DNA from: Methylocystis sp.
GTDB lineage: Bacteria; Pseudomonadota; Alphaproteobacteria; Rhizobiales; Beijerinckiaceae
NCBI GenBank assembly: GCA_016178015.1
Contig: JACOUB010000047.1
Span: forward strand, 62,001 to 126,000
DNA: 64,000 nucleotides
Direction of reading: 5' to 3'
In this document: one piece after another, positions 1 through 64,000 of the stretch
Numbering within the stretch: position 1 is the stretch's first letter
Layout of the letters: every line of letters starts with the position of its first letter
The notes under the pieces: model-generated
The model's input: the letters and a program-made list of their open reading frames with translations, nothing else
Databases searched by the model: none
What the model was told of the DNA's origin: nothing
Translations under genes and position numbers: made by a program

Positions 1-684
1 CACCCATTCGCGCGGCAGCGCCTCGAGGATATATGGCTCGGCGATGGCGCGCACGTCCTCGGCGGTCAAATCCTCTTGGACGTGCTGATGCGACAGCACG
101 ATCTGCGCGGCGGCCACCGGCTTGCCGCCTTCGTAGCGGACGGTCACTTGGCTCTTGGCGTCCGGTCCGAGCGCTTTTTCGCGGCCGGAATGGCGCGCCT
201 GCGCCAGCTTCTCGAGTATCTTGTGCGAATAATAGATCGGCGCCGGCAACAGGTCCGGAGTTTCGCGGCAGGCGTAGCCGAACATGATGCCCTGATCGCC
301 CGCGCCTTCGTCCTTGTTGCCGGCCGCATCGACGCCCTGGGCGATGTCGGCGGACTGCGCATGCAACAGCACCTCTACCTTGGCGCGCTCCCAATGGAAG
401 CCTGCCTGTTCGTAGCCGATCGACTTGATGGCCTGCCTGGCGGTCTCGATGATGTGCTCGCTCGAGATGGCGGGACCGCGCACCTCTCCGGCGATCACCA
501 CGCGGTTGGTGGTGGCGAGCGTCTCGGCGGCGACGCGGATCTGATAGGGATCGAGCCCAACCCTGGCGCCTTCGCGGAAAAACAAATCCACGATTTCGTC
601 GGATATGCGGTCGCAGACCTTGTCCGGGTGGCCTTCAGAAACCGATTCGCTGGTGAAAAAATAATTCTGCCGGGTCAAATGCAT
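1..684 (-). CDS. metK: S-adenosylmethionine synthetase, N-terminal part (cut by window edge)
   Basis: MetK makes S-adenosylmethionine from ATP and methionine in the cytoplasm. Translating the minus strand from the ATG at 684-682 gives 228 codons that run off the left edge. The GHPDK motif of the family is at residues 18-22 and the [12 protein letters not shown] nucleotide-binding segment lies near residues 127-138; the last visible residues are PREWV, well inside the usual protein of about 390-400 residues. The start is supported by a GGAG-like sequence just upstream. It lies downstream of the XRE gene in the same direction, the usual arrangement in Hyphomicrobiales. I looked at the leader for a SAM-responsive riboswitch and could not assign one. 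Confidence 0.96.
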
Positions 685-849
685 CTCCGCTTAGGGTTGC
701 CGGCGCGCCCGTCTGGCGGCCGAACTTTGCGCGGGTCGATGATGTGGCAGCGGGCGTTCGTTTCGTCAAGTTATTCGACCCGAGAGGTTCGTCGCGGGCC
801 GAACTTGCGCACGATGGGGTCGTCCAAGCCGGATCACGGCCTCGCACGG

Positions 850-1284
850 TCACTCAGCGGCGGTCTCGTTCGCTTTTTCGGAACGTTCCTCCTGGTCGGC
901 CAGGGTGGCGATCAGGTCGATCACTTTCTTGCGGACTTTGGAGTCCTTGATGCGCGCGAAGGCGCGATTGAGGTGGAGCCCCTCCGCGGTCGACAAGAAA
1001 TCCACGACGAATTGCGAAGACGATTCTTCCGCAAATCCTGGGGCCGAGTTTCCGGACGTCGGCGCGCCGTCGAAAAAGAAGGAAGGCGGCACTCTCAATG
1101 TTTTCGAAATCTGCTGCAGCCGACTGGCGCCGATGCGGTTGGTGCCTTTTTCGTATTTTTGGACCTGCTGGAAGGTCAGCCCCAAAGCGTCGCCCAGCTT
1201 TTCCTGGCTCATTTTCAGCAGCACGCGTTGCAGTCGCACACGGCTTCCGACGTGGCGATCGATTGGATCGGGCGTTTTTTTCAC
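850..1284 (-). CDS. XRE-family helix-turn-helix transcriptional regulator
   Basis: A 144-residue DNA-binding protein with a GTG start. Residues about 10-65 form a Cro/C1-type HTH (SQEKLGDALG, then FQQVQKYEKGTNRI), followed by a C-terminal region that includes FFFDG and a helical tail. This architecture is the conserved alphaproteobacterial regulator that precedes metK; it may control metK or cell-cycle genes, but its targets cannot be read here. The two genes share a strand and are 165 bp apart, so an internal metK promoter is possible. Function as a regulator is family knowledge; the metK link is inferred from position. Confidence 0.88.
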   Translation of the reverse strand: MKKTPDPIDRHVGSRVRLQRVLLKMSQEKLGDALGLTFQQVQKYEKGTNRIGASRLQQISKTLRVPPSFFFDGAPTSGNSAPGFAEESSSQFVVDFLSTAEGLHLNRAFARIKDSKVRKKVIDLIATLADQEERSEKANETAAE

Positions 1285-1806
1285 GGTTCTTGGTCCCCCT
1301 GCCGCGTTTTAGCTCAGTTCATGGACGGATAGAGCGGAAGATCGGCACTCGCTTCGTCACGTTTGAGCTGCGCCGGCCGACGTGGTTGGCAGGCGAACGC
1401 CCGAGAATCGCTCACAGGTTGTTTTCTTAAATGGCGTTTTTCGAGCCGTGACGACGATCTTCCCGCTTTTGCCACATTTAGAACTCGGCTTCGCCAATAA
1501 GTCAAACGCGGCGGCGGTCTGCGGGACACGATCTTTAAAAGGGGCTTACGTTCGTATCCTGTACATATTATATTACACGCAGCAACACGCCGCGAAAGCG
1601 GCGAGAAGGGGCGCCACAAGCGCAAAAGCGATGGGCGCCGAATTTCTCGGATTCTCGCAACCTCTTGAAAGGGCGATAATTAGGGAGATGCGCCTGCAGC
1701 CGCGCTCGCGGCGGGGCAAGGAAGCGTTCGGCCGGCGCGTGTCGCGCCGGAGGGTCTCGTCGCTCGCAGGGCGCGGGGCGGTCACTGTTCATCTTGGAGG
1801 CGCCAC
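1285..1806. other. Intergenic region between XRE regulator and folE
   Basis: About 520 bp of divergent promoter space. I see no convincing gene. Open frames here are arginine-rich and have no family features. An AT-rich patch with ACATATTATATTACAC around 1560-1577 could hold a promoter element for folE, but this is only a composition signal. Confidence 0.4.
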
Positions 1807-2439
1807 ATGGATGCCGTGGTTAAGTCCTTACTCGCTCGCCCGCAAAATACCGAGACTTTCATCGCCGACCGGCCAACCAGAGAAGAGGCGGAGGCGGCGG
1901 TGCGTGTCCTCTTGCGTTGGGCTGGAGACGATCCCAATCGCGAAGGCCTGAAGGAGACGCCGCGCCGCGTGGTCAAGGCCTATGAAGAGTTCTTTCACGG
2001 CTACGAGGAAAGCGCCGCTGAGGTGCTCTCCCGTGTCTTCGAGGAGGTCGAGGGTTACGACGATCTTGTTCTGGTGCGCGACATTCCTTTTGTCTCGCAC
2101 TGCGAACACCACGTCATTCCCTTCGTGGGCAAGGCGCACATCGCCTATTATCCGACCGGCGGGGTGGTGGGCCTCTCCAAGCTGGCGCGTGTCGTCGATG
2201 TGTTCGCGCGGCGTTTGCAAACGCAGGAGGCGATGACCGCGCAGATCGCGTCGGCGATCGATCAGGCGTTGACGCCTCGCGGCGTCGCGGTACTGGTCGA
2301 GGCGGAGCACATGTGCATGTCGATGCGCGGCGTGCTCAAACAGGGCTCGACCACTGTGACCGTACAGTTCTCCGGCATTTTTCGTGACGATCCCACCGAG
2401 CAGGCGCACTTCTATACCTTGCTGCGCGGAACCCATTGA
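1807..2439 (+). CDS. folE: GTP cyclohydrolase I
   Basis: FolE converts GTP to 7,8-dihydroneopterin triphosphate, the first step of tetrahydrofolate synthesis. The 210-residue protein has the zinc-site cysteines C99 and C170 (SHCEHHV and HMCMSMRG) with catalytic histidines H101/H102, the typical TPRRV segment and the C-terminal QFSG...F motif. Length matches the family. A strong GGAGG ribosome site lies about 8 bases before the ATG. hisI follows on the same strand after a repeat-filled gap, a pairing common in Hyphomicrobiales. Confidence 0.97.
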
Positions 2440-2507
2440 CGTGGGTCCGGCGCATCGCGCACGATGCGGACGCTGAGCCTTCAAACGGGTTCGGCGGGGC
2501 GCTTAAT

Positions 2508-2636
2508 CCTTCTCCCGCTTGCGGGAGAAGGTGGCGAACGAAGTGAGCCGGATGAGGGCGCCGCCGCGCAAACCCATCCGCCCTCACCCGACCCGGCTTC
2601 GCCGGGCCACCCTCTCCCACTTCGCAGGAGAGGGGC
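2508..2636. repeat. Palindromic repeat pair (family A, CTCTCCCGC type)
   Basis: Two hairpins face each other: one with arms TTCTCCCGC/GCGGGAGAA near 2510-2530 and one near 2610-2635, with the conserved tails (cggatgaggg / ccctcacccgaccc) between. This is the commonest dispersed element of the window. It fills the folE-hisI gap and could act as an RNA hairpin or attenuator between the two genes. Confidence 0.85.
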
Positions 2637-2707
2637 GCGCTCGCGCGAAGCGATCAATCGGAGACCGTATCAGTGTTGGTTTCCCAGGCGTTGATCGCGA
2701 GGAAGAC

Positions 2708-3106
2708 ATGGCCGCCGTTTCATCGCCCGACGCGCATGCCCTCGAGGAGGGCGCGATCTTCGCGCCGCGTTTCGACGCGCAGGGTCTGGTGGTGTGCGTC
2801 GCCATCGAAGCGGGGACGCGCGAAGTGCTCATGGTCGCCTACATGAATGCCCTGGCGCTCGACAAAACGATCGAAACCGGCGTCGCCCATTATTGGTCGC
2901 GGTCGCGTCACGCCTTGTGGCGGAAGGGCGACACGTCGGGCCAGGTGCAGAAGGTCGTGTCGCTGCGCACCGATTGCGATCAGGATGCGATCTTGCTGGA
3001 AGTGGCGCCTGGCGGCGACGGCAAGGCGTGTCACACCGGCCGCAAATCCTGTTTCTATCGCAAGCTCGAGCTGGACGGCGGACGCCGCCTGGCGTTCGAG
3101 GAGTAA
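2708..3106 (+). CDS. hisI: Phosphoribosyl-AMP cyclohydrolase
   Basis: HisI opens the adenine ring of phosphoribosyl-AMP in histidine biosynthesis. The 132-residue product has the motif [14 protein letters not shown], the metal-binding DCDQDA segment and the zinc cysteines of [11 protein letters not shown]. The ATG at 2708 is preceded by GAGGAAG at the right distance; a longer open frame upstream is translated palindromic repeat and is not part of the protein. It is a stand-alone cyclohydrolase with no HisE fusion. The rest of the his pathway is elsewhere except for the hisN-type gene at 42.5 kb. Confidence 0.96.
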
Positions 3107-3228
3107 AGGATTCTTTTTTTCGATGCGGTCGCCGTCAACACATCCGCCACTTTTGCAGCGCAGGCTTGTGCCCAATATAGACAATAGCGAAAGGAACGAA
3201 GCCGTGGGCGAGGTTAGGCAGGGAGGCG

Positions 3229-4230
3229 ATGTCGTACTTTCTTAAAACCTCCGACGGATCGGGAGGAGAGGGCGGATTGGCGGCCGAGACGGGAGAGCCT
3301 CGTCCCGAACGGCCGCGGATCGGGTTGGCGCTGGGGGCGGGCGCGGCCAGAGGCTGGTCTCATATCGGCGTTTTGCGCGAGTTGGCCGATCATGGGATCA
3401 AGCCGGACGTCGTGGCCGGCACGTCGATCGGCGCTGTGGTCGGCGGTTGTTACGCCGCCGGCAGGCTCGATGCGATCGAGACGTTCAGCCGCTCGCTCAC
3501 CAAGCGACGCGTGTTCACTCTGATGGATTTGTCGTTCTCGGGCATGAGCCTCATCAGCGGAGAAAGGCTGAAGGCCAGTCTCGAGCATGAATTGGCCGGT
3601 CGGCAGATCGAGGAACTGCCCATGGCGTTCGCCGCTGTGGCGACGGAAGTGGGCACCGGCCACGAGGTGTGGCTGCAGCGTGGCCCCATGGTCTTGGCGG
3701 TCCGCGCTTCCTATGCGTTGCCTGGCGTTTTCGAGCCGGTGCGGGTCGGCGACCGCTGGTTGTTCGACGGCGCGTTGGTCAACCCGATACCGGTTACAGT
3801 GTGCCGCGCGATGGGCGCGGAGTTTGTCATCGCGGTCAACGTCACGGCCGATACGATGTATCGGGCCACCATCATTCGCGATCATTCTGCGGCGGCCGTG
3901 CCGACCGAAGCGGGGGAGGCGGGTCCGTTCGCCGGGCGGCCCAGAGGGCCGGAAGATCGGTTGCTGCCGCGCTACTTCGAGCGGCGGGCCGGCGATGCGC
4001 CCAATGTCGCAACCGCCATGATCGACGCGTTCAACATCATTCAGGATCGCATCTTGCGTTCGCGTCTGGCCGGCGATCCGCCGGACGCGACGATCAATGC
4101 GCGGCTCGACGCCGTCGGCATGTTCGACTTCCACAAGGCCGACGAACTCATCGCGGTGGGCCGCGAAGCGACGAAGAGGGCGCTGCCCAATATCTTCGCG
4201 CACATTCCCCTGGCGGGAGCGACGCCGTGA
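3229..4230 (+). CDS. Patatin-like phospholipase (RssA type)
   Basis: A 333-residue serine acyl hydrolase expected to cleave phospholipid or neutral-lipid esters. It shows the glycine-rich oxyanion loop GAGAARGWSHIG (residues 36-47), the nucleophile elbow GTSIG with Ser66, and the DGA motif with Asp180, completing the Ser-Asp dyad. No signal peptide is evident, so a cytoplasmic or membrane-peripheral location is likely. GGGAGG lies 4-9 bases before the ATG. It is alone on its strand, followed by a hairpin repeat and the convergent CBS gene. Confidence 0.9.
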   Translation: MSYFLKTSDGSGGEGGLAAETGEPRPERPRIGLALGAGAARGWSHIGVLRELADHGIKPDVVAGTSIGAVVGGCYAAGRLDAIETFSRSLTKRRVFTLMDLSFSGMSLISGERLKASLEHELAGRQIEELPMAFAAVATEVGTGHEVWLQRGPMVLAVRASYALPGVFEPVRVGDRWLFDGALVNPIPVTVCRAMGAEFVIAVNVTADTMYRATIIRDHSAAAVPTEAGEAGPFAGRPRGPEDRLLPRYFERRAGDAPNVATAMIDAFNIIQDRILRSRLAGDPPDATINARLDAVGMFDFHKADELIAVGREATKRALPNIFAHIPLAGATP

Positions 4231-4260
4231 CATGCGGCGGTCGCAAGCCCGGCGGGCGTT

Positions 4261-4374
4261 AGAGCAGGCCCCGAAAAAGTTGACAGACTTTTTCGACAAG
4301 GACCTGCTCCAACTTATTTATATTGAGCGATTCCTTGTCGATCACATGATTCCATGTGATCGGGAAGCGCTCTA
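4261..4374. repeat. Dispersed hairpin repeat (family D, AGAGCA type)
   Basis: Two adjacent hairpins: an outer AGCAGG/CCTGCT pair enclosing AAAAAGT...ACTTTTT, then AGAGCG-like ends enclosing ATCACATG/CATGTGAT. A related copy in the opposite order lies at 62796-62910. The right edge provides the stop codon of the CBS gene. Repeats of this shape are common in Hyphomicrobiales genomes (family knowledge). Placed between convergent genes, it may also serve as a terminator. Confidence 0.75.
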
Positions 4375-4803
4375 GGCGGTGGCGATGTAGTCGCGCAGCG
4401 CCTGGTGCTCGGTCTCGATCAATTCGATTCGATATTTGACGACGTCGCCGATCGAGACCAGTCCGGTCAGACGGCCCTCGCGCAGCACCGGAAGGTGCCG
4501 GCGGCGCTCCACCGTCATGGTCTCCATGGTTGCGTCGACGGTGTCGTCTTCCGCCGCGATTTTCAGATTCGTCTGCATGTGCTGGGCAACCGTGTCGAGC
4601 AGCGCGTCCGAACCGCGGCTGGCGATGGCGGCCACGACGTCGCGTTCGGAAATCACGCCGACCACGTCGTCGTTCGCGTCGACCACGACCAGAGCGCCGA
4701 TCTTGTGGAGCGTGAGCTCCGCCGAGGCTTGTTGCAATGTCCGGTTGGGCCTCGTGGTGACGACACAGCGGCCTTTGGTGGCGAGTATGCTGGCGACGGT
4801 CAT
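4372..4803 (-). CDS. CBS-domain pair protein
   Basis: A 143-residue protein made only of two CBS motifs (about residues 8-62 and 75-135; GVISERDVVAAIA in the first, GLVSIGDVVKYRI in the second). Such stand-alone pairs bind adenosine nucleotides and act as energy sensors; the partner protein is unknown. The start is the ATG at 4803-4801 with GGAGG upstream. It overlaps the stop of the rhomboid gene in an ATGA arrangement, so the two are translationally coupled. Its own stop codon lies in the repeat at 4261-4374. Confidence 0.9.
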   Translation of the reverse strand: MTVASILATKGRCVVTTRPNRTLQQASAELTLHKIGALVVVDANDDVVGVISERDVVAAIASRGSDALLDTVAQHMQTNLKIAAEDDTVDATMETMTVERRRHLPVLREGRLTGLVSIGDVVKYRIELIETEHQALRDYIATA

Positions 4804-5651
4804 ATCGAATCCTCCGGTTTTTCTGCTACGCCTTGATCCCGGCGGCATGGGGCAGGCGCCTTTGTTCTGCTTCTACGTGCGCTCGAGGGATCGAATGGAC
4901 CAAACAACAGCAGTCCCGCCATGAACCCTCCGACATGCGCCTCCCAGGCGATCGGGTTGGAAACGCCAGCAGCCTGTGGAAGGAGACCAAACAACAGATT
5001 CACCCCGAACCACACTGCGAGAAAGACCATTGCGGATCGGTTCGAGAACGTTCGCGCCAAGCTCGGCGCCGCCTCGAGGTCGCTGTCGTCTTCGCCCAGA
5101 TGTGCGGGCCGGCGCTCTGCGAGCCGCCTCCCCGACGTGAATACGAAACGCGCCGCCGCGGCCATGGTTCCTGAAATTGCCGCCGAAGCGCCGACCACCG
5201 GGGCCAGGTCGAAGGGATGAACGAACCAATGCATGAGCGCCCCAGCGATGGCGCACACGCAGAAGAAGGCCAGGAAGCGGTTGGAGCCGAAGCGGCGCGC
5301 CACCGGACTGCCGAAAGCCGCCAAGGTCGCACAGTTCAAGGCAAGGTGCGTCCAGCTGCCGTGCAGCAGGGCGTAGGTGAGAGGCGTGTGCCACGCTCGT
5401 CCCGCCGCGAGGACCATGGCGACGTCGTTGCCATCGAACCGCTGTTCTCCCGCCTCGGCAAAGGCCCGCATAACGGCGTCCGGCGCGAAAGCGAAGGTCA
5501 TGCGCGCCGGGACGAAGGACAGCCGCATGAAGACCTCATCGACGACGTCCGATGGCAGGAGCTTGGCTCCCAGCTGCACGATCGTCAAGACGCCGATGAC
5601 GAGCGCGACAGCGCCGGGCAGATTGAGAATTCTTTCCCGATCGGCAGTCAC
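4800..5651 (-). CDS. Rhomboid-family intramembrane serine protease
   Basis: A 283-residue polytopic membrane protein with about six hydrophobic segments. The catalytic serine is Ser156 in GASAAISG (GASGAI in most relatives), the general base is His239 in EAHVGGFMAG, and HGSWTHLALN (Asn106) matches the oxyanion region. It should cut transmembrane substrates within the inner membrane; the substrate is unknown. The start is a GTG with AAGGAG six bases upstream. It is the first gene of a two-gene operon with the CBS protein. Confidence 0.9.
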   Translation of the reverse strand: MTADRERILNLPGAVALVIGVLTIVQLGAKLLPSDVVDEVFMRLSFVPARMTFAFAPDAVMRAFAEAGEQRFDGNDVAMVLAAGRAWHTPLTYALLHGSWTHLALNCATLAAFGSPVARRFGSNRFLAFFCVCAIAGALMHWFVHPFDLAPVVGASAAISGTMAAAARFVFTSGRRLAERRPAHLGEDDSDLEAAPSLARTFSNRSAMVFLAVWFGVNLLFGLLPQAAGVSNPIAWEAHVGGFMAGLLLFGPFDPSSARRSRTKAPAPCRRDQGVAEKPEDSI

Positions 5652-5830
5652 GGCGTCTCCTTATGGGGTGGGGCGGAATCTTTGGCGAGAGACTTGTTCC
5701 AATTTGAACCATAGAGCATTTCCGCGCCAAGCGGGCGTCGATTGGCGCCAGAAAACGCGATAAAAAAATAATCGGGAAGTTGTCTCGCCCCCCCGGGGCG
5801 GGGATATTATCGAGGCGGCGCGTCGCCGCC

Positions 5831-6052
5831 TCCTCTCCCCGCCTGCGGGGAGAGGTGAGGTGAGGGGCTGGGCGATTGGCTACAATCGTCAAATCGCCGC
5901 ATCGCGACGCGGACGCCGTCGCCAAGCAGAATACTCTGATTTTCCATGACGCTTTCGTTATTCGTGACGTGTCGCCGATGCTTGTGCGCTTCCCGCATTC
6001 CGCTAATCCCCTGGCCCCTCACCCAACCTCTCCCCGCAAGCGGGGAGAGGAG
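5831..6052. repeat. Two palindromic repeats (family A) facing each other
   Basis: Hairpins at 5831-5870 and 6013-6052 (arms CCTCTCCCCGC/GCGGGGAGAGG) lie in inverted orientation about 140 bp apart, with tails gaggtgagggg and cccctcaccca. The whole 5652-6197 gap holds these and the promoter of the rhomboid-CBS operon; I see no gene in it. Confidence 0.75.
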
Positions 6053-6197
6053 CCCGCCCTACACGGCTCGCGGCCGAACATCGCCGGGCGCGCGACTTGG
6101 CACGCCCGGTGCAGCCCTCACCGAGCCTGCGACGGAACGTCTTCAATGAGTGCCGATCCGAGGCAGCTCCGCTCTAAAAGAATCCGACCGGGAACAA

Positions 6198-6791
6198 ATG
6201 AGACATCCAGTCACCAACGAACTTTATGCCTATTGGAATAGGCTGAGGGGAGCCCGGGCCGCGCCCGATCGATCCGAGATCGAGCCGGCGGCGATCCGTC
6301 ACGTGCTCGCGGATACCTTCATCATCGAAGTCGATCGGCAATGTATGTTTCCGATCAGGTTATGCGGCACGCGTCTCAACGCCTTATGGCTCGCTGAGCA
6401 AAAGGGACGGTCCTTCTTGGATATCTGGCGCGAGGATGATCGGCGCAGCGTCGCCGCCGTCCTCCTGACGGTTATCGACGGCGCGGTTCCAGTCGTCGCC
6501 GGCGTTGGCGGCGAGGCGGCGGGTCATGAGAGCGTGGACCTCGAACTGCTGCTGTTGCCCTTGCGGCATTTCGGCAAGACGCATTCGCGCGTCCTGGGCT
6601 CGCTGGCGCCGGTGCGTCAGCCGTCCTGGCTTGGTTTGGCGTCGATGGAAGGTCTGCGTTTGCGGTCGATGCGCGTTGTTTACGCAACCGAAGGGAAATC
6701 CGCGCACTTTCCGGTCGGCGACGTTTTTCCGTCGCCGACGCGGCCGCTGGCGGGCCGGCCCCGGCTGGTGGTTTACGATGGCGGAGGGTGA
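6198..6791 (+). CDS. PAS-domain protein (PAS_5 family)
   Basis: A 197-residue protein from the ATG at 6198 (a GTG at 6150 would add 16 residues). It begins with an alphaproteobacterial PAS_5-like segment (LYAYWNRLRG, then FIIEVD, LCGTRLNALW, SFLDIW) and has no visible output domain. Such proteins are thought to sense or scaffold in stress and cell-cycle signalling, but no ligand can be named. It is followed by a PilZ protein on the same strand after about 100 bp, and the two may be related functionally. Confidence 0.8.
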   Translation: MRHPVTNELYAYWNRLRGARAAPDRSEIEPAAIRHVLADTFIIEVDRQCMFPIRLCGTRLNALWLAEQKGRSFLDIWREDDRRSVAAVLLTVIDGAVPVVAGVGGEAAGHESVDLELLLLPLRHFGKTHSRVLGSLAPVRQPSWLGLASMEGLRLRSMRVVYATEGKSAHFPVGDVFPSPTRPLAGRPRLVVYDGGG

Positions 6792-6889
6792 ATCCGCCTC
6801 CGGCCAAGAGATTTGGCGTCTATAAGCGATCGTTAACAGGGTTCAGATAACGTGCCGCCGGTTCTTAGAACTTTTCGGTCTGATGGAAC

Positions 6890-7501
6890 ATGGCGACCAA
6901 TCCGCACTTCAAGACCGAGCCGAGCGTTGACGAACTGCGCCGTTTCCAACGCGTGCAGGTCAGATTGCTTGGCCGCTACATGCTGGAGTCGCGGCACGAA
7001 TATCCCTGTCAGACCGTCGAAATGTCTCCCGGCGACATGCTTCTTTCCGCGCCGGTCAACGCGCAAATCGGCGAAAAGGTCGTCGTCTATCTCGATGAGA
7101 TAGGTCGGCTAGCGGGCGTCGCCGTGCGACAGCACTCCGCCGGTTTCGCGATAACCATGGACCTGCCGGCGTTGAAACGCGACAAGCTCGCCGATCAATT
7201 GACGTGGTTTGCCAATCGTCACACGCTCGGCCTTCCCGAGGATCGCCAGCACGAACGTATCGTGCCCCTGCTGCAGCGCGTCGTTTTGAAGCTCCCGGAC
7301 GGCTGCGAGCATATCGTCAAGATCTCCGATGTTTCGAATTCCGGCGTCGGCCTGCAAACCGACGTCAAGCCGGCGCTCGGGACTGAGATTGTCGTGGGCC
7401 GGACCCCGGCGGTGGTGGTGCGCCATTTCCAAGGCGGCATCGCCGGCCAATTCCGCCAGCCTTTGGCGGCCGGCCTACTCGACGAGGCGATCCGGCTCTG
7501 A
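6890..7501 (+). CDS. PilZ-domain protein, probable tandem PilZ
   Basis: A 203-residue cytoplasmic protein. The N-terminal half begins with RRFQRVQVRLLGRYM, matching the RxxxR arm of PilZ; the second half carries DVSNSGVGL, matching the D/NxSxxG motif. Together they look like one degenerate and one better-kept PilZ fold that may bind cyclic di-GMP. The first domain lacks a clear D/NxSxxG (it has EMSPGDMLL), so it may not bind nucleotide. The local partner or output is unknown. Confidence 0.82.
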   Translation: MATNPHFKTEPSVDELRRFQRVQVRLLGRYMLESRHEYPCQTVEMSPGDMLLSAPVNAQIGEKVVVYLDEIGRLAGVAVRQHSAGFAITMDLPALKRDKLADQLTWFANRHTLGLPEDRQHERIVPLLQRVVLKLPDGCEHIVKISDVSNSGVGLQTDVKPALGTEIVVGRTPAVVVRHFQGGIAGQFRQPLAAGLLDEAIRL

Positions 7502-7659
7502 CGCCGCTGGATGGCTGGCCGCACCGCATCTGTTTGGGCGAACGTTTCATCCTTTTGGCGGGATCTCGCAGCGGCGTGATGAAAACCCGTGGCCTTGTTA
7601 TTGCCTCGCCGGCGAGTTCCTATCGCGGCCGCGCAGCAACCATTGCAATTTGGTCGTTT

Positions 7660-7678
7660 GTGGCTACAATGTAGTTAC
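7660..7678. promoter_or_regulatory. Probable DinJ/YafQ operator
   Basis: Imperfect palindrome GTGGCTACAATGTAGTTAC (seven of nine arm positions pair) just before the antitoxin ribosome site AAGGAG. Antitoxins of this class repress their own operon from such sites, so this is the likely autoregulatory operator overlapping the promoter. Confidence 0.6.
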
Positions 7679-7692
7679 AAGGAGTTTTTGCC

Positions 7693-7953
7693 ATGGCGAC
7701 CGATACGACTGTGCGAGCCAGAATTGACGAGCGCGTAAAAAAGGAAGCCGCCCACGTTCTCGACGACATGGGCCTGTCAGTTTCCGACGCCATCCGCATG
7801 ATGTTGATGCGCGTCGCCGCTGAAAAGGCCCTGCCTTTCGAGATCAAGGCGCCGAACGCCGTCACCGCCCGGACGCTGCGCAAGGCCGACCGTGGCGAGG
7901 ATTTGGTGCGATCCAAGGATGCCGCCGATCTGTTCCGCAAGCTTGGAATTTGA
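7693..7953 (+). CDS. RelB/DinJ-family antitoxin
   Basis: An 86-residue ribbon-helix-helix antitoxin (TVRARIDERVKKEAAHVLDDMGLSVSDAIRMMLM). It should neutralise the downstream YafQ-type toxin and repress its own promoter through the palindrome at 7660-7678. AAGGAG lies 8 bases before the ATG. Its stop TGA shares its last base with the toxin start (TGATG), a tight coupling typical of toxin-antitoxin pairs. Confidence 0.93.
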   Translation: MATDTTVRARIDERVKKEAAHVLDDMGLSVSDAIRMMLMRVAAEKALPFEIKAPNAVTARTLRKADRGEDLVRSKDAADLFRKLGI

Positions 7954-8222
7954 TGCGGACCCCGGTTCATACCGGACAGTTCCGCCAGGATGCCCGCCGA
8001 GCCCAAAAGCGCGGGAAGGACATGTTCAAGCTGCGTTACGTGTTGAGCCTGCTTATTGCCGCCGAGCCGCTTCCGCCGCGCTTAAAAGATCATCCCCTAA
8101 CCGGCGATTGGGGCGGATACGGCGATTGCCACATCGAGCCAGATTGGTTGCTTCTTTACAAGATCGACGGCAACGATCTTATTCTCGTTCGTACCGGCGC
8201 CCATACGGACTTGTTCAGGTAA
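7953..8222 (+). CDS. YafQ-family mRNA endonuclease toxin
   Basis: An 89-residue type II toxin that, by family, cleaves mRNA at the ribosome. Compared with E. coli YafQ the catalytic residues are all kept, with a constant three-residue offset: His47 (KDHPL), His60 and Asp64 (CHIEPDW) and His84 (TGAHTDLF). I use the ATG at 7953, which overlaps the antitoxin stop. Nothing suggests inactivation. Confidence 0.93.
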   Translation: MRTPVHTGQFRQDARRAQKRGKDMFKLRYVLSLLIAAEPLPPRLKDHPLTGDWGGYGDCHIEPDWLLLYKIDGNDLILVRTGAHTDLFR

Positions 8223-8294
8223 ATAGCGCGCCGAAAATGCGGCCACTCCTGCGCCGGCAAAAGCGTCATGCAGCGCCTCGACAGCGCGGCGGTC

Positions 8295-8915
8295 TCACGC
8301 CCGCTCGAGCCAGGGCGTGAGCATCTCGTAACCTTCGCCGGCAAGCAGTGAATAGGTCTCATAAAGCGGCAAGCCGACCACGGCGGAATAGGAGCCGATC
8401 AGCTTGACGACGAACACGCCGGCGAGACCTTGAATGGCGTAACCGCCCGCCTTGCCGCGCCATTCGCCAGCGGCGACATAGGCGTCGATCTCCGCCTGCG
8501 TGAGCCGTTTGAAGCGCAGACGCGTCTCCACCAGGCGCTGTCGTTCGGCGCCGCGCGGCGTGATCAAGCTGACGGCCGTGTAAACCCGATGCTGGCGTCC
8601 CGACAAGAGGCGCAAGCACTCTTCCGCTTCGTCGTGGTTGTCGCATTTGGGCAGAATGCGGCGCCCGACGGCGACGACCGTATCGGCGGCGATCAGGAAC
8701 GAGTGCTCCAGAGCCGGCTGCAGCGCCATGATCTTGGCGGCGGCGGCGGCCTTCTCGCTGGCCAGACGCGCCGCCAGCGTGCGCGGCAATTCGTTGGGCT
8801 GCGGCGTCTCGTCGATCTCGGCGGGCAACAACGCGTCGGCCGCAAGCCCCGTCTGCTCAAGCAGCTCGAGGCGCCGCGGCGAAGCGGAGGCCAGAACCAG
8901 TTTCGGGCGCGGCAT
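8295..8915 (-). CDS. maf: Maf-like nucleoside triphosphate pyrophosphatase
   Basis: A 206-residue house-cleaning pyrophosphatase that hydrolyses non-canonical or pyrimidine nucleoside triphosphates. The start [19 protein letters not shown] carries the signature SASPRR motif, and AADTVV and KAGGYAIQG follow in the expected order. The ATG at 8915 is preferred because the longer frame adds residues that overlap infA and lack family similarity. It sits 40 bp downstream of infA, the standard alphaproteobacterial order. Confidence 0.94.
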
Positions 8916-8955
8916 CGCGGGATCGGGCGTCAGGACAGGCTCCGGCGCAAAACGG

Positions 8956-9174
8956 TTATTTGAAGCGATAGGTGATACGGCCCTTAGTGAGATCATAAGG
9001 CGTCATTTCCACCAGCACTTTGTCGCCGGCCAGCACCCGAATGCGGTTCTTGCGCATCTTGCCGGCGGTATGAGCGATGATCTCGTGATCATTCTCGAGT
9101 TTGACCCGAAACATCGCGCTGGGCAACAGCTCGGTCACGATTCCAGGAAATTCCAGCAGCTCTTCCTTCGCCAT
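8956..9174 (-). CDS. infA: Translation initiation factor IF-1
   Basis: A 72-residue OB-fold protein starting [13 protein letters not shown] and ending RITYRFK, full length for IF-1. It binds the 30S A site during initiation. It leads a probable infA-maf operon. The gap to uvrB on the left is occupied by a family-B palindrome doublet and the uvrB 3' end. Confidence 0.97.
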
Positions 9175-9294
9175 GTCGCCTTCTTTTGAGGATTGCCGAG
9201 ACGCGCGCTCGCCCCGAATCCCATCCCGATGGCGCGCTTTGGTGCGGACCGTAATCGAGAACGAAGGATTTGTGAACTGCCGCGTTGCGAGTGT

Positions 9295-9349
9295 GGACCG
9301 CGAGCCTTCAGGCTCGCTATGGCGTGGCGAGCCTGAAGGCTCGCGGTCC
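9295..9349. repeat. Palindrome doublet (family B, GCGAGCCTGAAGGCTCGC)
   Basis: Two copies of the palindrome GCGAGCCTGAAGGCTCGC, each with a GGACC flank, in inverted order around a 9-base spacer with the GGACC flanks outermost. It lies between infA (minus) and the uvrB stop. Four further copies occur in the window. Confidence 0.9.
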
Positions 9350-9360
9350 GGCCGTCCCCC

Positions 9361-11907
9361 TCACTTACTCTTGCCCTTAAACGCCCGCGTGCCAGGCCGG
9401 CCGGCCGTCGAGCGTGGGCCGGGGCGAAAGGGCCGCGCCAAGGGGCGCGCTTCGCCGCCGCCGAAATTGTGCGGACCCATGTCGGCGTCGCTCGGCTTGT
9501 GCGCCCTGGTGGCGAAATCCCCCTCCCGGCGCTTCGCGCCACCCTCCCCCGCTTCGCGGGAGAGGGAACGCCGCGCCAGCGGATGCACGCCCGCCGCCAG
9601 CTCCGCCCGCTGCAGGCGCTGGATTTCATCGCGCAAGCGCGCCGCCTCCTCGAAGGCGAGATCGGCCGCCGCAGCGCGCATGCGCTTGTCGAGATCGGCG
9701 AGCGCGGCCTTAAGATTGTGCCCCGGCGCCATCTCTAGTCCCGTGTCGATCGTCACGTGATCGTGCTCGGCGACGGAGCCCAGAATATCGGCGATGCCGC
9801 GCTTGATGCTCGCCGGGGTGATCCCATGCTCGATGTTATAGGCCTGCTGCTTGGCGCGCCGCCGATCGGTTTCGCCGATGGCGCGCTGCATCGAATTTGT
9901 CACCTTATCGGCATAGAGGATGACGCGCCCGTCGATGTTGCGGGCGGCGCGGCCGATCGTCTGCACCAGCGACGTTTCCGAGCGCAAGAATCCCTCCTTG
10001 TCGGCGTCGAGGATGGCGACCAGGCCGCATTCGGGAATATCCAGCCCCTCGCGCAACAGATTGATGCCGACCAGCACGTCGAAGGCCCCGAGCCGCAGAT
10101 CGCGGATGATTTCGATGCGCTCGATGGTGTCGATGTCGGAGTGCATGTAGCGCACGCGCACGCCGTTCTCATGCAGATATTCGGTGAGGTCTTCAGCCAT
10201 GCGTTTGGTCAGCACGGTCACCAGCGCGCGATAACCGAGCTGCGCCGTGGCGCGCGCCTCGCCCAGCAGGTCATCCACCTGCGCGCGCGCCGGGCGCACT
10301 TCGACCGGCGGATCGATGAGGCCGGTGGGGCGGATCACCTGTTCGACGAAGACGCCGCCGGCGCGCTGCATCTCCCAATTGCCGGGCGTCGCCGAGACGC
10401 AGATGGTCTGCGGCCGCATGGCGTCCCATTCCTCGAAGCGCAACGGCCGGTTGTCGAGGCAGGACGGCAGGCGGAAGCCGTATTCGGCCAGCGTCGCCTT
10501 GCGGCGGAAGTCGCCCCGGTACATGCCGCCGATCTGCGGGATGCTGACATGGCTCTCGTCGGCGAAGACGATGGCGTTGTCCGGCAGATATTCGAACAAG
10601 GTCGGCGGCGGCTCGCCGGGTTTGCGTCCGGTGAGATAGCGTGAATAATTTTCAACGCCCGCGCACGAGCCGGTCGCCTCCAGCATTTCCAAGTCGAAGC
10701 GCGCGCGTTGCTCCAATCGCTGCGCCTCGACGAGACGTCCGGCGCGGTGCAGTTCGTCGAGCCGCGTGCGCAATTCCTCCTTGATGCCCTTGATCGACTG
10801 CAACAGGGTGGGGCGCGGCGTGACATAGTGGGAGTTGGCGTAGACCTTCACGAATTCGAGGTCCTGCGTCTTCTTGCCGGTCAGCGGATCGAACTCGCAG
10901 ATCGTCTCGACCTCGTCGCCGAAGAAGCCGATGCGCCAGGCGCGGTCCTCGTAATGCGCCGGGAAAATGTCGATCGTATCTCCGCGCACCCGAAACGTTC
11001 CGCGCATGAAATCGGCGCTGACCCGGCGGTACTGCAAGGCGACGAGATCGGCGACCAGCTGGCGCTGCTTGAGCCTCTCGCCGGCCGTCACGCTGAAGGT
11101 CATGGCCGTGTAGGTCTCGACCGAGCCGATGCCGTAGATGCAGGAGACGGACGCCACGATGATCACGTCGTCGCGCTCGAGCAGGGCGCGCGTCGCAGCG
11201 TGACGCATGCGGTCGATCTGCTCGTTGATCGAGGATTCCTTTTCGATGTAGGTGTCGGTGCGCGGGACGTAAGCTTCCGGCTGATAGTAATCGTAGTAGG
11301 AGACGAAGTATTCGACTGCGTTGTTGGGAAAAAAGCTCTTGAACTCGCCATAGAGCTGCGCGGCCAGCGTCTTGTTGGGCGCGAGCACCAGCGCGGGACG
11401 CTGGGTGCGCGCGATCACCTGCGCCATGGTGAAGGTCTTGCCGGAGCCGGTGACGCCGAGCAGCACCTGATCGCGCTCGTTGGCGTTGACGCCCTTCAGG
11501 AGCTCCTCGATCGCCTGCGGCTGGTCGCCCTGCGGCGCGTAATCGCAGACGAGCTCGAACCTGACGCCGCCTTCGCTCTTTGGCGGGCGCTCGGGGCGAT
11601 GCGGCGTCCATGGCGCGCCCTGGCGCATATTGGGGTCGCCGAGCCGCAACAGCTCGTCGAGCGAGTCGATCGTCGCCTGCCCGCCGGCGAAGCCGCGCGG
11701 CGCCTCCAACTTTTCGGCCAACGCCGCGTCGAGTTCGGTGAATTCTCCGGGCGCGTAAGGCGATTGCGGCGCCTCCTCGAAACCGTTTGGCGGCTCGATC
11801 AGCGCCGGATTGAGCAAAGCCGCGAGATGCGGCGCCAAAGGCGCGACCTCGGGCTTCGACGCCTTGGCGCGGGTGGGACGTGCGGGCTTTTTGGGGGGCG
11901 TGGCCAT
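9361..11907 (-). CDS. uvrB: Excinuclease ABC subunit B
   Basis: UvrB verifies DNA lesions with UvrA and loads UvrC in nucleotide excision repair. The 848-residue protein has a family-atypical N-terminal extension of about 135 residues before [17 protein letters not shown], Walker [10 protein letters not shown] near residue 152, the damage-probing hairpin [18 protein letters not shown], the DESHVS motif and a C-terminal UVR helix pair ([20 protein letters not shown]). Beyond the UVR motif, residues of about 780-796 are translated palindromic repeat. I chose the ATG at 11907; further upstream the frame is repeat-derived. It appears monocistronic. Confidence 0.96.
9519..9568. repeat. Family-A palindrome inside the uvrB 3' end
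   Basis: Arms CCCTCCC and CTCCCCCGC...GCGGGAGAGGG lie within the uvrB frame and are translated as [13 protein letters not shown]-type residues beyond the UVR domain. The frame is kept, so the repeat lengthened the C-terminal tail instead of breaking the gene. Confidence 0.8.
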
Positions 11908-12025
11908 GCGCCGAATATGGGCCGTGGCGGCGGCGGATGGAAGCGGGAATGCAAGGGTTGGCGAGGCGCTCGATGAAGGTCCACGCAGAACAATCTCGGC
12001 CTTGCGCTCTCGCGGCTCGGGGAGT

Positions 12026-12183
12026 CCCGGCGTGGATGCCCGCGACATAGGCGAGCGAAGCGACGCCGTCTTCGACGGCTTTGCGCGGGCATGACGGGGC
12101 GCCATTTAAGGCCGTTGCTATAATACGATTTCCGGTTGATCGTTTCGGTTGGCGCGCCCCTTCTCCCGCGTCGCGGGAGAAGG
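12026..12183. repeat. Two repeats upstream of uvrB (family E and family A)
   Basis: At 12026-12098 lies a CCCGGCGTGGATGCCCGCG ... GCGGGCATGACGGGG element, a family-E relative of 42319-42466. At 12158-12183 is a family-A hairpin (TTCTCCCGC/GCGGGAGAA). Together they occupy the space between the uvrB start and the pal stop. Confidence 0.7.
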
Positions 12184-12187
12184 AGCG

Positions 12188-12694
12188 TTAGCTGCCGGCG
12201 CCGGCGAGCAGCGTTACGGCGCGGCGGTTTTGCGACCAGCAGGAGATGTCGTCGCACACCGCGACCGGCCGCTCCTTGCCGTAGCTGATGGTGCGGATGC
12301 GCGACGCGGCTATGCCGCGCGAGGCGAGATAATTCTTGGTCACCTCGGCGCGGCGCGCCCCCAGCGCGAAATTGTATTCGCGCGTGCCGCGCTCGTCGGC
12401 GTGGCCCTCGACGGTGAACGAATAGCGCGCATATTGTTGCAGCCAGCGCGCCTGCTTGTCGAGCGTGGCTTGCGCCGTCGGGGTCAACTCGCTGGAGTCG
12501 CTTTCGAAGAACACGCGGTCGCCGACATTGGTCGCGAAATCCTGCTGGCTGCCGGGGCTGGCGGCGCCGCGTCCGGCAAATCCGGCTTCGTCCGCCGTGT
12601 TTTTGGCGCAGGCCGCCATGGTCAGGGCCGCCGCCAGCACGATGGCGAATTTCGCCGTAAGTTTGATGGCGCGCGCGCCTCCGAACAGCTGCAT
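12188..12694 (-). CDS. pal: Peptidoglycan-associated lipoprotein Pal
   Basis: A 168-residue outer-membrane lipoprotein: signal peptide with lipobox LTMAAC (Cys29), then an OmpA-like peptidoglycan-binding domain (FFESDSSELTPTAQATLDKQ, VEGHADERGTREYNFALGARRA). Pal anchors the outer membrane to the cell wall as part of Tol-Pal. ATG 12694 has AGGAG nine bases upstream. Unusually, neither tolB upstream nor ybgF downstream is present, so pal stands apart from the rest of the system. The roughly 300 bp before it is a divergent promoter region with two GGTTAACAAA direct repeats near 12820-12846. Confidence 0.94.
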   Translation of the reverse strand: MQLFGGARAIKLTAKFAIVLAAALTMAACAKNTADEAGFAGRGAASPGSQQDFATNVGDRVFFESDSSELTPTAQATLDKQARWLQQYARYSFTVEGHADERGTREYNFALGARRAEVTKNYLASRGIAASRIRTISYGKERPVAVCDDISCWSQNRRAVTLLAGAGS

Positions 12695-12994
12695 TCTCTC
12701 AACTCCTGTCATGCCGGCAATTGAGGTCAGTCTTAGCCGCGCTGGGTTAAGCGAAGGTTCCATCAACCTTGATCGGACGTTCGCGAGACGTGTCGCAATC
12801 GAGCTGTTTCCCGCAACGGTTAACAAATCTTTGCTGGTTAACAAAGTGTTGATGGCGTCAATGAGGCGACATTGGCGCGCGGGCGGGACTGTCGGCTGTT
12901 CCGATGCGGGCGGGGACTGGACCTTTGCGCGCATCGGCGTTAGCAATCTCGTAACCATGCGGCTTGGGGCGTCGCGGGAAGGATCGGCGCAAAA

Positions 12995-13618
12995 GTGCTG
13001 TCATTGAAGCTTGAATGGCTGTCGTTGCTGTGCGTCGGGGCGTTGGCGCTCGGCGGCTGCGTCGACACCGCGGCCGATCTCGGCGCGCCGAAATCCGCAG
13101 CGCTCGCTCAACCCGCGCCTCTGACGGCGCGCCCCGGCGTCAGCCCGCATGGCGCGAGCGTTGCTTTGGCGAGCCTGGAAGGCGCCCCGGATGCGGTCGC
13201 CTCCCGCTTCCGTCAGATTTTCGCCCGCGCCGCCGAAAGCCGCGACATCGCCACGACGGCGGGGCCGGACGCCGATTATCGCGTGCGCGGCTACTTGAGC
13301 GCCTACCTCGGCGCAGGAACGACGCGCCTCGCTTATGTCTGGGACATTTTCGATCGCGATGGGCGGCGCGCGCGGCGTCTCACCGACGAGGTCGCGGTGA
13401 AGAGCGGCGACGCCCCTTGGGAGAGCCTTGACGACACGGCGCTGACGGATGTCGCCGCTCGCGGCGCCGACGACCTCGCGGCGTTCCTGTCCAATACCCC
13501 CGAGGCGATCGCCGCAGCCTCCGGCGCTGGCGCCGGCCTTACGGTTGCAGCCGCCGCCCGTGCGGCGCCCGCGGCGGCGCAAGGCGCGCGGCCGCTCGGC
13601 TTCGCCGCGGCGCAATAG
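12995..13618 (+). CDS. Putative lipoprotein, function unknown
   Basis: A 207-residue predicted lipoprotein from a GTG start with GGAAGGA upstream. The N-terminus has a hydrophobic stretch and lipobox LGGC (Cys22). A middle segment (YRVRGYLSAYLGAGTTRLAYVWDIFDRDGRRARRLTDEV) resembles conserved alphaproteobacterial lipoproteins of no assigned function; the C-terminus is alanine-rich. Divergent from pal, it may share envelope regulation with it. I do not recognise a specific role. Confidence 0.75.
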   Translation: MLSLKLEWLSLLCVGALALGGCVDTAADLGAPKSAALAQPAPLTARPGVSPHGASVALASLEGAPDAVASRFRQIFARAAESRDIATTAGPDADYRVRGYLSAYLGAGTTRLAYVWDIFDRDGRRARRLTDEVAVKSGDAPWESLDDTALTDVAARGADDLAAFLSNTPEAIAAASGAGAGLTVAAAARAAPAAAQGARPLGFAAAQ

Positions 13619-13742
13619 ACTCGCGATGGCCCTGCGACGTATTGACGCAGGAGCGGCGTTTCTGTTAACAATGAACGCATAGGGCCGCAGCGCTGGCTGT
13701 CGCCGCCGCGGACAGGCGCCCCTCCAAGCGCCGAAGAGGTTG

Positions 13743-13934
13743 ATGACTCCGATGACACGCGGGCGGTCGTTCCGATCGAAGACGCTGCGCAGCAAGCAGG
13801 AGCATCGAACCTCGAATCAAGACCCCGCCGTCTTCATCGTTCCCATCGCGCTCGGCATCGGCGGCGCGCTGGAAATTATCCTCGCCGGCGACGCCGTGTC
13901 GTTCTTCAAGGCCGTCCAGCTGAAATTCGAATAG
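13743..13934 (+). CDS. Small single-pass membrane protein
   Basis: A 63-residue product with GAAGAGG upstream of the ATG. A basic N-terminus (RGRSFRSKTLRSKQEHR) is followed by one hydrophobic segment (VFIVPIALGIGGALEIILAG) and the end VQLKFE. The end resembles that of the gene immediately downstream (FQMKFE), and the hydrophobic parts are loosely alike, so the two may be diverged relatives. Function unknown. Confidence 0.5.
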   Translation: MTPMTRGRSFRSKTLRSKQEHRTSNQDPAVFIVPIALGIGGALEIILAGDAVSFFKAVQLKFE

Positions 13935-14088
13935 CGAACGGGGGCTAGGCCTTGCCTGTCTTATTCTTTGCTCCAGTTATTTTAAGACGCCAGCTTCGGC
14001 GGTGGCGAGAAAAGTTTCCAGGGCAAGGATTTCTGTCGGCGGGAACGAGTTGATTGAGCCGCAATGGGCGGCAAAGGGGAGACAGCAT

Positions 14089-14538
14089 ATGAACGAGGGC
14101 ATCGCCACCTTCATCGCCCCGATGACGCTGCTGCTGGGCGGGGGACTGTTTTCGGTCGGTCTGTTGTCGTTTTTGGACCTGCGTTTCTTCAAAACCAAGT
14201 TTCAGGGGAAAGTGGCGCTCGCTGCGGGCTTGGCGTTCGTACTCCTGACGGAGTTCATTTTCGCCACGAGCGGCGCGAGCGGGCGTTTTCTTGCCGCCCA
14301 GAAGGTCGACGTGACGGATTGTGAACTCGACGGCGAAACGGCCTTGCCGGCGGAGCGCCACAAGGACAGCAAGATCCTTCACGCTCACATCGTCACTTGC
14401 ATGAAAGAGCTCGGATATGAGTGGACCACCGAGCACGATCATTGCAAAGAGGGGCCGATTTCGACCAATCCTTACTGCTATCTTCCGACGCACCGCTTGG
14501 CGCGGGTGGTCAACAGTTTTCAGATGAAGTTCGAGTGA
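14089..14538 (+). CDS. Membrane protein with cysteine-bearing C-terminal domain
   Basis: A 149-residue protein from the ATG at 14089 (GGGGAG eight bases upstream). Two hydrophobic segments (about residues 5-29 and 40-60) precede a soluble region with four cysteines (VTDCEL, VTCMKE, DHCKEG, PYCYLP) that could form two disulfides if it faces the periplasm. No family recognised. It follows the 63-residue membrane protein on the same strand and ends in a similar KFE tail. Confidence 0.65.
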   Translation: MNEGIATFIAPMTLLLGGGLFSVGLLSFLDLRFFKTKFQGKVALAAGLAFVLLTEFIFATSGASGRFLAAQKVDVTDCELDGETALPAERHKDSKILHAHIVTCMKELGYEWTTEHDHCKEGPISTNPYCYLPTHRLARVVNSFQMKFE

Positions 14539-14581
14539 GGCCACAAACGTCTCGCACGCGGACGATTATAGTTCCGCGCGC

Positions 14582-14611
14582 CCCCTCTCCCCGTTTATAC
14601 GGGCAGAGGGG
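14582..14611. repeat. Degenerate family-A palindrome
   Basis: CCCCTCTCCCCG and CGGGCAGAGGGG arms around a short loop, immediately before hrpB. It would form an RNA hairpin between the upstream membrane gene and hrpB. Confidence 0.6.
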
Positions 14612-14626
14612 ACAACGCTTCCAAAG

Positions 14627-17269
14627 ATGAGAATGTGCTCCGCTGGTCCATCTGGCGCGAATACTCGCGCCACGCCATTGACGCAGGCGTTCGCCGAGCC
14701 GCTGCCCATCGACGGCGTGTTGTCGCTGATCGGAGAGGCGCTGTCTTCCCATCCCAATCTCGTCGTCGTCGCGCCGCCCGGCGCCGGCAAGACGACGCGC
14801 ATTCCGCTCGCCCTTTTGGATGCGGCCTGGTTGGAAGGGCAAAAGATCGTGCTGCTGGAGCCGCGCCGATTGGCGGCGCGCGCGGCGGCGGCGCGCATGG
14901 CGGCGACGCTCGGCGAGAGCGTCGGCGACACGGTGGGCTTGCGGATGCGCCTCGAATCCAAGGTTTCGGCGCGCACCCGCATCGAAGTCGTGACCGAAGG
15001 CGTTTTCGCGCGCATGATTTTGGACGATCCCCTCTTGGAGGGAATCGGGGCCGTGCTGTTCGACGAGTTTCACGAGCGCTCGCTTGACGCCGACGTCGGC
15101 TTGGCGCTGGCGCTCGACGCGCAAGGCGGTCTGCGCGAGCATTTGCGGCTCATTGCGATGTCAGCGACGCTCGATGGCGCGCGCGTCGCCAGCCTCATGC
15201 GCGATGCGCCGCTTGTCGAGAGCTCGGGGCGGGCTTTCCCGGTCGAGACGCGTTATCTCGGCCGCGACGCGGGCGAGCGCGTGGAGGACGCCGCAGCGCG
15301 CGCCATTCGGCGGGCGCTCGGCGAGGAGGAAGGTTCGATCCTGGCCTTTCTTCCCGGCCAGGCGGAGATCGGGCGCGTCGCTAGCAGACTGGCGGAATGC
15401 GGCCTCGGCGCCAACGTGGATGTCGCGCCGCTGCATGGCGGTTTGGAGCGCGGCGAGCAGGATCGCGCCATCGCGCCCGCCGCGCCTGGCCGCCGCAAGA
15501 TCGTGCTGGCCACCTCGATCGCCGAAACCTCGTTGACCATCGAGGGCATGCGGCTGGTGATCGACAGCGGCTTGGCGCGCGTTCCGAGATTCGAGCCCGA
15601 TCTCGGCCTCACGCGATTGGAGACCGTGCGCGCCTCGCGGGCCAGCGTCGATCAGCGGCGGGGCAGGGCGGGGCGCGTCGAGCCGGGCGTCTGCTATCGC
15701 TTGTGGGAGGCGGCCGCGACAATGTCGTTGCCGGCGTTCACCGCGCCGGAAATCCTCGCCGCCGATTTGGCGGGCGTCGCCCTCGATCTGGCTTACTGGG
15801 GCGTCGTCGATCCTTACCAACTGGCGTGGCTCGATCCGCCGCCGGCGCCGGCGTGGATGGAGGGCGCAGCGCTGCTGCGCGAACTCGGCGCGCTGGACGG
15901 CGACGGCAAATTGACGCCGGCCGGGCGCGCCATGCGCGCGCTGCCGTTGCCGCCGCGCCTGGCCCACATGGTCCTGGAGGCGGCGCGCCAGGGGCGAGCC
16001 GAGCGGGCCGCCGATCTCGCCGTTGTGCTTTCGGAGCGCGGACTCGGGGGACAAAGCGTCGATCTTTCGGCGCGATGCGAGCAGTTTCATGCGGATCGTT
16101 CGCGGCGGGCCCACGACGCCCGCCGCCTCGCCGCCCTTTGGGCCAAGCAGGCGCGCGCCGCTGTCGAGCCCCCTCCCTCACCCTCCCCCGCTGCGCGGGA
16201 GAGGGGTCGGCCGGCGTTTCGCGTAACGTCCATGAAGCGCGCAACCTGCCCCCTCTCCCGCGAGCGAAGCGAAGCGGGGGAGGGTTGGGGAGGGGGCCTA
16301 TCGGACGGCGCCTTGATCACCCTGGCTTTCCCCGATCGCATCGCCAAGGCGCGCGCGACGCGCGGCGAATTCTTGATGGCCAACGGGCGGGCGGCGATCG
16401 TTGCGCCGCACGATCATCTGGCCGGCGAGCCGTTTCTCGCCATCGCCGAGATTGGCGGGCGCGCCGCGCAGGCGCGCATTGTCGCGGCGTGCGCGCTCGC
16501 GGGGGAAGAAATCGACGCTCTGGCGAGCGCGCGCATAAAAACGCGCGAGGAGACGTTGTTCGACGCAGCCAGCGCCAGTCTGCGCCGGCGTCGCTCGCGC
16601 CGGCTCGGCGCCATCATGCTCGCCGAGCAGAACCTCGCCGTCGAGCCGGGGCCATCGAACGCGGCAATTTTGGCGCGCGGCGTTGCGGCCATTGGCGTGG
16701 GCCGTCTGCCGTGGACCAAGGCGCAGATGCAAAAGCGCGACCGCATCGCCTTCTTGCGCCGCAACGCAGGCGAGGATGGCTGGCCAGACGTAAGCGACGC
16801 GGCGCTGGCCGCAACGGCCGCGGATTGGCTGGCGCCGTTCATCGAAGGCCGCGCGAGTCTTGCAGCGATCGGCGGCGCCGATCTCGACGCGGCCTTGGCG
16901 AGCCTGCTGCCGCACCAACTCGCCCGCCGTCTCGACGCCGAGGCCCCAGCCTTCTTCGAGACGCCGGCGGGTTCGCGCGTCGCGCTCGATTACGCCGCGG
17001 CGAACGGGCCGCTTCTCTCGGTGCGCGTGCAGGAGCTTTACGGGCTCTCCGTCCATCCCACCTTGGCGAAAGGCCGCGCGCCGATAACGCTCGAACTGTT
17101 GTCGCCGGCGCATCGTCCGATCCAGACGACCCGCGATCTTCCCGGCTTCTGGGGCGGCTCCTGGGGCGAGGTGAAGAAGGAGATGAAGGGCCGCTACCCG
17201 CGCCATGTCTGGCCGGACGATCCAGCCAACGCCACGCCCACGACGCGGGCCAAGGCGAGAGGGCGATGA
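14627..17269 (+). CDS. hrpB: ATP-dependent RNA helicase HrpB
   Basis: An 880-residue DEAH-type helicase of the HrpB branch. Walker A APPGAGKTTR spans residues 49-58, the DEFH box is at 146-149, and the SAT motif (MSATLDG) and the C-terminal HrpB domain (WGGSWGEVKKEMKGRYPRH) are present. Its bacterial role is poorly known; RNA processing is the usual suggestion. Residues about 514-558 are translated palindromic repeat inserted between the helicase-associated region and GALITLAFPDR, leaving the frame open. The start may instead be the TTG at 14677, since residues 1-16 look unrelated to the family. Confidence 0.93.
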   Translation: MRMCSAGPSGANTRATPLTQAFAEPLPIDGVLSLIGEALSSHPNLVVVAPPGAGKTTRIPLALLDAAWLEGQKIVLLEPRRLAARAAAARMAATLGESVGDTVGLRMRLESKVSARTRIEVVTEGVFARMILDDPLLEGIGAVLFDEFHERSLDADVGLALALDAQGGLREHLRLIAMSATLDGARVASLMRDAPLVESSGRAFPVETRYLGRDAGERVEDAAARAIRRALGEEEGSILAFLPGQAEIGRVASRLAECGLGANVDVAPLHGGLERGEQDRAIAPAAPGRRKIVLATSIAETSLTIEGMRLVIDSGLARVPRFEPDLGLTRLETVRASRASVDQRRGRAGRVEPGVCYRLWEAAATMSLPAFTAPEILAADLAGVALDLAYWGVVDPYQLAWLDPPPAPAWMEGAALLRELGALDGDGKLTPAGRAMRALPLPPRLAHMVLEAARQGRAERAADLAVVLSERGLGGQSVDLSARCEQFHADRSRRAHDARRLAALWAKQARAAVEPPPSPSPAARERGRPAFRVTSMKRATCPLSRERSEAGEGWGGGLSDGALITLAFPDRIAKARATRGEFLMANGRAAIVAPHDHLAGEPFLAIAEIGGRAAQARIVAACALAGEEIDALASARIKTREETLFDAASASLRRRRSRRLGAIMLAEQNLAVEPGPSNAAILARGVAAIGVGRLPWTKAQMQKRDRIAFLRRNAGEDGWPDVSDAALAATAADWLAPFIEGRASLAAIGGADLDAALASLLPHQLARRLDAEAPAFFETPAGSRVALDYAAANGPLLSVRVQELYGLSVHPTLAKGRAPITLELLSPAHRPIQTTRDLPGFWGGSWGEVKKEMKGRYPRHVWPDDPANATPTTRAKARGR
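16169..16297. repeat. Composite family-A element inside hrpB
   Basis: Two palindromes (CCTCCCCCGCTGCGCGGGAG and the CCCTCTCCCGCG...GCGGGGGAGGG pair) flank a unique middle. Read on the minus strand the middle matches that of 50102-50226 (GCTTCATGGACGTTACGCG against GCTTCATCGACGTTGCGCG). The element is therefore a unit of about 125-130 bp, inserted in frame in a conserved gene. Confidence 0.85.
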
Positions 17270-17288
17270 GGTTCTGCGAACCGCAGGT

Positions 17289-17347
17289 GCGAGCCTGAAG
17301 GCTCGCGGTCCAAACGGGCGCATCGGACCGCGAGCCTTCAGGCTCGC
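17289..17347. repeat. Palindrome doublet (family B)
   Basis: Two GCGAGCCTGAAGGCTCGC palindromes with GGTCC flanks facing inward around a short spacer, between hrpB and the PrpD-family gene. Confidence 0.9.
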
Positions 17348-17416
17348 TTCGTTGGGCAAGCGGTGTTGATCCGAGGCTCCGCGGCGACAGATTCCCCTCG
17401 GGAGGGACTCCTCTTC

Positions 17417-18796
17417 ATGACCGAGGTCCAGCAGCTCGCGGCGTTCGTCGAGCGGGCTCATTTTGGCGATTTGAGCGGCGCGGCGGTCGAGCAGCTGAAA
17501 ATCCGGGTGCTCGACACGATCGGCGTCGCTGTCGGCGCGCTTGACGCCGCCCCCGTCGCCGCGATCCGCGCCTTGACCGCCGAACTCGGCGGCGCGCCGC
17601 TGTCGACGCTGATCGGCGGGGGTAAGACCGCGCCGGATCGGGCGGCCTTCTACAATGGCGCGCTCAGCCGCTACCTCGACTTCATGGACAGCTACCTCGC
17701 CAAGGGCGAAACCTGCCACCCGTCCGACAATCTCGGCGCGGTGCTGGCGGCGGCCGAGATGGCGCAGGCGAGCGGCGCCGATTTCCTGACCGCGCTCGCC
17801 GTCGCCTACCAGGTGCAAACGCGCTTGTGCGACGTCGCCCCGGTGCGCGACAAAGGCTTCGACCACACCACCCAGGGCGCCTACGCAGCCGCGGCGGGCG
17901 TCGCCAAGGCGCTGCGTCTGTCGCGCGAGCAGATCGCCAACGCCATCGCCATCAGCGGAACCGCCAACAATGCGCTGCGCGTCACCCGCACCGGCGCGCT
18001 CTCGCATTGGAAGGGGCTCGCCTATCCGAACACGGCGATGGCGGCGACCCATGCGGCGCTGCTCGCCGCACACGGCGTTACCGGACCCGATGCGGTGTTC
18101 GAAGGCAACAAGGGTTTTAAGGACACGATCGCGGGTCCCTTTGAGATCGACTGGCTGAAGGAAGACTTGGAGCGCGTGAGGCTCACCATCTTGAAGAAGC
18201 ACAACGCCGAGATCCACTCGCAGTCGGCCATCGACGCGGCGCTTGAGATTCGCGCGCGGCCGGCGTTTTCCGCCAACGCCGTGCGGGCGGTGCGGCTCGA
18301 GACCTTCGCGGTCGCCCACCAGATCATCGGCGGCGGCGAGGAAGGCGACAAGCGCACCGTGCGCACCAAGGAAGAAGCCGACCACAGCCTGCCTTACATG
18401 CTCGCGGTCGCGCTCATCGACGGCGAGGTGCAGCCTCAGCAGTATGCCGGCGAACGCATCGTGGCGGCGGACGTGCAAGCGTTGCTGCGCAAAGTGACGA
18501 TCGCCCCGGTTGCCGCCCTGTCGGCGCGTTTCCCCGAGAGGCTTCCGGCGCGGCTCGAGGCGGAGCTCGAAGACGGCGCGATCCTGAAGGCGTCGCGCGA
18601 GGACTATCGCGGGTTTCACACCGATCCGTTCGACTGGTCGGCGGCGCGCGCCAAGTTCGATTCCTTAACCCGCGCGTTCACCACGGTCGCCGAGCGCGAC
18701 GCCGTCGCCGACGTGATCTTTACCCTTGGACGGCGCCCGGTCGCCGACTTAACCGCGCTGCTTGGCGCCATTACAGCCCGCGCGGCGGCCGCGTGA
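17417..18796 (+). CDS. MmgE/PrpD-family protein
   Basis: A 459-residue protein of the MmgE/PrpD fold, whose known members dehydrate 2-methylcitrate or decarboxylate cis-aconitate to itaconate. Typical segments are ALSRYLDFMDSYL, CHPSDNLGAVLAAAE, HWKGLAYPNTAMAATHAALLA and the C-terminal KVTI...RFPERLPARLE. The ATG at 17417 has GGGAGGG upstream. It overlaps or abuts the ComA-like gene, with which it forms a two-gene operon. There is no methylcitrate synthase or lyase nearby, so methylcitrate dehydratase should not be assumed. Confidence 0.9.
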   Translation: MTEVQQLAAFVERAHFGDLSGAAVEQLKIRVLDTIGVAVGALDAAPVAAIRALTAELGGAPLSTLIGGGKTAPDRAAFYNGALSRYLDFMDSYLAKGETCHPSDNLGAVLAAAEMAQASGADFLTALAVAYQVQTRLCDVAPVRDKGFDHTTQGAYAAAAGVAKALRLSREQIANAIAISGTANNALRVTRTGALSHWKGLAYPNTAMAATHAALLAAHGVTGPDAVFEGNKGFKDTIAGPFEIDWLKEDLERVRLTILKKHNAEIHSQSAIDAALEIRARPAFSANAVRAVRLETFAVAHQIIGGGEEGDKRTVRTKEEADHSLPYMLAVALIDGEVQPQQYAGERIVAADVQALLRKVTIAPVAALSARFPERLPARLEAELEDGAILKASREDYRGFHTDPFDWSAARAKFDSLTRAFTTVAERDAVADVIFTLGRRPVADLTALLGAITARAAAA

Positions 18797-18819
18797 ACTC
18801 TTCGAAAAAGGAAACAGCC

Positions 18820-19641
18820 ATGACCGAAACCACATTTTCCTTCATTCCGCGCGCGGCGCGCTCGGTCAAACCGCGCAAGATCGGGCTGACCGAAATCCGC
18901 GGCCCCTATTACAGCGCTTACGGCCCGCGCCATCTCGCCGACGTGTTGGAGACGATGGGCGCCTGGGTCGATGGCGTGAAATACGCCGGCGGGTCGTTCG
19001 CGCTGATGCCGCCCCAGGCGGTAAAGGCGATCAACAAGACGGCGCACGATCACGGCGTCTACGTCTCGACCGGCGGCTGGATCGAGAATGTCTTGCGGTT
19101 CGGCCCGGAGGCCGTCGCTCGCTACATTGAAGAGTGCAAGGCGCTCGGCTTCGATGTCGTCGAAATCTCCGCCGGTTTCATCAGCCTGCCGACCGACAGC
19201 ATGCTGCGGCTCGTCAAGATGGTGAAAAAGGCCGGCTTGAAGGCCAAGCCGGAACTAGGGATTCAGTTCGGCTCGGGCGGCGCCACGGCGGCCGAGGAAC
19301 TGGAGGCCGAGGGAACCAAGGACGTAGGTTGGCTGATCGCGCAGGCGGAGCGCGTTCTCGACGCCGGCGCCGACATCATCATGATCGAGAGCGAGGGGAT
19401 TACCGAGAGCGTCAAGACATGGCGCACCGGCGTGGCGGCCGCCATCATCGACAAGCTCGGGTTGGACAAGGTTATGTTCGAAGCGGCGGATCCGCCGGTG
19501 TTCGAGTGGTACGTCAAGAACTATGGCAACGAGGTCAATCTGTTCGTCGACCACAGTCAGATCGTGCAGCTCGAGGCGCTGCGCTCCGGCATTTGGGGCA
19601 CGAAGAGCACCTGGGGCCGCATTCAGAATGTCGGGGGGTGA
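18820..19641 (+). CDS. ComA-family (phosphosulfolactate synthase-like) protein
   Basis: A 273-residue TIM-barrel protein of the phosphosulfolactate synthase/HSA32 family (KIGLTEIRGPYYS, VDGVKYAGGSFAL, VEISAGFISLP, ESEGITES, LFVDHSQIVQLEALR). ComA joins sulfite to phosphoenolpyruvate in archaeal coenzyme M synthesis; bacterial and plant relatives have other or unknown roles, and no other coenzyme M gene is visible. I prefer the ATG at 18820 with AAGGA seven bases before it; the alternative GTG at 18793 would overlap the PrpD stop. The operon with a PrpD-family protein suggests a small carboxylic-acid pathway (inference). Confidence 0.85.
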   Translation: MTETTFSFIPRAARSVKPRKIGLTEIRGPYYSAYGPRHLADVLETMGAWVDGVKYAGGSFALMPPQAVKAINKTAHDHGVYVSTGGWIENVLRFGPEAVARYIEECKALGFDVVEISAGFISLPTDSMLRLVKMVKKAGLKAKPELGIQFGSGGATAAEELEAEGTKDVGWLIAQAERVLDAGADIIMIESEGITESVKTWRTGVAAAIIDKLGLDKVMFEAADPPVFEWYVKNYGNEVNLFVDHSQIVQLEALRSGIWGTKSTWGRIQNVGG

Positions 19642-19656
19642 CGGCGGGTCGGCGTT

Positions 19657-19810
19657 CCCTTCTCCCGCGTTGCGGGAGAAGGTGGCCCTCGCGTCAGCGA
19701 GGGTCGGATGAGGGAACTTACCACTTTAACAATCCAGAGAATTTGGCGCGGCGATGCCCTCATCCGTCGCGCATTCGCGCGACACCTTCTCCCGCGAAGC
19801 GGGAGAAGGG
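19657..19810. repeat. Two family-A palindromes in inverted orientation
   Basis: Copies at 19657-19714 and 19756-19810 (TTCTCCCGC...GCGGGAGAA with gggtcggatgaggg tails) face each other after the ComA-like gene. The remaining bases to 20002 show no gene. Confidence 0.85.
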
Positions 19811-20002
19811 AGTAACGCCGATTCGAGTCGATTAATTGGAGCATTGTCGAGGCGTCAAATCGTCAGCGAAAATGACGCCGATAAATTTAAGCAAAGTGAA
19901 GGCTTTACCCTATAGTCTTCGCGATCGGCGCAGCCGTTCGCTGGCTGCGTTTTCGCGGCGAGAGCGGCGGCTTTTCCGTCCCTCGACAGACAGGCTTCGC
20001 AA

Positions 20003-20557
20003 ATGTTCGGACCTACTGCCAAGCTGGCGATCGGCGTCGCCTTCGCAGCTTTCGTGACGGCGCAGATCTTCGCTCATTTTGGTCAGAACGGAGCGCCGAC
20101 GAACGAGACCATTCGAGCCGTTGCCGCCACCAACGCCGTTGTGAAGACGCTGTCGGCGCCGCCTGTCGCTCCGCTGCGCGCGAGCTATGGCGAAGTTAGA
20201 ATCGCCGCCGACAGTTTGGGCCAGTACGCCGCCGACGTCGAAATCGACGGGAGCCGCATTCACATGCTCGTCGACACCGGCGCGAGTTCCGTCGCTCTCT
20301 CTTACGAGGACGCGGCCGCCGTCGGGCTCTATCCTGCGCCGTCCGATTACAAATATGCGGTCGGCACGGCGAACGGCACGGCGAAGGTGGCGCGGGTCAA
20401 GCTGCGGCAGGTGCGCCTCGGCGAACTGGTCGTCCGCGACGTCGACGCCTTCGTTGGCGAGCGCGGCGCGCTGGGCAAGAGCCTGCTCGGCATGAGTTTT
20501 CTATCCAAGTTGTCGCACATCGAGGCGGCTGCGGGCGCGCTGGTGTTGAAGCAGTAA
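20003..20557 (+). CDS. Retropepsin-like aspartic protease, membrane-anchored
   Basis: A 184-residue protein with an N-terminal hydrophobic anchor (residues 6-25) and a clan AA aspartic protease domain. The catalytic motif is LVDTGASSVALS with Asp91; GMSFLSKL follows as in other alphaproteobacterial members (TIGR02281 type). One catalytic motif means it must dimerise to be active. Probably periplasmic; substrate unknown. Monocistronic. Confidence 0.87.
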   Translation: MFGPTAKLAIGVAFAAFVTAQIFAHFGQNGAPTNETIRAVAATNAVVKTLSAPPVAPLRASYGEVRIAADSLGQYAADVEIDGSRIHMLVDTGASSVALSYEDAAAVGLYPAPSDYKYAVGTANGTAKVARVKLRQVRLGELVVRDVDAFVGERGALGKSLLGMSFLSKLSHIEAAAGALVLKQ

Positions 20558-20709
20558 AGCGCGCCGCGAACGTCCATCTCCGTCATTCCATTTGCATCCC
20601 TTGCAACCGCGTGTTTGCCCGGCGAGGGTCAGATTCGAGGATGAATTTGGCCTTTTCGCCGATTTTCCCTTATGTCCTTCGCGATCCGATGATTTTCCGA
20701 GGAGAAACG

Positions 20710-22209
20710 ATGTTTCCGAAGCCCGTCGCCGATGTTGCGCCCAACACTTACGCCTATGAGCAGACGCCGCTCGTCAAGCCGACCGGCTTTCGCGAATATG
20801 ACGCGCGCTGGCTTTTCGAGAAAGAGCTCAATTTGATGGGCGTTCAGGCGTTGGGCATGGGTCTTGGCGCATTGCTGCATGAAATGGGCGTCGCCCCCGA
20901 ACTGGTAACCGGCCATGATTACCGCGCCTATTCTTCGTCGATCAAATTGGCGCTGGTCACTGGCCTCATGGCCGCCGGCGTGCGCGTTCACGACATCGGC
21001 CTGGCGCTGTCTCCGATGGCCTATTTCGCCCAGTTCGCACTCGACGTTCCGGCGGTCGCCATGGTGACCGCCTCGCATAACGACAACGGTTGGACCGGCG
21101 TCAAAATGGGCGCGCAGCGCCCCGTCACGTTCGGTCCGGAGGAAATGGGCCGCTTGAAGGAAATCGTTCTTTCGGGCAAGTTCCGCCTGACGGACGGCGG
21201 CTCTTACCGTTTCGTTGAGAATTTAGCCGCGCGTTATCTCGACGATCTAGTCGCCGGCGTGAAGCTTTCCCGCAAGCTGAAAGTCGTGTGCGCTTGCGGC
21301 AACGGCACGGCGGGCGCCTTCGCGCCGAACATGCTGGAGCGCTTGGGTTGCGAAGTCGTGCCGCTCGATGTCGAGCTCGATTACACGTTCCCGCGCTACA
21401 ATCCCAACCCCGAAGATCTTCATATGCTGCACGCCATGGCCGACAAGGTGCGCGCAACGAAGGCCGATGTCGGATTGGGGTTCGATGGCGACGGCGACCG
21501 CTGCGGCGTCGTCGACAACAATGGCGAGGAGATCTTCGCCGACAAGATCGGCGTGATGCTGGCGCGCGACCTCGCCAAGCTCTATCCCGGCGCCACATTC
21601 GTCGTCGACGTGAAATCGACCGGGCTGTTCGCGACTGATCCGGAGCTCGTCGCACATGGCGCCAAGGCCGACTATTGGAAGACCGGCCATTCTTACATCA
21701 AACGCCGCGTCACCGATTTGAAAGCGCTGGCCGGCTTCGAGAAGTCGGGGCATTTCTTCTTTAACGAGCCGATCGGGCGCGGTTATGACGATGGGCTGCT
21801 CACGGCGATCCATATCCTTAAGATGCTCGATCGCAACCCCAGCAAGTCGATGGCCGATCTTTACGCAGCGCTGCCGAAGACGTGGGGCTCGCCGACCATG
21901 GCGCCGCATTGCGACGACGAGAAGAAATACGACGTCGTCGCCAAGGTGACCGCGCGCTTTGCGCGGATGCGCGCCGATGGCGAGCGGCTCATCGGCCAGC
22001 CCATTCGCGATCTGGTCACCGTGAACGGCGTGCGCGTGACTGTCGCCGACGGCACCTGGGGGCTGGTGCGCGCTTCGTCCAACAAACCCGAGCTGGTCGT
22101 GGTCGTCGAGAGTCCGGCGTCATTGGCGCGCATGCGCGAAATGTTTTCGGCTGTCGATGCGGTATTGCGCGAGAACGCGGAAGTCGGCCCTTACAATCAG
22201 ACGATTTGA
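20710..22209 (+). CDS. Phosphoglucomutase/phosphomannomutase
   Basis: A 499-residue alpha-D-phosphohexomutase that moves phosphate between C1 and C6 of hexoses for glycogen, LPS or exopolysaccharide precursors. The phosphoserine is Ser122 in TASHND, metal binding is DGDGDR (259-264), and the sugar-binding loop is GFEKSGHFFF. The ATG at 20710 with GAGGAGAAACG upstream is chosen. Whether glucose or mannose is preferred cannot be told from sequence. Confidence 0.93.
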   Translation: MFPKPVADVAPNTYAYEQTPLVKPTGFREYDARWLFEKELNLMGVQALGMGLGALLHEMGVAPELVTGHDYRAYSSSIKLALVTGLMAAGVRVHDIGLALSPMAYFAQFALDVPAVAMVTASHNDNGWTGVKMGAQRPVTFGPEEMGRLKEIVLSGKFRLTDGGSYRFVENLAARYLDDLVAGVKLSRKLKVVCACGNGTAGAFAPNMLERLGCEVVPLDVELDYTFPRYNPNPEDLHMLHAMADKVRATKADVGLGFDGDGDRCGVVDNNGEEIFADKIGVMLARDLAKLYPGATFVVDVKSTGLFATDPELVAHGAKADYWKTGHSYIKRRVTDLKALAGFEKSGHFFFNEPIGRGYDDGLLTAIHILKMLDRNPSKSMADLYAALPKTWGSPTMAPHCDDEKKYDVVAKVTARFARMRADGERLIGQPIRDLVTVNGVRVTVADGTWGLVRASSNKPELVVVVESPASLARMREMFSAVDAVLRENAEVGPYNQTI

Positions 22210-22241
22210 TACGTAGGGGAGGTGATTGGGATATTTGCGGA

Positions 22242-22297
22242 GGACCGCGAGCCTTCAGGCTCGCCAGAGAGATTGCGAGCCTGAAGGCTCGCGGTCC
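22242..22297. repeat. Palindrome doublet (family B)
   Basis: Two palindromes, GGACC flanks outermost, in the same configuration as 9295-9349. It lies between the convergent mutase and pilN-like genes and may act as a terminator for both. Confidence 0.9.
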
Positions 22298-22306
22298 ATT
22301 CCGGAC

Positions 22307-22771
22307 TCAGCGTTTCGGCGGGCTCGACGAACTTTCATGCGACCGCATGGTTTCGATGGTCTGCGCCAAATATTCCTTGTCGTCGGCCAGATCGATCGTT
22401 GGCGTGCAATCTGGGTAACAAGAATATGATTCTCGACGCAACCCTCGTTGGACGACAAGATTGTCCTTGTTGGGGAGAACGTGGATGGTGGTTTCGCCGA
22501 CTTGGTTTCCAGTCTGATCGAGCAAGATGAGGTTGGTCGTTCCAAAGCTTTTGCCGGTGATCACCATGAGCTGATTGCTCTTTAGCATCGTAATGTCGGC
22601 GACCATTGGATTGCCGACCACCAGCGTTTGGGCGCCTTCCGGCATTCTGACGACGCGCGCGCGGTCGAGATCGACAAGAATCGCTTTATCGTTCGCAAGG
22701 GCGCGGGTTTGTAAGCCGATGACGGCGAAGGCCAGGAGCCCGAGCCATCGAAGGAGCCGCCTGGAAGACAT
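22307..22771 (-). CDS. Secreted protein with CpaC/secretin N-terminal-type domain
   Basis: A 154-residue protein with a signal peptide (MSSRRLLRWLGLLAFAVIG) followed by a domain like the first domain of CpaC: ILVDLDRARVVRMPEGAQTLVVGNPMVADI, then GKSFGTTNLILLD. This matches the T2SS/T3SS pilus N-terminal family and recalls residues GKSIIVDLPGEAAEIVVGNP of the CpaC encoded at 25.2 kb. It lacks the secretin channel. Start ATG 22771 with GAGGTG upstream. It is divergent from flp and is likely an accessory periplasmic part of the Flp pilus. Confidence 0.85.
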   Translation of the reverse strand: MSSRRLLRWLGLLAFAVIGLQTRALANDKAILVDLDRARVVRMPEGAQTLVVGNPMVADITMLKSNQLMVITGKSFGTTNLILLDQTGNQVGETTIHVLPNKDNLVVQRGLRRESYSCYPDCTPTIDLADDKEYLAQTIETMRSHESSSSPPKR

Positions 22772-23117
22772 CTTGCACCTCGCCACGCAAACGTTGAGAA
22801 CGCTGCCGCCCTCCGCGCTCGCTCTGCGAGGAGCGCGGGCGGCGGACATCGTTTCATGTAGAACATCGAATGGTGAATCTTTGTTGAAGCTTGAGGCGTT
22901 TTACCACAAGCGGCATTCGGCGATGACTCCGCCCCGCGTCATGGATCGACGCCCTGGCGTCGGAGACAAACGCGTATCGGATTGCAAGCATTTTTCAACT
23001 ATAACGGCCGATGGACGCGCGATCGCCAGAGTCTCGGATCGGATTAACATGATCGCAAGGACTGAGCGCTAGTTTCGACGCTGATCCAGCGGCGATGACG
23101 AACAAAGGCGCCGTTGG

Positions 23118-23129
23118 CGTTACGTAACG
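23118..23129. promoter_or_regulatory. Palindrome CGTTACGTAACG upstream of flp
   Basis: A perfect 12-base palindrome ending about 20 bases before the flp ATG, within the 377-bp divergent region (22772-23148) between flp and the pilN-like gene. Its place suits an operator controlling pilin expression; the regulator is unknown. Nothing else in the region is recognised. Confidence 0.4.
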
Positions 23130-23148
23130 GAGCCAGGAGTCAAGAGTT

Positions 23149-23313
23149 ATGAAGAAGTTTTTCTCGCGCTATCTGAAGGACGAATCCGGCGCCACCGCGA
23201 TCGAGTATGGCTTGATCGCCAGCTTGATCGCGGTCGCCATCGTCGCCACCGTCACTACGGTGGGCACCAGGCTGACGGCCAAGTTCACCGCGGTCTCCAA
23301 CGCCCTCCAGTGA
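23149..23313 (+). CDS. flp: Flp/Fap-type pilin
   Basis: A 54-residue type IVb prepilin. The start MKKFFSRYLKDESG is followed by the cleavage site G-ATAIEYGLIA and a hydrophobic helix (SLIAVAIVATVTTVG). Cleavage by the CpaA-type peptidase encoded next would release a pilin of about 40 residues, the major subunit of the Flp adhesion pilus. CAGGAG lies upstream of the ATG and a strong terminator follows, so flp can be expressed at higher level than the assembly genes. Confidence 0.95.
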   Translation: MKKFFSRYLKDESGATAIEYGLIASLIAVAIVATVTTVGTRLTAKFTAVSNALQ

Positions 23314-23352
23314 GACGAACCAAGACGACGTCGCGTCGTTTGCCCATTCAGA

Positions 23353-23382
23353 GCGGCCCCGCAATCGGGGCCGCGGCTTTTT
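23353..23382 (+). terminator. Rho-independent terminator after flp
   Basis: Stem GCGGCCCCG/CGGGGCCGC with a CAAT loop, then GGCTTTTT. It lies 40 bases past the flp stop and fits partial termination between pilin and assembly genes. Confidence 0.88.
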
Positions 23383-23464
23383 GCGTCGCCCGCGGCCTGA
23401 AGCGCCGTTAACTGTGGGTCAATCTGTCTTTGATACCGGGTCGGGGCAATCGACTGGGATTTCT

Positions 23465-23490
23465 CCCTCTCCCCGCAAGCGGGGAGAGGC
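23465..23490. repeat. Family-A palindrome upstream of cpaA
   Basis: Single hairpin CCTCTCCCCGC/GCGGGGAGAGG between flp and cpaA. Confidence 0.75.
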
Positions 23491-23540
23491 AATGCCCGAA
23501 CTGATTGTTTGGATTTCGTCGCCTTGAGCGGGAACGCCTC

Positions 23541-24047
23541 ATGATCGCCGCCGCCGCGTTTGTCGTTTTTCCGATGCTCATGGCGTTTTCCGCGTTCGCC
23601 GATCTCTTCACCATGACGATTCCCAACCGGGTGTCGTTGCTGCTGATCGGCGTCTTCGCCGCGCTCGTCGTTTATCTTCATATGCCCTGGGAGGCGGTCG
23701 CGTTGCACGTGTCATGCTCGCTGGCCGTGCTGCTTCTGACATTCGTGATGTTCTACTTTGGTTGGATCGGCGGCGGCGATGCGAAACTCGCGGCTACGAC
23801 CGCGTTGTGGCTCGGTTGGGATAATCTTCTCGATTACGGGCTGATCGCCTCGCTCATCGGCGGAGCTTTGACCTTGGCGATCCTCGCAGTGCGGAGCGTG
23901 AGCATGCCGCAGTCGCTGCTCTCGTTAAAGTTCGTGGCGCGTCTTTGCGAAAAAGATGGCGGCGTGCCTTATGGAATTGCGCTCGCCATGGCTGGGCTCC
24001 TGGTCTATCCGCACACCAGCGTGTGGACGAGCTTGGCGGGCGTCTGA
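23541..24047 (+). CDS. cpaA: Prepilin peptidase CpaA
   Basis: A 168-residue integral membrane aspartic peptidase (A24 family) that trims Flp prepilin at the inner membrane. The two catalytic aspartates are in FADLFTMTIPN and GGGDAKLAA; at least four hydrophobic segments are visible. Start ATG 23541 is chosen because the longer frame adds a charged stretch derived from the preceding repeat. Length is normal for TadV/CpaA, which lack the cytoplasmic methylase domain. Confidence 0.93.
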   Translation: MIAAAAFVVFPMLMAFSAFADLFTMTIPNRVSLLLIGVFAALVVYLHMPWEAVALHVSCSLAVLLLTFVMFYFGWIGGGDAKLAATTALWLGWDNLLDYGLIASLIGGALTLAILAVRSVSMPQSLLSLKFVARLCEKDGGVPYGIALAMAGLLVYPHTSVWTSLAGV

Positions 24048-24128
24048 GCGGCGGGCGCGAACACCCTCTCCCTCTGGGCTACGGGAGTCACACATCTTTC
24101 GGGGCGGTCGTTTCGGCGGGGCGCCAAC

Positions 24129-24321
24129 CCTTCTCCCGCGTCGCGGGAGAAGGTGGCCCGGCGAAGCCGGGTCGGATGAGGGCCGGCGCCACCCTCCGAA
24201 ACTGACGCAGAACAACCGGCCCGAACCCCACGCAAGGCCCGTCGGCGAGGCAGTTCGCAAGCGCCCTCATCCGACCCTCGCTAACGCGAGGGCCACCTTC
24301 TCCCGTTTCACGGGAGAAGGG
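24129..24321. repeat. Two family-A palindromes in inverted orientation
   Basis: Copies at 24129-24182 and 24263-24321 face each other in the 377-bp gap between cpaA and cpaB. To their right, GTTAACCTTAAT at 24352-24363 may be part of the cpaB promoter. Confidence 0.85.
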
Positions 24322-24424
24322 ACGCGCGAACCGTCCGGCTCGTAACAAGCCGTTAACCTTAATTTGATCTTTATCGTCTTAAATTCGCGCTCGATCGGAT
24401 CGAGGCGGCTGGAATATTAAAACG

Positions 24425-25216
24425 ATGAACAAGGCGCAGATCGTGGTTCTTGGCGTCGCTCTTGCCGCCGGCGGGGGCGCCTTCCTGATGATGAGCCGCT
24501 CCAGCCAGCCGCCGGCCGTCGTTCCGGTCGTTCAGGCGCCCGCCCTCGACGAGGTTCTCGTCGCGGCTCGCGATCTTCCTTACGGCATGGCGCTCAACGA
24601 TCAGGACACGGCTTGGATCTTGTGGCCGCTAGCCGCCGTTCCGCAAGGCGCCACGCGCAAGAGCGAGACGCCCAACGCCAAAGAAGAGATCAAAGACTCT
24701 CTCGTGCACGTCCCGATCGCCAGCGGCGATCTGCTTCGCCGCGACAGATTGATCAAGGGGCAGAGCGCCGGACTGATGTCGACCATGCTGCCATCCGGAC
24801 GTCGGGCGGTGGCGATCGACGTGTCGCTCAACACCACGGCAGGCGGCTTTATTCTGCCCAACGATCATGTCGACGTCATCCGAACCTACCGGGATCAGGA
24901 GCAGACCAAGGACCGCGGCGTGGAGGTGTTCGGCTCGGAGGTCTTGCTTAGCAATGTGCGTGTCCTCGCCATGGGTCAGACGGTCGAGACGAAGAGTGGC
25001 GATCCTGTCATCACCGGCGCGACTGCAACCTTGGAACTGGATGCGGGTCAGGCCGAGCTGGTCGTTCTCGCGCAGCGCACCGGGCAGCTCGCTCTCGCTC
25101 TGCGCGCCCTGACCGATGCTCGACCGACGGACGCAAACGGCGAATTTCCGCCGGAGACCGGCGGAAACATGACGATCGTGCGTTTCGGGGCGCCGGTAAC
25201 CTTGCGTTCCCATTAA
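24425..25216 (+). CDS. cpaB: Flp pilus assembly protein CpaB (RcpC)
   Basis: A 263-residue periplasmic protein with one N-terminal membrane segment (QIVVLGVALAAGGGAFLMM) and a SAF domain (DEVLVAARDLPYGMALNDQDTAW). CpaB supports secretin assembly and pilus extrusion. It heads the cpaBCDEF-tadBC block on one strand. Confidence 0.93.
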   Translation: MNKAQIVVLGVALAAGGGAFLMMSRSSQPPAVVPVVQAPALDEVLVAARDLPYGMALNDQDTAWILWPLAAVPQGATRKSETPNAKEEIKDSLVHVPIASGDLLRRDRLIKGQSAGLMSTMLPSGRRAVAIDVSLNTTAGGFILPNDHVDVIRTYRDQEQTKDRGVEVFGSEVLLSNVRVLAMGQTVETKSGDPVITGATATLELDAGQAELVVLAQRTGQLALALRALTDARPTDANGEFPPETGGNMTIVRFGAPVTLRSH

Positions 25217-25242
25217 GCGCCGTCTCTGGCTGAGGTTTGATC

Positions 25243-26757
25243 ATGGGAACGGAGAATGGCCAAGGTGCGTCCCACATGACCCGCTCGATATTCGGTTTTG
25301 TCGGCGTCGTCGCGGCGACGTTGGTCGCCGCCGCCGGCGCCGCGCCGCTTGCTCTGAGCCAGGACAGATGGGGCGCCGAGTCTTCCGACGGAGCGACCCT
25401 GTCGCGCCGGATCGCCATGGGCGTGGGTAAATCGATCATTGTCGATCTGCCCGGCGAAGCCGCGGAAATCGTCGTCGGCAATCCGAAAGTCGCGAACGCT
25501 GTGGTCCGCTCGACGCGTAAGCTTTACGTGATGGGCGTCGATTCGGGTCAAACCACCATCTTCGCGGTCGATCGCGTCGGGCGGCAGATCGCCAACCTCG
25601 AGATCAGCATCGGCCGTGACGTCGGCGAGCTCGGTCCATTGCTCAAGGCGGCTTTGCCCAAGTCGAACATCGTGGCGCGAACCGTCAACGATTCGATCAT
25701 TCTCACCGGGACGGTCTCGGCGGCCGGAGAGGCGCAGCGCGCCGTCGACATCGCCAAGGGATTTGCGACGAGGTCGGCGGCGGCGCTGCCCGGCGCCGGC
25801 GCCGCCCTCGGCGGCGCACCCGCCGCCGATGGCCTCGTCGTGAACGCGCTCACCATCCAAAACGACGACCAGGTGATGTTGAAGGTCACCGTGGCCGAAA
25901 TCGAACGCAAGGTCATCAAGCAGCTCGGGTTCTCCGCGGACGCCATCGCGGGCGAGACGATTCTCAACGGCGCTTGGGGAAGGCTCATTCAGGACAATCC
26001 ATTCGTGGTCAATAAGAACCTGGCCAACAACAGCGCGCTGATCGTCAATGGGCCGAACGGCACCGCCGCTACGCTGAAAGCGTTCGAACGCTACGGGGTT
26101 TCGCGGGTGCTCGCCGAGCCGACCGTCACCGCTGTTTCCGGCGAAGCCGCCAAATTGACGGTCGGCGGCGAAATCGCCGTGCCGGGAGCTTATTCCTGCG
26201 TTCAGGCCGGCAGCGTGTCTTCGAACTTCTGTGCGCCGAGCATTATTTTCAAGCCATACGGCGTGTCGTTGAATTTCTCGCCTGTTGTGGTGTCGGAAGG
26301 ACGAATCCTCCTGCATCTCGCCGCCGAGGTGACGGAAGTTGATCTGCAAACGACATTCACCTACGCGAACGTCGCCGTGCCTGGCTTCAAAACGCGCAAG
26401 AACGAGACGACAATCGAATTGCCGTCGGGCGGCTCGATTGCGACCGCGGGATTGTTGACCCAGAAATCAGATCAAGTGATCAACGGCCTTCCGGGATTGC
26501 TGAATCTGCCGATCCTTGGAGCGCTGTTTCGTTCGCGGGACTATCAGCGCAATGAAACGGACCTGCTCATCGTGGTGACGCCTTACATCGTGAAGGCTGT
26601 CTCGTCTCACGAGGTCTCGCGTCCCGATGACGGCTTCGCAGAGGCCAGCGATCCACAGGCTTGGCTTCTCGGACGCGTCAATCGCCTCTATGCCAGCCGC
26701 AACAATCCGCAAATGCTGCAGAAATTCAAAGGCCGCATCGGCTTCATCCAGGATTGA
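25243..26757 (+). CDS. cpaC: Flp pilus secretin CpaC (RcpA)
   Basis: A 504-residue outer-membrane secretin: signal sequence, N-terminal pilus domain (SIIVDLPGEAAEIVVGNPK), BON/N1-like part, and a C-terminal secretin domain (VLAEPTVTAVSGEAAKLTVGGEIAVP through SDQVINGLPGLLNLPILGALFRS). It forms the channel for the pilus. I give the ATG at 25243 with GAGG seven bases upstream; ATG 25276 is a good alternative and begins the signal peptide directly. Confidence 0.94.
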   Translation: MGTENGQGASHMTRSIFGFVGVVAATLVAAAGAAPLALSQDRWGAESSDGATLSRRIAMGVGKSIIVDLPGEAAEIVVGNPKVANAVVRSTRKLYVMGVDSGQTTIFAVDRVGRQIANLEISIGRDVGELGPLLKAALPKSNIVARTVNDSIILTGTVSAAGEAQRAVDIAKGFATRSAAALPGAGAALGGAPAADGLVVNALTIQNDDQVMLKVTVAEIERKVIKQLGFSADAIAGETILNGAWGRLIQDNPFVVNKNLANNSALIVNGPNGTAATLKAFERYGVSRVLAEPTVTAVSGEAAKLTVGGEIAVPGAYSCVQAGSVSSNFCAPSIIFKPYGVSLNFSPVVVSEGRILLHLAAEVTEVDLQTTFTYANVAVPGFKTRKNETTIELPSGGSIATAGLLTQKSDQVINGLPGLLNLPILGALFRSRDYQRNETDLLIVVTPYIVKAVSSHEVSRPDDGFAEASDPQAWLLGRVNRLYASRNNPQMLQKFKGRIGFIQD

Positions 26758-26795
26758 GCGAAGAACTTACCAAGAGCTTGCGAGGGGTCGCGCGC

Positions 26796-27608
26796 ATGCA
26801 AAAACAATTACCAACGCCCAATTGGCGGACGCGTGGCGGCGTCATGGCCAATATGCTCGGGCGCGCTCGAACGCTGAGCCTCGCTCTAATAGGCGCGGCT
26901 TTGATTGTTGCGCTCGCTGGCTGCGGCGTGAACAGAGTTCTTCCGCCGCCCGCGACAGCTTATGACTACCGCGATCGGCATCCTGTCGTTCTCGCCGACG
27001 CGACCAATACGCTCGACGTCTTCCCTGCCGCGCAAGGACAAAGGCTCGATTATGCGACGGCGAGCCGCATTCGTGAGTTTGTCGCGCGCTATCGTCGCCT
27101 CGGACACGGCCCGCTCACCGTTCTGGCGCCGGCCGGCGCGCCCAACGACGCCGGCGCGCGCGTCGGCGTCGATAAAGTCAGGCGCGCATTGGTTGCGGCG
27201 GGCGTCGGCGGTTCGCTGATTGTCGGAACCTACCCCGTCACCGACCCGGATTTGGCCGCGCCGCTGCGCCTGTCCTTCAAAGGACTGAAAGCTAAGGTCG
27301 CCGATCGCTGCGGCGAATGGCCGGGCGACCTGGCGTCGGCGAGTTCGGTAGAAGGCTGGGACAACGCCAGCTATTGGAACTTCGGATGCGCCAATCAGAC
27401 CACCTTGGCGGCCCAGATCGCCGATCCACGCGATTTGGCGGCGCCGCGCGCCAGTACCGATTCCGATATCGAAATGCGTATGCGGGCGATCGGAAATGTG
27501 CGTGAGGGCGAGGATCCAGGGACACACTGGTCGGTCAAAGGCTCCAACATCAGCAGTGTCGGCGCCGGCGGCGGCGAGGGCGGCGGCGGCGGCGGGGGAG
27601 GCAATTGA
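26796..27608 (+). CDS. cpaD: Pilus assembly lipoprotein CpaD
   Basis: A 270-residue outer-membrane lipoprotein with lipobox LAGC after a hydrophobic signal. The CpaD domain includes YDYRDRHPVVLADA and the end WNFGCANQTTLAAQIADPRDL. The C-terminus is an unusual glycine run (GGGEGGGGGGGG). The start ATG 26796 has GAGGGG upstream. Its stop overlaps the cpaE start (TGATG), so the two are coupled. CpaD helps place the secretin. Confidence 0.92.
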   Translation: MQKQLPTPNWRTRGGVMANMLGRARTLSLALIGAALIVALAGCGVNRVLPPPATAYDYRDRHPVVLADATNTLDVFPAAQGQRLDYATASRIREFVARYRRLGHGPLTVLAPAGAPNDAGARVGVDKVRRALVAAGVGGSLIVGTYPVTDPDLAAPLRLSFKGLKAKVADRCGEWPGDLASASSVEGWDNASYWNFGCANQTTLAAQIADPRDLAAPRASTDSDIEMRMRAIGNVREGEDPGTHWSVKGSNISSVGAGGGEGGGGGGGGN

Positions 27609-28876
27609 TGACCGAGCCGCATAGCAACCAAGGCGTCAGACGCAATGAAGGCGTGAGTCAGATCGCGCCCGTGCCGAGAATTTCCGTGCAGGCGTTCTGC
27701 GAGACTCCGGATGTCGCCGCGGTCATCAATGGCGCAGTCGACGATCGCCGCATGGATAAGGCGCATGTCAAGATTCATATGGGCGGAGCTCAGGCGGCCA
27801 TTGAGGCCTTTCGTTCAGCTTCGACGCCCAATCTGATCGTGTTGGAGTCGGTCAGTGGTCGCGCGACGCTGATTGAGCAACTGGAGACGCTCTCCGAGTT
27901 CTGCGACGCCGGCACGAAAGTGGTGGTCATCGGCCATGAGAACGACATCGCGCTCTATCGCGATCTGACGTCGCGCGGCGTCAGCGACTACATCGTCGCG
28001 CCCTTTGACGTGCTGAGCTTCATTCGTCAAATCTCCCGCCTTTACGATGTCGCCGCTGGCGGAGATTGTTTTGGCCGGATTATCGCGGTGGCTGGCGCCA
28101 AGGGCGGCGTCGGCGCGTCGAGCATCGCTCATAATCTCGCGTGGTCGATCGCTCACGATCTTCATTTTCAAACGGTGATCGCCGACCTCGATCTGCCATT
28201 CGGCACCACCGGCCTCGATTTCAATCAGGATCCGCCGCAGGGTATTGCCGACGCCGTCTTCGCGCCTGATCGCGTGGACGCCAATCTTGTCGACCGCTTG
28301 CTGTCGAAATGCAGTGAAACACTGAGCATTCTCGCGGCGCCGGCGACGCTCGATCGCCTATACGATTTTCCGGAGACCGCTTTCGACGCACTCATCGACA
28401 TTTTGCGTTCGACCACCCCATGTACGGTGCTTGACGTTCCGCATCAATGGACCGCATGGACGCGTCGCGTCGTGGTCGCCGCGGACGAGGTGGTTATCGT
28501 CGCCAGTCCGGACCTCGCCAATCTGCGCAACGCCAAGATCTTGTTCGATGCTTTGCGCCAGGCGCGGCCCAACGACCATATTCCGCGCGTCGTCTTGAAT
28601 TGTGTCGGCGTGCCGCGGCGGCCCGAAATCGCCGTGAATGATTTCTCCAAGGCGATCGAGACGGCGCTGGCGGCTGTCATTCCCTTCGAGCCGAGGCTGT
28701 TTGGCACCGCCGCGAACAACGGACAGATGCTCGCCGAAGTGGAGAATGGCGGTAAGATCGTCGAAGCCTTAAACGAGCTCGGCCGTTCCCTGATGGGCAA
28801 GGCCGGGGTTGGCGGGGACAAGAAGTCGCTGCTGCAGCCCTTGCTGGCCTGGGTTTCCCGCAAGAAGGCTGGCTGA
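27608..28876 (+). CDS. cpaE: Pilus localisation ATPase CpaE (TadZ)
   Basis: A 422-residue protein with an N-terminal receiver-like domain (residues about 25-145) and a ParA/MinD-type ATPase domain with the CpaE-form Walker A AKGGVGASS. TadZ proteins sit at the cell pole and direct assembly of the pilus machine. Start at ATG 27608, overlapping cpaD. Confidence 0.93.
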   Translation: MTEPHSNQGVRRNEGVSQIAPVPRISVQAFCETPDVAAVINGAVDDRRMDKAHVKIHMGGAQAAIEAFRSASTPNLIVLESVSGRATLIEQLETLSEFCDAGTKVVVIGHENDIALYRDLTSRGVSDYIVAPFDVLSFIRQISRLYDVAAGGDCFGRIIAVAGAKGGVGASSIAHNLAWSIAHDLHFQTVIADLDLPFGTTGLDFNQDPPQGIADAVFAPDRVDANLVDRLLSKCSETLSILAAPATLDRLYDFPETAFDALIDILRSTTPCTVLDVPHQWTAWTRRVVVAADEVVIVASPDLANLRNAKILFDALRQARPNDHIPRVVLNCVGVPRRPEIAVNDFSKAIETALAAVIPFEPRLFGTAANNGQMLAEVENGGKIVEALNELGRSLMGKAGVGGDKKSLLQPLLAWVSRKKAG

Positions 28877-28911
28877 GAAGCAAGCCCGCGAAATTTTCTG
28901 GGATTGAACGA

Positions 28912-30363
28912 ATGTTCGGGAAACGGAAGAGCGTCGACGAAACGGGAGCCGCGAGCGTACGGAAGGCTCAGGCGGCGCCGACGCCCGCGTCCGAGCGTCA
29001 GTTTTCCGCTTCCGTGCAGACGGAAAGCCATCAGCCGCCTGCTTCCCGTGTCGCGATTGCCACCGAGCAGAAGAAGTCCGAAGACTATTACGTTACCAAG
29101 GGCGCCATCTTCGGCGCGCTGATCGAAGCTATCGATCTCGCGCAGCTCGCCAAACTCGATCCCGACAACGCTCGCGAGGAAATTCGCGACATCGTCAACG
29201 AAATCATCTCGATCAAGAACGTGGTCATGTCGATTTCCGAGCAGGAGGAACTGCTCGACGACATCTGCAACGACGTGTTGGGTTACGGGCCGCTTGAGCC
29301 TCTGCTGGCGCGCGACGACATCGACGATATCATGGTCAACGGCGCGTTGAAGACCTACATCGAAGTCGGCGGCAAGATTCAGCTGACCGCCATTCGCTTC
29401 CGCGACAACTCCCAGCTCATGAACATATGTCAGCGCATCGTCAGTCAGGTCGGCCGCCGGGTCGACGACTCGTCGCCCATCTGCGACGCGCGTTTGGCCG
29501 ACGGCTCGCGCGTCAACGTCATTGCGCCTCCCTTGGCGATCGACGGTCCCGCGCTCACCATTCGTAAGTTCAAGAAGGACAAGCTGACGCTGGATCAGTT
29601 GATCCGCTACGGCTCCATATCGCGCGAGGGCGGCGAGGTCTTGAAGATCATCAGCCGCGTGCGCTGCAACGTGCTGATTTCCGGCGGCACCGGCTCCGGC
29701 AAGACGACCTTGCTCAACTGCTTGGCCAACTACATCGAAGGCGACGAGCGGGTCGTGACCTGCGAGGACGCGGCCGAACTCCAGTTGCAGCAACCGCATG
29801 TGGTGCGTCTCGAAACGCGGCCGCCGAATCTCGAGGGGCAGGGCGCGGTCACCATGCGCGATCTCGTGAAGAACTGTCTTCGCATGCGTCCCGAACGCAT
29901 CATCGTCGGCGAGGTCCGCGGACCGGAAGCGTTCGACTTGTTGCAAGCGATGAATACTGGTCACGACGGATCAATGGGGACGCTGCACGCCAATTCGCCG
30001 CGCGAGGCGATGGGGCGTCTCGAGTCGATGATCACCATGGGTGGTTTTTCGCTGCCGGCGCAAACCATTCGCAACATGATCGTCGCGTCGATAGACATCA
30101 TCGTCCAAGCGGCTCGCCTTCGCGACGGCTCACGCCGCATCACCCACATCACCGAGGTTCTCGGAATGGAGGGCGACGTCGTCACGATGCAGGATCTGTT
30201 CGTCTATGAGATCCAAGGCGAGGACGCCAACGGCAAGATCATCGGACGTCATAAGTCGACGGGCATCGGTCGGCCGCAATTCTGGGAGCGCGCGCGCTAC
30301 TATGGCGAAGAAGAGCATCTCGCGGCCGCGCTCGACGCGGCAGTGGTCGTGGATCCTGAATAA
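28912..30363 (+). CDS. cpaF: Pilus assembly/secretion ATPase CpaF (TadA)
   Basis: A 483-residue hexameric AAA ATPase that powers pilus extension and retraction. Walker [12 protein letters not shown], the Asp box and Walker B ([12 protein letters not shown]) and the His box ([15 protein letters not shown]) are all present. The first 60 residues are low-complexity and polar. It sits between cpaE and tadB with short gaps. Confidence 0.96.
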
Positions 30364-30383
30364 AGGCGAGCGGAGGCGCAACC

Positions 30384-31364
30384 ATGGATCAACATCCGGT
30401 CATCATCGCAGGTTTGATCACGGTCATGGTCGCCGGCGGCATGTACGCGTTGGTCTATCCCTATCTTTCGGGTGACATCAAGGCGCAGAAGCGCGCGGCG
30501 TCCTTGATCACGTCTGCCGATCGCGGCGGCGGAAGCAGGGTTTCCGATCCGGCCAAGCGCCGTAAGATGATCTCCGAGAACTTGAAGGACATCGAGGCGC
30601 AGAACAAGAAGCCCAAGAAGAGGGTGTCGGTCGAACAGCGGATCGCTCAAGCCGGCCTGAACGTGTCGCGGCGGTCGTTCTTCATCGGGTCCGCCCTGTT
30701 CGCCCTAATGATGACGCTCGTCTTGTTGATGATCAACAACAATCCGCTCGTCGTTGTGGGCGGCGGGGCCGCCTCGCTATTGGGCGCGCCCGACTGGGTG
30801 CTGCGGTTCTTGCGCAAACGCCGCATGGCGAAATTCATCGACGAGTTTCCCGGCGCCGTCGACATCATCGTGCGCGGCGTCAAGGCGGGTCTTCCGGTCG
30901 GCGATTGCTTTCGCACGATCGCTAATGAGACGCCGGAGCCAGTGCGCGGCGAATTTCGGAAGATCATCGAATCGACGGCGATGGGGTTAACGATCGGCGA
31001 AGCGACCGAGCGCTTCGCCGAGCGCGTTCCGGTGTCGGAGGCTTCATTTTTTGCCATTGTCATCAGTATTCAGCAGAAGTCCGGCGGGAATCTGGCCGAG
31101 GCGCTCGGCAATCTTTCCGCCGTGTTGCGCGATCGCAAGAAGATGCAGGGAAAGATTAAGGCGATGTCCTCGGAGGCCAAGGCTTCGGCAGGCATCATCG
31201 GCAGCTTGCCGTTCCTCGTCGGCGGGGCCGTCTGGCTCACCACGCCGAGTTATATGATGATCTTGTTCACCACCGGCGTCGGCAAGGCGATCGTGGCCGG
31301 CAGTCTCGTCTGGATGGCGATCGGGGTCGCCATCATGAAGAAAATGATCAGTTTCGACTTCTGA
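30384..31364 (+). CDS. tadB: Type II secretion F-domain protein TadB
   Basis: A 326-residue inner-membrane platform protein. One N-terminal membrane segment, two further hydrophobic segments (about residues 97-130), a cytoplasmic F domain (FPGAVDIIVRGVKAGLPVGD, QQKSGGNLAEALGNLS) and two C-terminal segments are visible. It pairs with TadC around the CpaF motor. GGAGG precedes the ATG. Confidence 0.94.
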   Translation: MDQHPVIIAGLITVMVAGGMYALVYPYLSGDIKAQKRAASLITSADRGGGSRVSDPAKRRKMISENLKDIEAQNKKPKKRVSVEQRIAQAGLNVSRRSFFIGSALFALMMTLVLLMINNNPLVVVGGGAASLLGAPDWVLRFLRKRRMAKFIDEFPGAVDIIVRGVKAGLPVGDCFRTIANETPEPVRGEFRKIIESTAMGLTIGEATERFAERVPVSEASFFAIVISIQQKSGGNLAEALGNLSAVLRDRKKMQGKIKAMSSEAKASAGIIGSLPFLVGGAVWLTTPSYMMILFTTGVGKAIVAGSLVWMAIGVAIMKKMISFDF

Positions 31365-31436
31365 GTGAGGGCCGCTTCTTTAAGGCGTCGCGCATGATCG
31401 CAACAGGTCGCAGCAGGCAGTGAGAGAACGAGCGTC

Positions 31437-32408
31437 ATGATCGACGAGATCATCAAGGATGCGCGCAACGTGCAGCTGATCGTCAGCCTGCTGGTCGCCG
31501 TGGCGGTCGTTGCGACGATGCTCACGTTGGGGATGCGGTTCTTGAGCTCGGATACATTGGCGCGGCGCATGAAGAGCGTGGCGAACGAGCGTGAGCGGAT
31601 CAGGGTGCGTGAACGGGCCGCCCAGGCCAACAACAAGTCTCTGCGCCAGCAGCCTAAAGTCTATATGAAGCAGATCGTCGACAGGTTCTCGCTGTCGACT
31701 TGGCTGAATACGGAAGACTCGAAGATGAAACTGGCTTCTGCCGGTTTTCGGGGACCTCAGGCGGAGGTGGCGTTTCTATTTTTCCGTCTCGTCACGCCGA
31801 TCGCCTTCTTGCTGCTATCCCTATTCTACCTGTTTGTGCTCGACCGTCACGACTGGTCGTTCATGATCAGGCTCGCCGCCGTGATCGGGGCGACTTACGT
31901 CGGGATCAAGGCGCCGGAGATCTTCATCAGCAACGCCATCTCCAGACGTCAACAGACCATGCGGCTGGCGTTTCCGGATGCGCTCGATCTGATGCTGATC
32001 TGTGTCGAATCCGGCATGTCGATCGAGCACGCTTTTCGCAAGGTTGGCCAAGAAATCGGCGTGCAATCGGCGCCGCTCGCCGAGGAATTCGCGTTGGCGA
32101 CAGCTGAGTTGTCCTATTTGCCGGATCGGCGGATGGCCTATCAGAACCTTGCGACGCGCACCGGTCTCGACACCGTCAAACACATATCGACTGTTCTCAT
32201 TCAGGCGGAAAAATACGGCACGCCGCTTGGCAAGGCGCTGCGTGTCACCGCGCAGGAAAGTCGCGACCAGCGCATGATGGCGGCCGAGCAAAAGGCCGCT
32301 GCGTTGCCGCCCAAACTCACCGTCCCGATGATCTTATTCTTCCTGCCGGTGTTGTTGGCCGTCGTGATGGCGCCGGCGGTCATTCAGGTGATGAAGGCGG
32401 TAGGGTGA
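31437..32408 (+). CDS. tadC: Type II secretion F-domain protein TadC
   Basis: A 323-residue partner of TadB with the same layout: N-terminal segment, paired central segments, an F domain (FPDALDLMLICVESGMSIEHAF) and C-terminal segment (MILFFLPVLLAVVMAPA). It is the last plus-strand gene of the locus and converges with tadD. Confidence 0.94.
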   Translation: MIDEIIKDARNVQLIVSLLVAVAVVATMLTLGMRFLSSDTLARRMKSVANERERIRVRERAAQANNKSLRQQPKVYMKQIVDRFSLSTWLNTEDSKMKLASAGFRGPQAEVAFLFFRLVTPIAFLLLSLFYLFVLDRHDWSFMIRLAAVIGATYVGIKAPEIFISNAISRRQQTMRLAFPDALDLMLICVESGMSIEHAFRKVGQEIGVQSAPLAEEFALATAELSYLPDRRMAYQNLATRTGLDTVKHISTVLIQAEKYGTPLGKALRVTAQESRDQRMMAAEQKAAALPPKLTVPMILFFLPVLLAVVMAPAVIQVMKAVG

Positions 32409-32421
32409 GACAGCGCGGATT

Positions 32422-32450
32422 GCTCCCTCGCCCCGCTCGCTGGGAGAGGC
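32422..32450. repeat. Degenerate family-A palindrome between tadC and tadD
   Basis: GCTCCCTCGCCCCGC/GCTGGGAGAGGC arms between two convergent genes; possibly a bidirectional RNA hairpin. Confidence 0.5.
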
Positions 32451-32478
32451 GATGGCCGGCCTTGCGCGTCGCGTTTGA

Positions 32479-33333
32479 TCAGCGCTCCGCGTCGGCGTCA
32501 GCTTGGCGCCGGCGCCCTGGCGCGTCGGCGTTCGCTTTGGCGCCGGCGGCGTCGAGATTTTGAATCTCCCGCCACGTGTTCGATTGCGAGATCATCTGGC
32601 GGATCGAGGCGACGTTGGCGGCCGCGTCGATCGGCGGAAGATCGCGTCGCGACCACTCCTCGGCTTGGGCGAATTTGCCTTCGAGGGCGAGAACGAGAGC
32701 GAGATTTTGGCGCACCCGCATGTCGGCTTGCGGTTGCTGGGCGGCCAACAGCAGCGTTTGCTCGGCGCGCGGAAGCTCTCGCGACAAGGCATAGGACAAG
32801 CCGAGATTGGAGAGCACGGTCGACTCGTTTGGCCTTATCTTCAGGGCGGATTCGTAGTAGTTGCGGGCATCCTCGTGGGCGCCGAGCTGGTCGGCGATCG
32901 AGCCTTGGGCCGACAGCACCGACCAATCCGGCCGCTCCGGCGTGTGCGCTTTGCTCAAGACGTCGGCCGCTTCCTTGAGCCGGCCCGCGTCGGCCAACGC
33001 CTTGCCATAGGCGGCGAGCACTTTGAGGTCTTCGGGATTTTGGATCGCCGCCCCTTGCAACACGGCGACGGCCTGTGCGTTCTGACCCAACGCATGCAGC
33101 GCCCGCGCATAGGTGAGCGCGATGGTCTTATCTTTGGGGCGAGCATCGTAGCGTCGTCCCCAATCCTCGGCGAAGCGCCGCAATTCGCCTTCTTCCGTCG
33201 GCAGCTTGGCATTGGCGCTCAGGCCGATCGAGCCGGTCACGTCGTTAAAGGTTTTGTTGCAGCCGCCAAGACCGAGCAGCGCAGCGACAGAAAACGCCAT
33301 GGCGAGGAGAGAGGGCGAGGCAGCCTTGGTCAC
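32479..33333 (-). CDS. tadD: TPR lipoprotein TadD
   Basis: A 284-residue lipoprotein with lipobox LGGC and about four tetratricopeptide repeats (ALTYARALHALGQNAQAVAVL, LAAYGKALADAGRLKEAADVL, NYYESALKIRPNESTVLSNLG). TadD is the pilotin-like partner of the Flp secretin. The start is GTG 33333. Its opposite orientation to tadBC is unusual for a tad operon and its 5' end faces the remnant of an unrelated peptidase gene. No tadE, tadF or tadG is present here. Confidence 0.9.
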   Translation of the reverse strand: MTKAASPSLLAMAFSVAALLGLGGCNKTFNDVTGSIGLSANAKLPTEEGELRRFAEDWGRRYDARPKDKTIALTYARALHALGQNAQAVAVLQGAAIQNPEDLKVLAAYGKALADAGRLKEAADVLSKAHTPERPDWSVLSAQGSIADQLGAHEDARNYYESALKIRPNESTVLSNLGLSYALSRELPRAEQTLLLAAQQPQADMRVRQNLALVLALEGKFAQAEEWSRRDLPPIDAAANVASIRQMISQSNTWREIQNLDAAGAKANADAPGRRRQADADAER

Positions 33334-33409
33334 GGCGCAGCTTTCCGTTCTCGTTAAAGAAGCTCGGAGTCAGCAATAAAGCGTTAACCCTAATGGTTGC
33401 TTAACGAGT

Positions 33410-33595
33410 CGTGGCGGGCCGGCCTTGTTGTTGCGGCGCTTCGTCGCCGACCCTGCCGCTTGGGCGCATTTCGACGTCTATTGCTGGAATGGCGCGGCGC
33501 GGCCAGGGCATCCGGAAGGCGGGGATATACAGGTCGCCCGGCTGCTCTATGATCTCGTCGAGCGGCGGGCGGGGCAGGGGAGCATGGCATCGTGA
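33410..33595 (+). pseudogene. C-terminal remnant of an M17 (leucyl) aminopeptidase
   Basis: An open frame without a start encodes RGGPALLLRRFVAD, WAHFDVYCWN and PGHPEGGDIQVARLLYDL, then stops at 33593-33595. This matches the last 60 or so residues of the alphaproteobacterial leucyl aminopeptidase that usually precedes an NlpC/P60 gene. The catalytic core is missing; the tad locus abuts the break. The GTGA overlap with the next gene remains from the old operon. Confidence 0.8.
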
Positions 33596-34470
33596 GCGCC
33601 AATTTCGACCGACGCTTGACGCCGGCCCGCGCCGATCTCGCCGCGCGTCATCTCGAGGGTCAAGTCGCCGCCGAGCGCTTCGTCGATGGCGTCCTGATGC
33701 AGGTGAAGGACGGCGTCGCCGACGTAAAGCGCGAGCCGCGCCCGGACGCGCCGCTCGACACGCAGGTTCTTTATGGCGAACGGCTGACCGTTTACGACGA
33801 AGAGGAGGGCTGGGCGTTCGCGCAGCTCGAACGCGATCATTATGTCGGCTGGGTCGCCGCCAACGTGCTGTGGCGCGAGATCAACAAGCCGACGCATCGC
33901 TTATGCGCGCCGCGCAGCTTTGTTTATCCGCGCCCCAACATCAAGGAGCCGCCGCTGCTGGCGCTGCCGCTCGGCGCCGAACTGGAGATCGTCGGCGACG
34001 AGGGCGCCTTCGCCGTCACCAGCGAAGGCGGCTTGGTTTTTCGCGCCCATCTGGTCGGCGTGGGCGAGCCGGTCGCGGATTTCGTCTCTGTGGCCGAAAC
34101 GCTGCTCGGCGCGCCTTATCTGTGGGGCGGCAAGACATCGCTCGGCGTCGATTGCTCCGGGCTCGTGCAGGCCTCGCTGCTGCTCGCCGGCGTCGACGCG
34201 CCGCGCGACACCGACCTGCAAGAGGCGGCGCTCGGCGAGACGTTGGAGGAGGGCGCGGCTCTCCAACGCGGCGATCTCGTCTTCTGGAGAGGGCATGTCG
34301 GAATCATGCGCGACGGCGCGACGCTCCTGCACGCCAACGCCACGCATATGCTGGTTTCCAGCGAGCCGTTGCAAGACGTGCGCGCCCGCAATTTGCGCTC
34401 CGGCGCGGGGCCGGTCACCAGCATCAGACGTCTTTCTCGAACCATCGACGAGAGGCGCCGCGGCGCCTAA
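33592..34470 (+). CDS. NlpC/P60 (C40) cell-wall peptidase
   Basis: A 292-residue peptidoglycan hydrolase. An SH3-like N-terminal part (residues about 30-155) precedes the C40 domain with catalytic Cys188 (DCSGLVQ), His235 (GHVGIM) and His247 (HANA). No signal peptide is evident, so it may act on imported muropeptides or need another route. It starts with GTG overlapping the stop of the truncated aminopeptidase; loss of that gene may have altered its expression. Confidence 0.92.
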   Translation: MSANFDRRLTPARADLAARHLEGQVAAERFVDGVLMQVKDGVADVKREPRPDAPLDTQVLYGERLTVYDEEEGWAFAQLERDHYVGWVAANVLWREINKPTHRLCAPRSFVYPRPNIKEPPLLALPLGAELEIVGDEGAFAVTSEGGLVFRAHLVGVGEPVADFVSVAETLLGAPYLWGGKTSLGVDCSGLVQASLLLAGVDAPRDTDLQEAALGETLEEGAALQRGDLVFWRGHVGIMRDGATLLHANATHMLVSSEPLQDVRARNLRSGAGPVTSIRRLSRTIDERRRGA

Positions 34471-34513
34471 ATATCGAAGCGCGGATGGCGGCGTTCGCGG
34501 CGGGGAGGCGCGC

Positions 34514-35551
34514 ATGATCTTCCGGCAAATGTTCGACAGCGTGTCCTGCACCTATAGCTACCTGCTCGCCGGCCGGCGCGGCGGCGAGGCGCTGATGATC
34601 GATCCGGTGCTGGAGAAAGTCGATCGCTACATCCAGTTGTTGCGCGAGCTCGACCTCAAGCTGGTCAAGGCCATTGATACGCACACGCATGCCGACCACA
34701 TCACCGGCCTCGGAGCGCTTCGCGATCGAACGCGCTGCATTACGGTGATGGGCGAGCAAAGCGGCGTCGACGTCGTCTCGATGCGCGTTCGCGACGGAGA
34801 GCGCATCGACATCGAGGGCGTGGACCTCGAGGCCGTTTACACGCCCGGACACACGAACGATTCGTACAGTTTCTTGATGCCGGACCGCGTCTTCAGCGGC
34901 GACACCTTGCTGATCCGCGGCACCGGCCGCACCGACTTCCAGAACGGCGATCCGCGCGCCGAATACCAATCCCTATTCGGACGGCTGCTCAAGCTGCCGG
35001 AGGCAACGCTCGTTTACCCGGCGCACGATTACAAGGGCGACACGGTGAGCACGATCGGCGAGGAACGGGCGTTCAATCCGCGCCTGCAGGTCAAGTCGAT
35101 CGACGAATACGTCGACATCATGAACAGCCTGCACTTGCCAAATCCCAAGATGATGGACGTGGCCGTGCCGGCCAACATGCGGATCGGCCTGCGGCAGGAG
35201 GAAATCGCGCGGCGCGGCTGGGCGCTTGCGCCGGACCAGGCGCTCGGCCTCGTCGGGCGGGCGGACATCGCGCTGATCGACTTGCGCGAGCCGCACGAAC
35301 GCGAGGCGCAAGGCGCCATCCCGGGCTCGATCTCGGCGCCTTACCCCCAGTTGGACGACAATCTGCGTCCCGGCGGCAGGCTCCGCGAGCTGGCCGCGGA
35401 CCCTGACAAGCGCCTGGTCTTCTATTGCGCTTTCGGCGAGCGCTCGGCGATGGCGGTCGAGGCCGCGCAAAGCGCCGGCTTATCCTCGGCCCGCCACATC
35501 GAGGGCGGTATCGACGCCTGGAAAAAGGCGAAGGGACCGGTCGTTCACTGA
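34514..35551 (+). CDS. Metallo-beta-lactamase-fold/rhodanese fusion, probable persulfide dioxygenase
   Basis: A 345-residue fusion. The N-terminal domain is of the ETHE1/Blh type with THTHADH (residues 56-62), PGHTNDSYSF, SGDTLLI and YPAHDYKG, which bind one iron. The C-terminal rhodanese domain keeps the active cysteine Cys305 (FYCAFGERS). Such proteins oxidise glutathione persulfide and move sulfane sulfur, protecting against sulfide. GGGGAGG precedes the ATG. It runs seven bases into the convergent antitoxin gene. Confidence 0.9.
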   Translation: MIFRQMFDSVSCTYSYLLAGRRGGEALMIDPVLEKVDRYIQLLRELDLKLVKAIDTHTHADHITGLGALRDRTRCITVMGEQSGVDVVSMRVRDGERIDIEGVDLEAVYTPGHTNDSYSFLMPDRVFSGDTLLIRGTGRTDFQNGDPRAEYQSLFGRLLKLPEATLVYPAHDYKGDTVSTIGEERAFNPRLQVKSIDEYVDIMNSLHLPNPKMMDVAVPANMRIGLRQEEIARRGWALAPDQALGLVGRADIALIDLREPHEREAQGAIPGSISAPYPQLDDNLRPGGRLRELAADPDKRLVFYCAFGERSAMAVEAAQSAGLSSARHIEGGIDAWKKAKGPVVH

Positions 35552-35823
35552 TGGCTGCTCCCGGCGCGCCGCTTCGGCTCGCGCACCGCTTTCTCGAGAG
35601 CCATGCGGATGAATCTTTGATAGGGGATGCCGATGCGCGTGGCGCGATCGCGCACGGCGTCGAGCAGCTGCTCGGGCAGACGGAGATTGACGGCCTTGTC
35701 CTTGCGTTTGAGTTCGAAACGCATGGGAACCAAGCCGGAGAGGTCATATTCGGCAAGGTCGGCGTTTGCGACGAACGCCTCGGCCTCGGCGTCACTTTTC
35801 AACGTCGGGAGCTTCTTTTTCAT
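35545..35823 (-). CDS. CopG/BrnA-type antitoxin without a visible toxin
   Basis: A 92-residue protein with the CopG_antitoxin layout: N-terminal LPTLKSDAEAEAFVANADLAEYDLSGLVPMRFEL, then a ribbon-helix-helix (VNLRLPEQLLDAVRDRATRIGIPYQRFIRMALEKAV). Relatives pair with BrnT-like RNase toxins encoded upstream. I searched the 350 bp upstream and the overlapping downstream gene and saw no toxin. It has its own palindromic operator candidate, so it may act as a stand-alone repressor or an immunity remnant. Confidence 0.8.
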   Translation of the reverse strand: MKKKLPTLKSDAEAEAFVANADLAEYDLSGLVPMRFELKRKDKAVNLRLPEQLLDAVRDRATRIGIPYQRFIRMALEKAVREPKRRAGSSHQ

Positions 35824-35833
35824 AATAGGCGGC

Positions 35834-35849
35834 CTACAATTTTGTGTAG
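35834..35849. promoter_or_regulatory. Operator candidate for the antitoxin gene
   Basis: Inverted repeat CTACAATTTTGTGTAG (perfect 5-base arms CTACA/TGTAG) about 10 bases before the antitoxin start, with TTGACA on the minus strand just upstream as a possible -35 element. Confidence 0.5.
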
Positions 35850-36173
35850 ACAAATGTCAATAAGTTGCTTGTCGTCGCTGGTCCGGCCGTCCTCACCGGC
35901 GCATCGCCAACGATCGCCGAGCCGGAAAGGCGACAGTGCGGCTCCTTTTCGCAATTATCTTCCGCATGCGGCAAGCCCTTGAAAAGGCGGGGGCCGCGGC
36001 TGGATGCGAAAGGCTTGAGATATGCACGGCGGGCGCAATGTCGGCTTTCTTGGGAACTACGGACGAGGAGGACAACGGGGGGCTTCGTCTGACCCATGCG
36101 CAACATCCGAGCACGGCAGCGCCGGTCCGGCGGTGAGGCCAATAGGGCGGATGCCGTACCAAAAATGACCGAG
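35850..36173. other. Intergenic region, no gene recognised
   Basis: About 320 bp between the lone antitoxin and the Sel1-repeat gene. Open frames on both strands lack any family feature or ribosome site; no toxin gene or fragment was identified. Confidence 0.4.
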
Positions 36174-36905
36174 CTATCGTTCCGACTTTGGCTTCCACTC
36201 GCGTGCGAGCTTCTGCGCCTCGGCTATCTGGGCAGGGCTCATCTTGGCGGCGACGGCGGCGCGGCCCTGCGCGGCCAACTTGCGAATATCTGCGTTCGTC
36301 TCATCACTCGGGCTTAATTGGGAAACGGCAAGGTTGAACCACTTGTGCGCCTCTACATAGTCTTGGGGCACGCCGTGGCCGTCTCTGTACATGGTCCCAA
36401 GGAATGACTGGGCGTAGGCGTTGCCTTGGTCCGCAGCCTTACGATACCACTTCACCGCCTGCGCGTAGTTCTGCGGCACGCCCATGCCTTTGCTGGACAT
36501 GAATCCGAGTTCGTGCTGCGCATCGGCGTTGCCCTGGTCCGCAGCCTTACGATACCACTTCACCGCCTCCGCGTAGTTCTGCGGCACGCCCACGCCTTCA
36601 CCGTATATGAACCCGAGCCTAGACTGCGCTTCGGTGTGGCCTTGGTCCGCAGCCTTACGATACCACTTTATCCCCTCAGCGAGATTCTGCGGCACGCCCT
36701 CGCCTTTATTGTACATATTTCCGAGAAGGAACTGGGCGGCAGCGTCGCCTTTGTCAGCCAGCGAACTAAGGAGCCGCAGAGCAGTCGCGTAGTCGCCTCT
36801 GTCATACGCAGAGTTAGCATCTTCGAACGGGCCAGCGGCCAAGGGGGCAGCAAAGCTCGACACCAGAATGATGGTGGTGAGGACGCGTTTGAGTGCAAGC
36901 TTCAT
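36174..36905 (-). CDS. Secreted Sel1-repeat protein
   Basis: A 243-residue periplasmic protein: signal peptide ending SFAAPLAAG, then about four Sel1 repeats of 36 residues (AEAVKWYRKAADQGNADAQHELG and similar, each with GVPQNYA) and a charged helical tail. Sel1 repeats form a superhelix that binds proteins; roles range from host interaction to exopolysaccharide regulation. Three units are almost identical at DNA level (about 108-bp period), pointing to recent expansion. It begins an AT-richer patch. Confidence 0.85.
   Translation of the reverse strand: MKLALKRVLTTIILVSSFAAPLAAGPFEDANSAYDRGDYATALRLLSSLADKGDAAAQFLLGNMYNKGEGVPQNLAEGIKWYRKAADQGHTEAQSRLGFIYGEGVGVPQNYAEAVKWYRKAADQGNADAQHELGFMSSKGMGVPQNYAQAVKWYRKAADQGNAYAQSFLGTMYRDGHGVPQDYVEAHKWFNLAVSQLSPSDETNADIRKLAAQGRAAVAAKMSPAQIAEAQKLAREWKPKSER
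36418..36720. repeat. 108-bp tandem repeat within the Sel1 gene
   Basis: The segment beginning TTGCCTTGGTCCGCAGCCTT and running through CGTAGTTCTGCGGCACGCCC recurs at about 36423, 36531 and 36639 with few changes. The unit encodes exactly one Sel1 repeat, so copy number can change without breaking the frame. Confidence 0.8.
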
Positions 36906-36929
36906 AGTCTGTGACCTTCGGACCGCTTA

Positions 36930-37421
36930 TCAGCGTGGATTCGAGCGCATCTGATGAACATATGTAGCTCTCTTCGAATGACATGCTTCCTCGAGCTTTT
37001 TGAGCAGCTTGGCTAGACCGTCCAAATCGAATTGTTGTGTCAACAAAGAAAATCGTTTGCTCGAAATCACTCCGGTACTCGAATTTAGGCTTGTCGGGTT
37101 ATAGGCAATTTCAGAGTGCGCCAGAGCCTTGTTGCGAAGGGTCTCACATTCGATGTGAATTTCCTTCTCGTGGGCAGACGGGACAATTAGGTGCTCAAGA
37201 TTCAGACGTGATGTTGCTTTGAGATTTTGTTTCGATTTCTCATTGGGTGAGAACGGGCGATAATACGCAATAATTGCCATGAACAACAGCGCCTCGAATA
37301 CGAGCTCATTCGGAAGATGCTTTCGAGCTTCGGCCACACACTCGGAAGCCTTTTCGAAATCGGCTAGCGAAATAGAGTATCTGTTAAATTCTTGTTCGCT
37401 GGTTATCTGCATCTTCCGCAT
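36930..37421 (-). CDS. Uncharacterised helical protein with an RN-x4-H motif
   Basis: A 163-residue, mostly helical protein of AT-richer codon use than its surroundings. I do not recognise the family. Residues LRNKALAHSEIAYNP contain R-N-x4-H, the form of the HEPN ribonuclease motif (Rx4-6H with a polar residue after R); this also occurs by chance in helical proteins. No antitoxin-like partner is adjacent: the Sel1 gene follows downstream. ATG 37412 is an alternative start. Unlike the rest of the window, it looks acquired. Confidence 0.55.
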   Translation of the reverse strand: MRKMQITSEQEFNRYSISLADFEKASECVAEARKHLPNELVFEALLFMAIIAYYRPFSPNEKSKQNLKATSRLNLEHLIVPSAHEKEIHIECETLRNKALAHSEIAYNPTSLNSSTGVISSKRFSLLTQQFDLDGLAKLLKKLEEACHSKRATYVHQMRSNPR

Positions 37422-37867
37422 CCTGGTCCGCTAAAACTCGCCGCTTGATGGGCGGTGGGTGATAAGTGAACGGGTCACGTGGTCCACTCTTTCCAGAGTA
37501 TAGCGATCATCGCGACGGCGTGACTTCGAAAAACAGCCACGTTCAGGGTTAAATGGGTCAAAAACAGCAAGAACCCCTTATGAAATATGGCTCTTTTGCA
37601 TGGTGCAAAATTCTTGATTAACACAGGGGCTCGCGGCAATTCGTCGTGGCGTTGTTGGATGGGTTGTTTGACAGTCGGATAGGGGGGAAGGGGTGGCCGG
37701 AACTTTGGTGGGAGGTGTTCCGCAAACCTTTCTTCTCGAGAGGTCGCGGTTCGATAATAATCGTGTCGGCCAAGCCGATCAGTTGTGTCGTCATCGGCCC
37801 TGGGCGGGCGACGGCGTCCCCGCCCGCCAAAATGCGGCGGCCATTCGCGGGCGGCAGACTCAGAGCG
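37422..37867. other. AT-richer intergenic stretch
   Basis: About 450 bp that is AT-richer than the rest at 37480-37700 and returns to high GC near the inositol-monophosphatase gene. No gene supported. A minus-strand open frame at 37618-37794 has no recognisable feature. This is probably the edge of the inserted patch that carries the two genes to its left. Confidence 0.4.
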
Positions 37868-38659
37868 TCACGCCTTTCGCATCACCTCCAACAACTGGCG
37901 ATGGATGGCTTCGTTGCCGGCGCAAATGGCGCCCTTGGCCAGCATGTCGGCGCCGCCGTCGAGATCGGTGACGAAGCCGCCTGACTCGCGCACCAGCACC
38001 ACGCCGGCGGCGATGTCCCAGGCCTTGATGCCGCGCTCCCAATAGCCGTCGCAGCGTCCCGACGCGACCAGCGCGAGATCGAGCGCGGCGGCGCCGAGGC
38101 GGCGAATGTTGCCCACCTTGGCCATGGCGGCGGCGAGCTCGATCTTGAACCGCTCATGATCGCCACTTCGCCCGAGCGGCGGAATGCCGCAGGCGACCAT
38201 CGATTCCGCCAGCGTCTTGCGCGCCGAAACGCGCATGCGGCGGTTGTTGTGATAGGCGCCTTGGCCTTTTTCGGCGATGAAGACGTCGTCGCTCGCGGGA
38301 TTGTAAACGAGGCCGGCGACAAGGCGCCCCTCGCGCTCCAGGGCGAGCGAAATGGCGAAGATCGGAATCCCGTGCAGGAAGTTCGATGTGCCGTCGAGCG
38401 GATCGATGTGCCAGGTGTGGCTTTTGTCGCTGCCCTCGACCGCGCCGCCTTCTTCCATGAGGAAGCCATAGCCCGGACGCGCCCGCGACAATTCCTCGAA
38501 CAGGGTCTGTTCGGCGCGCTTGTCGGCGGCCGACACGAAATCTCCCGGCCCCTTGACCGAGACTTGCAGGTTCTCGACCTCGCCGAAATCGCGTTTCAAC
38601 CCGCGTCCGGCCTTGAGGGCGGCGGCGGTCATGACGTTCATCAATGCGGAGCGGATCAT
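37868..38659 (-). CDS. Inositol monophosphatase-family phosphatase (SuhB-like)
   Basis: A 263-residue magnesium-dependent phosphatase with the family motifs EEGG, WHIDPLDGTSNFLHG and KAWDIAAGVVLVRESGG. It may hydrolyse inositol-1-phosphate or related sugar phosphates and, as SuhB, can affect rRNA transcription. AGAGG precedes the ATG. It is a paralogue of the hisN-type gene at 42.5 kb, which has the distinct HisN pattern. Confidence 0.92.
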   Translation of the reverse strand: MIRSALMNVMTAAALKAGRGLKRDFGEVENLQVSVKGPGDFVSAADKRAEQTLFEELSRARPGYGFLMEEGGAVEGSDKSHTWHIDPLDGTSNFLHGIPIFAISLALEREGRLVAGLVYNPASDDVFIAEKGQGAYHNNRRMRVSARKTLAESMVACGIPPLGRSGDHERFKIELAAAMAKVGNIRRLGAAALDLALVASGRCDGYWERGIKAWDIAAGVVLVRESGGFVTDLDGGADMLAKGAICAGNEAIHRQLLEVMRKA

Positions 38660-38846
38660 GGAGCCTCTGGCGAGGGACGAAGGAGCGGACGGCGGCGGGA
38701 GCGTTTCAATGCCCTCCCGGCGCAGCGAGCGTCAAGCGCGCCGAGCGGAGAGGCGATGCGCGATCGTCGCGCGTTAACCGATAGGCAACGGTTGCCCGCT
38801 TAAGTCAAAGGGCATTCGTCAACGCGACCTTCTTTGGAGAAGGACC

Positions 38847-39152
38847 ATGGGGCAAGCGCCTGTCGACGCCGCCGCGCCGTTTCGGGACGCGTCCGCTTCC
38901 GCTCGTCCCGCCGTCATCGGCCTTAAGTTTCGCAATCGCTCGCAAGCGCGCGTCCTGTCGCGCCGCAGCGACCTCGTGGTTGCGAGCGCCAACAAGACGC
39001 GCCTGGCGTATGTCTCGCCGGGACAGCTGCTGCGCCTCTCATTGGTCGTGCTGATCGGCTTGAGCGGCTTCGGCGTTCTGCGAACCGGGACGACGAAGGC
39101 CGATGGCCAATCCGCGCGCGGTGACTCGGCGGCGACGCTGCCCGGCCGCTGA
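38847..39152 (+). CDS. Small membrane protein, function unknown
   Basis: A 101-residue product with a strong GGAGAAGG ribosome site. A basic N-terminal half is followed by one hydrophobic segment (LLRLSLVVLIGLSGFGVL) and a polar tail. No family recognised. Divergent from the SuhB-like gene. Confidence 0.55.
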   Translation: MGQAPVDAAAPFRDASASARPAVIGLKFRNRSQARVLSRRSDLVVASANKTRLAYVSPGQLLRLSLVVLIGLSGFGVLRTGTTKADGQSARGDSAATLPGR

Positions 39153-39318
39153 ACGGCGGCTGACGTCGCCTCGCGCCCAGCATGCGTCAAAACCCTCCGC
39201 CATAACTTTAGCTTACGACTGCAATATATTGATTTTAAGTGATTTTAAAACGACCGGCCAGCAGCCTGCGTCGTTCAAAATGAAGGGATAGTCAAACACA
39301 ATAGCATTGTTTCGATTT

Positions 39319-39377
39319 GCGAGCCTGAAGGCTCGCGGTCCAAGCGCGGAACCCGGACCGCGAGCCTTCAGGCTCGC
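39319..39377. repeat. Palindrome doublet (family B)
   Basis: GCGAGCCTGAAGGCTCGC twice, GGTCC flanks inward, in the 590-bp gap before rcdA. The remainder of 39153-39739 has no recognised gene; GTTAACC-type motifs occur near 39628-39639. Confidence 0.9.
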
Positions 39378-39739
39378 ATCGATGCGGCCTCCAACAAAGA
39401 TCGAGATCCTATCATCTTGGTTGAAGCGCCTCACTAGGTCGTTTCGCGAGGACGCGCTTGGATAAAGTCGTCAAATCGCAACGACGTTTGGAATCAGTCG
39501 ATCAACAGCCAACATTCATCTATCGCGTTAAGTCATCTGCGGTCGTTGAGCCGCTGAACCGCCGTTGAGCGGGTCTGCCATGCGAGCGCAGCGCGTCGCG
39601 GGGCGGCCGACCCGACTGCCCGCACAAATTAAGGTTAAGCGCATCCTAATGAGGCGCGCGCCGCAAAAATGAGTTAGATTGCGCGTCGTGGAGGCGCCGG
39701 GGACGGGATCATCGGCGCTACGGCGTGTGAGAGCGTGTG

Positions 39740-40291
39740 ATGGTGCGAGCGTCGGATTCTGCGGAAAGCGTGCAGTCGCCGGTCTCTTTCGCGGAGAAAC
39801 TGGCGGGGTCGGAAGCCTTTCTCGTGATGTTTCGCGAGGGCATGGGACTGGTCGAACAGGCGGCGGCCTATCTCGACGGTCCCGGGCGCGAGGAGGCCAA
39901 AGCCTTGCCGCGCCTCGAAGCGCTGGCCTATGCCGCCGAAAGCATGCGTCTGACCACGCGCCTCATGCAGATCGCGGCGTGGCTGCTGTTGCAGCGCGCC
40001 GTGAACCAGGGCGAATTGACGCGCGAGCAGGCGGCGACCGACAAGCACAAGGTGACGCTCGCCCAGCAGGAGCTGGCGTCCAGTTCCGACATATTTCCGC
40101 GTCTACCCCGGAAATTGCGGGATATCGCCATTCATTCGCTGCGGCTGCAGGCGCGCATTATCCACCTCGATCAGCTGATTCATGCGCAGCCCGCGAAGGA
40201 AGCGGCGGTTGTCGCGTCGAGCCCGATCGAGGCGCAACTGGAAATGTTGCGCAGCGCCTTCGGGGGGACGGCAGTAGGCAGTCGGCAGTAA
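39740..40291 (+). CDS. rcdA: RcdA-like regulator of CtrA degradation (DUF1465)
   Basis: A 183-residue helical protein of the DUF1465 family (SFAEKLAGSEAFLVMFREGMGLVEQAAAYLDG, then SMRLTTRLMQIAAWLLLQRAV). In Caulobacter RcdA is an adaptor that, with CpdR and PopA, delivers CtrA to ClpXP at the pole. The ATG at 39740 is chosen over the adjacent GTG. The last residues AVGSRQ and the stop are encoded by the heptamer repeat at 40270-40338, so the native C-terminus has been altered. cpdR lies two genes away. Confidence 0.9.
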   Translation: MVRASDSAESVQSPVSFAEKLAGSEAFLVMFREGMGLVEQAAAYLDGPGREEAKALPRLEALAYAAESMRLTTRLMQIAAWLLLQRAVNQGELTREQAATDKHKVTLAQQELASSSDIFPRLPRKLRDIAIHSLRLQARIIHLDQLIHAQPAKEAAVVASSPIEAQLEMLRSAFGGTAVGSRQ

Positions 40292-40338
40292 GCAGTCGGC
40301 AGTCGGATTATCGACCGACTGCCGACTGCCCACTGCCG
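40270..40338. repeat. Heptamer-type repeat with hairpin (GGCAGTC/GGCAGTA)
   Basis: Runs of GGCAGTA/CGGCAGT units (40270-40306) face the inverted run ACTGCCG (40314-40338), giving a long imperfect hairpin between convergent rcdA and rpmE. It likely ends both transcripts and also supplies the rcdA stop codon. Confidence 0.85.
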
Positions 40339-40340
40339 CT

Positions 40341-40571
40341 TTACTTCTTGCCGAACGGCAGATTGCCGAAGCGGGAGGTAAAGCGCGACAGACGGCCGCC
40401 GCGGTCGAGCAATTGCTGCGAGCCGCCCGTCCAGGCCGGGTGGGTTTTGGGGTCGACGTCGAGATGCAGCGTCTCGCCTTCCGCGCCCCAGGTCGAGCGG
40501 GTGAAATACTCGCTCCCGTCGGTCATGACCACCTTGATCATGTGATAATCGGGGTGAATGCCTTGTTTCAT
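40341..40571 (-). CDS. rpmE: 50S ribosomal protein L31
   Basis: A 76-residue L31 starting [22 protein letters not shown] and ending NLPFGKK. There is no CxxC zinc pair, so it is the zinc-free form. The ATG at 40571 has a weak GACAAGACC leader. Its position between rcdA and cpdR is conserved in Hyphomicrobiales. Confidence 0.97.
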
Positions 40572-40762
40572 GGTCTTGTCCTTGCGTGATGCGAAATCCG
40601 GACGCCGGGTAAGATTTTGCGCCCGCGCGCGGGCGGCGGGGGTCGCGGCGGCGACTTTGGGATGTGGCCGCGCTCTTAGCGCAATGCGCCGGGATCGGCA
40701 AGGTTTCCGAGGGGCGGTCGGCAATCGCCAGCCTGATTACGCTTCGCGGCCTCCTGCCCCAG

Positions 40763-41137
40763 TCACGCCGCCAGCAGCCGCTGCACCTCATTGACGAGGT
40801 CCTTGAGGTGGAAGGGCTTGGAGAGGACCTTGGCCTGGCGCGGGGCCTGATTGTCGGGGTTTAGCGCGACCGCGGCGAAGCCGGTGATGAACATCACCTT
40901 GATGTCCGGATCGAGCTCGGTCGCCCGGCGGGCGAGCTCGATGCCGTCCATCTCCGGCATGACGATGTCGGTGAGCAGCAGCTCGAACGGCTCGACCCGC
41001 AACTGATCGTACGCGGAGAGCCCGTTGTCGAACGAGGTGACCGAGAATCCGGCCTGCTGCAGCGCCTTCACCAGAAAACGCCGCATGTCGTTGTCGTCTT
41101 CGGCAAGCAGTATCTTTGCGGCGCCGGCCTCGCTCAT
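40763..41137 (-). CDS. cpdR: CpdR-type single-domain response regulator
   Basis: A 124-residue receiver domain without output, starting KILLAEDDNDMRRFL with phosphoacceptor Asp57 (LLTDIVMPEMDG) and Lys in LSKPF. Unphosphorylated CpdR primes ClpXP for cell-cycle proteolysis in alphaproteobacteria. GAGGAG precedes the ATG. The neighbourhood with rcdA strengthens the assignment over other stand-alone receivers. Confidence 0.92.
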   Translation of the reverse strand: MSEAGAAKILLAEDDNDMRRFLVKALQQAGFSVTSFDNGLSAYDQLRVEPFELLLTDIVMPEMDGIELARRATELDPDIKVMFITGFAAVALNPDNQAPRQAKVLSKPFHLKDLVNEVQRLLAA

Positions 41138-41312
41138 GTCGCTCCTCGCATCGTTTTCCCGTTCATTGAGCCGCAAGTAGGTAAAAATCAGGTGAAAGAA
41201 GCGGCGTCTAGCATTAACTAATACGACACTGTAAAAATAGAGTTCCGGCTGGAGATTTCTCGCGGCGCCCCGATCCTGTTAAAGATGAGCGGACCCGGCG
41301 TCGCGTTCAAAA

Positions 41313-42284
41313 ATGAGGCGTGGTCGTATGAATAGCGGGTCGACTGAGGATTGGGAACTGTCGCAAATCCCTGCCGCTCGAGTCGATCGCTCGGACCCAG
41401 AAGTCGGGCCCCCGTTCGAACTGACGGAGCCCGACGAGCTCTCGTGTCCGCTGGTCTTCTCGTCGCCGCATTCGGGCAACGTCTATCCCACGCATTTTTT
41501 GCAAAAGACGCGGCTCGACGCAGCCACTCTGCGCCGCTCGGAAGACGCCCATGTCGACGCCTTGTTCTTGGCCGCGACGGCGATCGGCGCGCCGCTGCTG
41601 CGCGCCCGTTTGGCGCGCGCCTATCTCGATCTCAACCGCGAGCCCTATGAGCTCGACCCGCGTATGTTCGACGACCCTCTGCCGGATTTCGCCAACACAA
41701 GGTCGCTGCGCGTCGCGGCGGGGCTCGGAACGATCCCCCGGGTGGTCGCTGACGCGACGGAAATTTATGCCGGTCGCTTGCAGGTGGATGAGGCGCTGCG
41801 CCGCATCGACACCTTCTACAAGCCTTACCATCTCATGTTGCGGCATTTGATGGAGCGCGCGCGGCGGCGGTTCGGCGTCGCCGTGCTCATCGATTGCCAT
41901 TCCATGCCTTCCGGGCCCGCCCGGGACAAAGCGCCCGCGCCGCGCCGAGAGAAACGGCGGGCCGATTTCATCATCGGAGATCGTTTCGGCGTCAGCTGTT
42001 CCGCGGCAATCGTCGCAACGATCGAACGGCGCTTGCGGGAGTGGGGCTATCACGTTCAGCGCAACCGGCCTTACGCGGGCGGCTTCATCACCGAACATTA
42101 CGGCAAGCCGAGCGCCGGATGGCACGCCGTGCAGATCGAAGTCGCGCGCGGCCTTTACATGGACGAGGCCAACCTGCGCAGACGCGACGATTTCGACGCG
42201 GTCGCCGGGCGCCTCGGCGAGATGATCCGCCAGCTCGCCCAAGCGGCGGCGGGCGTCGGAGACCAGCGCGCGGCGGCGGAGTAG
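41313..42284 (+). CDS. N-formylglutamate amidohydrolase family protein
   Basis: A 323-residue zinc hydrolase of the FGase/HutG family (FSSPHSGNVYP, YLDLNREPYELDP, LIDCHSMPS, GGFITEHYGKP). FGase removes formate from formylglutamate in histidine breakdown, but this copy lacks other hut genes and lies between cpdR and hisN, as in most Hyphomicrobiales, so the true substrate is open. ATG 41313 or 41328 could be the start. Confidence 0.87.
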   Translation: MRRGRMNSGSTEDWELSQIPAARVDRSDPEVGPPFELTEPDELSCPLVFSSPHSGNVYPTHFLQKTRLDAATLRRSEDAHVDALFLAATAIGAPLLRARLARAYLDLNREPYELDPRMFDDPLPDFANTRSLRVAAGLGTIPRVVADATEIYAGRLQVDEALRRIDTFYKPYHLMLRHLMERARRRFGVAVLIDCHSMPSGPARDKAPAPRREKRRADFIIGDRFGVSCSAAIVATIERRLREWGYHVQRNRPYAGGFITEHYGKPSAGWHAVQIEVARGLYMDEANLRRRDDFDAVAGRLGEMIRQLAQAAAGVGDQRAAAE

Positions 42285-42318
42285 GGGCGCGTTGGCGGGA
42301 CGGGTTATACTCCATCGG

Positions 42319-42466
42319 CGCGTCATGCCCGCGCTTGTCGCGGGCATCCACGCCGAGAAGCTGCGATGCGTTCTAGGGGAAAGGAGAGGCGTTTTCGCTT
42401 CCTTATGAAGGCTTCCTATCACGTCCCGGCGTGGATGGCCGGGACAAGCCCGGCCATGACGGGTAA
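42319..42466. repeat. Composite repeat (family E) upstream of hisN
   Basis: CGTCATGCCCGCGCTTGTCG at 42319 and the inverted counterpart GGCCGGGACAAGCCCGGCC ending near 42460 bracket about 70 bases. Outer edges CGTCATG/CATGACG pair. A relative occurs before uvrB at 12026-12098. Confidence 0.75.
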
Positions 42467-42546
42467 ATGTTTTTTGCCGCTGATATTACTCGCGCCTGCG
42501 TCTGATCGAATCCCTTAAAGAACATTGCTTCGGCCGGGAGAACCGC

Positions 42547-43374
42547 ATGACCGCCGTCGATTTCGAGAGCTTCGTCGACCATCTCGCCGATGTCTCGGGG
42601 GAGGCGATCCTACCCTTCTTTCGCACCGCGCTGACGGCGGAGGACAAGGCGCATGGCGGCCCCTTCGATCCGGTGACGGAGGCCGACCGCGCCGCCGAGA
42701 CCGCCATGCGGCGGCTCATCGAATCGACCTTTCCCGACCATGGGATCGTCGGCGAGGAGTTCGGCGCCCATCGCGAGAACGCCGAATACGTGTGGGCGCT
42801 CGATCCGATCGACGGCACCAAGAGCTTTATCTGCGGTCTGCCGCTGTGGGGCACGCTGATCGGCCTCACGCATCGCGGCGTCCCTTGCTATGGGCTGATG
42901 CACCAGCCTTTTACCCGCGAGCGCTTTTCCGGCGACTGTGAGGCGGCGTTCTGGCGCGGGCCGGCGCGCCACAACGTGCATGCCCCGGCGCGTGGAGCTT
43001 CGCCGTCGTGCGACAAACGCCGCTTGAAGGTGCGCGAGTGCGCCTCGCTTGCTGACGCGACCGTGATGACGACCTCGCCGCTGCTCATCGCCGATGATTT
43101 GCGCGACGCCTTCCATCGCGTCGAGCGGCAGGCGCGGCTGTCGCGCTATGGCGGCGATTGCTATGCTTATTGCGCGCTGGCCGCCGGCCATGTCGATCTC
43201 GTCATCGAGACCGGCCTCAACCCTTACGACATCGTGGCGCTCATCCCGATCATCGAGGGGGCGGGCGGCATCGTCACCTCCTGGAGCGGCGCCGCGGCGG
43301 CCCAAGGCGGGGCGATCGTCGCGGCCGGCGACCGGCGCGCCCACGCAGCGGCGGTGAAGTTGCTCGGAGGGTGA
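42547..43374 (+). CDS. hisN: Histidinol-phosphatase, inositol-monophosphatase type
   Basis: A 275-residue phosphatase with ALDPIDGTKSFICGLPLWGTLIGL, GGDCYAYCALAAGHVDLVIE and YDIVALIPIIEGAGG, the pattern of HisN as opposed to SuhB. It removes phosphate from histidinol phosphate, the step before HisD. GGGAGA precedes the ATG. Residues about 140-160 (NVHAPARGASPSCDKRR) look like a short family-specific insert. Confidence 0.9.
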   Translation: MTAVDFESFVDHLADVSGEAILPFFRTALTAEDKAHGGPFDPVTEADRAAETAMRRLIESTFPDHGIVGEEFGAHRENAEYVWALDPIDGTKSFICGLPLWGTLIGLTHRGVPCYGLMHQPFTRERFSGDCEAAFWRGPARHNVHAPARGASPSCDKRRLKVRECASLADATVMTTSPLLIADDLRDAFHRVERQARLSRYGGDCYAYCALAAGHVDLVIETGLNPYDIVALIPIIEGAGGIVTSWSGAAAAQGGAIVAAGDRRAHAAAVKLLGG

Positions 43375-43478
43375 TTTTTCAGTTGCGAAATTGTGCGTTC
43401 AAGACTGGAGTCAGCGCGCCATTTTGGAGGTTGAGCAGCCGTTGCGCCGTCAACAGATGCGGAGCGGGCGTTCCCCGC

Positions 43479-44411
43479 CTAAAGGACATCGGCGAGCGTA
43501 TCGTAAACGTAAACGTCCGCGATATCGATCATGTCGCTGACCTTCGGAGCATTGGAAAACACCGAGAACAAGACGTCGTTGAGGCGATGGAATTTGAGCG
43601 AAGCCGGCGCGTTGGCGCCGGGCAGATAGCGGGCGTTCGGATATTTCCGGCGCCAGGCCGCCCATAGCCGATCGACATTGCAGTGATTGAGGAAGAAGAC
43701 CGGATCGTTGGGCGACGACGCCGGCGCCATGTCGCCGCCGATCCAGACGTGCACCCGGTTGTGCATGCCGGGCGGGTCGGGCTGCCACCCCTCGACCACG
43801 TTGCGCAGCGTGGTGGAGGAGTCGACGCCCCAATGTGGCTCGTCATAGGCATCGAGGTTGACTGCGGCGCGCGCCTGCGCCGTCGTCGGCAAGGTCGAGA
43901 TATCGCCAGCGATGTTGCGCGCCAGACCCCTGCTGGCGGCGACGAGCTGGCCCATGCTGTTGGTCTCGACGCGAACGATGAATTTGTCGGGATTGGCGTT
44001 GGGATTGGCGAACGGGCCGGTCGTCACCGGATCGCCCGAGCCGCCCATGCAATCTGCGCTCCAGACCGGCGCTCGAGTCTGCTGATCCGGCGGAAGGTCG
44101 CCGTCGCGATTCCAGGCCCAATAGGGAAGACCGAACGAGTCGTCTTGCAAGACGCGTTGGAGCTGCTGCTCGTACACCATAAGCAAGTAGCGATGCCACG
44201 GCAGGAACACCGGCCCGCGATGCGCGGCGTTGCGCGAGCCTTGGGTCGGCGGAGTCATCTTCATCATCGCCCGCACATGCCACACGACCAGCGCGTCATA
44301 CGTGCTCAGGCCGCTTTGCGGGTTGATCTCCCGCTTTAATCGCAGCACGCCGTCGACATACTTGGCGCGGACGGCGGCGTCAGTGGCGATGTCCTTGCGA
44401 GTGACCGCCAT
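43479..44411 (-). CDS. Tyrosinase-family type 3 copper protein
   Basis: A 310-residue copper oxidase. Copper A is bound by His45 (VWHVRAMMK), His64 and His73 (AHRGPVFLPWHRYLL); copper B by His217, His221 (MHNRVHVWIGG) and His243 (NDPVFFLNHCNVDRLW). It should oxidise phenols to quinones. No signal peptide or Tat motif is visible at the N-terminus, so export would need a partner. It overlaps the preceding small gene by 32 bp, and the two form an operon. Confidence 0.92.
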   Translation of the reverse strand: MAVTRKDIATDAAVRAKYVDGVLRLKREINPQSGLSTYDALVVWHVRAMMKMTPPTQGSRNAAHRGPVFLPWHRYLLMVYEQQLQRVLQDDSFGLPYWAWNRDGDLPPDQQTRAPVWSADCMGGSGDPVTTGPFANPNANPDKFIVRVETNSMGQLVAASRGLARNIAGDISTLPTTAQARAAVNLDAYDEPHWGVDSSTTLRNVVEGWQPDPPGMHNRVHVWIGGDMAPASSPNDPVFFLNHCNVDRLWAAWRRKYPNARYLPGANAPASLKFHRLNDVLFSVFSNAPKVSDMIDIADVYVYDTLADVL

Positions 44412-44751
44412 GTTGCCCTCCCGTTCGTCGGCCGCGCGGCTTCTTCTTCTCGAAATCCTCGGGGAAATTGTCGACGATCGTCTTCACAATATCGACCGCG
44501 GAGGACAAGGAATAGTTCGGAATTGCATGGCTCTGCACGTGTCCGTCCTCACTCACCGTGAGAGGGAAATGAACGACGCGTCCGTCGATCTTGACCTCAT
44601 ACGTGGTGGCGATTGAGATTTCGTGACCCTTGTGGCTGAAGGTGCGCACCGACTTGTTGTGCATCGCGCCGTGCTTGATCTGGGGCAGGCGGGCGACGGA
44701 CTTCAGCAACGGCGCACTTGGCGCGTAGCTGGCGACCTCTTTGCGTTTCAT
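44380..44751 (-). CDS. His-rich small protein coupled to the tyrosinase gene
   Basis: A 123-residue protein with no family I can name. It has a compact central part (YEVKIDGRVVHFPLTVSEDGHVQSHAIPNYSLSS) and a basic tail ending GGQHGGHSQGHRH, rich in possible copper ligands. It begins the operon and overlaps the tyrosinase start by 32 bp. By analogy to Streptomyces MelC1, which loads copper into tyrosinase, a copper-delivery role is plausible; there is no sequence similarity to MelC1 that I can see. Confidence 0.75.
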   Translation of the reverse strand: MKRKEVASYAPSAPLLKSVARLPQIKHGAMHNKSVRTFSHKGHEISIATTYEVKIDGRVVHFPLTVSEDGHVQSHAIPNYSLSSAVDIVKTIVDNFPEDFEKKKPRGRRTGGQHGGHSQGHRH

Positions 44752-44841
44752 GACCCCCCCCGATGCGAGAGCGCTACCGGCATACTATCACGAATTGCAC
44801 GCCTAGTGGCCTACGTCAGCCAAATTGATGGGTTTATTTGT

Positions 44842-44899
44842 GCGAGCCTGAAGGCTCGCGGTCCAAGAGCGGCCCTGGACCGCGAGCCTTCAGGCTCGC
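44842..44899. repeat. Palindrome doublet (family B)
   Basis: Fifth copy of the GCGAGCCTGAAGGCTCGC doublet, GGTCC flanks inward. It lies in the 530-bp gap before the Gly-Tyr protein, which also contains GTTAACCAT at 45072-45080 and no recognised gene. Confidence 0.9.
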
Positions 44900-45282
44900 A
44901 AATCGAACCCACCCTCCAGCGCACCCTTCATTTACGTGACGCGGGCCACTAGGAAGCATCGCGGTCCATGCGCCTGTTTGACCAATGGAACGCGAGGAAG
45001 CCCTTTGCATCCAATCTAGCGGATTACGGAATTGCGCCTTTGGCGACGCCTATGCTGAGATTGGGGCGCCCGTTAACCATCAATTTTTGCAAGAAACGTG
45101 GAACCATTATCCATCGACGATGTTTCCTTAAAGGCAAGCCTCCGCTTGTAGCCATCCGAGCGTTGGGGGGGCGGGTGACGAGCTTGCGAGGGGTCTCCGC
45201 GCCGCCGCGCATCGATGGCGGGAGGAAAGGGAGTTCGTTCGCGAAGTTTGAAAGAACGACTGGTAAGTGAGGAGTGCGCAAG

Positions 45283-45708
45283 ATGAACACGATGTCGAAA
45301 TTTGCAGTCGCCGGACTATTCGGAACCGTCGTTTCCTTGACGCTCGCCGGCGGGGCTCTTGCAGGGCCGGTCGGAGTGGCGGCGCCCAGCGTCGCCCCAA
45401 TCCGGGCGCCGATCGAAACCGTCCAATACTGGCGCGACGGGGGTTACCGTCATCATCATTACCATTACTCCTGCGGGGGCGGCTGCAATCCGTATTACTC
45501 CGCCCTTTCTGCCGCCGGAGTCGTCAGTTATCCGGTGTATGAAATTCACAACTACAGGATCGATTACGCTTCGCCGTCCTACAACCACGGTTATGGCTAC
45601 AACAGAGGCTATGGCTACAACAGCGGCTATGGCTACAACAACGGCTATGGCTACAACAACGGTTACGGCTACAACAACGGTTACGGCTACGGCGGGTTCT
45701 TTCGGTAG
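45283..45708 (+). CDS. Secreted glycine/tyrosine/asparagine-repeat protein
   Basis: A 141-residue exported protein: signal peptide (MNTMSKFAVAGLFGTVVSLTLAGGALAG), a His/Tyr patch (YRHHHYHYSCGGGC), a short ordered part (VVSYPVYEIHNYRIDYASP) and a tail of six-residue GYGYNN-type repeats ending GYGGFFR. It resembles low-complexity envelope or matrix proteins; the tyrosines next to a tyrosinase operon raise the idea of oxidative cross-linking, which is inference only. GAGGAG lies 8 bases upstream of the ATG. Confidence 0.75.
   Translation: MNTMSKFAVAGLFGTVVSLTLAGGALAGPVGVAAPSVAPIRAPIETVQYWRDGGYRHHHYHYSCGGGCNPYYSALSAAGVVSYPVYEIHNYRIDYASPSYNHGYGYNRGYGYNSGYGYNNGYGYNNGYGYNNGYGYGGFFR
45589..45693. 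repeat. 18-bp tandem repeat in the Gly-Tyr gene
   Basis: Five full units and a partial of GGCTATGGCTACAACAAC with minor changes at third bases. Each unit encodes GYGYNN, so slippage changes length in frame. Confidence 0.9.
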
Positions 45709-45860
45709 GTCGCTTGGCGCAGCAGCAAGGGCGTTCGCGAGGCGGAGCGGCGCCGTCTCGCCGTCGTGAAAACGCTCTCCGCGCGAGGCGTCCCAGCGGG
45801 CTCGTCGAGAGCTTTTCGCGTCGCGCCGAACGCGCTCTTTTTTCGAGGGTCGTCTTGCGG

Positions 45861-46832
45861 TCAGCCCGCGCCCCCGCGCTCTGGCTCTCTGGCCACGGCG
45901 CCGGGCACGAAGGCGTCGAAGGCCGCCCAGAATTGCGCGCGCGCCGCATCCTGCTCCATGAGGATTTCATGACGCGCGGCGGGAATAGTGATGAGATTGG
46001 CGACCTCTAAGCGGGCGGCGAAACGTTCGATGGCGCGCAGCGACACGATTTCGTCCTGCCCGCAGGCGACGAGCAAGGCCGGGGCGCGCGCGCCGCGCGG
46101 ATATTCGGGCGCCGCGAATTGTTTCATCTGACGAAAGGCCGCGTTGAGCCAACCGATGGTCGGATCGCCGATGGCGAGTTGCGGCGCCTTGCTCAATATC
46201 GCCGCGTTGCGGGCGAAGCGCGCTGCGTCGGAGGTGAGTTTGTTGCCCGCAAAGCCCTCCTCGGCCAACGAGGTCTCTTTGCCGCCTGGGATGAACATCG
46301 CGCCGAGTCCGACCATGTCCAGCGCATCGGCTAGCGCGCGCGCGATTCTCGGAAAGCGCAGTCGGGCGAGGTCGATCATCGGCGCGGTCAAGACGAGACG
46401 CTGGAACGGCGAGCGTCCGCGGTGCGCTTGCTCGAGCAAGATGGCCGCGCCCATCGAATGGGCCAAGGCGAACCATGGCTGCGGGCATAGGAATTCGACG
46501 ACCTGCTCCGTAAAGGCGTCGAGATCGCGCTGATAGAGCGAGAAATCGTCGACATGGCCTTTGCGCGGATTGGCGAGTTCGCGCTCGGATCCACCCTGGC
46601 CGCGCCAATCCATGGTCGCGACCTGAAAGCCGCGAGCGAGCAGCTCGGCGATGGTCTCGAAATACTTCTCGATGAATTCGGCGCGGCCTTGAAATATTGC
46701 GACTGTGCCGCGGGTGCGATGGCCGGGCGCCCAACTGGCCACGCGCAAGGTTTTCCCGTCGCTGGTCCGCACCGCAGACACCACCGCCCCTGGCGGCGCG
46801 AGATTTGCTGAGGTTTCGATCAGCTCCAGCAC
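45861..46832 (-). CDS. Alpha/beta hydrolase, lysophospholipase/monoacylglycerol lipase-like
   Basis: A 323-residue serine hydrolase with the nucleophile elbow AHSMGA and the fold pattern QGRAEFIEKY, DWRGQGGS, the acid near ACGQDEIVS and His in ARHEIL. Members cleave monoglycerides or lysophospholipids. The start is GTG 46832 with AAGGAG upstream; the longer frame upstream is translated repeat. The last 15 residues are a charged tail. Monocistronic. Confidence 0.87.
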   Translation of the reverse strand: MLELIETSANLAPPGAVVSAVRTSDGKTLRVASWAPGHRTRGTVAIFQGRAEFIEKYFETIAELLARGFQVATMDWRGQGGSERELANPRKGHVDDFSLYQRDLDAFTEQVVEFLCPQPWFALAHSMGAAILLEQAHRGRSPFQRLVLTAPMIDLARLRFPRIARALADALDMVGLGAMFIPGGKETSLAEEGFAGNKLTSDAARFARNAAILSKAPQLAIGDPTIGWLNAAFRQMKQFAAPEYPRGARAPALLVACGQDEIVSLRAIERFAARLEVANLITIPAARHEILMEQDAARAQFWAAFDAFVPGAVAREPERGGAG

Positions 46833-46853
46833 ATCGTTCTCCTTAAGATTTCT

Positions 46854-47112
46854 CGCTCTCCCCGCTCGCCGGGAGAGGCGCGGCGGTCGAATCGTGCGGC
46901 GGTTCGGGATGAAAGACAACCAAAATGACGGAGATTTCAACCCTCGCCGGTGCTTCCTTCAGAGCGATCGGGTGAATGTCGGCACGGGGCGCAATCTGCC
47001 CTCTCTCCCGCGGAACGCTAAGGGAGAGTTGGAGAGGAGGCGGTTCGTCTTGGAGCAATTTACGCGGCGATGCCCCTCCCTAGCCCTCCCTTAGCGTTCC
47101 GCGGGAGAGGGA
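46854..47112. repeat. Family-A palindrome and a long spaced inverted repeat
   Basis: A short hairpin at 46854-46879 and a longer pair of arms at 46998-47026 and 47086-47112 (CCGCGGAACGCTAAGGGAG against CTCCCTTAGCGTTCCGCGG) with a 60-base interior. The long pair is an intact stem of over 20 bases and stands out from the other copies. No gene lies in 46833-47252. Confidence 0.8.
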
Positions 47113-47159
47113 ATCGAACCTCTTGCGCACGCGAAAAAGCATCCCCACATCGCTGATCA

Positions 47160-47252
47160 GCGCGGGCCGGGTTGGACGCGCGTCAACAGGCGCGAGCGGG
47201 CGTTAAAAGTTCCGCGCGCGCCGCATGTCGCTTCGGTTAAGGAGGATATGTC
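47160..47252 (+). promoter_or_regulatory. Probable ROSE-type RNA thermometer of hsp20
   Basis: The leader of hsp20 contains TCGCT followed, after a short loop, by AAGGAGG just before the ATG, matching the UYGCU/AGGA pairing that closes the ribosome site in rhizobial ROSE elements. GC-rich segments able to form further stems precede it. Heat would open the last hairpin. A folding calculation was not done. Confidence 0.55.
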
Positions 47253-47720
47253 ATGCGTCACTTCGATCTCTCGCCTCTCTATCGTTCGACGGTCGGCTTC
47301 GACCGTCTGTTCTCGTTGCTCGATCAAGCCGGCGGCTTGGAGGCGGCGCCCGCCTATCCGCCTTACAACATCGAGCGAACGGCGGAGAACGCCTATCGCG
47401 TCACCCTGGCGGTGGCGGGATTTGCGCGCGAGGAACTGTCCATCGAGAGTCGCGAGAACACGCTGACCATCAAGGGCGCCAAGGAACAGGAGGCGCAAGG
47501 CGCGCCGCCGCGCGAGGTCCTGCATCAGGGCATCGCGGCGCGTGCCTTCGAGCGGCGCTTCCAGCTCGCCGATCACGTCGTCGTGACCGCGGCGAGCCTC
47601 GAGAACGGGTTGTTGCATGTCGATCTCATCCGCGAGATCCCCGAGGCGCAAAAGCCGCGCAAGATCGAGATCGGCGGCGGCGGCGCGGCCCCGCAGAAGG
47701 TCGAGGCGCGGGCGGCCTGA
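47253..47720 (+). CDS. Small heat shock protein, Hsp20/IbpA family
   Basis: A 155-residue alpha-crystallin-domain chaperone that holds unfolding proteins. The start MRHFDLSPLYRSTVGFDRLFSLLD matches class A rhizobial IbpA-like proteins; the crystallin domain runs from about residue 38 to 138 (NAYRVTLAVAGFAREELSIE, RRFQLADHV, ASLENGLLHVDL). AAGGAGG lies 8 bases before the ATG, inside a likely ROSE thermometer. Confidence 0.95.
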   Translation: MRHFDLSPLYRSTVGFDRLFSLLDQAGGLEAAPAYPPYNIERTAENAYRVTLAVAGFAREELSIESRENTLTIKGAKEQEAQGAPPREVLHQGIAARAFERRFQLADHVVVTAASLENGLLHVDLIREIPEAQKPRKIEIGGGGAAPQKVEARAA

Positions 47721-47759
47721 GCGGTTTTGGCCCACCAGAGACCCGCCAGCCGGCGAAGC

Positions 47760-47783
47760 CTTCTCCCGCAAGCGGGAGAAGGG
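47760..47783. repeat. Family-A palindrome after hsp20
   Basis: CTTCTCCCGC/GCGGGAGAAG hairpin between convergent genes; likely end of both transcripts. Confidence 0.7.
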
Positions 47784-47830
47784 ATTTACCTGATCGTATC
47801 ATCCGGCCAAAAAAGAGGCGCCTTTTATCG

Positions 47831-48721
47831 TTAGCCGCCGACGCTCGACGGGGATTTGTCGGCGCTTGGCGATTTGTCCTGCTGTGGAGGCGGCGGAACG
47901 GCGGCGGGGGTATTTGTAGGCGCCGCCGTTCCGGCTTCCGCAGCGGGCGTCGCCGGTTGGGCCGGCGCGGCTGTCGCTTCCGCTGGCGCGGCCGGAGCGG
48001 CGACAGGCGCCGCATCCGACGCCGCAGCGGGCGGAGCGGCGGGCGGGGCTGTCGTGGCCTGGGCGGGGACGGGCGGCTCGGCTGTGGACGCCGGCGTGGG
48101 TGGCGTTATCGTGGGGGCGGCCGGCGCAGGCGCGGCGGACGTCCCTTGCGAGGCCGCGGGATAGGCGGCGCCGCGACGCGGGTTCGCGCCGGCGCGCGCC
48201 GCCTTGGCGCGGGGCCGCGCCGCCGGCCTGGGTGGCGATGGAGGCGGAATTTCGGCGCCCGGGCCGTCGCCGCCGATGCCCGGAATGACTCTTGGGCCCG
48301 GCGGCTGCGGCTCGATCGCCTCATCTGGCGCCAATGGTTCGGCGCGCGCCACTCCGTCATGCGGGTCCTCGGGCGCGAAGGCGGGTTCGACCCGCCGGGA
48401 GCTCAACACCTCGCCTTCGTAGGGGTCGATAATAAACCGCATGCGCCGGCCCTTGGCGTCGACGCCGGTCGCGACGACCTGGTCGCCGCGACGGCCGAGC
48501 GGTCCATCGAGGCGAAAGCCTTCCCGCCTCAGGATGGACGCCATGCGCGGTGGGGAGACATCCGGCGCCGGCTCCTCGATCGCCCGATAAAAGTAGGCGA
48601 ACGGACGGAAATAAAATTGCGCCGCCGCCGGTTGCGGCGCGGCAAGCGCCCCGACCGCCAACGCGGGCGCCAAGCTCGCCCAAGCGAGGAAGGATTTGGA
48701 TCGCAGGTTTGATGGCGTCAT
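47831..48721 (-). CDS. Secreted Pro/Ala-rich protein with a short N-terminal domain
   Basis: A 296-residue exported protein. After a signal peptide ending in PAAAQ comes a domain of about 80 residues (SILRREGFRLDGPLGRRGDQVVATGVDAKG, RRMRFIIDPYEGEVLSSR) that resembles a PepSY-like fold, then about 190 residues of Pro/Ala-rich, probably disordered, sequence. Start ATG 48721 is preferred over 48733 because GGAG lies six bases before it. Function unknown. Confidence 0.72.
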   Translation of the reverse strand: MTPSNLRSKSFLAWASLAPALAVGALAAPQPAAAQFYFRPFAYFYRAIEEPAPDVSPPRMASILRREGFRLDGPLGRRGDQVVATGVDAKGRRMRFIIDPYEGEVLSSRRVEPAFAPEDPHDGVARAEPLAPDEAIEPQPPGPRVIPGIGGDGPGAEIPPPSPPRPAARPRAKAARAGANPRRGAAYPAASQGTSAAPAPAAPTITPPTPASTAEPPVPAQATTAPPAAPPAAASDAAPVAAPAAPAEATAAPAQPATPAAEAGTAAPTNTPAAVPPPPQQDKSPSADKSPSSVGG

Positions 48722-48932
48722 GCGCGTCTCCATCTATTCGCCGTCTCAGCCGAGCGCAGACTTGGCGAATATTGCGGCGAGGTTTGGACGAGAACCGCGC
48801 CTTCGTGGGGCGCCGTTTGCGACGCCGCCAAACGCCAGGGTTGCTTGTGCGGAAGGGCCAATAGGGCAAGAATATTTCTCGCTGACCCTTATGCCCCGTC
48901 GGGGGATTTGATATCATGTTGGTAATACGAAA

Positions 48933-48981
48933 GCGGAGCGGAAGGACTGAAATGCTGCAATGCGTATCATGTCACCGTAAT
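48933..48981. repeat. Boundary repeat (family C), copy 1
   Basis: Core ATGCGTATCATGTCACCGTA preceded by GCGGAGCGGAAGGACTGAAA, resembling the inner half of the larger copies at 55.2 and 56.2 kb. Its right edge is fused directly to the tail of asd. Confidence 0.85.
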
Positions 48982-49118
48982 CCCCGACCGTCGACAATGG
49001 ATTGGTGTTGTGGTGCGTCTCCGACAATCTGCGCAAGGGCGCGGCGCTCAACGCCATCCAGATCGCGGAAGCGGTGGTCAACCGCAAGCTGCTGGCGCCG
49101 AAGCAAAAGGCGGCGTGA
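48982..49118 (+). pseudogene. asd: C-terminal remnant of aspartate-semialdehyde dehydrogenase
   Basis: The frame from 48984 reads [15 protein letters not shown], then [20 protein letters not shown] and ends LLAPKQKAA with a stop at 49116-49118. This is the well-conserved final segment of Asd. No start and no catalytic cysteine part is present; upstream of the proline comes the family-C repeat. A functional asd must exist elsewhere, because it is needed for diaminopimelate. Confidence 0.85.
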
Positions 49119-49216
49119 TATTCGAGAATACTGAGGCGCTCTGTCTTGCGAACCTCTCCAATCCTGCTACTCTTTGACAAATTAGGTTATCGAACAAAGC
49201 ACCCATGGAGGGGACG

Positions 49217-49858
49217 ATGTGGCGCGCCATTTTCATCGCGGTTATCGCCTCGTTTTCAGAGTTGGCCCACGCGTGCGACGGCCAGACGGGCAATGTAATT
49301 TTCGGGGACGCTTTTAAAGACGATATGGGAGGCTGGACGTACGGCGAGAGCGAGGGGCTGCTCTTCACTCCACCCGGCGCCAAGCTCTTGGTTGAACCAA
49401 ATCACAAGGGTGGCTGGGCAAGGACCCACTTGAATCAAACGTTCACCGCCGCACAGGGGGACTTCTGCGTCGAGATGTCTTTTCCGAGGGATGCTAAAAG
49501 ACTAGATGCAGGAATCGGCCTCGTATTTCTTGCTCAAGATTATGACAATACATGGGATGTTAACGTCTTCTCAAATGGTGTTGTCAAACTCAACAAATAC
49601 GTTAACGGCAAGTGGAACATGGTTTGGCGAGCCACAAACAACATGGTAAAACCGAGCGACACGGACGTTAACTCGATACGAGCCATTGTCAAGAACGGGC
49701 TGATAACAGTCATCGTTAACGGAAATACAATAAGACGGGTCCGCGCGAACATTCCGGACGGCGATCTTAAATTCGGTTTTTTCGGGGAATACAATGTTAC
49801 CTCCAGAGAAGCAGTGCCATTCAATGTGCACACGTACAAGGTCACGTCGGGCGAATGA
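49217..49858 (+). CDS. Secreted protein with a probable jelly-roll (DUF1080-like) domain
   Basis: A 213-residue exported protein, AT-richer than its neighbours. The start at ATG 49217 (GGAGGGG just upstream) opens with signal peptide MWRAIFIAVIASFSELAHA. The rest (FKDDMGGWTYGESEGLL, GLVFLAQDYDNTWDVNVFSNGVVKLNKYVNGKWN, VNGNTIRRVR) reads like a concanavalin-A-like sandwich that binds or hydrolyses a sugar. No catalytic residues can be named. It is bounded on the left by the asd remnant and family-C copy 1, and on the right by a degenerate inverted copy. Confidence 0.72.
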   Translation: MWRAIFIAVIASFSELAHACDGQTGNVIFGDAFKDDMGGWTYGESEGLLFTPPGAKLLVEPNHKGGWARTHLNQTFTAAQGDFCVEMSFPRDAKRLDAGIGLVFLAQDYDNTWDVNVFSNGVVKLNKYVNGKWNMVWRATNNMVKPSDTDVNSIRAIVKNGLITVIVNGNTIRRVRANIPDGDLKFGFFGEYNVTSREAVPFNVHTYKVTSGE

Positions 49859-49880
49859 GCGGATGAACCGCTCAGAATAT

Positions 49881-49903
49881 AGGTGATAGGTTATACGCAT
49901 TGT
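49881..49903. repeat. Degenerate inverted family-C copy
   Basis: AGGTGATAGGTTATACGCAT resembles the inverted core (ACGGTGACATGATACGCAT) with a two-base insertion. If real, the gene at 49217 is framed by inverted copies. Confidence 0.45.
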
Positions 49904-50101
49904 ATAATTTTATCGTATGCGTACGTTTTCGGTAACATGACGCCAGTTCCCATTGCCGCGAGGCGGAGGCGGAACGCGCGCTCCGGGCGCCCATTCCGAC
50001 GCCGCCAAGCGCTCGAGCGGTTTGCTTGTGCGGCAAAGGCAAATCTGGCAAGACTATTTTTTCGCCGATATGTCAGCCCTGCTGACGCTAGACGCCTGTC
50101 G

Positions 50102-50226
50102 CCCCCACCCCAACCCTCCCCCGCTGCGCGGGAGAGGGAGTAGATTTGGGGCTTCATCGACGTTGCGCGAAACGCCGATCGTTAGCGTCCCCTCTCCCGC
50201 TTGCGGGGGAGGGACAGGGAGGGGGC
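50102..50226. repeat. Composite family-A element upstream of gltB
   Basis: Palindromes near 50112-50138 and 50180-50215 flank the middle GCTTCATCGACGTTGCGCG. The same element, inverted, is inside hrpB. The gap 49904-50339 otherwise has no recognised gene. Confidence 0.85.
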
Positions 50227-50339
50227 GCGGGAACGCATGACGGCGCGGAGCAGTTTCAATGAGTTCGACGAGACGCGAGATCACGGCGCGAGCGGAACTG
50301 GAACCAAGCGGCGTCGTTGCCGGCCGGGAACACGCCGCC

Positions 50340-53300
50340 ATGACAGCGCCCAACGCCGCCGACCCAGCCCTGCCGAAGGCGCAGGGACTTTATGATCCCG
50401 CCAAGGAACATGATTCCTGCGGCGTCGGCTTCGTCGCCGATCTCCATAATCGCAAGCGCCGCGACATCGTCGAGATGGGTCTGCAGATCCTGCTCAATCT
50501 CGACCATCGCGGCGCCGTCGGCGCCGATCCCAAGCTCGGCGACGGCTGCGGCATCCTCGTGCAGATCCCGCACCGCTTCTTCGTCGAAGAATGCGAAAAA
50601 CTCGGGTTTGCGCTTCCCGCGGCGGGCCACTATGCGATCGGCCAGTTGTTCATGCCGCGCGACGCGCAGGCGCGGGCGAAGGCGCAGGAGATCATCGAAG
50701 GGGCGATCGTCGCGCAAGGCTTGCAGCTGTTGGGCTGGCGCAGCCTTCCCGTCGACCCGTCCGATCTCGGCGACGCGGTGCGCGCCGTCGAGCCTGTTCA
50801 TCTTCAGGCGTTCATCGGACGCGGGGCGAACGTGACGAGCGACGAGGATTTCGAGCGCCGGCTGTATCTTGCCCGCAAGATCGCCTCGAATAACATCGTC
50901 GCGCTCGGCGGGACGAGCCGGGAATATTTCCCGGTGTCGGTGTCGTCGCGCACCATCGTTTACAAGGGCATGGTGCTGGTCTCGCAGCTTCAAGGGTATT
51001 TCCTCGATCTGCAAGACGCGCGCTTTACAAGCGCGCTCGCCCTCGTGCATCAGCGTTTCGCCACCAACACCTTCCCGTCCTGGCGGCTGGCGCATCCTTA
51101 TCGTTTCGTCGCGCACAACGGCGAGATCAACACGTTGCGCGGCAATCTCAATTGGATGGCCGCGCGGCAGGCCTCGGTGTCATCGCCCCTCTATGGGCCG
51201 GACATCAGCAAGCTGTGGCCGATTTCCTACGAGGGACAATCCGACACCGCCTGTTTCGACAACGCGCTCGAATTCCTCGTGCGGGGCGGCTATTCGCTCG
51301 CCCATGCGATGATGATGCTGATCCCGGAGGCCTGGGCCGGCAATCCGTTGATGGACGAGGATCGCAAGGCCTTTTACGAGTATCACGCGGCGTTGATGGA
51401 GCCTTGGGACGGCCCGGCCGCCATGGCGTTCACCGACGGACGGCAGATCGGCGCGACGCTCGATCGCAATGGACTGCGGCCGGCGCGCTATCTCGTCACC
51501 GACGACGGCCTCGTCGTCATGGCCTCCGAGGCGGGCGTGCTGCCGATCCCGCAAGAGCGGATCGTCACGAAATGGCGCCTGCAACCAGGCAAGATGCTGC
51601 TCGTCGATCTCGACCAGGGGCGCATCATTTCCGACGACGAGATCAAGAAGAAGCTCGCGTCCTCGCTTCCCTATCGGCACTGGCTCGAAGGCGCGCAAAT
51701 CGTGCTCGAGGATTTAAAGCCTGTGGAGCCGCGCGCTTCGCGCACCGACGTGTCGCTGCTCGACCGCCAGCAGGCCTTCGGCTACACGCAGGAGGAGGTC
51801 GCTCTGCTCATGGTCCCGATGGCCGTGACGGGCCAGGAGGCGGTGGGCTCGATGGGCGCCGACACGCCGATTTCGGCGCTCTCCGACAAGCCGAAGCTGC
51901 TCTACACCTATTTCAAGCAGAATTTCGCGCAAGTGACGAACCCGCCGATCGATCCGATCCGCGAGGAGCTCGTCATGAGCCTGGTCTCCTTCATCGGCCC
52001 GCGCCCCAACATTCTCGATCACCAGGGTTCCGCCAAGCGCAAGCGGCTCGAGGTGCGCCAGCCGATCCTCACCAACGAGGACCTGGAGAAGATCCGCTGC
52101 ATCGGCCATGTCGAAGACAGCTTCGACACCAAGACGCTCGACATCACTTATGACGCCGCCAAGGGCGCGGACGGTCTCGGGCGCGCGCTCGACCGGCTGC
52201 GCGAGCGCGCCAGTCAAGCGGTCAACGGCGGATACAACATCATCATCCTCTCCGACCGCATGGTGGGCCCCGACCGCATTCCGATCCCGTCGCTGCTCGC
52301 CACGGCGGCGGTGCATCATCACCTCATCCGCAAGGGCTTGCGCACTTCCGTCGGTCTCGTGGTCGAGACCGGCGAAGCGCGCGAGGTCCATCATTTCGCT
52401 TGCCTCGCCGGCTATGGCGCGGAAGCGATCAACCCCTATCTCGCCTTCGAGACGCTCGCCGTTCTTGCCGACGATTTCCCGCCGGAAGTCGATGAACATG
52501 TGGCCGTCAAGCGCTTCATCAAGGCGATCGACAAGGGCCTTTTGAAGGTCATGTCGAAGATGGGCATCTCGACCTATCAATCCTATTGCGGCGCGCAGAT
52601 TTTTGACGCCGTTGGCCTCGCACAGAGTTTCGTCGACGAATTCTTCACCGGAACGACGACGCGCATCGCCGGCGTTGGCCTCGATGAGATCGCCCATGAG
52701 ACGGCGCGCCGTCATGGCGACGCGTTCGGCGACGCGCCGGTCTATCGCGACGCGCTGGACGTCGGCGGCGATTACGCCTTCCGCATTCGCGGCGAGGCGC
52801 ATTCCTGGACGCCGCACTCCGTCTCGCTTTTGCAACACGCGGTGCGCGCCAACGCGCGCGACAAATTCCGCGCCTTCGCGCAAGTCCTCAACGAGCAGGA
52901 CGAGAAGCTCTTGAACATCCGCGGCCTGTTCCGCATCAAGGAGGCCGCGGAGGACGGCCGCGCCGCCGTTCCGCTCGCCGAGGTCGAGCCGGCGAGCGAG
53001 ATCGTCAAGCGCTTTGCGACCGGCGCCATGTCGTTTGGCTCGATTTCGCGCGAGGCGCACACGACGCTCGCCATCGCCATGAACCGCATCGGCGGCAAGT
53101 CGAACACCGGCGAGGGCGGCGAGGAGCCCGAGCGTTTCAAGCCGCTGCCGAACGGCGACAGCATGCGCTCGGCGATCAAGCAGGTCGCCTCGGGGCGCTT
53201 CGGCGTCACCGCCGAATACCTGGTCAACGCCGACATGCTCCAGATCAAGATGGCGCAAGGCGCCAAGCCCGGCGAAGGCGGGCAGTTGCCGGGCGAGAAG

Positions 53301-55001
53301 GTCGATGCGGTGATCGCCAAGGTGCGGCATTCGACGCCCGGCGTCGGCCTCATCTCGCCGCCGCCGCATCACGACATCTATTCGATCGAGGACCTCGCGC
53401 AGCTGATCTTCGACTTGAAGAACGTCAACCCGCGCGCCGGCGTGTCGGTGAAGCTCGTCTCGGAAGTCGGCGTCGGCACGGTCGCGGCGGGCGTCTCCAA
53501 GGGCCGCGCCGATCATGTGACGATCTCGGGCTTCGAAGGCGGCACCGGCGCTTCGCCCTTGACCTCCATCAAGCACGCCGGCAGCCCATGGGAAATCGGC
53601 CTCGCCGAGACGCATCAAACCTTGGTGCTGAACGGCCTCCGGTCGCGCATCGCCGTGCAGATCGACGGCGGCTTGCGCACCGGGCGCGACGTCGTGGTCG
53701 GCGCTCTTCTGGGCGCCGACGAGTTCGGCTTTTCCACCGCGCCGCTCATCTCCGCCGGCTGCGTGATGATGCGCAAGTGCCATCTCAACACCTGCCCGGT
53801 CGGCGTCGCCACGCAGGACCCGGTGCTGCGCAAGCGCTTCGTCGGCCAGCCGGAGCACGTCATCAACTTCTTCTTCTTCGTCGCCGAGGAGGCGCGCGAG
53901 CTCATGGCGTCGATGGGCTACCGGCGTTTCGACGAGATGATCGGGCAGCGGCAGATGCTCGACAAGGAGCGTGCGCTCTCGCACTGGAAGGCCAAGGGGC
54001 TGGACTTCTCGCGCCTGTTCCACAAGCCGGCGGGCGAGGGCGCGAGCATCCGCCATAGCACGTCGCAGGATCATGGTCTCGACAAGGTTCTCGACCACAC
54101 GCTCATCGCGAAGGCGCGCGCGGCGATCGACCGCGGCGCCAAGGTCTCGATCGAGACGAAGATTCGCAACGTCGATCGCGCCACGGGCGCGATGCTGTCG
54201 GGCGAGGTGGCGCGCGTCTACGGCCATGCCGGACTGCCCGACGACACCATCGACATCCGCTGCGCCGGCACGGCGGGCCAGAGCTTCGGCGCATTTTTGG
54301 CGCGCGGGATTACCTTGCGGCTCGAAGGCGAGGCCAACGATTACGTCGGCAAGGGCCTGTCGGGCGGGCGCCTTATCGTGTATCCGCCGCGCGCGGCGAC
54401 GAAGATCGCGCCCGAGACGTCGATCCTTATCGGCAACACCGTGCTTTACGGGGCGATCGCCGGCGAGTGCTACTTCCGGGGCGTCGCCGGCGAGCGCTTC
54501 GCCGTGCGCAATTCCGGCGCCATCGCCGTGGTCGAGGGGGTGGGCGATCACGGTTGCGAATACATGACTGGCGGCGTGGTGGTGGTGCTCGGCGCAACCG
54601 GCCGCAATTTCGCCGCCGGCATGTCGGGCGGCATCGCCTATGTGCTCGACGAGGACGATTCCTTCGCCAGCCGCTGCAATCTCGCCATGGTCGATCTCGA
54701 GCCGGTGCGCGAAGAGGAGAGCCTGATGTGCGAGAGCTACCACCAGTGCGGCGATCTCGAGCAGCACGGCCGCGTTGACGTGATGGACGACATGACGCGC
54801 TTCGACGCCGAGCGCCTGCGCCAGCTCATCGCCAACCACCTGCGCTACACCGGCTCGACTCGCGCCCGTAAAATTCTGGACGATTGGGAGAGTTTTAAGC
54901 CGAAGTTCCGCAAGGTGATGCCGGTCGAATACCGCCGCGCCCTGAACGAGCTGCTCGCCAAGAAGAAAGAAGAGCTGCCGCTCGCCGCGGCGGGGGAGTG
55001 A
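50340..55001 (+). CDS. gltB: Glutamate synthase, large (alpha) subunit
   Basis: A 1553-residue enzyme that, with GltD, makes two glutamates from glutamine and 2-oxoglutarate. The N-terminal amidotransferase domain is exposed by removal of residues before Cys27 (EHDSCGVGF); [17 protein letters not shown] and HNGEINT follow. The central FMN domain and the 3Fe-4S cysteines ([15 protein letters not shown]) are intact, as is the C-terminal beta-helix. I use ATG 50340; the frame opens at 50259. Its partner gltD lies 3.9 kb downstream instead of next to it. Confidence 0.97.
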
Positions 55002-55010
55002 GCGGCGCTT

Positions 55011-55128
55011 TCCCTCTCCCGCTTGCGGGAGAGGGTGGCCCCGCGAAGCGGGGTCGGGTGAGGGCAGACGCCGCACCCTCATCCGTCGCGCGTTCCGCGC
55101 GCCACCTTCTCCCGCAAGCGGGAGAAGG
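55011..55128. repeat. Two family-A palindromes after gltB
   Basis: Hairpins near 55013-55036 and 55103-55128 in inverted orientation with the usual tails. They would form strong RNA hairpins directly after gltB, which bears on whether gltD can still be cotranscribed. Confidence 0.85.
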
Positions 55129-55212
55129 GCGCTCGCCCAATCGAATTGATCAACCGAAGTGGACGTTGGATTACGGTGCGAGATTACGGCGGCATGATTA
55201 CGGATTTTGGCG

Positions 55213-55300
55213 TTGCAGACGTCAACCAGGCAGGCCGGGCCGAAGGGTTACTGCGGGAGGACCCGAAACGCTGCAATGCGTATCATGTCACCCGTAATTC
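55213..55300. repeat. Boundary repeat (family C), long copy left of the PDZ gene
   Basis: About 88 bases beginning TTGCAGACGTCAACCAGGCA and ending in the core (with one extra C: TCACCCGTAATTC). The matching copy at 56235-56320 differs at few positions. Confidence 0.9.
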
Positions 55301-55319
55301 TAAAGCAGATGAGTCTGAG

Positions 55320-56171
55320 ATGAAAAAAGTACTGCATTTCTTTATAATATATGGCTTCAGGCTTGCGTTTGTTTTGTTTGCATGTTTGTTTTCTACATAT
55401 GCAAACTCGGAAAATGTCCCAAAAATAGAAGACAGTGAATTTGACTCAGAGGTTAAAGTTATAGGACTGCATCTTTTCGATAATCCGTTTTGGGGCGGCA
55501 TTCGAAAAGAGTGGTTGATACGAAGCTTCATCAACAAAAAAACAAAGACAGTGTCTCATCAGCTATACATTGACCTTGATTATACCGGCAATTGGCACTT
55601 TTACGATTCTGCCTCTGACAATAGCGCGACGCCCCTTCACGTAACTCAAATTGACAGCTCGGTCGGCAGCTGTTCGGGAGGGTGCTCTCTGTCGGAAACA
55701 ATCGGCGTCGACATGGACGATAAGGTTCTTCGCGCTCATGCGTCGGATGGCTACCGCGTTCGGCTCAACTCGAAGAGCGGCAATACAATCATACTTACAG
55801 TTTCCGCGAACCAAATAATTCCTCAACTCGATGCGATCGACAGCCATGTCGCAGCGATGTCTTTCCGGCCGGCGCTCGGCGTTCCGCATCTTGGTATGAA
55901 GTCCATCCCGATCAGCGCCCATCTGGCTCGCGCAACGGGGTTACCCCAAGGTCGCGGGATGATCGTCGCCACAGTGGAGCCAGAAACTCCCGCAGCCGTT
56001 GCAGGAATTCGGCCTATGGATCTCATAATCAGCATCAACGGTGTTGCGACGAACAGTTTCGAGCAACTGAACAAGGCGCTCGCGACCCTGAAAGGCCAAC
56101 ACACGGCTGCGCTCATCGTCGAGCGCAACGGCGAGACCTTCGATGCCAAATTGGAATTTCAATCAAAATAG
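55320..56171 (+). CDS. Secreted PDZ-domain protein
   Basis: A 283-residue exported protein, clearly AT-richer in its first half. Signal peptide (MKKVLHFFIIYGFRLAFVLFACLFSTYANS), then an unfamiliar N-terminal domain (residues 35-185) with a cysteine pair (GSCSGGCSLS), and a C-terminal PDZ domain (LPQGRGMIVATVEPETPAAVAGIRPMDLIISINGVA). PDZ domains bind C-terminal tails; there is no protease domain. The frame runs back to 55146, but that part is translated repeat. It is framed by long direct repeats. Confidence 0.78.
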   Translation: MKKVLHFFIIYGFRLAFVLFACLFSTYANSENVPKIEDSEFDSEVKVIGLHLFDNPFWGGIRKEWLIRSFINKKTKTVSHQLYIDLDYTGNWHFYDSASDNSATPLHVTQIDSSVGSCSGGCSLSETIGVDMDDKVLRAHASDGYRVRLNSKSGNTIILTVSANQIIPQLDAIDSHVAAMSFRPALGVPHLGMKSIPISAHLARATGLPQGRGMIVATVEPETPAAVAGIRPMDLIISINGVATNSFEQLNKALATLKGQHTAALIVERNGETFDAKLEFQSK

Positions 56172-56234
56172 CACGGACGCCAGATTGACCATCTATATGC
56201 TCGTGGTGGACTTATGACTCGCCTTCCCATTGTC

Positions 56235-56320
56235 TTGCAGACATCAACCAGGCAGGCCGGGCCGAAGGGTTACAGCGGAGGGACCGAAACGCTGCGATGC
56301 GTATCATGTCACCGTAATTC
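56235..56320. repeat. Boundary repeat (family C), shared copy between PDZ and HEPN-like genes
   Basis: About 86 bases, direct copy of 55213-55300. Its right end GAATTACGGTGA (read on the minus strand) encodes the last residues and stop of the neighbouring HEPN-like gene. It faces the inverted copy at 57671-57697. Confidence 0.9.
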
Positions 56321-56935
56321 AGGATATAACTCTTTCATCACGACCACGTAATCCGCCGCGATGCGCGGGAGCAGGGGCGCGAGCGCTCGGTTGTTGTGCT
56401 TGATCCAAAATTCCTCGGGCGGGACCGTCGACATGTACTCCAGTGAGAACGTGATCCGCTCATAGAACCCGGTTCGATATTTAACGTTACGCGGACAAGG
56501 CATGTTTTCGTTGAGGAAGACGACGAACGGGTCCAGTTCAAACAAATCTGCAGTGGTCTTGGATATTGACCCATCTGGATTATCCGGGTAACGCGCCGCG
56601 TAATGAGCTACGAATTTTTCAACGAGCGGCGCAAATCTGGATAATTGTAGCTGCGGGAAGAGGCTGCCCGTGTCCTTCAAGATATCAGGCAGAGAATGGC
56701 TCAGTCCTCTTACCTTCAGATTCGGATCGTTGAAAAGGAGATAGGCCTTGAGAAATTTTTCGATCGCCTGTGCACCGAGGACGAGGCCAGGGAACAGGCC
56801 GTTCAACAACAGACACCGTGATGCCGCGTAATCCTGTGTCGCTACGCGCAACAGCTTTGTGGCGCCGCTGTGCTCCTCGAAGAAGCGCTTCACTTCGAAA
56901 AATGTGAAAGGAGGCGGAAGATCGGTATGTTCCAT
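56309..56935 (-). CDS. HEPN-domain-like protein
   Basis: A 208-residue, mostly helical protein. Residues about 45-90 match the HEPN pattern: small residues, then GLVLGAQAIEKFLKAYLLFNDP followed by GLSHSLPDIL. HEPN proteins are often RNases or partners of nucleotidyltransferases, but no Rx4-6H motif is seen and no MNT partner is adjacent. Start ATG 56935, with AGGACGAG upstream. Its last codons (ELR, stop) are supplied by the family-C repeat, so the original C-terminus may have been lost. Confidence 0.65.
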   Translation of the reverse strand: MEHTDLPPPFTFFEVKRFFEEHSGATKLLRVATQDYAASRCLLLNGLFPGLVLGAQAIEKFLKAYLLFNDPNLKVRGLSHSLPDILKDTGSLFPQLQLSRFAPLVEKFVAHYAARYPDNPDGSISKTTADLFELDPFVVFLNENMPCPRNVKYRTGFYERITFSLEYMSTVPPEEFWIKHNNRALAPLLPRIAADYVVVMKELYPELR

Positions 56936-57031
56936 TATCTCGTCCTGTCCAATAAGGCACATCATAATTGACACGGTGGCCCATTGAAATGGTCCCGCTG
57001 CGCAGGTATGTTTCACCCATCCCGATTTTGT

Positions 57032-57628
57032 TTATTCGTTGTACGAGGGCGGTTCGTAAACTTCGAGCTTGCGGGTAATCCTTTCGAAATCCGCGTCTTC
57101 TCTTTCTATCCTGCGACCCTCTTTGCAGAGTTTGGTCTCGCCCTCGCGTTCAAACACGTGGAATTGGAGACGTCTGCCTTTCGCGAATTCTTCCGCATAG
57201 TCCTTGAGAAGGCCTGGATAAAGCTCGCCTCGCTTTTTCATTCCTTCTATCATCGCCTTGTAGCTATGCGTGCCACACAATTCGTCTTCTACGGAAACGA
57301 AGCCAAGAGTTTCGGCATCCGATGCGTGGTCGCGGATTGCTCGCGACGTGCTATCGTCCTTGCCGCAAAAAGCTGGTTTGCCCTTTTGCGCCAATGATTC
57401 TTTCGCGAGTTCCTTGCCGTGAAGAATTTCTGCTCTCAGCGCCTCGAAGTCTTTCAACTTGGCACCTTTGTTCAAAAATTTCGCCAAATCCAAAGTGGCG
57501 AATCGCTGTCCGCACGCCGCCCACACTACGATTTCATAACCAAAAGATAGGGCCTCGTCTTTCGTGATGACTTCCGCTTTCGCGGCGGTGGCGACGAAAA
57601 TGGCCGTGACGATAGCGATCTTTTTCAT
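57032..57628 (-). CDS. Secreted protein of unknown function
   Basis: A 198-residue exported protein with signal peptide MKKIAIVTAIFVATAAKA and four cysteines (AACGQ, AFCGK, ELCGT, KLCKE). AT-richer than core genes. No family recognised; helical and charged in the second half. It lies upstream of the HEPN-like gene on the same strand, about 100 bp away; both are enclosed by inverted family-C repeats. AGGAAGA precedes the ATG. Confidence 0.7.
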   Translation of the reverse strand: MKKIAIVTAIFVATAAKAEVITKDEALSFGYEIVVWAACGQRFATLDLAKFLNKGAKLKDFEALRAEILHGKELAKESLAQKGKPAFCGKDDSTSRAIRDHASDAETLGFVSVEDELCGTHSYKAMIEGMKKRGELYPGLLKDYAEEFAKGRRLQFHVFEREGETKLCKEGRRIEREDADFERITRKLEVYEPPSYNE

Positions 57629-57645
57629 TCGTTCTTCCTATGCCG

Positions 57646-57697
57646 GAATTACGGTGATATGAATTACGTCGAATTACGGTGACATGATACGCATTGC
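57646..57697. repeat. Boundary repeat (family C), inverted copy with nested ends
   Basis: The full inverted core lies at 57671-57697; GAATTACG also recurs at 57646 and 57661, giving three nested starts. This suggests repeated insertion or slippage at the same end sequence. Confidence 0.85.
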
Positions 57698-57791
57698 CTG
57701 ATTTGGTCGTCTGCGTATGACAAACTCATGATTCGCCTGTCGCGCATTGCCGTTCCACGGAATTATTGCCGGGAAGCGCGCGCGTGCCGCA

Positions 57792-58007
57792 TCACGCCGA
57801 CAGCCGCACGCGGAACTTGCCGCCGGTCGCCTCGGCGTAGCGCAAGAGCGTCTTGGCGCCCGGAAGCGCCTGCCCGCTCTCCAGACGGGCTATCGTGGAC
57901 TGGCTGGCGCCCATCCGGGCAGCCAGTTCGGCCTGCGAGAGGCCGGCCCGCAAGCGAGCCCTGACCAGCTCGGCGGCAATCTCGAACTCCGGGGCGAACG
58001 CGACACG
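57792..58007 (-). pseudogene. XRE-type HTH remnant without a start codon
   Basis: The frame reads FEIAAELVRARLRAG, LSQAELAARMGASQSTIARLESG, then RLSA and stop. It is a good Cro/C1 HTH of an antitoxin-like protein, but there is no start codon before the family region: a stop lies just upstream and the 5' part is replaced by a PIN-toxin 5' end in another frame. Confidence 0.75.
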
Positions 58008-58054
58008 AAATAGATCAAGATTTTGGTGTCGAAAAAGACCTCAGCGTCGTTCAT
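57890..58054 (-). pseudogene. PIN-toxin (VapC) 5' remnant
   Basis: The ATG at 58054 overlaps the antitoxin stop, as expected for vapBC. MNDAEVFFDTKILIYF matches the start of a PIN domain, with the first acidic residue kept and DTN changed to DTK. After about 18 residues the frame runs into the HTH remnant out of frame and stops at codon 55. The toxin is not functional. Confidence 0.75.
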
Positions 58055-58274
58055 GAGCTTCTTCACGATTGAATTTGAAATCCGCCGGGAGAGGCCTGCG
58101 TATTTTTCTCACCTTGGCGAACAGTTCCTCCAACGCGGGCGTCTTCTCGATCTCGACGGCGTGTTCGGCCTTGACGGTGATCGACACCTCGTCGCCTTCC
58201 TTCACGCCAAGCTCCTCCACGAGCTTGGCGGGCAAACGGACGGCGAGGCTGTTTCCCCATTTCGACACGCGCAT
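58041..58274 (-). CDS. AbrB/MazE-fold antitoxin of a broken vapBC-type pair
   Basis: A 77-residue antitoxin (MRVSKWGNSLAVRLPAKLVEELGVKEGDEVSITV) with the swapped-hairpin DNA-binding fold and a C-terminal toxin-binding tail. Start ATG 58274, GGGAGG upstream. The operator 58287-58312 lies before it. The toxin that should follow is truncated, so the antitoxin is an orphan that may still repress its promoter. Confidence 0.88.
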   Translation of the reverse strand: MRVSKWGNSLAVRLPAKLVEELGVKEGDEVSITVKAEHAVEIEKTPALEELFAKVRKIRRPLPADFKFNREEAHERR

Positions 58275-58286
58275 GACCGCCTCCCG

Positions 58287-58312
58287 GATATACATATCGA
58301 GACCTGTATATC
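58287..58312. promoter_or_regulatory. Operator of the AbrB-type antitoxin
   Basis: Perfect inverted repeat GATATACA/TGTATATC with a 10-base spacer, 13 bases upstream of the antitoxin start. Spacing of one helical turn suits a dimeric AbrB-type regulator. Confidence 0.7.
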
Positions 58313-58446
58313 TAAGCCAGACCCGGCGAGCCATCAAGGCGGAGCGCGCAAGCGGCGCTTGACGGCGCCGGCGCGAAGGTTAGAACCGTGCCAGGCGCCT
58401 GGGCGGCTCGCGGGCGAGGAGTGACGGCAAGCATGGATCGACCAAT

Positions 58447-58704
58447 GTGAAGCGCAAGATCGAATTGTCCGCTCATGCCGAGTTGGCGATGGCTGAGCGG
58501 AGGATCGCCGTCCATTGGATCGAGCGTGTAATGAGACAGCCGGAATTCATGCATCAGGACGCCATACGGCCCCACCGAATCCTCGCATTTGGGCGAATCG
58601 ATGAGTTTGGTGGTCGTTGGCTGCGGGTGGTGTATGAGAGGGTGGGGAACACAGATCGGGTCGTAACGGCTTTTTTCGATCGCAAGGCGGAGAAACGAAC
58701 GTGA
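58447..58704 (+). CDS. DUF4258 protein
   Basis: An 85-residue protein of the DUF4258 type (ELSAHAELAMAERRIAVHWIERVMRQPE, WLRVVYERVGNTDRVVTAFFDRK). These resemble small RNase toxins in size and are often followed by DUF2283. Start is a GTG; the ribosome site is weak. It overlaps the next gene by four bases. Confidence 0.85.
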   Translation: MKRKIELSAHAELAMAERRIAVHWIERVMRQPEFMHQDAIRPHRILAFGRIDEFGGRWLRVVYERVGNTDRVVTAFFDRKAEKRT

Positions 58705-58895
58705 AGATGACTTACGACAGCGAGACGGACGCGCTCTATCTGCGTTTTTCTTCCGCGCCGATCGTGGAATCGGAGGAGGTGCGGCCGGGTCTGGTGCTCG
58801 ACTTCGATTCCGAAGGCCATATCGTGGCAATCGAGCTGCTCGACGCAAAGACCCAGGTTCCGCCCGACGCGCTGGCGTCGAACGCGGCGCAGTGA
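58701..58895 (+). CDS. DUF2283 protein
   Basis: A 64-residue DUF2283 protein (MTYDSETDALYLRFSS, GLVLDFDSEGHIVAIELLDA). It is coupled to DUF4258 by a GTGA overlap; the pair behaves in databases as a candidate toxin-antitoxin unit (family knowledge, function unproven). gltD starts 4-16 bases after its stop, so gltD may now be transcribed from this pair. Confidence 0.88.
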   Translation: MKMTYDSETDALYLRFSSAPIVESEEVRPGLVLDFDSEGHIVAIELLDAKTQVPPDALASNAAQ

Positions 58896-58911
58896 GTGAG
58901 TGTCTATCGAC

Positions 58912-60330
58912 ATGGGCAAAGTGACAGGCTTTCTCGAGATCGACCGGCAGGAGCGGAAGTACAAGCCGGCCGCCGATCGCATCCGTCATTACAAGGAATT
59001 CGTGATCCCGTTGTCGGAGGAGGCGACGCGCAGCCAGGCGGCGCGCTGCATGAATTGCGGCATTCCCTATTGTCACAACGGCTGCCCGGTCAACAATCAA
59101 ATCCCCGATTGGAACGATCTCGTCTACACCGGCGACTGGCGCCGCGCCCTCGCCAATTTGCATTCAACCAACAATTTCCCCGAGTTCACGGGGCGGGTGT
59201 GCCCGGCCCCTTGCGAAGCCGCCTGCACCCTCAACCTCATCGATCAGCCGGTGACGATCAAGACGATCGAATGCGCGATCGTCGATCGCGGCTGGGAGGC
59301 CGGGTGGATTTTGCCGGAGCCGCCTAAGACGATCACCGGCAAGCGCGTCGCCGTGGTCGGCTCAGGTCCGGCGGGCCTGGCCTGCGCCCAGCAGTTGGCG
59401 CGCGCCGGCCACGCGACGCATGTTTACGAAAAGCACGCCAAGGCAGGCGGCTTGCTGCGTTACGGCATTCCCGATTTCAAGATGGAGAAACACCTGATCG
59501 ACCGCCGCGTGGCGCAAATGGAGGCCGAGGGGGTGGTCTTCCATTACAACGTCAATGTCGGCGTCGATCTCGGGGCGGACGCGCTGGTCGAGGGTTTTGA
59601 CGCCGTCGCGCTCGCCGGCGGCGCCGAGCGTCCTCGCGATCTGCCCATTCCTGGGCGTGAGCTGCGCGGCGTTTATTTCGCCATGGAGTTTCTGCCGCAG
59701 CAGAACCGGCGCATGTCGGGCGAACCGCTCTCGACCAATGAGCCGATCCTTGCCTCGGGCAAGCATGTCGTCGTCATCGGCGGCGGCGACACCGGCTCCG
59801 ATTGCATCGGGACGTCAGTGCGGCAGGGGGCGCTCTCGGTGACGCAGCTCGAGATCATGCCGCGGCCGCCCGAAAAAGAAAACAAGCTCTTGACCTGGCC
59901 GGACTGGCCGCTGAAGCTGCGTAGCTCGTCTTCGCACGACGAGGGATCGTTGCGCGATTTCGCGGTCATGACGCGCGCGTTCGTCGGGCAGGGGGGGGCT
60001 GTCAAGCGGCTGCGCTGCGTGAGGGTTGATGGCAAGATGCAGGAGGTTCCCGGCAGCGAATTCGCGCTTCCCGCCGACCTCGTGCTGCTCGCCATGGGTT
60101 TCGTATCGCCGGTTTACGACGGGCTGATCGCGCATATCGGCGTCGATCTCGACAAACGCGGCAACGTGGCCGCCGACACGAATTCCTACAAGTCGTCGCG
60201 GGACAAGGTCTTTGCGTGCGGCGACATGCGGCGCGGCCAGTCGCTGGTCGTCTGGGCGATCCGCGAGGGCCGCCAATGCGCGCGCGCCATGGACGAACGC
60301 CTGATGGGCGAAACCAAATTGCCGAGGTAG
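58912..60330 (+). CDS. gltD: Glutamate synthase, small (beta) subunit
   Basis: A 472-residue FAD/NADPH subunit that supplies electrons to GltB. Iron-sulfur cysteines are in [17 protein letters not shown] and [11 protein letters not shown]; nucleotide-binding motifs are [12 protein letters not shown] and [11 protein letters not shown]. The family start MGKVTGFLE argues for ATG 58912; GTG 58900 would add four residues. It is intact but displaced from gltB by accessory DNA. Confidence 0.96.
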
Positions 60331-60333
60331 GAA

Positions 60334-60543
60334 ATGTTCGGAGGGAACTTTGCGCAGTGGTATTGCGTCAATGTGGCCGATGCGCCGTATACTTACGCGC
60401 TGCTGCTGTTGCCGCTGGTCGGAACGGCGCTTTATGGGCGCGGAAACAAGCAGGCGGGCGTTACCCTCATCGCTGTGTGGATCGTCCTCCAATTGACGAT
60501 CAGCATTTCGACGCTGTTCCTCTTTCAGTGCAATCCCGAATGA
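60334..60543 (+). CDS. Small membrane protein downstream of gltD
   Basis: A 69-residue protein with two hydrophobic segments ([16 protein letters not shown] and [22 protein letters not shown]). AGGAAATG at the gltD stop suggests coupling. No family recognised. Confidence 0.6.
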
Positions 60544-60730
60544 ACTTACGTCTCGCGCCATCCGCGCCCATCGTCGCCTCGGCGCGCTTGCGCGGGTCGG
60601 CGGCGGGAGAGAAAAACAGCCACGCCATCGCCAGGATCGCCCCCGGTTGACGGCCTGGCCGGCGTCGTTCGGTCAAAACCGGCATTTTTGTCGGATGCGC
60701 GCGCCCGCCGGGCGCGCTATACTAGTTTTT

Positions 60731-62044
60731 ATGTCGGATCGTTCTCCTTGCGCCCGGCGGCGCGTAATGGCGGTGATCGCTTTGGCGCTGGCCGTGATCT
60801 TCGGCTGTGGCCAAGGCGCGCAGGCGCAGGACGCCGTATCTGATTTCTTCGACGGCATGTTCGGCGGCTATCGCCACGCGCACCCGCGAATCTGGACGCC
60901 GCCATGGGAGAGGCGCGAGTCGCGCGTCCGCCGGTTGATGCCGCACCGCGAATATGGCGCTCCGACCTATTGGCACGGCGAGTCGTGGGCCGGCAAGAAG
61001 TCCAAATCCAGGAAAGGCTCGGGCGAAGGCCCGGCCGGGCCTCCAGCGCCAGGCGAAAATCCCCCCGTCGAGCCGTCGTTCGTCGTCGCCGTGATCGGCG
61101 ACAGTCTCGGCCAAATGCTGGCGGACGGCCTCGACGAAGCCTTCGAGGCCAAGCCGGAGCTCCGCGTCCTCCACAAGGCGAAGGAGAGTTCCGGCCTGGT
61201 GCGCGACGACTTCTATGACTGGCCGAAGGCGGTCCGCGAGCTGCTCGCCAGCAACCAGCGGATCGACATGGCGTTGATGATGATCGGCAGCAACGATCGC
61301 CAGGCCCTGCGCGACGGGTCGCAGACCCACGAAGCGCTCTCGCCGCGGTGGCGCGAACTTTACGCCGCTCGCGTGGACGCCATCCGCGCCGTCTTCAAGG
61401 AAAAAAAGATTCCGCTCGTGTGGGTCGGCTTGCCGGTCATGAAGAACGAGCGTTTTTCCGCCGATATGGCGCAGTTCAATGAAATCTATCGTGACCGCGC
61501 CGCTCATGACGGCGGCGTCTACCTTGACCTTTGGGAGGCCTTCGCCGACGAGCGCAACCAGTACGACGCCTTCGGGCCCGACCTCAACGGACACATCGTA
61601 AAATTGCGCTCCGCCGACGGCGTCCACTTCACCGACGCAGGCGCACGCAAGCTGGCGCATTTCGTCGAGGGCGACATCCGGCGCGCCAGCGAGGCCGCGC
61701 GCCCGCCCCCGAGCGAAAGCGTAAACCTTGGTGCTCCGGGCGGCGCTGGCGCGGCGCACGGCGGCGCCGAACAACTGCCGACGTCGCCGTCGCAGGCCGC
61801 GCCGCCGCTGCCCGAGCGTCCAGCCATCGGACGGGTGCAGTCGCTAACGGCGCCCATGACCCCGCCCAGCGAAGAGCTGGCGCGGCGCGGGAAGGCGACG
61901 CCCTCGCCTGAGCCCAACGCAGCGGCGGCGCGGGCGCTGGTCGAGCATATTTTCGTCGAGGGCCGCGCTCCGCCGCCCCAGCCCGGCCGCGCCGACGATT
62001 TTTCCTGGCCGCGCGGCGGAGTGGGCGCCGCCGGGTCGCGCTGA
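60731..62044 (+). CDS. DUF459-family SGNH hydrolase
   Basis: A 437-residue periplasmic protein. After a signal segment (VIALALAVIFGCGQGAQA) and a Pro-rich linker comes an SGNH domain: GDS motif VIGDSLGQML, MMIGSNDRQ and the Asp-His pair in SADGVHFTDAG. Relatives act as esterases, often on acylated polysaccharides. The last 110 residues are Pro/Ala-rich. ATG 60731 is favoured over the longer frame. Confidence 0.85.
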   Translation: MSDRSPCARRRVMAVIALALAVIFGCGQGAQAQDAVSDFFDGMFGGYRHAHPRIWTPPWERRESRVRRLMPHREYGAPTYWHGESWAGKKSKSRKGSGEGPAGPPAPGENPPVEPSFVVAVIGDSLGQMLADGLDEAFEAKPELRVLHKAKESSGLVRDDFYDWPKAVRELLASNQRIDMALMMIGSNDRQALRDGSQTHEALSPRWRELYAARVDAIRAVFKEKKIPLVWVGLPVMKNERFSADMAQFNEIYRDRAAHDGGVYLDLWEAFADERNQYDAFGPDLNGHIVKLRSADGVHFTDAGARKLAHFVEGDIRRASEAARPPPSESVNLGAPGGAGAAHGGAEQLPTSPSQAAPPLPERPAIGRVQSLTAPMTPPSEELARRGKATPSPEPNAAAARALVEHIFVEGRAPPPQPGRADDFSWPRGGVGAAGSR

Positions 62045-62150
62045 CGGCCGACCGCTCCAAACGTCGCCCGAACAATGGAACCATGAGCCGGGCTGCCGCA
62101 TTCTTTTCTTAACGAGTCGAGGCAATAACGACTCGGGAGGAGAAACGGCC

Positions 62151-62765
62151 ATGGCAAAACCTATTCTATCCACCATCGCCCTGACCTTGACGGCGGGCCT
62201 CGCCGCCTCAAGCGCCCACGCGTTCGAAAATCCCTTTCTGGCCCTGTTCGGGCTGCTGCCGGCGGCGGCGCCGGTCAGCACGGGCGACGACGCGCAGCTG
62301 GCCCGCGAATACGCTGCGTCGACGCGCGTCGAGGTCGACGATCCGACCAATCGGCCGCCCGGCACCATCACCATCGATACGCAAGATCGCTATCTCTACC
62401 TATCCTTGCCCGGCGGACGCGCCCTTCGCTATGGCGTCGGCGTCGGCCGCGCAGGTTTTACCTGGAGCGGGCGCACCTACGTCGGCCGCAAGGAAGCCTG
62501 GCCCGATTGGACGCCTCCCGCCGCGATGCTCAAACGCCGGCCGGATCTGCCGCGCCACATGGTAGGCGGCGAGGACAATCCGCTCGGCGCGCGCGCCATG
62601 TATCTTTATGCCGGCGACCGCGACACGATGTTCCGCATCCATGGCTCCAACGAGCCCTGGAGCATCGGCCAGGCCGTGTCCTCTGGATGCATCCGAATGC
62701 TCAACGACGACGTGACCGATCTGTTTGGCCGCGTAAGGGTGGGGACGCCCGTCGTCGTTCTGTGA
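62151..62765 (+). CDS. L,D-transpeptidase (YkuD/ErfK family)
   Basis: A 204-residue exported enzyme that makes 3-3 crosslinks in peptidoglycan or attaches proteins to it. Signal peptide ends SSAHA; the catalytic segment has His164 (RIHGSNEPW) and nucleophile Cys180 (SSGCIRMLNDDV). GGAGG lies upstream of the ATG. Rhizobial genomes carry many such paralogues. Confidence 0.93.
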   Translation: MAKPILSTIALTLTAGLAASSAHAFENPFLALFGLLPAAAPVSTGDDAQLAREYAASTRVEVDDPTNRPPGTITIDTQDRYLYLSLPGGRALRYGVGVGRAGFTWSGRTYVGRKEAWPDWTPPAAMLKRRPDLPRHMVGGEDNPLGARAMYLYAGDRDTMFRIHGSNEPWSIGQAVSSGCIRMLNDDVTDLFGRVRVGTPVVVL

Positions 62766-62795
62766 GGGGGCCCGCCGGCGCCCCTCGGGCTCGCC

Positions 62796-62910
62796 AGAGC
62801 GTATTCCGATCAGGTGGAATCACCTGATCGATAAGAATACGCTCCAACTTGAATAAGTTAGAGCATGTCCTCATCGGAAAAGTCTCGCAACTTTTCTGGG
62901 ACATGCTCTA
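62796..62910. repeat. Dispersed hairpin repeat (family D)
   Basis: AGAGCGTATTCC...GAATACGCTC hairpin followed by AGAGCATGTCC...GGACATGCTCT enclosing AAAAGT/ACTTTT. Related to 4261-4374, with the two hairpins in the opposite order. It separates the convergent transpeptidase and porin genes. Confidence 0.8.
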
Positions 62911-62930
62911 ATGGCGCGAGGCCCGAGAAA

Positions 62931-63611
62931 TCAGAAATGATAGTTAAGGCCGCCTTTCAGCGCGGAGGTGTTCACGCTGGTCTGCAGCGCATTGGTCGAG
63001 AAATCGAAAAAGCGATCGGAGCCGACCGAGGTGAACAGATATTCGCCCTTCGCCGAGAGATTGTTGGTGAGCATAAATTCGAGACCCGCGCCGACCGCCC
63101 AGCCGGTCTGGAACGTCGATTGCCGCCCCGAGAACCCGGTAGAGACATTGCTGACGCTTGCCGTATCCCTGCTTCCGGCGAAACCGCCAGTGGCATAGAG
63201 CAACGCGCGATCGAGAGTGTAGCCGGCGCGCGCCCGCAAGGTAAAGATATCGTCGACCGCGCCCGTGCCGGCCAGGCCGAAAAAGGGCATCTGACTGGCC
63301 TTCATGTTGGTGAAATCGAAATCTGCTTCGAGACCCAACAGGAAGTTTTGCGCGAAAACGAAATTGTAGCCGCCGGTGAAGCCAACCATGCCGCCCCGCG
63401 GACGACCGAGCAGGTCCGCGCCGTCGTTTTGAAAGGCGGCGAGGCCATATCCGGCGTTGAGGCCGAGATAGAGACCTTGCCAGGTGAAAACCGGAACGGG
63501 GGCATAATAGTCTTGCGGCGGTCGAGCGCCGCGACCGAGGTCGGCGGCGTGGGCGGACGCCGCCAGCAGCGCGGCAGGGACGATAAACGCCGAGAAAACC
63601 GAATGTCGCAT
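62931..63611 (-). CDS. Outer-membrane beta-barrel protein (Omp25/31 type)
   Basis: A 226-residue barrel: signal peptide ending SAHA, then ADLGRGARPPQDYYAPVPVFTWQGLYLGLNAGYG, amphipathic strands throughout, and the terminal GGLNYHF with an aromatic last residue for BAM recognition. Such proteins are abundant structural porin-like surface proteins. Start ATG 63611, GGAG nine bases upstream. Confidence 0.9.
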   Translation of the reverse strand: MRHSVFSAFIVPAALLAASAHAADLGRGARPPQDYYAPVPVFTWQGLYLGLNAGYGLAAFQNDGADLLGRPRGGMVGFTGGYNFVFAQNFLLGLEADFDFTNMKASQMPFFGLAGTGAVDDIFTLRARAGYTLDRALLYATGGFAGSRDTASVSNVSTGFSGRQSTFQTGWAVGAGLEFMLTNNLSAKGEYLFTSVGSDRFFDFSTNALQTSVNTSALKGGLNYHF

Positions 63612-63814
63612 CGAACTGAACTCCACGCTCAACGTCCCCCTGCGGCGCATGCCGCCCCGAACTCGCGACCGGGGCGGAAGGAACCGCGTCGTTGGATGAA
63701 TCGAATTGAAATCATTTATCTTAACAAACCCCTGCAAAGGCGGTTTTCTGCCGGCACGGAAAAGCAACAATGACCAAAAAGTCGACGTATTGTTTGTAGA
63801 TAAATCGTGATTGA

Positions 63815-63834
63815 ATTACGAAATTCTTCGTAAT
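63815..63834. promoter_or_regulatory. 20-base palindrome in an AT-rich regulatory stretch
   Basis: ATTACGAAATTCTTCGTAAT has perfect 8-base arms. It lies in an AT-rich stretch (63770-63900) about 200 bp upstream of the porin start and could be an operator for the porin or for a gene beyond the right edge. No gene is seen between 63612 and 64000. Confidence 0.45.
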
Positions 63835-64000
63835 ACTATAAAAACGTAATCAATGTGCGCAAGTTATTGCTTTTCGCAAACTTAGGTTGTTTAATAATCG
63901 GTGAAGGCGCTCGGATTGACGCAAGCGCCGCGACGGCGTCGTCGCCGTCGTCGGCTTGCGAAACTTTGCGCACATGCGCCGAAATTCAAAAAACCGGTTC

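Follow-up and report, generated by a model that had tools for sequence, protein, structure and literature searches.

A palindromic repeat lies in frame in the helicase gene hrpB of a relative of Methylosinus trichosporium OB3b

The helicase gene hrpB carries a composite palindrome of an interspersed repeat family, the reading frame is open across it, the product matches HrpB over its full length, and the segment is absent from the HrpB of the relatives aligned. We consider it very probable that a mobile palindrome has inserted here, that it was in frame by luck, and that it is now read as a tolerated loop; translation, disorder, tolerance and transposition are the parts of this account that we infer. 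The original prediction, that a mobile palindromic element is translated inside HrpB, is right in substance and partly supported.

The insert in hrpB and its absence from homologues

The window, that is, the whole stretch of 64,000 nt that was analysed, is G000:C38:62001-126000, where G000, the own genome, is a 2.81-Mb draft in 63 contigs. Its features are collected in Table 1. The hrpB ORF matches TIGR01970 (HrpB) with 981.5 bits over profile positions 1-825 of 825 and contains the Pfam domains DEAD, Helicase_C, HA2_N and HrpB_C. The best solved relatives of the product are 6eud and 6heg, both HrpB. As originally predicted, a composite palindrome of about 129 bp lies in frame in this gene; the arms are present, the ORF is open, and the first base of the 129 nt falls on a codon boundary. 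The added residues had been placed at 514-558, of which the in-frame insert stands, with an extent of 43 residues (515-557).

The RNA fold of the element strand (16163-16303) has an energy of -100.5 kcal/mol (z = -7.37), and none of 200 dinucleotide shuffles was equally stable. A search of the window against Rfam gave no matches at gathering score. Such a very stable mRNA hairpin at the insert could slow or halt ribosomes.

An inverted copy of the same element had been described at 50102-50226, upstream of a gene labelled gltB in the original prediction. The second window copy (L012) is of the same family, and its alignment spans the full hrpB element including the middle. It is shifted to the position given in Table 1, it is 76% identical, and it is of the other 5' subtype, with an exact A-type end at C38:112203-112225 (TGT where the hrpB copy has TCA).

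Table 1. Features of the window that are discussed in the text (window coordinates)
Feature	Position	Strand	Remarks
hrpB, ATP-dependent (DEAH-box) helicase HrpB	14627..17269	+	880 aa, open, with insert; TIGR01970, Pfam, solved relatives
Palindromic element copy, 5' subtype B (CCCCCTCCCTCACCC)	16169..16297	+	43 codons, residues 515-557
Outer left arm, inverted repeat	16168..16196		29 nt, pairs with 16269-16297, 90% complementary
Outer right arm, inverted repeat	16269..16297		partner of 16168-16196
Inner left arm	16194..16206		13 nt, pairs with 16250-16262, 100%
Inner right arm	16250..16262		partner of 16194-16206
Middle segment	16207..16249		43 nt, recognisable in other family copies at lower identity
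Second window copy, 5' subtype A (CCCCCTCCCTGTCCC)	50101..50225	-	G000:C38:112101-112225; 76% identity over 1-129

A search for HrpB in 60 genomes gave matches in 47, the own genome included; judged by their scores, a few of the weak matches are to other helicases. From 29 of the 46 other matching genomes the protein was aligned, and since one sequence (L055) stops short of the site, 28 are informative. None of these 28 carries the insert segment, including none of the nine congeners, by which we mean nine genomes of the genus of Methylosinus trichosporium OB3b. The alignment to homologues that the original prediction had proposed as a check thus confirms an insertion at residues 515-557. In the congeners compared codon by codon, seven codons lie between a Val and a Leu, whereas this hrpB has one codon and the element; congener L034 shows the same pattern in the protein alignment. 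Hence 18 nt of linker are also missing here. Judged from these codons, the site is not a clean insertion, linker codons having been replaced, and the 18 nt may have been lost at the insertion or earlier. The HrpB sequences L032 and L033 have linkers of somewhat greater length and unrelated sequence. When the protein is aligned with HrpB chain 6eud, of solved structure, two parts of the query are covered, 25-477 and 561-876, and the site lies in the gap that separates them.

An AlphaFold model of HrpB, built on an alignment of 26 sequences, has a mean pLDDT of 80.1 and a pTM of 0.63. Residues 526-555 have pLDDT below 50 and lie between helices 493-513 and 560-567; in blocks of ten residues the flanking helices reach 89-94 (491-510) and 94 (561-570). 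Residues 315-376 of the conserved helicase core are likewise below 50, so that low pLDDT is by itself no proof of disorder. We suggest that the insert probably forms a disordered loop rich in Pro, Arg and Gly. The open frame makes it most likely that the element is translated.

The repeat family, its subtypes and its copies within genes

A survey of the own genome, also proposed with the original prediction, confirmed that the element is an interspersed family. At E <= 0.01 the DNA search yielded 85 matches, and many of these represent both strands of a single palindrome. From 133 first-look candidates we retained 40 scored places, 38 near full length and two partial, and the best E besides the hrpB copy itself was 6.8e-29. 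This copy number excludes a chance origin of the palindrome in hrpB. Family copies are approximately 110-137 bp long and share the ends CCCCCTCCC...GGGAGGGGG and a recognisable middle.

In the 60 genomes, with at most 14 candidates scored per genome and E <= 1e-8, the element was found in the own genome, in nine of nine congeners, in three of 26 other genomes of the bacterial family and in none of 24 genomes of other families. A class-wide search gave matches in at least three of 385 genomes, own included, a lower bound because at most two candidates were scored per genome. Among plasmids, 35 records matched, 33 from Azospirillum and two from OB3b (31 and two with a B-type query); ten of the Azospirillum records have a full-length match of 69-76% identity. 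The OB3b plasmid pOB3b1 (NZ_CP023738.1) has a copy at 85599-85719. The phage records searched with the element gave no match. In one orthologous pair, G002 has a full copy (L112) where G003 has a solo palindrome of 49 nt (L236), from which it follows that copies lose or gain the middle. Other orthologous pairs of copies have gaps of 39-57 nt. Where they share loci, G002 and G008 are 94-98% identical.

The 5' end of the family reads TGTCCC in subtype A and TCACCC in subtype B. Allowing one mismatch, we counted 44 A-type and two B-type ends in the own genome, and 0-2 A-type and 0-33 B-type ends in each congener; these are counts of ends, not of copies, as a solo palindrome has two. A mirror-image control gave 23 matches in the own genome and one each in G002 and G007 for the A-type pattern, which is nearly its own mirror image, and none for the B-type. 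One of the two own B-type ends is that of the hrpB copy; next to the other one, both the middle and the right half are different. When 166 copies were placed in a tree, the hrpB copy fell in a clade of 105 (support 0.94) of which the other 104 are all from congeners; none of the other 42 own copies is found there. The subtype table leaves out 26 of the 192 copies, and four own and 23 congener copies are unclassified, L012 included. Congener copies were fetched by their likeness to the hrpB copy or to the B-type end, so the survey leans towards subtype B. Clade and subtype pattern together indicate that the hrpB copy did not arise recently from the copies that the own genome now has. It is either left over from an older subtype or an arrival from outside.

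Flanks were fetched for copies in ten genomes. This gave 192 unique copies; after removal of 14 with low scores and four at contig ends, 174 were analysable (45 own and 129 congener). Both flanks were scored with a codon-usage model trained on the window only, with thresholds of our own choice. A first, stricter model left hrpB unflagged, and the thresholds were afterwards relaxed in knowledge of the hrpB case; the resulting five of 174 copies that read through, with a common frame on both sides and no stop, is therefore an approximate figure in which hrpB is not counted independently. These five are in hrpB, gluQ (G009), dnaE2 (G001) and, twice, in one polyketide synthase of strain OB3b. Four copies have a common frame with a stop, at or beside the element edge in L007, L199 and L204, and in L015 both at the edge and inside the element. 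Another five (L006, L028, L087, L167 and L248) are flanked on one strand by coding sequence whose frames disagree, and these flanks could represent adjacent genes or disrupted ones. No common coding frame is seen around the other 160 copies, and we read them as intergenic.

The length of ORFs across copies was tried as a sign of genes and dropped, as 19 of 20 long ORFs scanned had no Pfam match; in the only one that did (L103), the element precedes the matched domains. We likewise rejected the idea that the element is designed to keep the frame. The lengths of 101 subtype B copies give remainders of 0, 1 and 2 on division by three in 31, 26 and 44 cases, and the six frames, taken one by one, are open in 40-71 of the 101.

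The gluQ host matches GluQRS (NF004315) over the whole profile; its insert is present in one of ten genomes and the site shows replaced codons. In the OB3b polyketide synthase, the first insert has a PP-binding domain before it and a ketoacyl synthase after it, and the second insert is directly followed by a PP-binding domain. A second polyketide synthase of OB3b contains a shorter partial copy, below the cut, flanked by PP-binding and ketoacyl synthase domains. The peptide PPPSPS opens the inserts in hrpB, gluQ, the first polyketide synthase place and the partial copy. The dnaE2 insert has the opposite element orientation to these.

A family insert is located in the dnaE2 linker, before the OB domain, in G001, G002, G005 and G008, and the frames are listed without stops. 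In G001 the match to the error-prone polymerase PRK05672 spans the insert and the OB domain follows. Insert lengths differ much among the four species, with changes that keep the frame; G006 has a short remnant only, and the dnaE2 genes of G009, G004 and G007 have no family insert. The chromosomal dnaE2 of G003 is an internally deleted 196-aa frame in which no unit of the element was found, and this deletion indicates that the gene family can lose members.

In the own-genome dnaE2 (G000:C24:5299-7236, L283), a 1126-aa frame matching the error-prone polymerase PRK05672 with 1362 bits, the same linker place is occupied by a different palindromic family, so two palindromic families have entered one linker. 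This second palindrome aligns with window positions 54985-55140 at a mean column identity of 82%. Its core occurs in ten distinct versions in the sequence examined, three of them in the window, and the core in L213 (G002) is identical to that in the own-genome dnaE2. Against plasmids, a 123-nt query from this insert gave no match and a 58-nt query two weak ones.

Insertion, tolerance and alternative readings

We suggest that the element is a non-autonomous mobile composite palindrome in which two palindromic units, inverted relative to each other, enclose a middle; it would work like a REPIN/BIME or a small MITE and would move or be copied between places. It would have inserted into hrpB on the lineage leading to this species, where its length and frame happened to keep the gene open, at a linker that joins the helicase core to the C-terminal module. 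Ribosomes would read straight through the insert, giving an HrpB with a tolerated loop of 43 residues. Within genes, the element would be tolerated solely where length, frame and position in the protein permit. The hrpB insert would thus survive by doing little harm, rather than through any design of the element for compatibility with proteins.

The word mobile in the original prediction is an inference from the species-specific presence of copies and from one filled/empty pair. That pair, G008 versus G006, shows an overlap of 3 nt only. Together with the replaced codons at the hrpB and gluQ sites, it gave no convincing target-site duplication. A RAYT as the mobiliser is unsupported. The exact unit, CCCTC(C/T)CCCGC or GCGGG(A/G)GAGGG, was found at none of nine Y1_Tnp loci of the genus (two in the own genome and seven further), in short stretches covering approximately 1.5 kb on each side and less at contig ends. 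Five of the ten genomes have no Y1_Tnp match at E <= 0.001, yet B-type ends occur in every one of these five, in numbers of 3 to 27.

The original prediction had itself named a frameshifted pseudogene as the finding that would count against it. GC-rich DNA gives long chance frames, as the 19 long ORFs without Pfam match illustrate, and hrpB could in principle be a pseudogene, or be split by the element, and be open by chance. We hold this to be highly unlikely, given the match to TIGR01970 over its full length, the absence of any stop or frameshift in hrpB, and the alignment of residues from about 557 on to the congeners at 74-79%. Against ten relatives, dN/dS (as ratios of the dN and dS values) is 0.21-0.30 before the insert and 0.16-0.23 after it, so that constraint is no weaker downstream of the insert, with the reservation that dN/dS sums both branches and a very recent loss of function would be invisible. 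It is exceedingly improbable that the insert is an artefact of assembly or contamination, even if a draft of 63 contigs, a repeated element and a subtype otherwise found in other species are circumstances in which one might arise. The single contig C38 spans hrpB, the two halves of the gene are similarly diverged from the congeners, and none of the nine congeners offers an insert-bearing hrpB as a source of contamination. Moreover, an in-gene copy of the same family is located on plasmid pOB3b1, the record of which is titled complete sequence.

A further reading accepts the insertion and differs in the reason for its retention. The insert might be useful, for instance as a basic disordered loop that binds RNA or protein, and the recurrence in hrpB, gluQ and dnaE2 would then reflect selection. 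The three targets outside the OB3b plasmid are indeed all nucleic acid enzymes, the dnaE2 insert is kept in four species, and the dnaE2 linker holds two palindromic families in different species. We nevertheless find this distinctly unlikely; the variable lengths of the dnaE2 inserts and the remnant in G006 are expected of unconstrained sequence, the other in-gene copies are in linkers of polyketide synthases, and the inserts in hrpB and gluQ are each found in one species. One may also speculate that protein linkers serve as refuges and repeat landing pads. The hrpB copy would be a fossil of subtype B, replaced elsewhere by A and kept as coding sequence, and the dnaE2 linker, entered independently twice, would point to some linkers of nucleic acid enzymes being preferred, through targeting or selection, instead of their inserts surviving at random. 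We regard this as rather unlikely.

Comparison with known palindromic repeats

The original prediction held that palindromes inserted in frame are known from Rickettsia and are little described in Hyphomicrobiales. No title or abstract returned by searches of an open-access library reports such inserts in the latter, and the first part needs widening, as PMC3733652 describes in-frame REPs in other bacteria too. It places REPs inside DnaE2, RNA helicases, tRNA synthetases, uvrA, recB and others, mentions clusters in Thauera and R. conorii that encode 43-82 aa, and reports different REPs at about one recB site in two Xanthomonas species. The string "methylo" is absent from that paper. Other REPs are reported from Bradyrhizobium in PMC5082802. 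In the part of the literature covered for Methylosinus and "palindromic", the passages concern CRISPR and an origin, which is weak evidence of absence, and we saw no report of this repeat family in the limited open-access literature.

With in-gene REPs and RPEs already documented, what is added to this known phenomenon is another family of repeats in another group of hosts. The Methylosinus group joins the bacteria with in-frame palindromes, and within a single genus there are both filled and unfilled sites in a conserved helicase, an enzyme of tRNA modification, a DNA polymerase and polyketide synthases. The laboratory strain OB3b is among the hosts, and the question of neutral survivors versus favoured linkers becomes testable outside Rickettsia. 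Two points stand out: the hrpB copy is of a foreign subtype, and the dnaE2 linker has been entered twice.

As described in PMC2229807 and PMC10969869, RPEs are palindromes of 105-146 bp with terminal inverted repeats, found between genes and in frame in conserved genes, and a guanylate kinase (Gmk) carrying one is reported to be translated and active. On this description, the present element resembles them in its size, its terminal inverted repeats and its copies both outside genes and in frame. It differs in host organisms and in frequency within genes, since nearly half of the first-reported RPEs were in ORFs according to a review, as against the five of 174 read-through copies here.

The GTAG and CGTC REPs described in PMC3733652 are likewise mostly intergenic palindromic repeats with some copies in genes, whereas the element here is a composite of approximately 120 bp and lacks a conserved GTAG tag. 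Counted anywhere in the element, GTAG occurs in 16 and CTAC in 26 of 166 copies, and GACG in 79 and CGTC in 45. The arrangement of two inverted palindromic units around a spacer, in many copies, is that of REPINs (see PMC3116915 and PMC2817692 on REPINs and RAYT transposases), but unlike the REPIN/RAYT system none of the nine Y1_Tnp loci of the genus has the exact 11-nt family unit. MITEs, as characterized in PMC10969869, share a length below 500 bp, terminal inverted repeats, a stable hairpin and many dispersed copies; they are typically AT-rich, whereas the element here is GC-rich. It is not established as a REPIN (no conserved GTAG tag, no RAYT seen adjoining it) nor as a MITE (no convincing target duplication and no parent IS, the Y1_Tnp loci being the ones examined). 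The presence of two families in one dnaE2 linker parallels the recB case of Xanthomonas in PMC3733652.

Palindromic inserts in dnaE2 and in polyketide synthase genes

The element is kept in dnaE2, encoding the error-prone DNA polymerase, in four congeneric species (loci L279, L280, L281 and L282 from genomes G001, G002, G008 and G005, respectively). The length of the insert varies among them, and the frame is preserved throughout. The dnaE2 of a further congener, G006, retains only a short remnant. In G003, dnaE2 is a 196-residue frame (L309:3866-4453, contig G003:C5), in which approximately 60 first residues are fused to the last 117, and it does not contain any unit of the element. The dnaE2 of the window's own genome also carries an in-frame palindromic repeat, of a family different from that in hrpB; other members of this second family lie in the window.

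In Methylosinus trichosporium OB3b, linkers of two polyketide synthase genes hold the element, with two copies in one gene and a partial copy in the other.

Locations of palindromic repeats and associated features
Feature	Location	Sequence	Remark
Own-genome dnaE2	G000:C24:5299-7236; L283:1501-4878, minus strand		Second-family insert
Second-family member	Window 54985-55140 (near 55076)
Second-family member	Window near 24264
Second-family member	Window about 2508-2558, minus strand
Common outer flanks	Seven own-genome copies	gtcattgaattt... and/or ...acaatcctttca
Solo palindromic unit	Window 9542-9566	CCCTCCCCCGC / GCGGGAGAGGG	Second unit absent nearby
Polyketide synthase locus L123	pOB3b1 82167-93074		Two copies in linkers
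Polyketide synthase locus L082	pOB3b1 42981-46056		Partial copy in linker

Surroundings of individual copies

Seven own-genome copies (L003, L004, L008, L010, L016, L019 and L024) have outer flanks that are partly common, and the element thus seems to be nested inside a larger repeat in this genome. An analogous outer repeat, with flanks differing from the own-genome ones, surrounds the G005 copies L151, L159 and L230. At L007 (G000:C26, element 1501-1634) the element adjoins a gene end and provides part of the stop codon. By eye this gene looks like rplY, and the next gene like pth.

Spread and possible recombination

Full-length relatives of the element are found on Azospirillum replicons (plasmid matches H1-H6 and H35-H39), which belong to another order, whereas within the window's own family 23 of the 26 further genomes searched lack any match at E <= 1e-8; the spread is thus patchy. 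Between L075 of G008 and L207 of G002, homology starts near the element and extends on one side only, as if the copies had recombined.
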